A DNA stretch of 25,366 nt from a virus, in IMG/VR virus record IMGVR_UViG_3300042907_000813, positions 1 to 25,366 of that record; one strand, written 5' to 3'. The stretch's first letter is position 1, and every line of letters starts with the position of its first letter. Both the position numbers and the translations under genes were made by a program. Positions 1 through 25,366 of the stretch are shown in pieces. The notes below the pieces were generated by a model. That model ran no database searches. It was given only the letters and a program-made list of their open reading frames with translations, and was not told the origin of the DNA.

Positions 1-140
1 AAATCATACATAAAGATGGTAAAGAGTTGAAGGATAGTAAAACCTGCTATTTTCAAACCGAAGACCACGCTCAAAAGTATATTGCCCGTAACAAATTTAA
101 GAAGAAAGATTACACTATTATCTACAAAAACGAACAATGA
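1..140 (+). CDS. C-terminal end of an unknown phage protein (5' cut by window)
   Basis: The frame is open from base 3 to the TGA at 138-140, giving 45 residues that end in a lysine-rich tail (KKKDYTIIYKNEQ). The stop overlaps the ATG of the next gene (ATGA at 137-140), the junction style used throughout the window, which supports this as a real gene end. The start lies outside the window and no family can be recognised. Confidence 0.7.
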   Translation, partial: IIHKDGKELKDSKTCYFQTEDHAQKYIARNKFKKKDYTIIYKNEQ

Positions 141-1195
141 CCAATCATAATTATGCAAACAAAGACAAAAATATGAAGAGAGTTTTAATTACTGGTGGTG
201 CCGGATTCATTGCTCATCATCTTATTGGAAGAATTCTTTCAAATACTGATTGGGATATTGTCACTCTTGATCGATTAGATTATAGTGGTAATCTGAATCG
301 TCTTCACGATCTTATGCTTTCTTTTCCTGAGGATGTTAGAAAGCGAGTTAAGATTGTGCATCACGATCTAAAAGCAGAATTAAATCCCCTTGTTCGTAGC
401 GAAATTGGGCAGGTTAATTATATTCTACACCTTGCTGCTGGTTCTCACGTTGATCGTAGTATCGAATATCCTATGGAGTTTGTACTTGATAATGTAGTGG
501 GAACTTGCAACATTCTTGAGTTTGCCCGCACCCAAACCAATCTTGAAAGGTTTGTTTACTTCAGTACCGATGAAGTATTTGGTCCTGCTCCTGACGGGAT
601 TAAGTACAAAGAGAACGATAGGTACAACTCTACAAACCCCTACAGTGCATCTAAAGCGGGCGGTGAGGAACTTGCCGTGGCATATGAGAATACCTATGGA
701 CTGCCTGTTTACATCACTCATACGATGAATGTATTTGGTGAGCGTCAGCATCCAGAGAAGTACATTCCTATGTGCATTCGCAAGATTCGTGATGGAGAAA
801 CTGTAACCATTCACAGTGATAGCACAAGAACCATTCCCGGTTCACGTCATTACATTCATGCCGAGGATGTTTCGGATGCGATTCTATTTCTTGTGAACTA
901 TCAAGGAACCTTTGAACCTACTTGGGGAAATGCTAAGTGCCCTAAATTTAATATTGTGGGTGCAGAGGAACTGAATAATCTTGAACTTGCTCAGATTATT
1001 GCTAATGCTCAAGGTAAAGAACTCAAATATGAATTGGTTGATTTCCATTCTTCCCGTCCTGGGCACGATTTGCGTTATGCTCTGGATGGTGATAAAATGA
1101 AGCAACTGGGATGGGTTCCTGCAAAATCAGTTCGGGAACGCATTGCAGACGTTACTAATTGGACTCTCAACAATAACAGGTGGATTACTCTATGA
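137..1195 (+). CDS. NAD-dependent nucleotide-sugar epimerase/dehydratase (dTDP-glucose 4,6-dehydratase-like)
   Basis: This is a 352-residue short-chain (extended SDR) enzyme, near the usual family length. A Rossmann nucleotide-binding motif TGGAGFIA lies at residues 19-26; the last glycine of the usual GxxGxxG is alanine here. STDEVFG (143-149) contains the Thr-Asp-Glu triad typical of 4,6-dehydratases, and YSASK (169-173) supplies the catalytic Tyr and Lys. RQHPEKYIP (203-211) and SRPGHDLRYALD (306-317) are RmlB-like substrate-side motifs. The likely reaction is NAD-dependent conversion of a nucleotide sugar, perhaps for surface-glycan or DNA-sugar chemistry. The ATG at 137 overlaps the previous stop. 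The ATG at 173 (MKRVLITGG) is the more family-like start, and neither has a strong ribosome-binding site. The family is clear; the exact substrate is inferred. Confidence 0.88.
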   Translation: MTNHNYANKDKNMKRVLITGGAGFIAHHLIGRILSNTDWDIVTLDRLDYSGNLNRLHDLMLSFPEDVRKRVKIVHHDLKAELNPLVRSEIGQVNYILHLAAGSHVDRSIEYPMEFVLDNVVGTCNILEFARTQTNLERFVYFSTDEVFGPAPDGIKYKENDRYNSTNPYSASKAGGEELAVAYENTYGLPVYITHTMNVFGERQHPEKYIPMCIRKIRDGETVTIHSDSTRTIPGSRHYIHAEDVSDAILFLVNYQGTFEPTWGNAKCPKFNIVGAEELNNLELAQIIANAQGKELKYELVDFHSSRPGHDLRYALDGDKMKQLGWVPAKSVRERIADVTNWTLNNNRWITL

Positions 1196-1374
1196 CAAAT
1201 CGTACTTTTACAGATAAAAACGAAAATCAATGGGAATGGGAAGAAACTCCAGAAACTATTGAGGAACTTAAGCAACTTCACGAAACGGTACAGAAAGTAA
1301 ATGAAGAAAGTAACTTTGCTGGGAACTATCAAGGTCCTCTTTATGCTCCTCATCCTGATTTGAAAAATGGATAG
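1192..1374 (+). CDS. Small unknown phage protein, 60 aa
   Basis: An acidic, Glu/Asn-rich protein containing WEWEETPETIEELKQL (residues 14-29), a probable amphipathic helix. The ATG at 1192 overlaps the previous TGA (ATGA); an upstream in-frame ATG at 1180 would overlap the dehydratase more and is less likely. No family is recognised. Confidence 0.75.
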   Translation: MTNRTFTDKNENQWEWEETPETIEELKQLHETVQKVNEESNFAGNYQGPLYAPHPDLKNG

Positions 1375-1573
1375 AACACTGATTGATGATTGCTTCTATG
1401 TTGAAGCAAAGAAGTGGGGAACTTGGGACTCCTATAATAGAGATGGTAAGTGTTTAATTACTTCTCCAACTGAGCAAACTTGTATTGATGCCACAAGGTT
1501 CTATCTTAAAGGTCTTCAAGAAGGATTTGAAGAAGTAAAAATCCATCAGGGAACTGTTGATGGAAAACTCTGA
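1367..1573 (+). CDS. Small unknown phage protein, 68 aa
   Basis: Starts eight bases before the end of the previous gene (ATGGATAG), as expected for translational coupling. Aromatic residues and two cysteines are spread through it, and WGTWDSYNRDGKC suggests a small mixed alpha/beta fold. The role is unknown. Confidence 0.75.
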   Translation: MDRTLIDDCFYVEAKKWGTWDSYNRDGKCLITSPTEQTCIDATRFYLKGLQEGFEEVKIHQGTVDGKL

Positions 1574-1724
1574 TTATCCATATCATATTTTAGACCCTAC
1601 CACACCCTGGTATGAGTTTCTGGCATATTGTGAAATATGTCATCAACTAAATGTACCAAATCAACCAAGTGTTGGTAGATTTTTAGCATATCGTCGTTAT
1701 TTAAAAGAAGTTGGAGTTTTGTAA
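1560..1724 (+). CDS. Small unknown phage protein, 54 aa
   Basis: ATG at 1560 to TAA at 1722-1724, overlapping the previous gene by 14 bases and sharing TAATG with the next. It is rich in Tyr and Pro and ends in a basic stretch (RFLAYRRYLKE). The tight packing on both sides is the main evidence that this short frame is used. No family is recognised. Confidence 0.7.
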   Translation: MENSDYPYHILDPTTPWYEFLAYCEICHQLNVPNQPSVGRFLAYRRYLKEVGVL

Positions 1725-1936
1725 TGAGTGACCCAAATTGGTTTCAGAAGAAGTGGGGAACTCCGGAAGTACCCACAGATATTTTATTCAGAAAAATAGA
1801 AGAACTTGAGCAGCGTATTCTAAAGTTAGAGGATGAAAACATTTCAACCACAAATGAACTTTATCGTCTTCAAAACTCATTGGATGCTCGTATAGATATT
1901 CTTGTAGAAAAATGTGGATGTATTAACGATGTATGA
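1724..1936 (+). CDS. Small coiled-coil phage protein, 70 aa
   Basis: Begins MSDPNWFQKKWGTPE, followed by a leucine-heptad helix from about residue 24 to 63 (RKIEELEQRILKLEDEN and on) that should form a coiled coil, then a short Cys-Gly-Cys tail. The start shares TAATG with the preceding stop. Probably a small oligomeric accessory protein; function unknown. Confidence 0.75.
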   Translation: MSDPNWFQKKWGTPEVPTDILFRKIEELEQRILKLEDENISTTNELYRLQNSLDARIDILVEKCGCINDV

Positions 1937-2126
1937 AACTCTCACAGAATTTGAACGAACTCTTGCTAGGTTTGGCGATAAAGTCGGACTCATTGCAGGA
2001 CTTGAAATCTCAGATAAAATCACGCCAGAAGAAGCTTATCAGCAAATCAAGGAACTTTACAAAGAACTTAAGAGCCTCCGTAAGAAAGAAAAATCTGACT
2101 GGGATGGAGACTACTACCCAAACTAG
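1929..2126 (+). CDS. Small helical phage protein, 65 aa
   Basis: The ATG at 1929 overlaps the previous gene by eight bases; a GTG at 1914 in the same frame is a longer alternative. The charged helical body (KITPEEAYQQIKELYKELK) and acidic aromatic end (DWDGDYYPN) fit a genuine small phage protein. The overlapping frame from 1933 is not used over this stretch; only its 3' part is a gene. Function unknown. Confidence 0.7.
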   Translation: MYETLTEFERTLARFGDKVGLIAGLEISDKITPEEAYQQIKELYKELKSLRKKEKSDWDGDYYPN

Positions 2127-2250
2127 GATTTGTTCCAAATGTGGTGAAGAGAAACCACTTGACTCAGAGCACTATCAGGTGGTAAAATCATTTAAACACG
2201 GTTATTCTTATTATTGTAATGAGTGCAACAAACCCAAACCAAGAGATTGA
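2104..2250 (+). CDS. Small zinc-ribbon protein, 48 aa
   Basis: Two CxxC pairs, Cys10/Cys13 (CSKC) and Cys38/Cys41 (CNEC), about 25 residues apart form a likely single zinc site. The segment CSKCGEEKPLDSEHY resembles the zinc-ribbon N-terminus of phage HNH endonucleases, but no HNH catalytic part follows, so this is either a stand-alone ribbon or a relic. It overlaps the previous gene by 23 bases and the next by 32. DNA or protein binding is inferred. Confidence 0.7.
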   Translation: METTTQTRICSKCGEEKPLDSEHYQVVKSFKHGYSYYCNECNKPKPRD

Positions 2251-2401
2251 TACTTTTAGAGTAATTCAAAATGAAGATGGTTCTTTTTCGGCAGAATGGG
2301 ACAAAAATGACCCTAAATGGTGCTTTCTTAACAACTTGACGAGCAAGGAAATTCAGATTATAATGGAACAAGCAATCAAGGACTTTAATAATGGACTTTG
2401 A
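2219..2401 (+). CDS. Small unknown phage protein, 60 aa
   Basis: Contains FRVIQNEDGSFSAEWDKNDP, a beta-hairpin-like pattern often seen in small phage proteins, then an amphipathic helix (TSKEIQIIMEQAIKDF). It overlaps both neighbours. No family can be named. Confidence 0.7.
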   Translation: MSATNPNQEIDTFRVIQNEDGSFSAEWDKNDPKWCFLNNLTSKEIQIIMEQAIKDFNNGL

Positions 2402-3206
2402 CTACAAGAAGCATTCTCTTGAAAGACTTGAAGAGTGGATGAATGATACTCTTTTGTCTTCGGAGGCATCTTCACAAGAAATATATGATGTAATTAAAAA
2501 AGCAACCGAAGAAAACTATCATTATTTCAAACATCACACAGAACGATGCTATGAACTTCTGGCACTCCTGAATGGTAATGGTAAAGGACACATTCAAGCA
2601 TATGATGAGTATGCCAGAGAGTGGGAGACTGATAAGACTGTTGTTGCCGGTAAAGAAGAGAATACTGCCTTTTTTAATGTTGATACGGCAGGAAATATGA
2701 CTCCTTCTTATATTTCTCCAGTCACCTGCGATAAAGATGACCAGTCACCTGAATGTAAAGGTGCCTGGAATAACTTTTGGGACTCAGAAGAAGTAAGTGA
2801 TGATTGTATGCCTCCTTGGGGACATAGTGATATGGAAGCACTTTCAAGACCAGATTGGCATCGCAAGATAATGCCAAGTGCGACTCAAAGCGATGTAGAT
2901 AAAGTGAAGAAGTGGGTTCTTCCAGTTGAAGAACTTGGAGAGATGCAATTCATCACTTTTCCCGATGACCTATTAGAAGCAGCAAATCTCAAAGAAGGAG
3001 ACCAAATTGAATGGGTGGACAAGGGAGATGGTAGTTTTCTTCTTAAAAAATCTTGGAGTGATCCATACCGAGATAAAATGCTTGCTGCTGGATATAAAAT
3101 GGTAGATGGGGTGTGGACTCTGAAAAAAGTTCCACAAACTTATGATGAAATGATTACCGCAGGATATACAATGACTGATGATGGATTCTGGATTAAGGAG
3201 AATTGA
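2391..3206 (+). CDS. Unknown phage protein with AbrB/MazE-like segment and C-terminal repeats, 271 aa
   Basis: Residues 1-60 are helical and acidic. Residues about 184-220 (FITFPDDLLEAANLKEGDQI and on, ending in LLKK) follow the pattern of SpoVT/AbrB swapped-hairpin DNA-binding domains: a P-D-LL-A-L-GD-I-W layout and a closing Lys. Two related copies of about 20 residues follow: YRDKMLAAGYKMVDGVW (226-242) and YDEMITAGYTMTDDGFW (251-267), each a helix plus a Trp-ended hairpin. The middle is Cys/Trp-rich without a known domain. A role as DNA-binding regulator is inferred from the AbrB-like part only. Confidence 0.7.
   Translation: MDFDYKKHSLERLEEWMNDTLLSSEASSQEIYDVIKKATEENYHYFKHHTERCYELLALLNGNGKGHIQAYDEYAREWETDKTVVAGKEENTAFFNVDTAGNMTPSYISPVTCDKDDQSPECKGAWNNFWDSEEVSDDCMPPWGHSDMEALSRPDWHRKIMPSATQSDVDKVKKWVLPVEELGEMQFITFPDDLLEAANLKEGDQIEWVDKGDGSFLLKKSWSDPYRDKMLAAGYKMVDGVWTLKKVPQTYDEMITAGYTMTDDGFWIKEN
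3195..3200 (+). promoter_or_regulatory. Shine-Dalgarno site AAGGAG
   Basis: AAGGAG ends seven bases before the ATG at 3208 and lies inside the last codons of the preceding gene. It decides the start of the 77-residue protein; an in-frame ATG at 3178 has no such site. Confidence 0.75.
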
Positions 3207-3207
3207 A

Positions 3208-3441
3208 ATGGCACTATCTAAATCAGTTGAAGAATCACTTAAAGAAGCAGAAGCATCACTAAGGAATGCACTTGCCTTCGCAGCAAGACAAGAACGCCCA
3301 ATGGTTTGTAGTGTGGTTGCGGATATGATTTCACGAATTGACACTCTGATGCATACTGATGCGATGCTAGATAAACTGGAAAATCGTAAACCGGGAGACT
3401 CTGGTTTCTTTGGAACTATCTTTGGAACTGGCGATGACTGA
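3208..3441 (+). CDS. Small helical phage protein, 77 aa
   Basis: An alanine-rich helical protein (SVEESLKEAEASLRNALAF) with a second helix around residues 31-51 and a glycine/phenylalanine tail (GDSGFFGTIFGTGDD). The start is fixed by a strong Shine-Dalgarno sequence. It overlaps the next gene by eight bases. Function unknown. Confidence 0.78.
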   Translation: MALSKSVEESLKEAEASLRNALAFAARQERPMVCSVVADMISRIDTLMHTDAMLDKLENRKPGDSGFFGTIFGTGDD

Positions 3442-3805
3442 ACCTAACGAATTTGGTAAGGCACTACAAGAATGGTGGGATTCTGAATCTTGTAAACAAC
3501 TTCAAAAAGAAAGTGAAGAGGCAAAACAACGAGCAGTAGGAAAGTACTTTATGCTTTCCGAATCAGACAAACTTGATATGGTTCAGGCAATCTGCCATAT
3601 TATGTGTAAGGCAGAGAAAGAAGGAACCAGTCACAGAGGATTAATGGATGAACTTGGCATTTATCCTACTGGGTTCTGGGTTGATGGTCTGATGGAAGTT
3701 CATAATGCCCTGTGGTCTTATTATCATGACCAAAAGAAAGAAAAAGAACTCAAAGATGATTTGGATGCTTTAGAAAAGTTTACAGAAAACAAAAGAGATT
3801 ATTAA
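3434..3805 (+). CDS. Unknown phage protein, 123 aa
   Basis: An all-helical, charged protein beginning MTEPNEFGKALQEWWDSE; the middle holds LMDELGIYPTGFWVDGLMEV and the end is a long Lys/Glu helix that may coil. The ATG at 3434 overlaps the preceding stop; a TTG at 3410 is in frame but less convincing. It closes the first run of overlapping genes, since 57 bases without a gene follow. Confidence 0.75.
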   Translation: MTEPNEFGKALQEWWDSESCKQLQKESEEAKQRAVGKYFMLSESDKLDMVQAICHIMCKAEKEGTSHRGLMDELGIYPTGFWVDGLMEVHNALWSYYHDQKKEKELKDDLDALEKFTENKRDY

Positions 3806-3823
3806 GTTTCTACATAATAGTAA

Positions 3824-3843
3824 AGGATTTGTGTTAAAATCCT
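3824..3843. repeat. Perfect 7-bp inverted repeat in intergenic gap
   Basis: AGGATTT (3824-3830), loop GTGTTA, then AAATCCT (3837-3843). There is no T-run, so it is a poor terminator. A -10-like TAAAAT (3835-3840) overlaps the right arm, so it could be an operator or leader hairpin for the gene at 3863. Confidence 0.5.
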
Positions 3844-3862
3844 AACATTCCAATTTAATGAA

Positions 3863-4060
3863 ATGACACTTTCCAAAACAAGCGCAGACTATCTCACTAA
3901 AGAAGAGTGGAACGAGCTGAATGCTTTGAGAGAAGCAATTAATTACGATCCAAGTCAAGTTTGCCCTCAAAAAATGGAAAAATTCACCGAACTGTTTGTA
4001 AGGTCACTGTACGGTAAAGGTGACTGTGTATCCTCACAAACAGAACCAACAAATTATTAA
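3863..4060 (+). CDS. Small unknown phage protein, 65 aa
   Basis: First gene after a 57-base gap, and it has no clear ribosome-binding site. It contains LTKEEWNELNALREAINYD, a probable helix, and two or three cysteines towards the end. The late-promoter-like motif before cp12 starts directly after its stop. No family is recognised. Confidence 0.7.
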   Translation: MTLSKTSADYLTKEEWNELNALREAINYDPSQVCPQKMEKFTELFVRSLYGKGDCVSSQTEPTNY

Positions 4061-4068
4061 AATAAATA
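4061..4068 (+). promoter_or_regulatory. T4-type late promoter candidate AATAAATA before cp12
   Basis: AATAAATACTACAA starts at 4061, just after a TAA stop and 31 bases before the cp12 ATG. T4-like cyanophage late promoters are known as NATAAATA. A closely similar CTAAATACTACAA occurs at 21202. Assignment rests on the motif and position only. Confidence 0.5.
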
Positions 4069-4091
4069 CTACAACTAATTTAACAAGTCCT

Positions 4092-4304
4092 ATGGGCAAT
4101 ATAGATCAACATATTGAAAGGGATAAACAAGTTCTTGATGACCCCACTATCTCTCCACAAACACGTCGCCATACTGCAGAAGAATTAGAAGCACTACAAG
4201 TGTATAAGCAGCATCATCCAGAAGATGACCACGACCCCACACCTTTGGAACTTTATTGCGATGCTCATCCTGATGCACTAGAATGTAGATTTTACGACGA
4301 TTGA
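4092..4304 (+). CDS. cp12: CP12-like Calvin-cycle regulator (auxiliary metabolic gene)
   Basis: A 70-residue protein whose C-terminus, LELYCDAHPDALECRFYDD (residues 52-70), matches the CP12 signature: a Cys pair eight residues apart inside an acidic end. AEELEALQVYK (29-39) matches the preceding helix. In cyanobacteria CP12 ties glyceraldehyde-3-phosphate dehydrogenase and phosphoribulokinase into an inactive complex. Cyanophage copies are thought to shut down carbon fixation and push carbon through the pentose phosphate pathway during infection. Only the C-terminal pair (Cys56, Cys65) is present; the N-terminal pair of many host CP12 proteins is missing. The ATG at 4092 is preferred over a longer in-frame ATG at 4020 because family similarity begins there. 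This gene is the main evidence for a cyanobacterial host. Confidence 0.9.
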   Translation: MGNIDQHIERDKQVLDDPTISPQTRRHTAEELEALQVYKQHHPEDDHDPTPLELYCDAHPDALECRFYDD

Positions 4305-4387
4305 GGACAGTTCCTGAAGTGGCACAAGAGACCTTGTAGGACGCCTTGGATGCCCTATAATAACAAGGTAATCAACAAACGCCCTCA
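4304..4387 (+). promoter_or_regulatory. Promoter cassette A
   Basis: TGGCAC at 4320-4325 and TATAAT at 4356-4361 (36 bases start to start), then leader ACAAGGTAATCAAC and the ATG at 4388. GGATGCCC touches the -10 box as in other cassettes. ACCTTGT (4331-4337) and ACAAGGT (4363-4369) form a 7-bp inverted repeat across the -10 region, found only in this copy. Confidence 0.7.
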
Positions 4388-4774
4388 ATGGCAACCCGCG
4401 CTCGCATCGGTCTTGAACTTGCCGATGGTTCTATTCTTTCTGCCTACCACCACTGGGACGGTTATGAGTCCTGGTTGGGTCGCATTCTGAAGACTCACTA
4501 CAACAGCAAAGAACTTGCTGCCGAACTGATTGACGGTGGTGATATGTCTGTTGCTTGGAACGATAACAATCAACCCGAGTATTACTCTGCCCGTGGTGAA
4601 GATTGCCCTCCTCGCCTTGATGCTGACCTCTGCGAGTATCTTCTTCCTGACAACAGCGAAGAGTATGCTTATGTCTTCCGCAATGGTGAATGGGTGTGCT
4701 ATAATATGAATCAGTTTGAAGATGATAAACTCCCCGAAATTGTTGAAATCCCCTCTGGCGCTCTTGCTGTTTGA
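4388..4774 (+). CDS. Conserved phage protein of unknown function, 128 aa
   Basis: Opens MATRARIGLELADGSILSAY followed by HHWDGYESWLGRIL, a pattern I recognise from many phage hypothetical proteins. DGGDMSVAW, GEDCPPR and NGEWVCYNMNQFE follow. It is first in the operon driven by cassette A. The HHWDGY and GEDCPPR motifs suggest a compact fold with possible catalytic or metal residues, but no activity is known to me. Confidence 0.8.
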   Translation: MATRARIGLELADGSILSAYHHWDGYESWLGRILKTHYNSKELAAELIDGGDMSVAWNDNNQPEYYSARGEDCPPRLDADLCEYLLPDNSEEYAYVFRNGEWVCYNMNQFEDDKLPEIVEIPSGALAV

Positions 4775-4777
4775 CTT

Positions 4778-5101
4778 ATGAAATATTCTATAGAAGGAAT
4801 TGAAGACTGGATTCGCAATCAAGTTTCAAATCCAGAAGCAAATCCAACTTTTAATCGTAGTTGGTATAAGTATGCAAAAGAATGCCCTCAATGGAGGAAC
4901 GTTCTTTCATATGGAGATGCTCCAAACTTTTGCAGATTGACAAAAATTGCTGGAAAAAATATCAATCAGGAGTTTGGATTTGATGTGATTAAACTTCATT
5001 TTTATGGCATATGGAAACATAATGAATTAAAGTCACAGATTAATCAAAATCAATGGGAACAAAATTGGGAAACACATCCTTCTAGTGCTCTTACCGTATG
5101 A
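4778..5101 (+). CDS. Unknown phage protein, 107 aa
   Basis: Starts three bases after the preceding stop. Rich in Trp and Asn (SWYKYAKECPQWRNVL, NQNQWEQNWETHPSSALTV). Its last residues (SALTV) echo those of the previous protein (GALAV). The end overlaps the next ATG. No domain recognised. Confidence 0.75.
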   Translation: MKYSIEGIEDWIRNQVSNPEANPTFNRSWYKYAKECPQWRNVLSYGDAPNFCRLTKIAGKNINQEFGFDVIKLHFYGIWKHNELKSQINQNQWEQNWETHPSSALTV

Positions 5102-5253
5102 TTAATTTCATTTCCGGAACCATCTTTGGTATTATTGTTGCGACGATTGGATTCACTCCAGTTGCTGGTGCCCTAGATGGTATGATGCTCAACCTACAGA
5201 AAACTACTGTAGAAATGAATGCACCTAAACTTCCTCCTCCACAAAAATTCTAA
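5098..5253 (+). CDS. Single-span membrane peptide, 51 aa
   Basis: ATG at 5098 overlaps the previous TGA, and the TAA at 5251-5253 overlaps the next ATG. Residues 3-26 form one hydrophobic segment (FISGTIFGIIVATIGFTPVA), followed by a short tail ending in PPPQKF. The span could be an anchor or an uncleaved signal sequence. Function unknown. Confidence 0.7.
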   Translation: MINFISGTIFGIIVATIGFTPVAGALDGMMLNLQKTTVEMNAPKLPPPQKF

Positions 5254-5879
5254 TGACTTATTCTATTCAACAACCTTATCTTAAAAATCATAAAGTTCAC
5301 GATTTTCATCAATCTCTTGAAAAAGAAAGGCAATCTATTGAAAGAGGAGATCACCTTGCAATTGTCCACCAACTGAATGTTGAGTATCAAAATCGTCATA
5401 ACATTCGCATAGATTTTGATACTTTCGAGGACAATTATGGAGATGATAGTTTCTCTAAGTTTAGAAATAAAGCAGGTGTTGATGCCTCTTTTGATTTGGT
5501 GAGTTGTAAGACGGGGAAAGTTCTTCAGAAAGGATTTACACTCGATTATAAGTTGCGTGATCCAAATGCACCTTGGGATGATTTTCTTGCAGAAATTGTG
5601 AGTCAGGACTTTGGTCTCTACTCTAATAAAATGCCAGTTCCCGGATGGGCACTTTGCAACCACAAGATTAATGATGCTATACTTTACATCCTCCCTTTAC
5701 ATAAAAAAGCAGCACTAGTGCTACGCAAAGAACTGAAGGAAGGACTTGAGAAGAGTAAATTTTCTATGAGAAATAGGAAGTATGCAAAAAACAACGGTTG
5801 GACTACAATTAGTGTTCCTATTGATTGGAGTCGCCTAACTAAGGTATGTCCAAGTACAATAATTTTCAACTATGAATGA
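5253..5879 (+). CDS. Unknown protein, possible PD-(D/E)XK-type nuclease, 208 aa
   Basis: A mixed alpha/beta protein directly upstream of a DNA methyltransferase and overlapping it by eight bases. Asp81 (ASFDLVS) lies 17 residues before FTLDYK, whose Asp98-x-Lys100 could be the (D/E)xK part of a PD-(D/E)XK nuclease core; Glu114 and Gln118 follow. Later segments are HKINDAILYILP (137-148) and NNGWTTISVPIDWSRL (180-195). Pairing with a methyltransferase would fit a restriction-modification-like unit, but this reading depends on spacing of a few residues and may be wrong. Confidence 0.65.
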   Translation: MTYSIQQPYLKNHKVHDFHQSLEKERQSIERGDHLAIVHQLNVEYQNRHNIRIDFDTFEDNYGDDSFSKFRNKAGVDASFDLVSCKTGKVLQKGFTLDYKLRDPNAPWDDFLAEIVSQDFGLYSNKMPVPGWALCNHKINDAILYILPLHKKAALVLRKELKEGLEKSKFSMRNRKYAKNNGWTTISVPIDWSRLTKVCPSTIIFNYE

Positions 5880-6546
5880 TGTAAAACTTTATAACGATAA
5901 TTGTATGAATGTACTCCCATCACTTGCTGACGGGAGCATTTCGCTTACTCTTACAGATATACCATATGATGAGGTAAATCGTAAGAGTGGTGGATTAAGA
6001 AATCTGGATAAGAGTCACGCAGATATCATTACATTTCCACTGGATGACTTTATCGATGAAGTTGTTCGTGTGACTTCTGGGAGCATTTATATCTTTTGCG
6101 GTTCAGTTCAAGTATCACATATTCGCAGTCGCCTGATAGATCACGGATTATCTGTAAGACACTGTATATGGGAAAAAACCAATCCTTCTCCGATGAATGG
6201 GCAATATATCTGGCTCTCCAGCATAGAGAACTGTGTGTTTGCTAAAAAGTCCGGAGCAGTATTTAATGAGCACTGTAAGTCTGCAGTATGGCGTAATCCT
6301 ATTGAACATTATAAAGACCACCCCACACCTAAACCAGTCAAACTTATGTCAAGGTTGATTGAGGCAAGTTCAAATGTGGGTGATACAGTATTGGATCCTT
6401 GTATGGGAAGTGGTGCGATTGGTGTTGCTGCTAAGCAATGCGGTAGAAACTTCATTGGAATTGAAATGAACGCAGAATATTTTGCAATGACTAAGAACAG
6501 AATCTATGAACAAAGTGAAAGTATTTTGTCCTTTATGGACACTTGA
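5872..6546 (+). CDS. DNA adenine/cytosine-N4 methyltransferase (N6_N4_Mtase family)
   Basis: A 224-residue SAM-dependent DNA methyltransferase with beta-class motif order. The catalytic motif IV TDIPY (28-32) replaces the usual DPPY; HPTPKPVKLM lies at 150-159; and the SAM-binding motif I LDPCMGSGAIGVAA is at 174-187, followed by FIGIEMN (194-200). It transfers a methyl group to an exocyclic amino group of adenine or cytosine; the target site cannot be read from sequence. Ile instead of Pro in motif IV is unusual but keeps Asp, Pro and Tyr. It may protect phage DNA from host or partner nucleases. Its last codons (Asp-Thr-stop) are already part of cassette B. Confidence 0.9.
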   Translation: MNDVKLYNDNCMNVLPSLADGSISLTLTDIPYDEVNRKSGGLRNLDKSHADIITFPLDDFIDEVVRVTSGSIYIFCGSVQVSHIRSRLIDHGLSVRHCIWEKTNPSPMNGQYIWLSSIENCVFAKKSGAVFNEHCKSAVWRNPIEHYKDHPTPKPVKLMSRLIEASSNVGDTVLDPCMGSGAIGVAAKQCGRNFIGIEMNAEYFAMTKNRIYEQSESILSFMDT

Positions 6547-6615
6547 AGAACTGGCACACAGGGCACTCCAGACCCCTCTGGATGCCCTATAATACTTTCA
6601 TACGCAACGAACCCG
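6537..6615 (+). promoter_or_regulatory. Promoter cassette B with hairpin abutting -10
   Basis: GGACACTTGAAG (6537-6548) includes the stop codon of the methyltransferase. TGGCAC is at 6552-6557 and TATAAT at 6588-6593. Between them, GGGCACTCCAGA (6561-6572) and TCTGGATGCCC (6577-6587) form an 11-bp stem with one bulged C and a CCCC loop, ending exactly where the -10 box starts. The ATG is at 6616. Confidence 0.72.
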
Positions 6616-7062
6616 ATGACTTCTGTTTTTCTCACCAAGGATTTCAGTGACTTCTGTGCTCAACGTGATGCCCAGAATACCATCCAACTGAATGTTGTTA
6701 AGTATTGCTGGCAACTGTGTGAGGCACTGCGACAGAACTTTATTGACTACAGTATTCGTTCTCACGCACTTCGCACATCTGATGTAGAGTACCACGATGC
6801 CTGCATCACCGACCTGAAGAATGGTAAGTGTGATTATGACTTCACTTTTGAGTCTGGTAAGAAGTATCACAAAATCATTATGAATGCTGCTGGACAAAGG
6901 TCTGTTCACGCTTTTGTGGATAAGAAAACTGGAGAGATTTATAAAGCAGCATCGTTCAAGTCTCCTGCCAAAGGTGTTCGTTATGACCTTCGCATTATTG
7001 AGCAGCGTGAATGGTTGTTTGAAAATGCCGATTGGGCAGGTTCCTATCTGTACGCAAAATGA
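6616..7062 (+). CDS. Conserved phage protein of unknown function, 148 aa
   Basis: The C-terminal half carries SVHAFVDKKTGEIYKAASF and SPAKGVRYDL, a signature I know from many phage hypothetical proteins, including those of cyanophages. The N-terminal half is helical with several Cys and Asp residues. First gene behind cassette B; it overlaps the next gene by four bases. Biochemical role unknown. Confidence 0.82.
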   Translation: MTSVFLTKDFSDFCAQRDAQNTIQLNVVKYCWQLCEALRQNFIDYSIRSHALRTSDVEYHDACITDLKNGKCDYDFTFESGKKYHKIIMNAAGQRSVHAFVDKKTGEIYKAASFKSPAKGVRYDLRIIEQREWLFENADWAGSYLYAK

Positions 7063-7484
7063 AAAAACTTCTTCTTCTCTCCGCACTTCTGTTTGTCCCA
7101 ATGCCCGTGATGGCACAGCAAGTGAATCAATACGGTGTCTGTACTCAATATCAGGAAGTATATGTTCCTGGTGGTTATGACCAGTACGGAAACTACTATC
7201 CGGGTGGAGTTCAGACTCAATCCTATAATGTTCCTTGTAATCAGGTAAGTGGTGGTAACTGGAATCCAACCTATCAGCGACAGAGAGTTTGTAACCCTGC
7301 TGCGGGTGCTGCCGTTGGTTATGGACTAGCGACTGCTCTCTCAGGTCAAACCGGATACAACTACAATTCTAACTATACTCGCAATCGTAACTCTGGTAGT
7401 TACAACTATTCTTATGGAAATAAGAGAAGTAATTCGTGGGGTATTTTTGGTGCCGGACTCGGTGCTCTAATGTTTGGTTGCTGA
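7059..7484 (+). CDS. Secreted Gly/Tyr/Asn-rich protein with signal peptide, 141 aa
   Basis: MKKLLLLSALLFVPMPVMA is a classical signal peptide, with probable cleavage after Ala19 (VMA-QQ). The mature part is rich in Tyr, Gly and Asn, carries four or five cysteines, a small-residue helix (AAGAAVGYGLATAL) and a glycine-rich C-terminus (IFGAGLGALMFGC), resembling glycine-zipper envelope proteins. Export to the periplasm or outer membrane of the host is likely. A role in envelope change or exclusion of other phages is only inferred. Confidence 0.8.
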   Translation: MKKLLLLSALLFVPMPVMAQQVNQYGVCTQYQEVYVPGGYDQYGNYYPGGVQTQSYNVPCNQVSGGNWNPTYQRQRVCNPAAGAAVGYGLATALSGQTGYNYNSNYTRNRNSGSYNYSYGNKRSNSWGIFGAGLGALMFGC

Positions 7485-7486
7485 TT

Positions 7487-7576
7487 ATGCTTACAATTTT
7501 CTTTTGGTGGTTAGGATTGGCAACACTGTGTCTATTCTTTAATTACTGTTTACATTCAAATAATGACAAAGACTGA
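7487..7576 (+). CDS. Tiny membrane peptide, 29 aa
   Basis: ATG two bases after the previous stop. Residues 3-21 are hydrophobic with two Trp (IFFWWLGLATLCLFFNYC), then a short polar tail. It is plausible as a one-span phage peptide, but too short to be certain. Confidence 0.45.
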   Translation: MLTIFFWWLGLATLCLFFNYCLHSNNDKD

Positions 7577-7697
7577 TAAACTTATTTTTATTTCGTCCTT
7601 TCTTTGGTTTATGCACTGGTTATGCAATCTGTCATCGCTATTTCTGGATATGGTTTTCGCAAGCGCACTTGCGAAGATGTTACCTCTTGGTTTTTGA
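7563..7697 (+). CDS. Possible small membrane peptide, 44 aa (doubtful)
   Basis: MTKTDKLIFISSFLWFMHWL begins a hydrophobic stretch. It overlaps the previous peptide by 14 bases and the metallopeptidase-like gene by 76 bases, which is more than usual here. It fills the gap between those genes, the main reason to list it; it may not be translated. Confidence 0.3.
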   Translation: MTKTDKLIFISSFLWFMHWLCNLSSLFLDMVFASALAKMLPLGF

Positions 7698-8101
7698 ATA
7701 AGTTCTTTCCACGCCACAAAATCTATGTTGAGATTGTTCACCGTGGATTGAGGCGTGAGGGTGTTTATGGGTGGTGTGATGTTCTGGGCGAAACCTACCG
7801 CCCCAGAGAGTTCCTGATTGAACTGAATACCTATATGGATGAGGAGTTGTATATAAAAACTCTTTTTCACGAACTGACCCACCTGAGGCAGTGGGTAGTC
7901 GGTTCTCTCCGCCAGAAACGTGGAAAAATGTATTATGGTAAAGAATGTATGGAAGATTACGACTATTGGCATCAACCACACGAAATAGAGGCACGAGAGC
8001 AAGAAGAAACCCTATATGTGGAGTACTTAATTGATAAACAGGGTGTGCCAGCTCCCAAAGTGGCACACTGGTTCCCGAACCGCCTGATGCAGGCAGTATA
8101 A
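7622..8101 (+). CDS. HExxH metallopeptidase-like protein, 159 aa
   Basis: FHELTHLRQW (82-91) contains the zinc-binding HExxH helix (His83, Glu84, His87), and QPHEIEAREQEE (118-129) offers a third metal ligand about 34 residues later, a layout like SprT-type or other small phage metallopeptidases. GWCDVLGETYRPREFLIEL (50-68) forms the preceding strands. The ATG at 7622 is chosen; a TTG at 7604 is in frame but less likely. Protease activity is inferred from the motif. The last codons overlap the -10 box of cassette C (GTATAAT contains the TAA stop). Confidence 0.75.
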   Translation: MQSVIAISGYGFRKRTCEDVTSWFLNKFFPRHKIYVEIVHRGLRREGVYGWCDVLGETYRPREFLIELNTYMDEELYIKTLFHELTHLRQWVVGSLRQKRGKMYYGKECMEDYDYWHQPHEIEAREQEETLYVEYLIDKQGVPAPKVAHWFPNRLMQAV

Positions 8102-8131
8102 TTACAAGGTAATCAACGGACACCGCCCCAG
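8043..8131 (+). promoter_or_regulatory. Promoter cassette C, partly inside the upstream gene
   Basis: TGGCAC 8061-8066, TATAAT 8097-8102 (36 bases start to start), then leader ACAAGGTAATCAACGGACACC-type and the ATG at 8132. A perfect 8-bp inverted repeat, GTGTGCCA (8043-8050) and TGGCACAC (8061-8068), includes the TGGCAC box. Small stems GGTT/AACC and GCCT/AGGC follow. The cassette lies within the coding end of the metallopeptidase-like gene. Confidence 0.65.
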
Positions 8132-8329
8132 ATGCTTCCTTCTTACAGCGCCATCTCCTTTCATTCTAAAGAGGAGCACCAAGCGGCACTTTATGATGCC
8201 TGCCTGATGATTGTCAACACCTACAACGGTTCTGATATGTTGGATGGTTATTCTGTTGATGATGTGACTGCTTATGGTTTTATGAAGTTTGCCCGTAACG
8301 TTCTCAATCAAATTGCTGAAGGTAACTGA
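8132..8329 (+). CDS. Small unknown phage protein, 65 aa
   Basis: First gene after cassette C. The end AYGFMKFARNVLNQI resembles AYGEITFARTMLECI in the protein encoded at 16761-16988, suggesting a small paralogous family. Predicted helical; function unknown. Confidence 0.75.
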   Translation: MLPSYSAISFHSKEEHQAALYDACLMIVNTYNGSDMLDGYSVDDVTAYGFMKFARNVLNQIAEGN

Positions 8330-8330
8330 A

Positions 8331-8567
8331 ATGATGACTCAAACTGAGCAACAACTTGATGAGTTTGTGGATTATGTTTTCTCCTTCTATGGTGAAGGTG
8401 GAATCTATCCTATGGGCGCAACTCTTCCCCTGATTCAGCAAGCAACCGATGATTTGATTCAGATTCTTCAAATTAAGAATGAAGAGTTCTGTGGTGATAG
8501 TATTGACCGTGAACTTGTCCGTGACCTTTTGATTTCCAAGTACAATCTTGCGTTTCCCCGCAAATGA
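8331..8567 (+). CDS. Small unknown phage protein, 78 aa
   Basis: Two adjacent start codons (ATGATG at 8331), preceded by AAGGTAACTGAA. It contains LPLIQQATDDLIQILQIKN and FCGDSIDRELVRDLLI, likely two helices; the GDS-DRE-VRD pattern seems familiar from other cyanophage small proteins. No function known. Confidence 0.75.
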   Translation: MMTQTEQQLDEFVDYVFSFYGEGGIYPMGATLPLIQQATDDLIQILQIKNEEFCGDSIDRELVRDLLISKYNLAFPRK

Positions 8568-8731
8568 AGAACTATCGTATGGTGATTGAGTACTGGGTTC
8601 CTGATGAGAATGAGAATGTATTTGAAGAACGTATGATTCGCTCACGTTCATCCTGTGGTAAGATTGTCGATGATTGCCTGGCACAAGACCGCACAAATCT
8701 TATCCGTTCCGTTGAAGTCACTCCTGCTTAA
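8564..8731 (+). CDS. Small unknown phage protein, 55 aa
   Basis: MKNYRMVIEYWVPDENENV, with an N-terminal beta strand ending in YWVP, a feature shared with the protein at 9882 (DYWVPFPSSEYGG). Overlaps the previous gene by four bases. Probably a small alpha/beta protein related to that one. Confidence 0.7.
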   Translation: MKNYRMVIEYWVPDENENVFEERMIRSRSSCGKIVDDCLAQDRTNLIRSVEVTPA

Positions 8732-8733
8732 TT

Positions 8734-8943
8734 ATGGCACTCTCCAATAACACAATCATCAAACTGTCTGAGGCACTCTCTAAGGATGTTGCCGATTATA
8801 TTATGGACCAACCTGAGTTTTTTGACTTGATGGTACAATTGATTCCTGATGCGATTCAATCCAAACTTGGTAATGTGGATGATATGGTTGCTGCGGAACT
8901 GTCGATGTGTATTTCGGAGCGTCTTATTCTGAAAGGAGTATAA
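8734..8943 (+). CDS. Small helical phage protein, 69 aa
   Basis: Starts two bases after the previous stop. Entirely helical pattern (SEALSKDVADYIMDQPEFF, ERLILKGV). Last gene before the longest gene-free gap in this half of the window. No family recognised. Confidence 0.72.
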   Translation: MALSNNTIIKLSEALSKDVADYIMDQPEFFDLMVQLIPDAIQSKLGNVDDMVAAELSMCISERLILKGV

Positions 8944-9110
8944 TTTCAAAAAACAGCGGATTCTGCCTGCACGGTCCCTGTCATACTGCCTGTTGGGCGA
9001 AAATCGCAAAAAATCAGGTTTTGACCCTAGTGTTTGCAAGGGGTCTGGGTGCCTCTCCAAGCACCGACCGCTGCCTATGGTATCCCAGACACTCAAAACC
9101 AATTTCCAAA
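8944..9110. other. Gene-free stretch upstream of cassette D
   Basis: About 167 bases that look richer in GC than the flanks and hold no convincing gene. A hairpin GGTGC/GCACC sits around 9047-9065 without a T-run. I looked for a tRNA T-loop and found none. It could be a leader, a small RNA or decayed coding sequence; nothing decides between these. Confidence 0.4.
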
Positions 9111-9178
9111 CTGGCACAGCGGCACTCCTGTGGTGCTGCTGATGCCCTATAATTACAAGGTAATCAACGGAACACCAG
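9111..9178 (+). promoter_or_regulatory. Promoter cassette D
   Basis: TGGCAC 9112-9117, TATAAT 9148-9153, ATG at 9179. AGCGGCAC (9118-9125) pairs with GTGCTGCT (9133-9140), an 8-bp stem with one G-T pair, followed by GATGCCC and the -10 box. The leader ACAAGGTAATCAACGGA is the same as in cassette C, and its first 14 bases match cassette A. Confidence 0.72.
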
Positions 9179-9412
9179 ATGCAACTCACTTCTACCACCG
9201 GCACGATGGTTGTGGATTATTTCCCCGTGGCAGGTGATACTCAGTTTATCTACAAGGTTCTCAAGTTTCAGGGTGTGGATGTAATGAGCACCAAATGTAT
9301 CACCAAACGTGACTTTGAGCGTGAGTGTGATGAGCGTATTGGTCTTGGTTATGAAGTGACCGGATTCAATACTCAACCTGCTAATGTCAACCCTATGAAT
9401 GGTGCCTGCTGA
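9179..9412 (+). CDS. Small unknown phage protein, 77 aa
   Basis: First gene behind cassette D. Beta-rich start (GTMVVDYFPVAGDTQFIYKV) and a helical middle (TKRDFERECDERI), with three cysteines. Function unknown. Confidence 0.75.
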   Translation: MQLTSTTGTMVVDYFPVAGDTQFIYKVLKFQGVDVMSTKCITKRDFERECDERIGLGYEVTGFNTQPANVNPMNGAC

Positions 9413-9561
9413 TGAAAGTCACTTACATTTTTCTTGCATTTATTGGCATTTTGATGTATAATGCAGCACTTGCCAAACGTGATGTAGAGCTCTTCAAGGC
9501 ATATGATTCTGTATGTGCCTCACTTCCACAACCCCATCCTGATTGTCGTTATTCCAAATGA
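9412..9561 (+). CDS. Small secreted protein with signal peptide, 49 aa
   Basis: TGATG junction with the previous gene. Residues 1-21 (MKVTYIFLAFIGILMYNAALA) form a signal peptide with an ALA cleavage site; the 28-residue mature part has two cysteines (35 and 45) that could form a disulphide in the periplasm. A small envelope-targeted phage protein of unknown role. Confidence 0.65.
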   Translation: MKVTYIFLAFIGILMYNAALAKRDVELFKAYDSVCASLPQPHPDCRYSK

Positions 9562-9701
9562 ATGAAGTTCTTTCTCCTCTCTGGTATAGTTACTATGCCA
9601 TTCTTCAGCAGGATGCTCCCGAATTGATTGATGAATATATTGAGAATACCGCTGCCAAACTGGAACTGACGGTTGATTACTTTGTTGCGGAGTTTCTGTG
9701 A
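9558..9701 (+). CDS. Small acidic phage protein, 47 aa
   Basis: Begins MNEVLSPLWYSYYAILQQDA and continues as an acidic helix. It overlaps the previous stop by four bases, and its TGA is embedded in the GTGA start of the next gene. No family recognised. Confidence 0.65.
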   Translation: MNEVLSPLWYSYYAILQQDAPELIDEYIENTAAKLELTVDYFVAEFL

Positions 9702-9868
9702 AAAACGATATTAAGATTCTACTTGCTCTGGAACAACTGGAGAATGTGATGAAACTGGTTGAGGGTAATCAGTGGGAAATCTTTATCTCCCGCCATTTGA
9801 TTCCTGTTCGCTGTGAGTTGAGACGCCAGTTGACTTGTGTGCAACATTCTGCTAAAATTGAAAAGTAA
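9698..9868 (+). CDS. Small helical phage protein with GTG start, 56 aa
   Basis: GTG at 9698 overlaps the preceding TGA (GTGA). Helical and mildly basic (LEQLENVMKLVEGNQWEIF, IPVRCELRRQL). The four-base overlap supports the GTG, since no ATG fits. Function unknown. Confidence 0.65.
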   Translation: MKNDIKILLALEQLENVMKLVEGNQWEIFISRHLIPVRCELRRQLTCVQHSAKIEK

Positions 9869-9881
9869 TTAAAGACAAGAA

Positions 9882-10112
9882 ATGAAGTATTTGTACATTG
9901 TTGATTATTGGGTTCCTTTTCCTTCCTCTGAATATGGTGGAATCATCAATCTGATTGCCGAGTCAGACACAGAAGCATTTCAGATTTTATCACAGGAACA
10001 ATCCTTTGATGATCGCTATGTTGACCGTATTATGGAAAAAATAATCACGGCACAAAAGTTTGCTCTTGTTGATGAGTATGAGTCCGGCATTCTGGAGACA
10101 TTTACCACATGA
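9882..10112 (+). CDS. Small unknown phage protein, 76 aa
   Basis: MKYLYIVDYWVPFPSSEYGG start, then an acidic helix and a final strand. The YWVP motif links it to the 55-residue protein at 8564. Preceded by a short gap with a purine-rich AAAGACAAGAA. Role unknown. Confidence 0.72.
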   Translation: MKYLYIVDYWVPFPSSEYGGIINLIAESDTEAFQILSQEQSFDDRYVDRIMEKIITAQKFALVDEYESGILETFTT

Positions 10113-10279
10113 CACAACTTTATCGTATTGAAGAAATGTTTACAAATGGTTGGGCGCTGATTGATGAATCGGCATCCGGTCTTACAAGAGAAGAATCCGA
10201 CCAAAAACTTCAATCATATCTTGCCTTAGGGCATAATCCTCAGTTTCTTCGTGCTGTTCCTGATGTCACTATTGATTGA
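10109..10279 (+). CDS. Small unknown phage protein, 56 aa
   Basis: MTQLYRIEEMFTNGWALID, followed by a helix LTREESDQKLQSYLALG and RAVPDV, an alpha/beta pattern common in small phage proteins. It overlaps the previous gene by four bases and the next by 17. Confidence 0.7.
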   Translation: MTQLYRIEEMFTNGWALIDESASGLTREESDQKLQSYLALGHNPQFLRAVPDVTID

Positions 10280-10553
10280 GTTTCCGCATAAGGCACCCAC
10301 AAAAGATTATTCTTATGAGTACGAACAGTTCAATACAAGAACCATTCGTATTTGGTTGTGCTGTACTCGTAAGTTTGATTACAATCTTGGTGCCCCCACC
10401 AAAACAGTATGGGGTTTCTATTCTCCAAAGAAAAAAGAATACTATGCTCCGGTGAATTCAAAGACAATTGGTAAACAAGTCAGCATAGATAATACAACTC
10501 CTTATACTGCTATGCCGCTGAAGAAAACATCGCTGGAAATGTGTTTTGTATGA
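10263..10553 (+). CDS. Unknown phage protein, 96 aa
   Basis: Tyr- and Lys-rich, beta-type protein (TVWGFYSPKKKEYYAPVNS). The ATG at 10263 is preferred to an in-frame GTG at 10251. Overlaps both neighbours. No domain recognised. Confidence 0.7.
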   Translation: MSLLIEFPHKAPTKDYSYEYEQFNTRTIRIWLCCTRKFDYNLGAPTKTVWGFYSPKKKEYYAPVNSKTIGKQVSIDNTTPYTAMPLKKTSLEMCFV

Positions 10554-10744
10554 TGACATTCACCGAAGGTCTTTTAGTTAAATACAAAAATCATACCGGA
10601 GTCGTAAGGTTCATCTCAAATCAGTACATTACAATCTGCGTTGAAACCTACGACCATAAAGTTAGAGATGTTTGTATGCTAGTGTATCCGGACAAGTGGG
10701 ATAGTATTGAAATTATTGGAGATTATGAAGAACCAGAAAAATAG
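10550..10744 (+). CDS. Small unknown phage protein, 64 aa, SH3-like pattern
   Basis: FTEGLLVKYKNHTGVVRFI and YITICVETY suggest a small beta-barrel (SH3-like) fold; DVCMLVYPDKWDSIEII closes it. I recognise the pattern from other cyanophage proteins without assigned function. Double start ATGATG; the first overlaps the previous stop. Confidence 0.72.
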   Translation: MMTFTEGLLVKYKNHTGVVRFISNQYITICVETYDHKVRDVCMLVYPDKWDSIEIIGDYEEPEK

Positions 10745-10946
10745 TGTATGGAGAATTATCGCAAAATCATTAGGTGAAAAGTCGGGTAAGAATGATAAAG
10801 AAGCCGACCAAGTGGCAGTTGTCCGTCTTATAATGTTTTTGTCCATTTTTATTACAAATGCATTTATTGTCTATAATGCCCTTCGTACTCACCATTTTCC
10901 AAATTATGAAATACAGCGTTGTGTAAATGGAAGTAACCGAACATAA
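10725..10946 (+). CDS. Small membrane protein, 73 aa
   Basis: A basic N-terminus of about 30 residues precedes one transmembrane span (about 34-51, RLIMFLSIFITNAFIVYN), then a short tail with one cysteine. By the positive-inside rule the N-terminus faces the cytoplasm. It overlaps the previous gene by 20 bases. Confidence 0.7.
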   Translation: MKNQKNSVWRIIAKSLGEKSGKNDKEADQVAVVRLIMFLSIFITNAFIVYNALRTHHFPNYEIQRCVNGSNRT

Positions 10947-11094
10947 TCTCACAGACTGGAACTTAAGTAAAGAAGAAATCCAAAGTCTCATTCATCTTAC
11001 AAAACTTGAAATCAAACGATGTGAAGGTGATAGTACCACACAAACTTATTATGGTATAATACTGGGAAAACTTATCATTATGAGAAATGACTGA
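10927..11094 (+). CDS. Small unknown phage protein, 55 aa
   Basis: MEVTEHNLTDWNLSKEEIQ, then helix LIHLTKLEIKRCEGD and a hydrophobic end. Overlaps the neighbours by 20 and eight bases. Predicted helical; no family. Confidence 0.68.
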   Translation: MEVTEHNLTDWNLSKEEIQSLIHLTKLEIKRCEGDSTTQTYYGIILGKLIIMRND

Positions 11095-11284
11095 AAGAGC
11101 ACAGGAGTTTATGAAAGCGGTATGGGACTGTAGAAACAATCAGGGTGCCGATACCGAAGAGAAACTGGTTTCCGCAATTCTACAGGTTGCTGCCGAAACC
11201 GTGAAGTTTTATAATGCCCAGAATGATATGATTGTTCTGGATAAACAAGATTTACTTCAATTAGCACAGGAAATAGTAGAATGA
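11087..11284 (+). CDS. Small helical phage protein, 65 aa
   Basis: All-helical (MTERAQEFMKAVWDC; AAETVKFYNAQNDMIVLDK; DLLQLAQEIVE). Overlaps the previous gene by eight bases and the next by four. No function known. Confidence 0.72.
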   Translation: MTERAQEFMKAVWDCRNNQGADTEEKLVSAILQVAAETVKFYNAQNDMIVLDKQDLLQLAQEIVE

Positions 11285-11511
11285 AACTTATTGATTTTTA
11301 TAGGAAAGAAGACTTTGGACCAGAGTATGTCTTCACTTTACTCAAAGGTAAGAGGCGTTCATTTTTACAATTCAGTTTCTACTGGAACGGATATCCTGAC
11401 CTTCCTTATCTTCAAATTGGAATTGGAAACAATCGTTTGATTGATATTATCTTCTGGTGTTGGAAGTTTGGATTTGCTTTTGAACTATTTGGTATTACTT
11501 GGGGAAGTTGA
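11281..11511 (+). CDS. Small aromatic-rich phage protein, 76 aa
   Basis: Rich in Phe, Tyr and Trp, with a hydrophobic C-terminal third (LIDIIFWCWKFGFAFELFG) that may associate with the membrane. Last gene of the operon; terminator E follows 21 bases after the stop. Confidence 0.72.
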   Translation: MKLIDFYRKEDFGPEYVFTLLKGKRRSFLQFSFYWNGYPDLPYLQIGIGNNRLIDIIFWCWKFGFAFELFGITWGS

Positions 11512-11590
11512 GACACTTGACAAACTGGCACAAGGGCACTTCACGGGTGCCCTTTTTGGTTGTATAATGACTTTATAAACAAACAAACCG
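11512..11590 (+). promoter_or_regulatory. Promoter cassette E
   Basis: GACACTTGACAAAC, TGGCAC 11526-11531, TATAAT 11563-11568 (37 bases start to start), ATG at 11591. TTCACG at 11540-11545 lies exactly 17 bases before TATAAT and is the likely -35; it sits in the loop of the terminator hairpin. Confidence 0.75.
11533..11557 (+). terminator. Rho-independent terminator E
   Basis: AGGGCAC (11533-11539) pairs with GTGCCCT (11547-11553), loop TTCACGG, then TTTTT. It ends the operon whose last gene stops at 11511, and lies within the downstream promoter. Confidence 0.82.
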
Positions 11591-11806
11591 ATGCGAAAGG
11601 TCACAGTCAAACCTAAATCCAGTAAATCTAAAAATAGATTATTCAACATTATGGAAGGTAATCCTGTTTGTACTGTGGAACAGGAATGTGATGGTGATTG
11701 GTTCCTCGTTTCTGAAAATCGTAAGTACAGTTTCTGGGTCAGTATTCGTACTGGCAGTAATCGTTTCGGTGACAAAACTTGTAAAGATTGGGAAATTATT
11801 GAATGA
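11591..11806 (+). CDS. Small unknown phage protein, 71 aa
   Basis: Very basic start (MRKVTVKPKSSKSKNRLF), then beta-type sequence (GDWFLVSENRKYSFWVS). The pattern feels familiar from other cyanophage genomes. First gene behind cassette E. Nucleic-acid binding is possible given the charge but unproven. Confidence 0.75.
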   Translation: MRKVTVKPKSSKSKNRLFNIMEGNPVCTVEQECDGDWFLVSENRKYSFWVSIRTGSNRFGDKTCKDWEIIE

Positions 11807-11976
11807 ACTACCTTTGCCTTGTTGATGGTGTCGTAGAATACGGCAGCACCAGTTTGACTGACTTTGTTCACTATCAACTGGTGTATGCCGAAGAACACCG
11901 ATATGCTGATGTAGAGTATCTTACTCTTACTGATGAAGAGTATGCTAATCTGTTTCCTGCGGAGGATGAAGAATGA
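11803..11976 (+). CDS. Small acidic phage protein, 57 aa
   Basis: MNYLCLVDGVVEYGSTSLTD, then a helix and a strongly acidic end (FPAEDEE). Four-base overlap at both ends. No family recognised. Confidence 0.7.
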   Translation: MNYLCLVDGVVEYGSTSLTDFVHYQLVYAEEHRYADVEYLTLTDEEYANLFPAEDEE

Positions 11977-12242
11977 GATTTAGAAACATAGAATTTAGAT
12001 GGAGCACCTGTAACAAAAAGTATGAACTTATCCGCTGGTATAAGGCAGAAGTAGATGGTTGTGAGGAAAGAGAGTATTGCTATGTCGTTGCTTTCTTTGA
12101 TAAAGACAAAGAATGCTATAATATGAGAACAGTTGGAGACCGATTTTTTGAGGATAAGGATGCTTGGGTTGTTGGTAAGTATGGTCTGGAGTTTCTAAAT
12201 GCTATCTTTGAGATTGAGAAAGTTGAAGAGGAACTGAAATGA
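11973..12242 (+). CDS. Unknown phage protein, 89 aa
   Basis: Rich in charged and aromatic residues with four cysteines; a basic first half (RWSTCNKKYELIRWYKAE) and an acidic C-terminal helix (IFEIEKVEEELK). Four-base overlaps on both sides. Function unknown. Confidence 0.72.
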   Translation: MRFRNIEFRWSTCNKKYELIRWYKAEVDGCEEREYCYVVAFFDKDKECYNMRTVGDRFFEDKDAWVVGKYGLEFLNAIFEIEKVEEELK

Positions 12243-12481
12243 ATAAGGATGCATACTACGACTGGATTGCCGAAAACGACACCTACCCAGAACATTCTCA
12301 TAAGTGGATAGTGGGACTTTATAACAAATATGAAGGTGTAGAGGGACTTCATAGATACTTTGGAGTTTTTGAAACCAAAGAAGAAGCAAAAGAGTTCGCA
12401 GCAGAATACAGAGAAAAATATACAAAACCAGGATTTATTTCAAGAACTAAAATCTTTCCTATGTGTGAGGTAGTAAAATGA
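12239..12481 (+). CDS. Unknown phage protein, 80 aa
   Basis: HKWIVGLYNKYEGVEGLHRY, then FGVFETKEEAKEFAAEYREK, which looks like a strand plus helix unit of a small ferredoxin-like or SPOR-like fold; the assignment is weak. Overlaps both neighbours by four bases. Confidence 0.72.
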   Translation: MNKDAYYDWIAENDTYPEHSHKWIVGLYNKYEGVEGLHRYFGVFETKEEAKEFAAEYREKYTKPGFISRTKIFPMCEVVK

Positions 12482-12654
12482 GTTTTCGTTGGATGACACC
12501 TAAAGACCTTTCTGCTGCCGTAAGAGCACAGAATATTCTAAATTCAAGAATAAAACGAGGAGAAATTGAACAACCAACAAAATATTCTTATGTTGTGTGT
12601 GGTTGTGGTGAAGAAGGTTGTGGATTTATTAGTTGTGTAAAAAAAGATGACTAA
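12478..12654 (+). CDS. Small Cys-rich protein, 58 aa
   Basis: The C-terminus CGCGEEGCGFISC holds Cys41, 43, 48 and 53, a possible metal site; the N-terminus is basic and helical. Overlaps the previous gene by four bases and the next by eight. No family. Confidence 0.65.
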   Translation: MSFRWMTPKDLSAAVRAQNILNSRIKRGEIEQPTKYSYVVCGCGEEGCGFISCVKKDD

Positions 12655-12829
12655 ACTCTACAATCGTCCTATGAACTTCTTTGAGAAAATCCAAGTTGGT
12701 TGGTGGTGGATTGGGGAAATCTTTGATGAATGGTGCTATACTATGAGAAGTGAAGACGGAGAGTTCTTTAACTATCTTCAAAGTGATTATGTCCGTTATG
12801 AACAGGAAATGTATTATGACCACGAATAA
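12647..12829 (+). CDS. Small aromatic acidic phage protein, 60 aa
   Basis: MNFFEKIQVGWWWIGEIFDE (residues 9-28) is an unusual Trp-rich amphipathic stretch; the rest is Tyr/Glu-rich. It could sit at a membrane surface. Function unknown. Confidence 0.68.
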   Translation: MTKLYNRPMNFFEKIQVGWWWIGEIFDEWCYTMRSEDGEFFNYLQSDYVRYEQEMYYDHE

Positions 12830-13043
12830 AGAACGAGCAGAAGAACTTCTAAAAGTTATTTGTAAAAGTGAAGCACACAATACTGCTTGGATGCTTCAAG
12901 AGGTTCTTCAACATCTTCGTAAGCAACTATCAGGACAAAATCCTGTTGATTTTAAGGATGAACTAAATGTGATGTATGTTCTTGGTTATGATGACTGCTT
13001 AAAGGATATTGATGGTATTTGTGATGAGTTGGAGTTGCTATGA
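12816..13043 (+). CDS. Small helical phage protein, 75 aa
   Basis: The ATG at 12816 follows AGGAAAT by a few bases and overlaps the previous gene by 14 bases; an upstream ATG at 12750 is unlikely. Helical, with LGYDDCLKDIDGICDELELL at the end. The GYDDC motif resembles the YDDGC motif of the genes at 13040 and 13455. Confidence 0.7.
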   Translation: MTTNKERAEELLKVICKSEAHNTAWMLQEVLQHLRKQLSGQNPVDFKDELNVMYVLGYDDCLKDIDGICDELELL

Positions 13044-13249
13044 CGAATAATGAAGAAATCATCAAACTTGCTAACACCTATGGGTTTGATAGACACATAA
13101 GTAAAACAACACACGACATTTACTGGGAATGTGATGAAGAAGACCTCTTGAAGTTTGCCCAAAAAATCTATCAAATGGGTTATGATGATGGTTGCTACGA
13201 AACATCTTATTCCACTGGATACACTGGACTTTTTGGAGAACCACAATGA
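13040..13249 (+). CDS. Small acidic phage protein, 69 aa, YDDGC family
   Basis: Contains LLKFAQKIYQMGYDDGCYE (about residues 36-54), closely matching FVKFAQEIYDKAYDDGCFD in the protein at 13455. Acidic overall. The two look like duplicated genes; function unknown. Confidence 0.72.
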   Translation: MTNNEEIIKLANTYGFDRHISKTTHDIYWECDEEDLLKFAQKIYQMGYDDGCYETSYSTGYTGLFGEPQ

Positions 13250-13455
13250 TGACTAACACAGCATCCCAAATCTGGGAGACATTCAAAGCAGAATTGATTG
13301 TAGAACCTACCGATGATATGAAAGAAGCATTAGCATCTTCTATTCGTGTGATTTCTTCTCTCATTCATAGAGATGGAGTGCTATCAAATGAACCTTGGCT
13401 TACTCATACTGCTCAAGAACTGAATGAGATTGCTGATGATGTGGAGGCACTCTAA
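13246..13455 (+). CDS. Small acidic phage protein, 69 aa
   Basis: ATGATG start overlapping the previous stop. Helical (WETFKAELIVEPTDDMKEAL; HTAQELNEIADDVEAL). Lies between the two YDDGC paralogues. No family recognised. Confidence 0.7.
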   Translation: MMTNTASQIWETFKAELIVEPTDDMKEALASSIRVISSLIHRDGVLSNEPWLTHTAQELNEIADDVEAL

Positions 13456-13619
13456 TGATTTTAGATGAAGAACTTCTAAAACTTGTAAAAGAATACTTTG
13501 AAGAAGATTGGGATGAGAATGATGGTTGGGAGTATTCTGGAAACTTTGATGCCTTTGTGAAGTTTGCCCAAGAAATCTATGATAAGGCTTATGATGATGG
13601 TTGCTTCGACAATTATTGA
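13455..13619 (+). CDS. Small acidic phage protein, 54 aa, YDDGC family
   Basis: Strongly acidic (KEYFEEDWDENDGWEYSG), with FVKFAQEIYDKAYDDGCFDN shared with the gene at 13040. TAATG junction with the previous gene. Cassette F begins right after its stop. Confidence 0.7.
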   Translation: MILDEELLKLVKEYFEEDWDENDGWEYSGNFDAFVKFAQEIYDKAYDDGCFDNY

Positions 13620-13701
13620 GGACACTTGAAGAACTGGCACAGGGGATGCTCTGGGTGCCTCTGGATGCCCTATAATACTCTTGTACACACAGACACCTGA
13701 A
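13620..13701 (+). promoter_or_regulatory. Promoter cassette F
   Basis: GGACACTTGAAG (13620-13631), TGGCAC 13635-13640, TATAAT 13671-13676, ATG 13702. The spacer holds a tandem CTCTGGGTGC-CTCTGGATGC repeat, and GGCAC (13636-13640) can pair with GTGCC (13655-13659). The leader ACTCTTGTACACACAGACAC is nearly the same as in cassette G. Confidence 0.75.
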
Positions 13702-13887
13702 ATGACTAATCTTCTTCAAAACTATACTCTTGAAGATTTCGTAAAATGTCGTAATCAAAAAGAGTGGGTTTGTGATAATTGTATGAAATGTGGTGATAGA
13801 GATTGTTGCTCTGGAAATCACATAATGTTTAGAGTTCCTAAAACTGATGATTGTCTTTGTTCTATTTGTTTGGATGGATTGAAATGA
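13702..13887 (+). CDS. Cys-rich, probably zinc-binding protein, 61 aa
   Basis: Nine cysteines: CDNCMKCGDRDCC (24-36) and CLCSIC (51-56), plus Cys16. Two metal clusters are plausible, giving a small zinc-finger protein that could bind nucleic acid or protein. First gene after cassette F. No known family. Confidence 0.72.
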   Translation: MTNLLQNYTLEDFVKCRNQKEWVCDNCMKCGDRDCCSGNHIMFRVPKTDDCLCSICLDGLK

Positions 13888-13907
13888 AACCCTTTTTGGG
13901 AGAAGAA

Positions 13908-14054
13908 ATGACTTACGAAGTTCAAACTTGGGATGACGCAGATAAAACTGTGTATTATGAAACCGTAAAGGATGCTATTGATTATGAGAGTGCTCGTGAT
14001 ATAATTGTAGAGAAGTATCCAAATCGTAAAGTAATTGCTGTGATTAGAAAATGA
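13908..14054 (+). CDS. Small acidic phage protein, 48 aa
   Basis: GGGAGAAGAA directly before the ATG at 13908 is one of the best ribosome-binding sites in the window, so that start is chosen. An ATG at 13884, overlapping the previous stop, would add eight residues. Contains VQTWDDADKTVYYETVKDAI, an alpha/beta pattern. Unknown role. Confidence 0.68.
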   Translation: MTYEVQTWDDADKTVYYETVKDAIDYESARDIIVEKYPNRKVIAVIRK

Positions 14055-14410
14055 ATTTACTTGAAACACTTGAATACTTTCTCACAGAAACCGCAGCAGA
14101 TATGGATGGTTTGTCTTGGGAAATCCGTGAGGAAACTAACTATGAGGACAACAACATAGAATATTTGACTGAATGTTATGACTTCAATAAAGAACTTTAT
14201 GATAATCTCAAACAAATCAAACTGATGATTGAAGAGAAAGACCCAGTAAAACAAATCCTCAACGACCCTAATGATGAACTGATTGAAAAGTTTGTGGAAA
14301 AGAAAAAAGAAGTTAATGATAAACTGATTGAGAATGTGCTAAAATGGTCTGATAAAGTTTTAGATGGTATTGATTTGAATGAAAAACTACCCGATGAAGA
14401 AAATGACTGA
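14051..14410 (+). CDS. Acidic helical phage protein, 119 aa
   Basis: Very rich in Glu, Asp and Asn and almost wholly helical, with a coiled-coil-like stretch from about residue 76 (IEKFVEKKKEVNDKLIENV within it). Overlaps both neighbours. DNA mimicry is conceivable for such an acidic protein but is not shown. Confidence 0.72.
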   Translation: MNLLETLEYFLTETAADMDGLSWEIREETNYEDNNIEYLTECYDFNKELYDNLKQIKLMIEEKDPVKQILNDPNDELIEKFVEKKKEVNDKLIENVLKWSDKVLDGIDLNEKLPDEEND

Positions 14411-14579
14411 ACCAACAGACACAGAAATCCTTGAATTTCTACTCAATCAATTTCATCCACACAATCTCCAAATGAATGGTGAAAGTGATTGGGTGTTTAT
14501 GAATGGTGGGTCTCGTATGAACCATCTAAAAGGAAAAACCGTAAGAAATGCTGTAATTGCTGCTATGAGGGCACTATGA
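14403..14579 (+). CDS. Small unknown phage protein, 58 aa
   Basis: ATG at 14403 overlaps the previous stop by eight bases. Contains ILEFLLNQFHPHNLQMNG and a basic end (KGKTVRNAVIAAMRAL). No family. Confidence 0.7.
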   Translation: MTEPTDTEILEFLLNQFHPHNLQMNGESDWVFMNGGSRMNHLKGKTVRNAVIAAMRAL

Positions 14580-15160
14580 CTGAATTTTATCCAAAGAAAC
14601 AAACACCAGAGCAAGTGGATGAAGGTCTGCGTAATGCTTTTAGACAAGCAATCAAAGATGGTGTGATGGATGCTACTCCTTACTTGAAACAAATGAATTC
14701 CAATAAAGAAATTGAACTTCTAAAACAAGAAATCAAAATGCTCCAATCCAAACTCTCATTTTTGGAAGAACTGGAAAAAACAAAATCACCAGTAGAAGAA
14801 GCATACAAAGATTGGTGGGGACAATATCCTGAATTAGAAACTGATTCCGAGTATGATGATAAAAGGTGGCAGGGTTTCCGAGCAGGTTATCATTTTGCTT
14901 ATGAGGAGAAGGTAAAAGAAGATAATTATAATGATAAATCTCAACCAAAAATGGAGTTTAGTTTTGGTGGTAAGTTTGAGATTGTCTCTTATAATGATGA
15001 AGAATATCTTCGTCTTCAATTTAATGATGAAAGTCATACTTGGTTTAAGAGAAAGCATACTGTTGATGGTGTTGTAATGACTGCTATTACTGATGGTGAA
15101 ACTCATCGTCTTCTTGAAGGTGTTTGGTTTAATGATGTGAAGAAGGGGAAGTATGACTGA
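14576..15160 (+). CDS. Coiled-coil phage protein, 194 aa
   Basis: Three parts: a helical N-terminus, a leucine-heptad coiled coil (about residues 43-70, IELLKQEIKMLQSKLSFLEE), a Trp/Tyr-rich middle (DWWGQYPELETDSEYDDKRW) and a beta-rich C-terminus. The ATG at 14576 overlaps the previous TGA. Among the larger genes of this region; probably an oligomeric accessory protein, unknown. Confidence 0.75.
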   Translation: MTEFYPKKQTPEQVDEGLRNAFRQAIKDGVMDATPYLKQMNSNKEIELLKQEIKMLQSKLSFLEELEKTKSPVEEAYKDWWGQYPELETDSEYDDKRWQGFRAGYHFAYEEKVKEDNYNDKSQPKMEFSFGGKFEIVSYNDEEYLRLQFNDESHTWFKRKHTVDGVVMTAITDGETHRLLEGVWFNDVKKGKYD

Positions 15161-15677
15161 AAAAATAGGATACAAACTCAATCTAAACAAACTCAAAGGA
15201 GCACCTCAAAGTATTCTTCCTTATTTTGTTGGTGCCTTTTATTACACAGAAGATTTTGAGTATTTTGATGTAATCAAACCTTATCTTGATATTCCAGAGA
15301 AACCTAAAACTCTGGAAGAAATCTCACAAGAGTTTGATGCGAAGATTGATAAACAGATTGAGGATGTAAAATATAAGTTTGAACAACTCAAATATCGTCA
15401 AGAGTATCAGTTTAGTAAAAAGATTACCAAGATTATTGAGGATATTGAATATGCTCGTGAGAATGGAAGTTTTCCAGCAAAATTAGATTACTCTAAACTT
15501 ACTGCGACTGGTAGTAATATTACTTCCAGTTTTGTAATTAAAGAAGGTGGTAAAGAAGTAGGATATTATACATTTGGTTCGGGATATTTTAGATATTATA
15601 AAAGAGATAAACCGAATTCTGTAGTCCGTTTTTGTATGAATAAACTTTTAGATTTTAGGTGGGTGGATGAGAAATGA
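15153..15677 (+). CDS. Unknown phage protein with long central helix, 174 aa
   Basis: A charged helix spans about residues 52-105 (SQEFDAKIDKQIEDVKYKFE and on), likely coiled coil, followed by a beta-rich end (GKEVGYYTFGSGYFRYYKRD). Overlaps the previous gene by eight bases and the next by four. No family. Confidence 0.73.
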   Translation: MTEKIGYKLNLNKLKGAPQSILPYFVGAFYYTEDFEYFDVIKPYLDIPEKPKTLEEISQEFDAKIDKQIEDVKYKFEQLKYRQEYQFSKKITKIIEDIEYARENGSFPAKLDYSKLTATGSNITSSFVIKEGGKEVGYYTFGSGYFRYYKRDKPNSVVRFCMNKLLDFRWVDEK

Positions 15678-15781
15678 CTTACCCATCATATTGTTGTCCT
15701 AAATGCGGAGATATGATAGGATGGACTGGAAGGTTCTTTCAGTTTCTTCGTATTCCGTTGCATAGGTGTAAGGACACTTGA
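15674..15781 (+). CDS. Tiny Cys-containing protein, 35 aa
   Basis: MTYPSYCCPKCGDMIGWTGR, with Cys7, 8 and 11 and then His30/Cys32, a half zinc-ribbon. Its last residues (Asp-Thr-stop) come from cassette G sequence (GGACACTTGA), so the gene may have been cut short when the cassette was joined. Confidence 0.55.
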   Translation: MTYPSYCCPKCGDMIGWTGRFFQFLRIPLHRCKDT

Positions 15782-15854
15782 AGAACTGGCACAGCAGGGC
15801 ACCCAGAGATCCCTGTGATGCCTTATAATACTCTCGTACACACAGAAACCTCTT
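15772..15854 (+). promoter_or_regulatory. Promoter cassette G
   Basis: GGACACTTGAAG (15772-15783) supplies the stop of the upstream gene. TGGCAC 15787-15792, TATAAT 15824-15829 (37 bases), ATG 15855. The spacer folds imperfectly (AGGGCA with TGCCT; CAG with CTG). Leader ACTCTCGTACACACAGAAAC as in cassette F. Confidence 0.73.
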
Positions 15855-16052
15855 ATGGAAATCAGCACTCAAATCCGCATTCAACAACACGAAGGTTATT
15901 GGTATACTGTTGAAGACACTCATCTTGATGTGGGTTGTCCTGGTTGCACCATTTCTATTTGGGGGGATGGTGAGCGAGACCATCACATTTGTATGGATAA
16001 AGAAGAAGCACTTGCAATCGCTGACGCAATCTACAAACTCCTCAAGAACTGA
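15855..16052 (+). CDS. Small unknown phage protein, 65 aa
   Basis: Beta-rich first part (IRIQQHEGYWYTVEDTHLDV), a CPGC motif, GDGERDHHICMDKEEAL and a final helix. The Cys/His cluster could bind metal. First gene behind cassette G. No family. Confidence 0.72.
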   Translation: MEISTQIRIQQHEGYWYTVEDTHLDVGCPGCTISIWGDGERDHHICMDKEEALAIADAIYKLLKN

Positions 16053-16225
16053 TGGACTACGAAACTTACATAGACATTCACCAGTATTCCCCTGATGATA
16101 GATTTTATTACAAACTCAAAGTCACAGATGTAATGAATATGGATTACTACTATGAGGGTAGTGCTCTAACTCTTGATAATGTTATGGAATGTATCCAACT
16201 TCACCTCAAACAACACCAGAACTGA
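16052..16225 (+). CDS. Small Tyr-rich phage protein, 57 aa
   Basis: MDYETYIDIHQYSPDDRFYY start, then a strand and a helix (LDNVMECIQLHLKQHQN). TGATG overlap with the previous gene. Function unknown. Confidence 0.68.
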   Translation: MDYETYIDIHQYSPDDRFYYKLKVTDVMNMDYYYEGSALTLDNVMECIQLHLKQHQN

Positions 16226-16226
16226 A

Positions 16227-16556
16227 ATGATTGACCTTTCGCAACTGACCGAAGAACAACTCAACGAACTTGAACTTCAAATCCAAAAGCATAAGGAACA
16301 GCAGAAGGTAAAGGATGCTTTGGAAAATCTAAAAGGTTATAAAGTAACTTTTTATATTAGGTTTGACCCTGAAAAGCATAAGGATGATGATATGCTTACA
16401 GATGACGGAGAACTTGACCCAGAAATTTTTGCTGATTATCTGTGTGATAATCTTGTTACAGACCTGATTAGAAATTTTGAATTGTATGGTTATGAGGATG
16501 TGAGTTATCCTATTGTGGAGATAGCAACAGAAGAAGAAATTGAACACCAATTTTGA
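16227..16556 (+). CDS. Acidic phage protein, 109 aa
   Basis: N-terminal helix LTEEQLNELELQIQKHKEQQ, then YKVTFYIRFDPEKHKDDDML and an acidic end (EIATEEEIEHQF). Starts one base after the previous stop. Alpha/beta, no family recognised. Confidence 0.72.
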   Translation: MIDLSQLTEEQLNELELQIQKHKEQQKVKDALENLKGYKVTFYIRFDPEKHKDDDMLTDDGELDPEIFADYLCDNLVTDLIRNFELYGYEDVSYPIVEIATEEEIEHQF

Positions 16557-16566
16557 GGAAACTGAA

Positions 16567-16764
16567 ATGAAAATGACTAAAGAGGCACAAGCAGTCGCAT
16601 CTGCTATTGAAGAAGTGAGATTTGACTGGGGTGATATGGAACAATCTCATCCTCATACTATTGCTGTTGCTACTCTTCGTAAAGTTGTAGAAGAACTCAA
16701 GTGGATTGGTATTACTGAAAAGAACATTCTTGAACTTGCGAATGAACTGGAGGAACTGAAATGA
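16567..16764 (+). CDS. Small helical phage protein, 65 aa
   Basis: GAGGAAACTGAA before the ATG at 16567 is a good ribosome-binding site; a second ATG at 16573 is possible. All-helical (KEAQAVASAIEEVRFDWGD; NILELANELEELK). Overlaps the next gene by four bases. Confidence 0.72.
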   Translation: MKMTKEAQAVASAIEEVRFDWGDMEQSHPHTIAVATLRKVVEELKWIGITEKNILELANELEELK

Positions 16765-16988
16765 CTACCGAAGAAAAACTCACACTTCTCCTCAAGGTTC
16801 TCAAAGAAGTAGCAGAGGTAAAACACTGCTATGAAGGTCTATTTGGAGATGATTATACTCCAAGTGCTGGTAATTATGATGATGCCTTTGAAGATGGTTG
16901 TGCTTATGGTGAGATTACCTTTGCCCGCACTATGTTAGAATGTATTGGTGAAAAGTTTGAATACCCTTGTATGAAAGAAAATGACTGA
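16761..16988 (+). CDS. Small unknown phage protein, 75 aa
   Basis: YDDAFEDGCAYGEITFARTM (about residues 39-58) combines a YDD-DGC motif, as in the genes at 13040 and 13455, with the AYG-FAR motif of the gene at 8132, so it may link these small families. Helical; function unknown. Confidence 0.72.
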   Translation: MTTEEKLTLLLKVLKEVAEVKHCYEGLFGDDYTPSAGNYDDAFEDGCAYGEITFARTMLECIGEKFEYPCMKEND

Positions 16989-17289
16989 AACCGACATCTC
17001 AAAAGTTCTCATAGAAGGAGAATACGCAACCATTATGGGAATTAAATATAAGAGAGTGGAAGAACCAAAGAAACCAGAAACTCTTTATGGTATTATTGCT
17101 GATTGGTGGGATGAAATCTTTCTCAATAATAATGAGGCAGCAGAGACTATTGAAAGTTTGGTAGATAGAATTGAGAAAGAATGGTTGCCGAAAGAACAAT
17201 CAGCAGCAGGAAGTCAAAATGTTTATGTGGAGTGTAGTGTAGAAGGATTTAATGATTGCCTCACAAAAATCAAAGGTAAATTACGATGA
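16981..17289 (+). CDS. Unknown phage protein, 102 aa
   Basis: GEYATIMGIKYKRVEEPKKP, then ADWWDEIF, IESLVDRIEKEWLPKEQ and a final LTKIKGKLR. The DRIEKEWLP segment seems familiar from other cyanophages. Overlaps both neighbours. Unknown role. Confidence 0.72.
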   Translation: MTETDISKVLIEGEYATIMGIKYKRVEEPKKPETLYGIIADWWDEIFLNNNEAAETIESLVDRIEKEWLPKEQSAAGSQNVYVECSVEGFNDCLTKIKGKLR

Positions 17290-17540
17290 CTAAACAATAT
17301 CCAATACAAGACTGGGAGTTTGTTGAAGACATAGAAAATGCCTTCAATGAATGGTTTTATGGAAATCATACTGAATGGACTTGGACTGTTGAATGGTTTG
17401 CGGGAGACTGTTCTATTGAAGACCCAAAGACCCGTGAAGACCTGATGAGAAAATGGGTATATGCTGCGTTTTATGAGGGCTTTATGCGAGGAAAGTATGC
17501 TAAAATAGAAGACCAAGTAGGACTGACGAACAATGACTGA
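17286..17540 (+). CDS. Trp-rich phage protein, 84 aa
   Basis: Seven tryptophans (such as FNEWFYGNHTEWTWTVEWFA), then a helix with FYEGFMRGKY. Acidic. Overlaps neighbours by four and eight bases. No family recognised. Confidence 0.7.
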   Translation: MTKQYPIQDWEFVEDIENAFNEWFYGNHTEWTWTVEWFAGDCSIEDPKTREDLMRKWVYAAFYEGFMRGKYAKIEDQVGLTNND

Positions 17541-17691
17541 GAGAACCGACGACTGGCGCACAATCTTTGGAGACCTCACAACCGATGGTGTCTATGAAAT
17601 GTGTGAAATTAACGCATATAAACTCACATCACACCTTGAGGAACTCTACCTGAAAATTGCCGAACTGGAGGCAAAGGTAAATGAGAATTGA
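17533..17691 (+). CDS. Small phage protein with C-terminal coiled coil, 52 aa
   Basis: MTERTDDWRTIFGDL, then a heptad helix LTSHLEELYLKIAELEAKVN. Overlaps the previous gene by eight bases and the next by 11. Unknown function. Confidence 0.68.
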   Translation: MTERTDDWRTIFGDLTTDGVYEMCEINAYKLTSHLEELYLKIAELEAKVNEN

Positions 17692-17854
17692 AATTACTTA
17701 TACACCACATCCAACAAAAGGATACACGGCAACAATCTGGGATGGTCCTGATGGAATTGATGAAGACAGTTTTGTTTGTCGTTCTCTTGGAGAATGCTTT
17801 GAACAAATTGTAATGTGGAGAACACTTAATGCACAACAATACAAGGATGACTGA
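17681..17854 (+). CDS. Small unknown phage protein, 57 aa
   Basis: MRIEITYTPHPTKGYTATIW, then DGIDEDSFVCRSLGECFEQI, a strand-strand-helix pattern reminiscent of small HicB-like partial folds; this is only a visual impression. Overlaps both neighbours. Confidence 0.66.
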   Translation: MRIEITYTPHPTKGYTATIWDGPDGIDEDSFVCRSLGECFEQIVMWRTLNAQQYKDD

Positions 17855-18278
17855 AGAATACGGGCACATTCCTGATGGTTTCTTTCTTTCTGAAAAAGAG
17901 ATTGAAGATTTGAGAAACTCCAAAAAAGAACTTACTGAATATGCCAAAGAGAAACTGAGGAAACTTATGAACCACGAAGAAATGATTGAGGAAGCAGAGC
18001 GTCGTGAGAAGAGTAATCGTGTTCTTCAACGGTATAATGATTACTACAATATGGAATGTGCTTCTCTTCCTCACGGTACACCTATCACTCCAGAACATCA
18101 ACAAATGATTACTCTACAATCTATGATTGATGCTCTGCGTTGTGAAAACCTTAATCGTGAGTATAATGAGATTGCGATTGCTGATATTGAGGACTTGATT
18201 GAACGACTTGATGAACAAGCAACTGCATTTCTTAAAAGAGTTGGTGAATTCAAAGATAGTGCTGATGGTGTAGCATAA
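17847..18278 (+). CDS. Helical phage protein, 143 aa
   Basis: Long charged helices (SEKEIEDLRNSKKELTEYAK; LNREYNEIAIADIEDLIERL) with a proline-containing link (HGTPITPEHQQ). Probably an elongated or coiled-coil protein. ATG at 17847 is chosen; 17829 is an in-frame alternative. Function unknown. Confidence 0.73.
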   Translation: MTEEYGHIPDGFFLSEKEIEDLRNSKKELTEYAKEKLRKLMNHEEMIEEAERREKSNRVLQRYNDYYNMECASLPHGTPITPEHQQMITLQSMIDALRCENLNREYNEIAIADIEDLIERLDEQATAFLKRVGEFKDSADGVA

Positions 18279-18433
18279 TGGAACTCACCACCAGACAACT
18301 GAATATTCTTTCCATTTCTCTCAATATGTTTTATGATGAGGTTGCCAAAGACGGAAGTAGTGCTAAAATGAAACAGGACATTATGGAACTTCACAAACTG
18401 GTGAATGATGAGTTCATCAAATCTTTTAACTGA
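18278..18433 (+). CDS. Small helical phage protein, 51 aa
   Basis: MELTTRQLNILSISLNMFYD, then a second helix. TAATG junction with the previous gene. Last of the long series of small genes before the structural block. Confidence 0.68.
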   Translation: MELTTRQLNILSISLNMFYDEVAKDGSSAKMKQDIMELHKLVNDEFIKSFN

Positions 18434-18454
18434 CACACTAAATTATCTAAACTA

Positions 18455-19111
18455 ATGAACAAAATCCTACATTCTGCCTTTATTCTTGGACTTATGGGAA
18501 CCTTTATTGTTCCTAATGCTGTCTTTGCCAGTGATGATGACGATCGTAATGGCTCTCAGCAACAAACTAATACTCAAACTAATACCCAGACTAATACTCA
18601 AAACACAAATGTAACCACAGGAAGTAACACCAACCGCAACCGCAATAACAACACCAACACCGTAAATGCTACTGGAGGTACTAATACCAATAATGTAAGC
18701 AACAACTCAAATGCCTATGGTGGAAATGTTTCAAACACTATGAGTGGTGGTTCGGTCTCCAACTCAAACACCAACAATTATATTGGTTATCCTGATTGGA
18801 TTAATGTTGCTCCTTCACAATCTAGTGTTTCTGTTGACTCCGTGACCTGTCAGGGACCAACCTTGACTGCTACTGCTTCTACTCTCACCACGAATAGTTG
18901 GAGTAATCAGTATGGAGTTCAGGGTGCTCTTGGATTTTCTGTTCCTATTGGCGGTCAAACAGATTGTAATGCGGTTCAGTCTTCTATTCGCAAACGGGCA
19001 TCTGTTGAAAATAGTGTGAGAATTGCTCTTGCCTGTAAGCAACTTGAAGTGAGTGGTATTCAAATTGATACCGAAAAGTTTCCTGAACTTCAAGTTTGTT
19101 TGGCAAAATGA
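18455..19111 (+). CDS. Secreted Asn/Thr-rich protein with signal peptide, 218 aa
   Basis: Signal peptide at residues 1-25 (ILHSAFILGLMGTFIVPNAV), cleavage likely after FA before SDDDD. Residues 36-110 are a low-complexity Asn/Thr/Gly/Ser region with a QTNT repeat. The C-terminal 100 residues form a folded domain with four cysteines (132, 171, 194, 215), suggesting two disulphides. Export into the host envelope is likely. A role in lysis, adsorption or superinfection exclusion is a guess. It lies just upstream of the LamG block. Confidence 0.78.
   Translation: MNKILHSAFILGLMGTFIVPNAVFASDDDDRNGSQQQTNTQTNTQTNTQNTNVTTGSNTNRNRNNNTNTVNATGGTNTNNVSNNSNAYGGNVSNTMSGGSVSNSNTNNYIGYPDWINVAPSQSSVSVDSVTCQGPTLTATASTLTTNSWSNQYGVQGALGFSVPIGGQTDCNAVQSSIRKRASVENSVRIALACKQLEVSGIQIDTEKFPELQVCLAK
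18563..18598 (+). repeat. Three tandem 12-bp coding repeats
   Basis: CAAACTAATACT, CAAACTAATACC and CAGACTAATACT follow one another in frame and encode QTNT three times; a site prone to slippage and length change. Confidence 0.8.
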
Positions 19112-19290
19112 ACGACGAAAAGAACCCTGATGAGATTGTAGTCAGGGATATTGAAATGGTTCACTTTGAAATGATGGATGATGGGTTCTTATGGTGTGGT
19201 ATCTATCATAAGAATGGACGGGTGGACCATTTCAATATTACCGCAAGGAAAAACAAACTCTCTACTATTTGGATGCCGGACTGCGGGTAA
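19108..19290 (+). CDS. Small unknown phage protein, 60 aa
   Basis: MNDEKNPDEIVVRDIEMVHF, then LWCGIYHKNGRVDHFNI, a beta-type pattern. Overlaps the previous stop by four bases, and its own stop overlaps the late-promoter motif AATAAATA. Confidence 0.7.
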   Translation: MNDEKNPDEIVVRDIEMVHFEMMDDGFLWCGIYHKNGRVDHFNITARKNKLSTIWMPDCG

Positions 19291-19296
19291 TAAATA
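19289..19296 (+). promoter_or_regulatory. T4-type late promoter candidate AATAAATA
   Basis: TAATAAATACT at 19288-19298 follows the preceding stop and lies about 27 bases before the GTG of the first LamG gene, fitting late expression of structural genes. Confidence 0.55.
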
Positions 19297-19322
19297 CTCC
19301 TATGTTTAGATAGTTGTTATAA

Positions 19323-20507
19323 GTGGCATTATCACATTCACCGTCTATAGTTACAAATGGTCTTGTCCTTTGTTTAGACGCTGCGAATAGAAAGGGTTAT
19401 GATAAGTTTGAGAACTTAATGACTAGTTCTCAACTTGGAAATACCATACTTAATGATGGTGGAGCAGTTACTTTAACGACTGATACTACTATTGCGAGTC
19501 CATTTGGTGGAAGTGATGGTGTTTTAAAGTGTGTTCATACGACTAATACTCCTGGATATTTTCGTAGGGGACAAAATATGTCTCTTACGGCAGGAGTAAC
19601 TTATACTTTTAGTTTTTATTTTAAAAATGGAACCGTAAGTAATCCTTATGGACAAATTCCAATCAATTTTGGAATTACCATAAGCACTTATACTCCAACA
19701 TTTCAAACAATTGAAACTGCACTCAACACAAATATAGATGTTGGGAATGGATGGTATAGGCAGGTCGTTACATTTACACCATCATATACTCAAACATATC
19801 AGGTAAATTTTAACCAAGCAAACAATCAAACACTGGTAGGAACTTATTATCTTTATGGATTTCAATTAGAAATAGGTTCATCAGTAACCGATTATTACGC
19901 AACAACTTCCACCGCAAAAAATAGGGGAACTATTTTGAGCGATTTGAGTGGGCGTGGAAATACTGGAACTCTAACGAATGGTGTTGGATATGGCAATTCT
20001 AATAGTGGTTCTTTTGTTTTTGATGGGGTTAATGATTGTGTTGTAGTTAATAATAATGCTTCAATACTATCATCAACATCTTACACTAAAATTGCTTGGT
20101 TTTATCCAACTTCTTTTGCTACTCTTAATAATATCATTAGTGGTGTAAATGGTTTATCCGAACACGCTTTTTGGTTAGCAGGAGGAAATACATTAAATGC
20201 CGGGCATAATGGTTCTTGGAGCACCGTTGTTTCATCCACCACCCTTTCTTTGAATACTTGGTATTGTGGTGCGGTTACTTTTAGTACCACAACTGGTTGG
20301 GTTTTATATTTAAATGGAGTTCAAGAAGCAACTAATCTTTCTACAACAACTTTTAGTGGAACTGGAGCGATATTGATAGGTGCTTTTGCTACTGGAGACT
20401 TCGTATTCACTGGAAGAATAGCAAACACCAAAATATACAACAGAGTGCTCTCCGCAGCAGAAGTAAGACAAAATTTTAATGCCCTTAGAGGCAGATTTGG
20501 AATCTAA
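19323..20507 (+). CDS. LamG/concanavalin-like virion protein, 394 aa (paralogue 1)
   Basis: Starts with GTG. The N-terminus (IVTNGLVLCLDAANRKGYD) and the C-terminal laminin-G-like beta-sandwich (about residues 207-375, opening DLSGRGNTGTLTNGVGY and FVFDGVND) are shared with the two other paralogues, as is the end IYNRVLSAAEVRQNFNALRG. Between them (about 26-203) is an extra beta-rich domain with FQLEIGSSVTDYYAT, typical of carbohydrate-binding modules in phage fibre proteins. Probably a tail-fibre or capsid-decoration protein that touches sugars on the host. Confidence 0.82.
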   Translation: MALSHSPSIVTNGLVLCLDAANRKGYDKFENLMTSSQLGNTILNDGGAVTLTTDTTIASPFGGSDGVLKCVHTTNTPGYFRRGQNMSLTAGVTYTFSFYFKNGTVSNPYGQIPINFGITISTYTPTFQTIETALNTNIDVGNGWYRQVVTFTPSYTQTYQVNFNQANNQTLVGTYYLYGFQLEIGSSVTDYYATTSTAKNRGTILSDLSGRGNTGTLTNGVGYGNSNSGSFVFDGVNDCVVVNNNASILSSTSYTKIAWFYPTSFATLNNIISGVNGLSEHAFWLAGGNTLNAGHNGSWSTVVSSTTLSLNTWYCGAVTFSTTTGWVLYLNGVQEATNLSTTTFSGTGAILIGAFATGDFVFTGRIANTKIYNRVLSAAEVRQNFNALRGRFGI

Positions 20508-20510
20508 ATA
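20503..20510 (+). promoter_or_regulatory. Late promoter candidate TCTAAATA overlapping stop codon
   Basis: The last codons ATC-TAA continue as TCTAAATAAGACAAAG, placing a late-type -10 motif over the stop, 24 bases before the next LamG ATG. The same arrangement occurs at 21201. Confidence 0.45.
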
Positions 20511-20533
20511 AGACAAAGAGGTATTGAGAGAAT

Positions 20534-21205
20534 ATGGGAATAAATTATAATCCTCGCACAGTTACTGATGGTTTGGTACTTGCTTTAGACGCTGCGAACA
20601 GAAAGTCTTATCCTGGTTCTGGAACTACTTGGACTGATTTGAGTGGTAGAGGTAATACTGGAGCACTGGTAAATACTCCAACTTATAGTAGTACGAATGG
20701 TGGGTCTTTGGTTTTTAATGGAAGCAGTCAATATGTAAACTGTGGAAATGCTACTAATCTTCAAATTACAGTTGGAACAATTTCTGCTTGGTTTAATGCA
20801 AATAATGGAAACTCTGGTTATAACGGAATAATTGCTAAACAAAATGCTTGGGGTTTATTTGTAGCAGATAATGTATTAAAAACTTATGATTGGGGTGCCG
20901 CTGGAGGTGCAGAAAGAAATACTGGAATTACTGTAGGAAATAGTACTTGGAATTATGCCGCTATGACTTTTACTGAAACTGTAGGAACTCCATCTAATAA
21001 TGCTATTGTATATTTGAATGGTAGTCCTGTATTGACAACTACAGTAAAACATTCAAATCATACTGTACAAGTTCAAATAGGAGAAGCAAATGCCGGACAG
21101 TTGTTCGGTGGAAACATAGCACAAGCATCAATATACAACAGAGCACTTACAGCAGCAGAAATCCAACAAAACTTTAATGCCCTTCGTGGTCGTTTCTCAA
21201 TCTAA
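20534..21205 (+). CDS. LamG/concanavalin-like virion protein, 223 aa (paralogue 2, short form)
   Basis: Same N-terminal module (TDGLVLALDAANRKSYPGSG) running straight into TWTDLSGRGNTGALVN and a LamG domain (about 56-210), without the 175-residue insert of its neighbours. Ends IYNRALTAAEIQQNFNALRG then RFSI. Preceded by AGAGGTATTGAGAGAAT as ribosome-binding region. Probable virion surface or fibre protein; the short form shows the core architecture. Confidence 0.82.
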   Translation: MGINYNPRTVTDGLVLALDAANRKSYPGSGTTWTDLSGRGNTGALVNTPTYSSTNGGSLVFNGSSQYVNCGNATNLQITVGTISAWFNANNGNSGYNGIIAKQNAWGLFVADNVLKTYDWGAAGGAERNTGITVGNSTWNYAAMTFTETVGTPSNNAIVYLNGSPVLTTTVKHSNHTVQVQIGEANAGQLFGGNIAQASIYNRALTAAEIQQNFNALRGRFSI

Positions 21206-21208
21206 ATA
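21201..21208 (+). promoter_or_regulatory. Late promoter candidate TCTAAATA before the gene at 21223
   Basis: CTAAATACTACAA starts at 21202, overlapping the TAA stop (21203-21205), 15-22 bases before the next ATG. It matches the ATAAATACTACAA found before cp12. Confidence 0.5.
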
Positions 21209-21222
21209 CTACAAAAACTATT

Positions 21223-21570
21223 ATGTACGACCAAAGAAACTTTGCAATCTTCTCAGTAACAGAGTTAGACCAAATCAACTTCACAGAAGTATTAGAAACC
21301 TCCACAGAAACTGTAAGAAAATCTGTGGATGGCACCAAGACATTTGTAAAGTGGGACGGAGAAACTCCGCCACCATCAGTACAGACACTCACAACAGTTG
21401 AGGGTCCTTATACTTACTCAGAGATTTTAGAGATACTTTCAGGACCTGAATGGAGTGCTCCTATGCCTATGGAGGAACCCGTATTGGTTCGTGCCAGAGA
21501 TGAGGATGGAAGATTTATTCCAGATGACCCAACAACTCCAGATGTAAATGAAGCCTGGAGGGAAGCATAA
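21223..21570 (+). CDS. Small conserved virion-region protein, 115 aa
   Basis: MYDQRNFAIFSVTELDQINF and SVDGTKTFVKWDGETPPP; I recognise this type from cyanophage structural regions, where such a protein often sits beside fibre genes. A proline-rich C-terminal part follows (IPDDPTTPDVNEAW). Possibly a fibre-assembly or chaperone-like protein; unproven. Confidence 0.78.
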   Translation: MYDQRNFAIFSVTELDQINFTEVLETSTETVRKSVDGTKTFVKWDGETPPPSVQTLTTVEGPYTYSEILEILSGPEWSAPMPMEEPVLVRARDEDGRFIPDDPTTPDVNEAWREA

Positions 21571-21571
21571 G

Positions 21572-22804
21572 GTGGGTGTTTATTCCGGACCTGAAATTAC
21601 AAATGATGGTTTAGTATTATCACTTGATGCTGCGAACTTAAAAGGTTATGATAAGTATGAGAATTTAATATCTCATAGTGCTTCAACAAGTGGAATAGTT
21701 TTGGGGGCGATTGGTTCTGGTGGTTCTTTACCTACTGGATGGGTTATTGACCAAGGACAACCAGGAACTACTTTGGAAGTTGTTGGATATGGTATAGAAG
21801 AAGGTTTAAATTATATTGATTTAAAGTTCTCTGGAACAACTAGTACGACTAATAGATGGTTAGTGAGACCTGGAAATGCAGTTTCATTAACTTCTGGTGT
21901 GACATATAATAGTTCAGTATATGCCAAAACAATTTCGGGAACACCAACTGATTTTAGACAATTTAGTGTTTTTGGTGGCGGTTCTGGAGCAAGTTTATCT
22001 GGAATTAATTCAACTCTAACAAGATATTCTGGAAGTTCTGCTGCTGGGTCAACAGGTACTTATTATCCAAGATTAGATATTGGATATAATAGTATTGGAA
22101 CAGTAATGAATTTCACCATTAGAGTTGCTGGATTTCAGGCAGAAGTAGGTTCATCAGTAACAGATTACTACCCAACAACAGGAACCGCAAAAACCAGAGG
22201 AAGCACTCTGATTGATTTGAGTGGGCGTGGTAATACTGGAACCTTGACAAATGGTGTTGGTTATAATAATTCTAATATTGGTTCTTTTGTTTTTGATGGG
22301 GTTGATGATTATATAACTTGCGGTAACCCAAGTTCATTAAATTTTGGAACAGGAAATTTTACAATATCTTTTATTGTGTATACAACTGCCTATGGATTTC
22401 AGGGCGGTTCATATGTTGGTAAGGGGAATGGAACTACTATAGGATTTGATTTTAGGGACGGTGGATTTTTTCTTTATGGAACAACAGGTCTAATAGCATA
22501 TAACTCATTTGCTGCTACTTTAAATGTATGGGAACATCATACTATTGTGTATGATAGTTCTTCTTCGCCATATGTTAAATTTTATAAGAATGGTACATAT
22601 ACAGGAGGAAGTACTACTAATAATGCCGGAAATATTTCTTCTATTGATACTTCTGAACCTTTAAGAATTGGTTTATCGGTTGCGGGAGGTCCAACTAGAT
22701 ATTTTAATGGGAGAATGCCTTTAGTACAAATATACAACAGAGCACTCACGGCAGCAGAAATTCAACAAAACTACAATGCCACCAAGTCAAGATATGGTCT
22801 TTGA
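21572..22804 (+). CDS. LamG/concanavalin-like virion protein, 410 aa (paralogue 3)
   Basis: The GTG at 21572 follows GGAGGGAAGCATAAG and gives an N-terminus (VYSGPEITNDGLVLSLDAAN) aligned with the other two paralogues, so it is preferred over the upstream ATG at 21548. Insert domain at about 26-210 with FQAEVGSSVTDYYPTT, then LIDLSGRGNTGTLTNGVGY and a LamG domain (about 237-392). Ends IYNRALTAAEIQQNYNATKS. Likely host-recognition or decoration protein. Terminator H follows. Confidence 0.83.
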   Translation: MGVYSGPEITNDGLVLSLDAANLKGYDKYENLISHSASTSGIVLGAIGSGGSLPTGWVIDQGQPGTTLEVVGYGIEEGLNYIDLKFSGTTSTTNRWLVRPGNAVSLTSGVTYNSSVYAKTISGTPTDFRQFSVFGGGSGASLSGINSTLTRYSGSSAAGSTGTYYPRLDIGYNSIGTVMNFTIRVAGFQAEVGSSVTDYYPTTGTAKTRGSTLIDLSGRGNTGTLTNGVGYNNSNIGSFVFDGVDDYITCGNPSSLNFGTGNFTISFIVYTTAYGFQGGSYVGKGNGTTIGFDFRDGGFFLYGTTGLIAYNSFAATLNVWEHHTIVYDSSSSPYVKFYKNGTYTGGSTTNNAGNISSIDTSEPLRIGLSVAGGPTRYFNGRMPLVQIYNRALTAAEIQQNYNATKSRYGL

Positions 22805-22828
22805 ACCACATTACAAACCGTCCATCGT

Positions 22829-22853
22829 GGACTCTTCACGGAGTCCTTTTTTT
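22829..22853 (+). terminator. Rho-independent terminator H
   Basis: GGACTC (22829-22834), loop TTCACG, GAGTCC (22841-22846), then seven T. It ends the LamG operon and forms part of the next promoter. Confidence 0.85.
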
Positions 22854-22884
22854 GTGCTATAATACTCTCATACACGGCAGACCG
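22835..22884 (+). promoter_or_regulatory. Promoter H, -35 in the terminator loop
   Basis: TTCACG (22835-22840), 17-base spacer, extended -10 TGCTATAAT with TATAAT at 22858-22863, ATG at 22885. The leader ACTCTCATACACGG belongs to the same type as in cassettes B, F and G. The TGGCAC box is absent here. Confidence 0.72.
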
Positions 22885-23085
22885 ATGACTTACGATCAAC
22901 TCTACGATTATATCACTCAGTATGTTGCCATGCCTCATACTACTGTCACAGAGCACGATAAACGTCGTGCCTGTCTGATTCTGAGTGCCTTTATGGAGTT
23001 CATTCTTGACTGTCAAATTGATGGTATTGATGTGAATGAGATTGATATTACTGATTTTGTGAATGAGAAACTAAATGAGATTTAA
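22885..23085 (+). CDS. Small unknown phage protein, 66 aa
   Basis: MTYDQLYDYITQYVAMPHTT, then helix RRACLILSAFMEFILDCQID and an acidic end. First gene after promoter H; overlaps the next by 11 bases. No family. Confidence 0.75.
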   Translation: MTYDQLYDYITQYVAMPHTTVTEHDKRRACLILSAFMEFILDCQIDGIDVNEIDITDFVNEKLNEI

Positions 23086-23413
23086 AGAACCCACAAAATG
23101 GGAACTATTCTTGGATGGTTTTCATAATGTCCTGTATATTCTGGATTGTTATGATGATGGTGATGAATGGGGTTATGATGAGTTCTGGGAATCCTTAAGT
23201 ATTGGATGGTTTAGGGAATACATCTATCCTTATGATGACCCATATAATCTAACCATCAGTCCAGAGCGTAGGTTGCGATTAGCACAAGAACTACCAAAGA
23301 TTACTCTATCAGTAGAGGATTATGATGAACTTGTGAGACGAATTAATGAACCACCACAATACAACGAAAACCTTGCTAAATTACTTCAACATAAAGCACC
23401 CTGGGATGAATGA
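23075..23413 (+). CDS. Unknown phage protein with TacA/DUF1778-like C-terminus, 112 aa
   Basis: The N-terminal 60 residues are acidic and aromatic (CYDDGDEWGYDEFWESLSIG). The last 36 (about 77-112, TLSVEDYDELVRRINEPPQY then NENLAKLLQHKAPWDE) resemble the C-terminal toxin-binding part of TacA-type (DUF1778) antitoxins: LS-(6)-L-PP-(3)-NE-L-LL-PW. The ribbon-helix-helix DNA-binding half of such antitoxins is absent. It might neutralise a host acetyltransferase toxin, or the resemblance may be chance. Confidence 0.72.
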   Translation: MRFKEPTKWELFLDGFHNVLYILDCYDDGDEWGYDEFWESLSIGWFREYIYPYDDPYNLTISPERRLRLAQELPKITLSVEDYDELVRRINEPPQYNENLAKLLQHKAPWDE

Positions 23414-23619
23414 TTATGAGTAAACTTAATTATTACCATGCCGTGGTAATTATTGTGGTATTTGTTGCCGGATTTTATATGTTCACGACAGAAGATAAAC
23501 CACCGGCACCAGAATCAAACTTCACGGTGGTTGACAAGTATAAAGGATGTGATGTGATACGCTGGAATCATAATCAATTTGCCGAATACAAATACTTTTT
23601 ATACTGTGAGAAAAAATGA
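23410..23619 (+). CDS. Small membrane-anchored protein, 69 aa
   Basis: One transmembrane span (about 11-25, AVVIIVVFVAGFYMF) near the N-terminus, then a soluble part with DKYKGCDVIRW and YKYFLYC; Cys47 and Cys66 could pair outside the cytoplasm. This soluble motif seems familiar from other phage proteins. Start at 23410 overlaps the previous stop; ATG 23416 is also possible. Confidence 0.75.
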   Translation: MIMSKLNYYHAVVIIVVFVAGFYMFTTEDKPPAPESNFTVVDKYKGCDVIRWNHNQFAEYKYFLYCEKK

Positions 23620-23816
23620 TTATGAAACATCAGCAGAAGAGAAAGAAACACACCAATCATTCTATGAGTAGTGGAAATGGTGTTCCTTGGGCAACATCTA
23701 AAATATTTACAAGTGTATATTCCAAGCATTTAGATGTTAGAGGACCTGGGTTTACTGAACTCAATAAACCAAAAAGTGAAGTAATTCCAACAATACTTAA
23801 AATTATTAAAAAATGA
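23616..23816 (+). CDS. Small basic phage protein, 66 aa
   Basis: Strongly basic start (MKHQQKRKKHTNHS), neutral middle and Lys-rich end (TILKIIKK). Possibly nucleic-acid binding. It converges on the endonuclease gene, whose stop lies seven bases away; no terminator hairpin is visible between them. Confidence 0.7.
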   Translation: MIMKHQQKRKKHTNHSMSSGNGVPWATSKIFTSVYSKHLDVRGPGFTELNKPKSEVIPTILKIIKK

Positions 23817-23822
23817 CCGAAT

Positions 23823-24563
23823 TCAGTTATAATACCATAAGAAACCTTTGTATGTGTATTTGTTAGGATTGCGTAAACTCTTAATCAAACCACTTCCATT
23901 ACTTCCATCACCTATCTGTCGTATTGCCTCACTAATGCTTTCATAGTATACTTCAACGTGAGTCACTTTATGTACTCCTTTGACTGAACGTTTATGAGTT
24001 TTTTTGTCTAATACTTTCCATCTGTATCCATAGTAGGTATTACCTTTCTTTGCCGCATTTAATACATTACCATTTCTTTTTTTATCTCCGGTAAGTTCTA
24101 ATGCAGCTTCTCTTGAGTTCTCCCATTCTTTAACTTCACCTGTTTCAATGTGTGTACCCTGAACTCTGATACTTAAACACTTACCGGTTGATCTTTCTTC
24201 TGGTTTAATCTGTCTCCAGGTTGGTTTCTTTTCTTTTACCACTGGAATAGGTTCTTCGGTAATAATAGGTTCGGGAGGTTCTGGTTTCTTTTTGGGTAGA
24301 GGATCATTATATTCTGGTTTATATTGTTCAAACCAATAAGTTACCTTATCTTCCAGTATTTTCTCATCACATTCATCAATCTGTTTAATCATGAACTTGT
24401 GTAGTCCATATTGACGGAATGCTCTGTGTATAAGTTCCGTGGACATTCTATTTGATGCCTGAATGTGATTCTGCCATTCTTTATTCATTGACAGTGTGGT
24501 TGCATTCAGGTACTTGTGCCCGGTCTCTTTGTTGATGATAATGTATACTATACCCTGTGCCAT
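23823..24563 (-). CDS. GIY-YIG homing-type endonuclease with two DNA-binding modules, 246 aa
   Basis: The only gene on the minus strand. The N-terminal 85 residues follow a GIY-YIG layout: GIVYIIINKETGHKYLNAT (4-22), where YLN replaces the usual YIG, then a helix and WFEQYKPEYN (77-86). A Pro/Glu linker (90-115) leads to two related modules, about 133-186 (SREAALELTG to YYGYRWKVLD) and 197-246 (SISEAIRQIG to YTYKGFLWYYN), of the NUMOD/IENR type found in phage homing nucleases. It would cut DNA at a specific site and spread by homing. The altered YIG triplet raises doubt about catalysis. Upstream on its strand lies a TATAAT (24608-24613). Confidence 0.8.
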   Translation of the reverse strand: MAQGIVYIIINKETGHKYLNATTLSMNKEWQNHIQASNRMSTELIHRAFRQYGLHKFMIKQIDECDEKILEDKVTYWFEQYKPEYNDPLPKKKPEPPEPIITEEPIPVVKEKKPTWRQIKPEERSTGKCLSIRVQGTHIETGEVKEWENSREAALELTGDKKRNGNVLNAAKKGNTYYGYRWKVLDKKTHKRSVKGVHKVTHVEVYYESISEAIRQIGDGSNGSGLIKSLRNPNKYTYKGFLWYYN

Positions 24564-24570
24564 ATGTGGT

Positions 24571-24643
24571 GTATTGTAAAGAACGACTATAGTATTGTAT
24601 GTATGTTATTATAGTATTGCAAAGAACGACTATAGTATTGTGT
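24571..24643. repeat. Two 30-bp direct repeats upstream of the endonuclease gene
   Basis: GTATTGTAAAGAACGACTAT (24571 on) and GTATTGCAAAGAACGACTAT (24614 on) each continue AGTATTG and differ at only two positions over 30 bases. Starts are 43 bases apart. On the minus strand a TATAAT lies between them. They may be regulator sites for the endonuclease gene or remains of a duplication. Confidence 0.8.
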
Positions 24644-24685
24644 CTATACTCTTTTGTTATGGTTTGCTTATATTACTGATAGTGT

Positions 24686-24706
24686 TGTGGAAAAACCTGT
24701 GGAAAA
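24686..24706. other. Two DnaA-box-like sequences
   Basis: TGTGGAAAA occurs at 24686-24694 and 24698-24706, each one base from the DnaA box TGTGGATAA, in the same orientation and 12 bases apart. They lie in AT-rich sequence just before the 20-bp repeat array, as in many replication origins. Confidence 0.4.
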
Positions 24707-24728
24707 GTATATTAATCTGGGGAATACT

Positions 24729-24736
24729 TATAAATA
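24729..24736 (+). promoter_or_regulatory. Consensus T4 late promoter TATAAATA
   Basis: ACTTATAAATATTC contains TATAAATA, the exact T4 late promoter core, 14 bases before the repeat array. No gene follows for about 480 bases, so a transcript from here would be non-coding at first and cross the arrays. Confidence 0.5.
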
Positions 24737-24749
24737 TTCTTTCTTCTAA

Positions 24750-24920
24750 TTTAATGTGAGATCTTATTGGATAAATGTGAGTTAATGTGAGATCTTATAA
24801 TTTAATGTCCGATCTTATAATTTAATGTGAGATCTTATAATTTAATGTGAGATCTTATAATTTAATGTGAGATCTTATAATTTAATGTGAGATCTTATAA
24901 TTTAATGTGAGATCTTATTG
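24750..24920. repeat. Tandem 20-bp repeat array (iteron-like) with GATC in each unit
   Basis: Seven contiguous units of TTTAATGTGAGATCTTATAA from 24781 to 24920. The first starts GTTA, the second has TCC for TGA, and the last ends TTATTG. An outlying unit at 24750-24769 also ends TTATTG, so both edges match. Each unit carries the palindrome AGATCT (GATC), and unit junctions create TTATAATTTAA. No spacers are present, so this is not a CRISPR. It could be a replication-origin iteron array or a protein-loading site. Confidence 0.88.
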
Positions 24921-24928
24921 CAAGTAAA

Positions 24929-24950
24929 GCGAGCATACCATAAGACTCGC
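24929..24950. repeat. Short inverted repeat GCGAG/CTCGC
   Basis: GCGAG (24929-24933) and CTCGC (24946-24950) flank ATACCATAAG-type sequence between the 20-bp array and the palindrome array. The stem is only five bases; it may mark the boundary between them. Confidence 0.4.
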
Positions 24951-25010
24951 AGTTTGTCAACCCCACCCCCGCGAAAATGTGCCGAGACCCACATAAGACT
25001 GCCCAGGGAC

Positions 25011-25039
25011 TTGACAATCCTTAGAATCTAGTCTAGAAT
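25011..25039 (+). promoter_or_regulatory. Promoter P1 (TTGACA-17-TAGAAT) overlapped by palindrome 1
   Basis: A perfect -35 TTGACA (25011-25016), 17-base spacer and -10 TAGAAT (25034-25039), the best sigma70-type match in the window. The first palindrome (25027-25037) covers the end of the spacer and most of the -10, so a protein bound there should block transcription. Confidence 0.65.
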
Positions 25040-25309
25040 ACTCATAAGCACACAGAATCTAGTCGAGAATATCAGCAAATCTAGACGAGACCCACACATA
25101 AGTACACAAATCTCGACTAGAATGCATATATACTATCACATTCTCGTCGAGATATCATACTTGCATCTCGTCGAGATTTGTGCTATACTATCAACGTTCA
25201 TACAATCTCGACGAGCTTATGTACGACGACTACGATCTCGACTACACATACACAAACGACTATGGGAATCTAGACGAGTATTATACATCAGATCTAGATC
25301 TAGACGAGG
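25027..25309. repeat. Array of ten 11-bp near-palindromes TCTMGWCKAGA
   Basis: Copies start at 25027, 25058, 25080, 25111, 25142, 25166, 25206, 25236, 25269 and 25299. Examples are TCTAGTCTAGA (25027), TCTCGTCGAGA (25142 and 25166) and TCTAGACGAGA (25080); later copies vary at the last base or more. The usual context is AAT before and AT after. Start distances are 31, 22, 31, 31, 24, 40, 30, 33 and 30, mostly near three helical turns. The first six are perfect or near-perfect palindromes around a central A or T, typical of a dimeric DNA-binding protein. Confidence 0.85.
25161..25189 (+). promoter_or_regulatory. Promoter P2 (TTGCAT-17-TATACT) with palindrome 6 in the spacer
   Basis: TTGCAT (25161-25166), spacer of 17, TATACT (25184-25189). 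GTGCTATACT and the later TTCATACA resemble promoter H (GTGCTATAAT, CTCATACA). The 13-bp perfect palindrome ATCTCGTCGAGAT (25165-25177) lies between the two boxes, an ideal operator position. The ATG at 25219 is 35 bases from the -10, as in cassette C. Confidence 0.6.
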
Positions 25310-25365
25310 ACTATGCACGAGATGCACATGATTACGAATCACTTGCATATCGTCACTATGCATGA
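25219..25365 (+). CDS. Tyr/Asp-rich small protein containing the palindrome repeats, 48 aa
   Basis: ATG at 25219 to TGA at 25363-25365; a GTG at 25180 in the same frame is upstream of the expected transcript start and less likely. Composition is extreme: Tyr and Asp/Glu make up about two thirds (MYDDYDLDYTYTNDYGNLDE). Copies 8-10 of the palindrome lie inside and read LDY or LDE in the same frame; copy 7 lies just before the start. No ribosome-binding site is visible. Possibly a short acidic peptide controlled by P2; it could also be an open frame produced by the repeats. Confidence 0.5.
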   Translation: MYDDYDLDYTYTNDYGNLDEYYTSDLDLDEDYARDAHDYESLAYRHYA

Positions 25366-25366
25366 T

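Follow-up and report, generated by a model that had tools for sequence, protein, structure and literature searches.

The stretch of DNA analysed here (the window) is a whole public viral record of 25,366 bases, with an array of short palindromes at its right end, where the record stops inside a conserved unit. In a phage collection the window matches Synechococcus phages, mainly the myoviruses S-PM2 and S-SRM01, and these matches mark it as a piece of a T4-like cyanophage (cyanomyovirus). Such phages are among the most abundant viruses of lakes and oceans; the timing of their early transcription and the sites where their replication starts are little known. The window also holds an N6/N4 DNA methyltransferase gene (5872-6546) and, nearer the array, three LamG-domain protein genes (19323-22804) matching phage structural families; a search for RNA families and tRNAs detected none. 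A free-standing homing-endonuclease-like gene of the HNH/GIY-YIG families (23823-24563, minus strand) abuts the origin-like region. Genes of this class stand beside the array in 24 loci as well, and an HNH gene flanks the third array of S-SRM01 (90907-91006). Features of the right end, in order, are:

24571-24641, no strand: 21-bp tandem repeat of 3.3 copies (GTATTGTAAAGAACGACTATA), left edge of the origin-like region
24686-24694, minus: cyanobacterial-type DnaA box, TTTTCCACA, reading TGTGGAAAA on the plus strand
24698-24706, minus: second DnaA box, TTTTCCACA, 12 bp from the first and in the same orientation
24782-24918, no strand: AT-rich 20-bp tandem repeat of 6.8 copies (TTAATGTGAGATCTTATAAT)
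24932-24960, minus: leftward promoter-like block, TTGACA-17-TATGCT, preceded by TG
25011-25039, plus: promoter P1, TTGACA-17-TAGAAT
25027-25037, no strand (as for all sites): site 1, exact, on the -10 of P1
25058-25068: site 2, exact
25080-25090: site 3, exact
25111-25121: site 4, exact
25142-25152: site 5, exact
25161-25189, plus: promoter P2, TTGCAT-17-TATACT, with TGC before the -10 (extended -10)
25166-25176: site 6, exact, in the P2 spacer, its centre 13 bp before the -10
25206-25216: site 7, one mismatch, in the leader immediately ahead of the start codon
25219-25365, plus: small acidic gene, 48 aa (MYDDYDLDYTYTNDYGNLDEYYTSDLDLDEDYARDAHDYESLAYRHYA)
25236-25246: site 8, one mismatch, inside the small acidic gene
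25269-25279: site 9, one mismatch, inside the small acidic gene (NLDE codons)
25299-25309: site 10, one mismatch, inside the small acidic gene (LDE codons)
25343-25366, plus: third promoter-like stretch, TTGCAT-17-(TATAAT), of which the record end leaves the left part

The earlier note on this DNA had claimed a ten-copy array of the 11-bp near-palindrome TCTMGWCKAGA, and ten copies are found at 25027-25309 (six exact, four with one mismatch), whereas 100 dinucleotide-preserving shuffles of the window average 1.05 copies and never exceed 4. The motif is clustered relative to its background, with no copy elsewhere in the 25-kb window, and relatives keep the palindromes. Consecutive spacings are 31, 22, 31, 31, 24, 40, 30, 33 and 30 bp, so the statement that most copies lie 30-31 bp apart only just holds (five of nine); a period of 10.5 bp, the best among the periods tried (R = 0.40), is backed by 309 spacings from 63 non-redundant relatives, and suggests a preference, as if dimers lined up along one DNA face. 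Non-redundant arrays from IMG/VR show spacing peaks at 24-26 and 31-33 bp. Mixed half-site forms are present among the copies, as had been claimed, and across 413 copies the two variable half-site positions combine independently (184/99/92/38, p = 0.30), which fits a reading of each half-site by one subunit of a dimer. An RNA hairpin element was considered and rejected because of this independence: the pairing positions show no covariation.

P1 and P2 were found where the earlier note had drawn them, the one with copy 1 on its -10 and the other with copy 6 inside its spacer. Promoter-like matches by themselves are not rare by chance, and the case for promoters therefore rests on the conserved register. 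Of 84 loci, 59 have a site in the spacer of a TTGCAT/TTGACA-type promoter, with its centre 11-14 bp before the -10 begins, and at promoters of the P1 type (TTGACA-TAGAAT/TAAAAT) in relatives a site lies at -2 or +10 from the -10. When sites were shifted as a control, the largest count at a single offset averaged 6.5, compared with 31 observed, yet one shift also reached 31, probably through the periodicity of the arrays themselves, which weakens the control. Sites appear to hold a fixed register on promoters, with the arrays upstream of one gene family (c12, below) as the exception. Facing the other way, 44 of 63 loci have a leftward TTGACA-16/18-TAYGCT/TATAAT match, almost always at the same block and with a spacer of 17 bp. 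No other stretch of the region is as conserved as this block, and similar blocks occur in the array-less phages S-ShM2, Syn9 and S-PM2. The third promoter-like stretch is complete in one relative (L320), where TTGCAT-17-TATAAT runs across the 3' end of the small gene and lies ahead of the next conserved one; it was seen in individual relatives.

The small acidic gene begins inside the array. Its product is very acidic and rich in tyrosine, ends in a C-terminal LAYRHYA and gave no match in Pfam or PHROGs, and the family is previously undescribed. The gene is in all likelihood translated, because pN/pS is 0.17 from its start codon onward and 0.86 upstream in the same frame, and because third codon positions vary most (0.44 vs 0.26 and 0.24). 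An AlphaFold model of low confidence (pLDDT 63, pTM 0.16) suggests that the protein is probably disordered. Relatives of the gene were found in 97 loci, where sites stand at recurring distances from the stop codon; in the loci tabulated, distances between in-gene sites differ, as read by eye, by multiples of three. Site-forming codons (CTMGACGAG) were used in 108 of 130 LDE triplets, where our arithmetic from the use of L, D and E codons elsewhere in the same genes gives an expectation of about 12. Because codon choice so far exceeds expectation, the small gene appears to carry both its protein and putative operators in the same codons; such overlap of operators with the coding sequence of a gene would be a clear case of dual coding. 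The next conserved gene encodes 50 aa, and its product is modelled confidently (pLDDT 87), with no match to that model in the PDB.

How widely the array occurs was assessed in two ways. A scan of IMG/VR with a pair of motifs matched at least 120 viral stretches, control palindromes being almost absent from the same scan; with near-duplicates removed, the matches listed comprise 114 arrays and 413 copies, and extend the consensus to aTCTMGWCKAGAt. To avoid circularity, a second search used the small acidic protein instead of the motif and found the gene in 500 viral contigs. Among the non-redundant gene loci with enough upstream DNA, at least one site was present in 41 of 41 and at least three in 38 of 41, with a median of six. 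Cultured phages carry the array too: P-SSM2 has four exact sites at 66030-66169, S-SRM01 three site clusters in 85.6-91.0 kb, S-SKS1 two exact sites, and S-T4 an array. The S-T4 record (MH412654), 181 kb long, shows array and gene twice, near 2.7 kb and near 174.3 kb; the distance of 171.57 kb between the two suggests redundant record ends. A site cluster is present in all five gene-positive phages, and in none of six complete gene-negative cyanophages (S-PM2, S-CRM01, S-RSM4, S-SZBM1, S-ShM2 and Syn9) beyond a single pair of one-mismatch sites in Syn9; the five positive records are related, and one is an incomplete contig. Some of the counts given here were read by eye from tables.

Further arrays lie a few kilobases away. 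At least two sites stand close upstream in 16 of 35 non-redundant genes of the c12 family, and at least two upstream of small genes of the c28 family in 25 of 26. Arrays before several small genes suggest a small regulon. Those of the c12 family sit in gene gaps without a clear sigma70 promoter; repression of initiation does not explain every array, and sites of this kind could act as roadblocks. Some c28 arrays, such as that of L125 around 7600-7700, hold a GTGCCA...TGGCAC-type hairpin between sites. In the open-access (PMC) literature the hits listed for the motif concern unrelated primers and genes, and among the papers listed on cyanophage palindromes none evidently deals with this array.

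We infer protein binding, repression as its effect and a phage-made regulator from features read directly in the DNA: the sites, their registers, the conserved gene, its site-keeping codon bias and the neighbouring DnaA boxes. The locus is very probably a switch region that answers to a DNA-binding protein, and the array fairly probably supplies the operators of a divergent-promoter hub to a dimeric, probably phage-made regulator. Each palindrome would be a pair of half-sites for a sequence-specific dimeric protein; across the hub, which belongs to the small-gene region of T4-like cyanophages, dimers would occupy 5-10 sites aligned along one DNA face. Once bound, they would stop RNA polymerase at P2 through the site between -35 and -10 and at P1 through the site on the -10 or the start site, while leader and in-gene sites would act as a roadblock. 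Repression would silence the small acidic gene together with the small gene after it; the leftward transcript into the AT-rich repeats and DnaA boxes would perhaps be affected as well, and the array is possibly tied to the start of replication. The operator reading put forward in the earlier note is supported by promoter registers, independent half-sites and helical phasing, and neither of the two outcomes that the note had named as refuting was observed. As a whole the note's interpretation was too narrow: it missed the small coding gene with copies 8-10, the DnaA boxes and two further tandem repeats, and the array is one part of a conserved hub that also comprises the small acidic gene, the leftward promoter and the origin-like segment.

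That segment makes origin function a serious rival, or addition, to the operator reading. The locus could be mainly a replication origin, made up of the DnaA boxes or an alternative palindrome, the AT-rich 20-bp repeats as opening element and the leftward promoter as source of a primer transcript, in which the array palindromes bind a phage initiator that also regulates the adjacent promoters. The sequence TTTTCCACA is a cyanobacterial DnaA box (PMC4674748). Across 59 loci TTWTCCACA has a density of 1.25 per kb in the segment and 0.034 per kb elsewhere, with the boxes in tandem and in one orientation; the only DnaA-box cluster of S-SKS1 adjoins its array, and array-less S-ShM2, Syn9 and S-PM2 carry clusters in an apparently equivalent locus with a similar block. 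Upstream, 25 of 65 cases show tandem repeats with a period of 15-45; downstream, 1 of 56 does. The window's 20-bp repeat recurs in close relatives, with different repeats of about 20-21 bp in the segment at other loci, and a unit similar to its 21-bp repeat occurs in three (L059, L040 and L032). Against an origin as the main function, DnaA boxes are present in 16 of the 59 loci only, further arrays lie kilobases away in ordinary gene gaps, and sites track promoters and start codons. Words of the TTGAGAAT/ATTCTCAA type replace the boxes in about half of the loci, both being present in one locus only. GC skew divides among the eight genomes compared, its extreme lying within 4 kb of the locus in two (P-SSM2 and S-T4), at 8-12 kb in three and far off in three (S-SRM01, S-SKS1 and S-PM2). 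An origin as the main function is rather unlikely.

Fur-box-like palindrome words (TTCTCAATAA/TTATTGAGAAT) occur in 31 of 63 array loci where others have DnaA boxes, in most cases some 400-600 bp upstream of where the small gene ends. That several unrelated elements resembling binding sites share one locus recalls the earlier suggestion of a decoy, in which the sites, with the DnaA boxes and these palindromes, would titrate host regulators. A scan of 84,980 species genomes for such arrays gave 70 hits, none in a contig titled cyanobacterial, so that the array as such looks phage-specific and the host-regulator decoy is weakened; exact promoter and codon registers, moreover, would be needless for a decoy, which we regard as improbable. 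Clustered, evenly spaced palindromes could also form a centromere-like partition array, as the note had proposed, or a pac-like packaging array. No partition-type gene was recognised among the neighbours looked at; arrays stand at several loci and are missing from other family members, and a lytic T4-like phage has no need of partition. Either function is very unlikely. Copies 8-10 are coding, and the palindromes might be a mere by-product of a repetitive acidic protein whose LDE codons happen to spell them. Most sites, however, are upstream and non-coding, and site-making LDE codons are about nine times commoner than expected, leaving this explanation scarcely credible.

A convincing DNA-binding candidate for the regulator, shared by all positive phages, was not found. 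Just one gene that the five positive phages have in common hints at a regulator fold; it lies 3-7 kb downstream of the array and encodes an acidic AbrB/MazE-like protein, with weak MazE matches in some members only. Weaker relatives of it occur in array-less phages too, and it is a weak candidate. A winged-helix-like protein is encoded near an S-SRM01 array, and none was found in the other four positive phages. Near the AbrB-like gene, all five also encode a glycosyltransferase-like protein of about 255 aa (84-91% identical) with no match in the six array-less phages; this comparison of gene profiles, five positive phages against six negative, is confounded by relatedness.

A bolder form of the operator reading would make the array a master switch at an origin, in which a dimeric phage regulator of a new class couples early transcription to the start of replication and the acidic gene encodes its inhibitor, as a DNA mimic or antirepressor. 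We hold this to be unlikely; if true, the switch would be cyanophage-wide, with the array between divergent promoters beside host-type DnaA boxes. A conserved, easily tested cis-element is joined here, in one 800-bp locus, by an undescribed gene family and a candidate origin; hundreds of viral contigs have this locus, as do the cultured phages P-SSM2, S-SRM01, S-SKS1 and S-T4.

Several known systems invite comparison. Stoperators of the L5 clade (Cluster A) of mycobacteriophages are 13-bp directional sites, 20-30 of them over the genome, some in promoters and others at non-promoter positions where they block elongation (PMC6550527). The present array resembles them in offering many short sites, in and outside promoters, to one putative phage regulator. 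It differs in that its sites are symmetric 11-mers, grouped into one to three clusters with spacings mainly of 24-33 bp, and in that it belongs to T4-like phages and is embedded in a coding gene. No repressor homologue was found, and stoperators of that type, which require asymmetric scattered sites, were rejected as an identity for these symmetric, clustered ones. In phage lambda, the OR/OL region has three 17-bp operators between divergent promoters, overlapping -35 and -10 elements. The hub likewise has several putative operators between divergent promoters and over such elements, usually 5-10 sites of 11 bp in this case, with no repressor gene alongside; phages of the present kind are not known to be temperate. 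Tandem AT-rich repeats, DnaA boxes and repeated putative protein-binding sites are shared with iteron and DnaA-box origins, unlike which the array has palindromic sites in promoter register, and no initiator gene was recognised. Phage T4 itself has iterons beside repEB at oriE, and the array resembles oriE in being a set of repeats next to a small gene of a T4-like phage, with a repeat type and sequence of its own.
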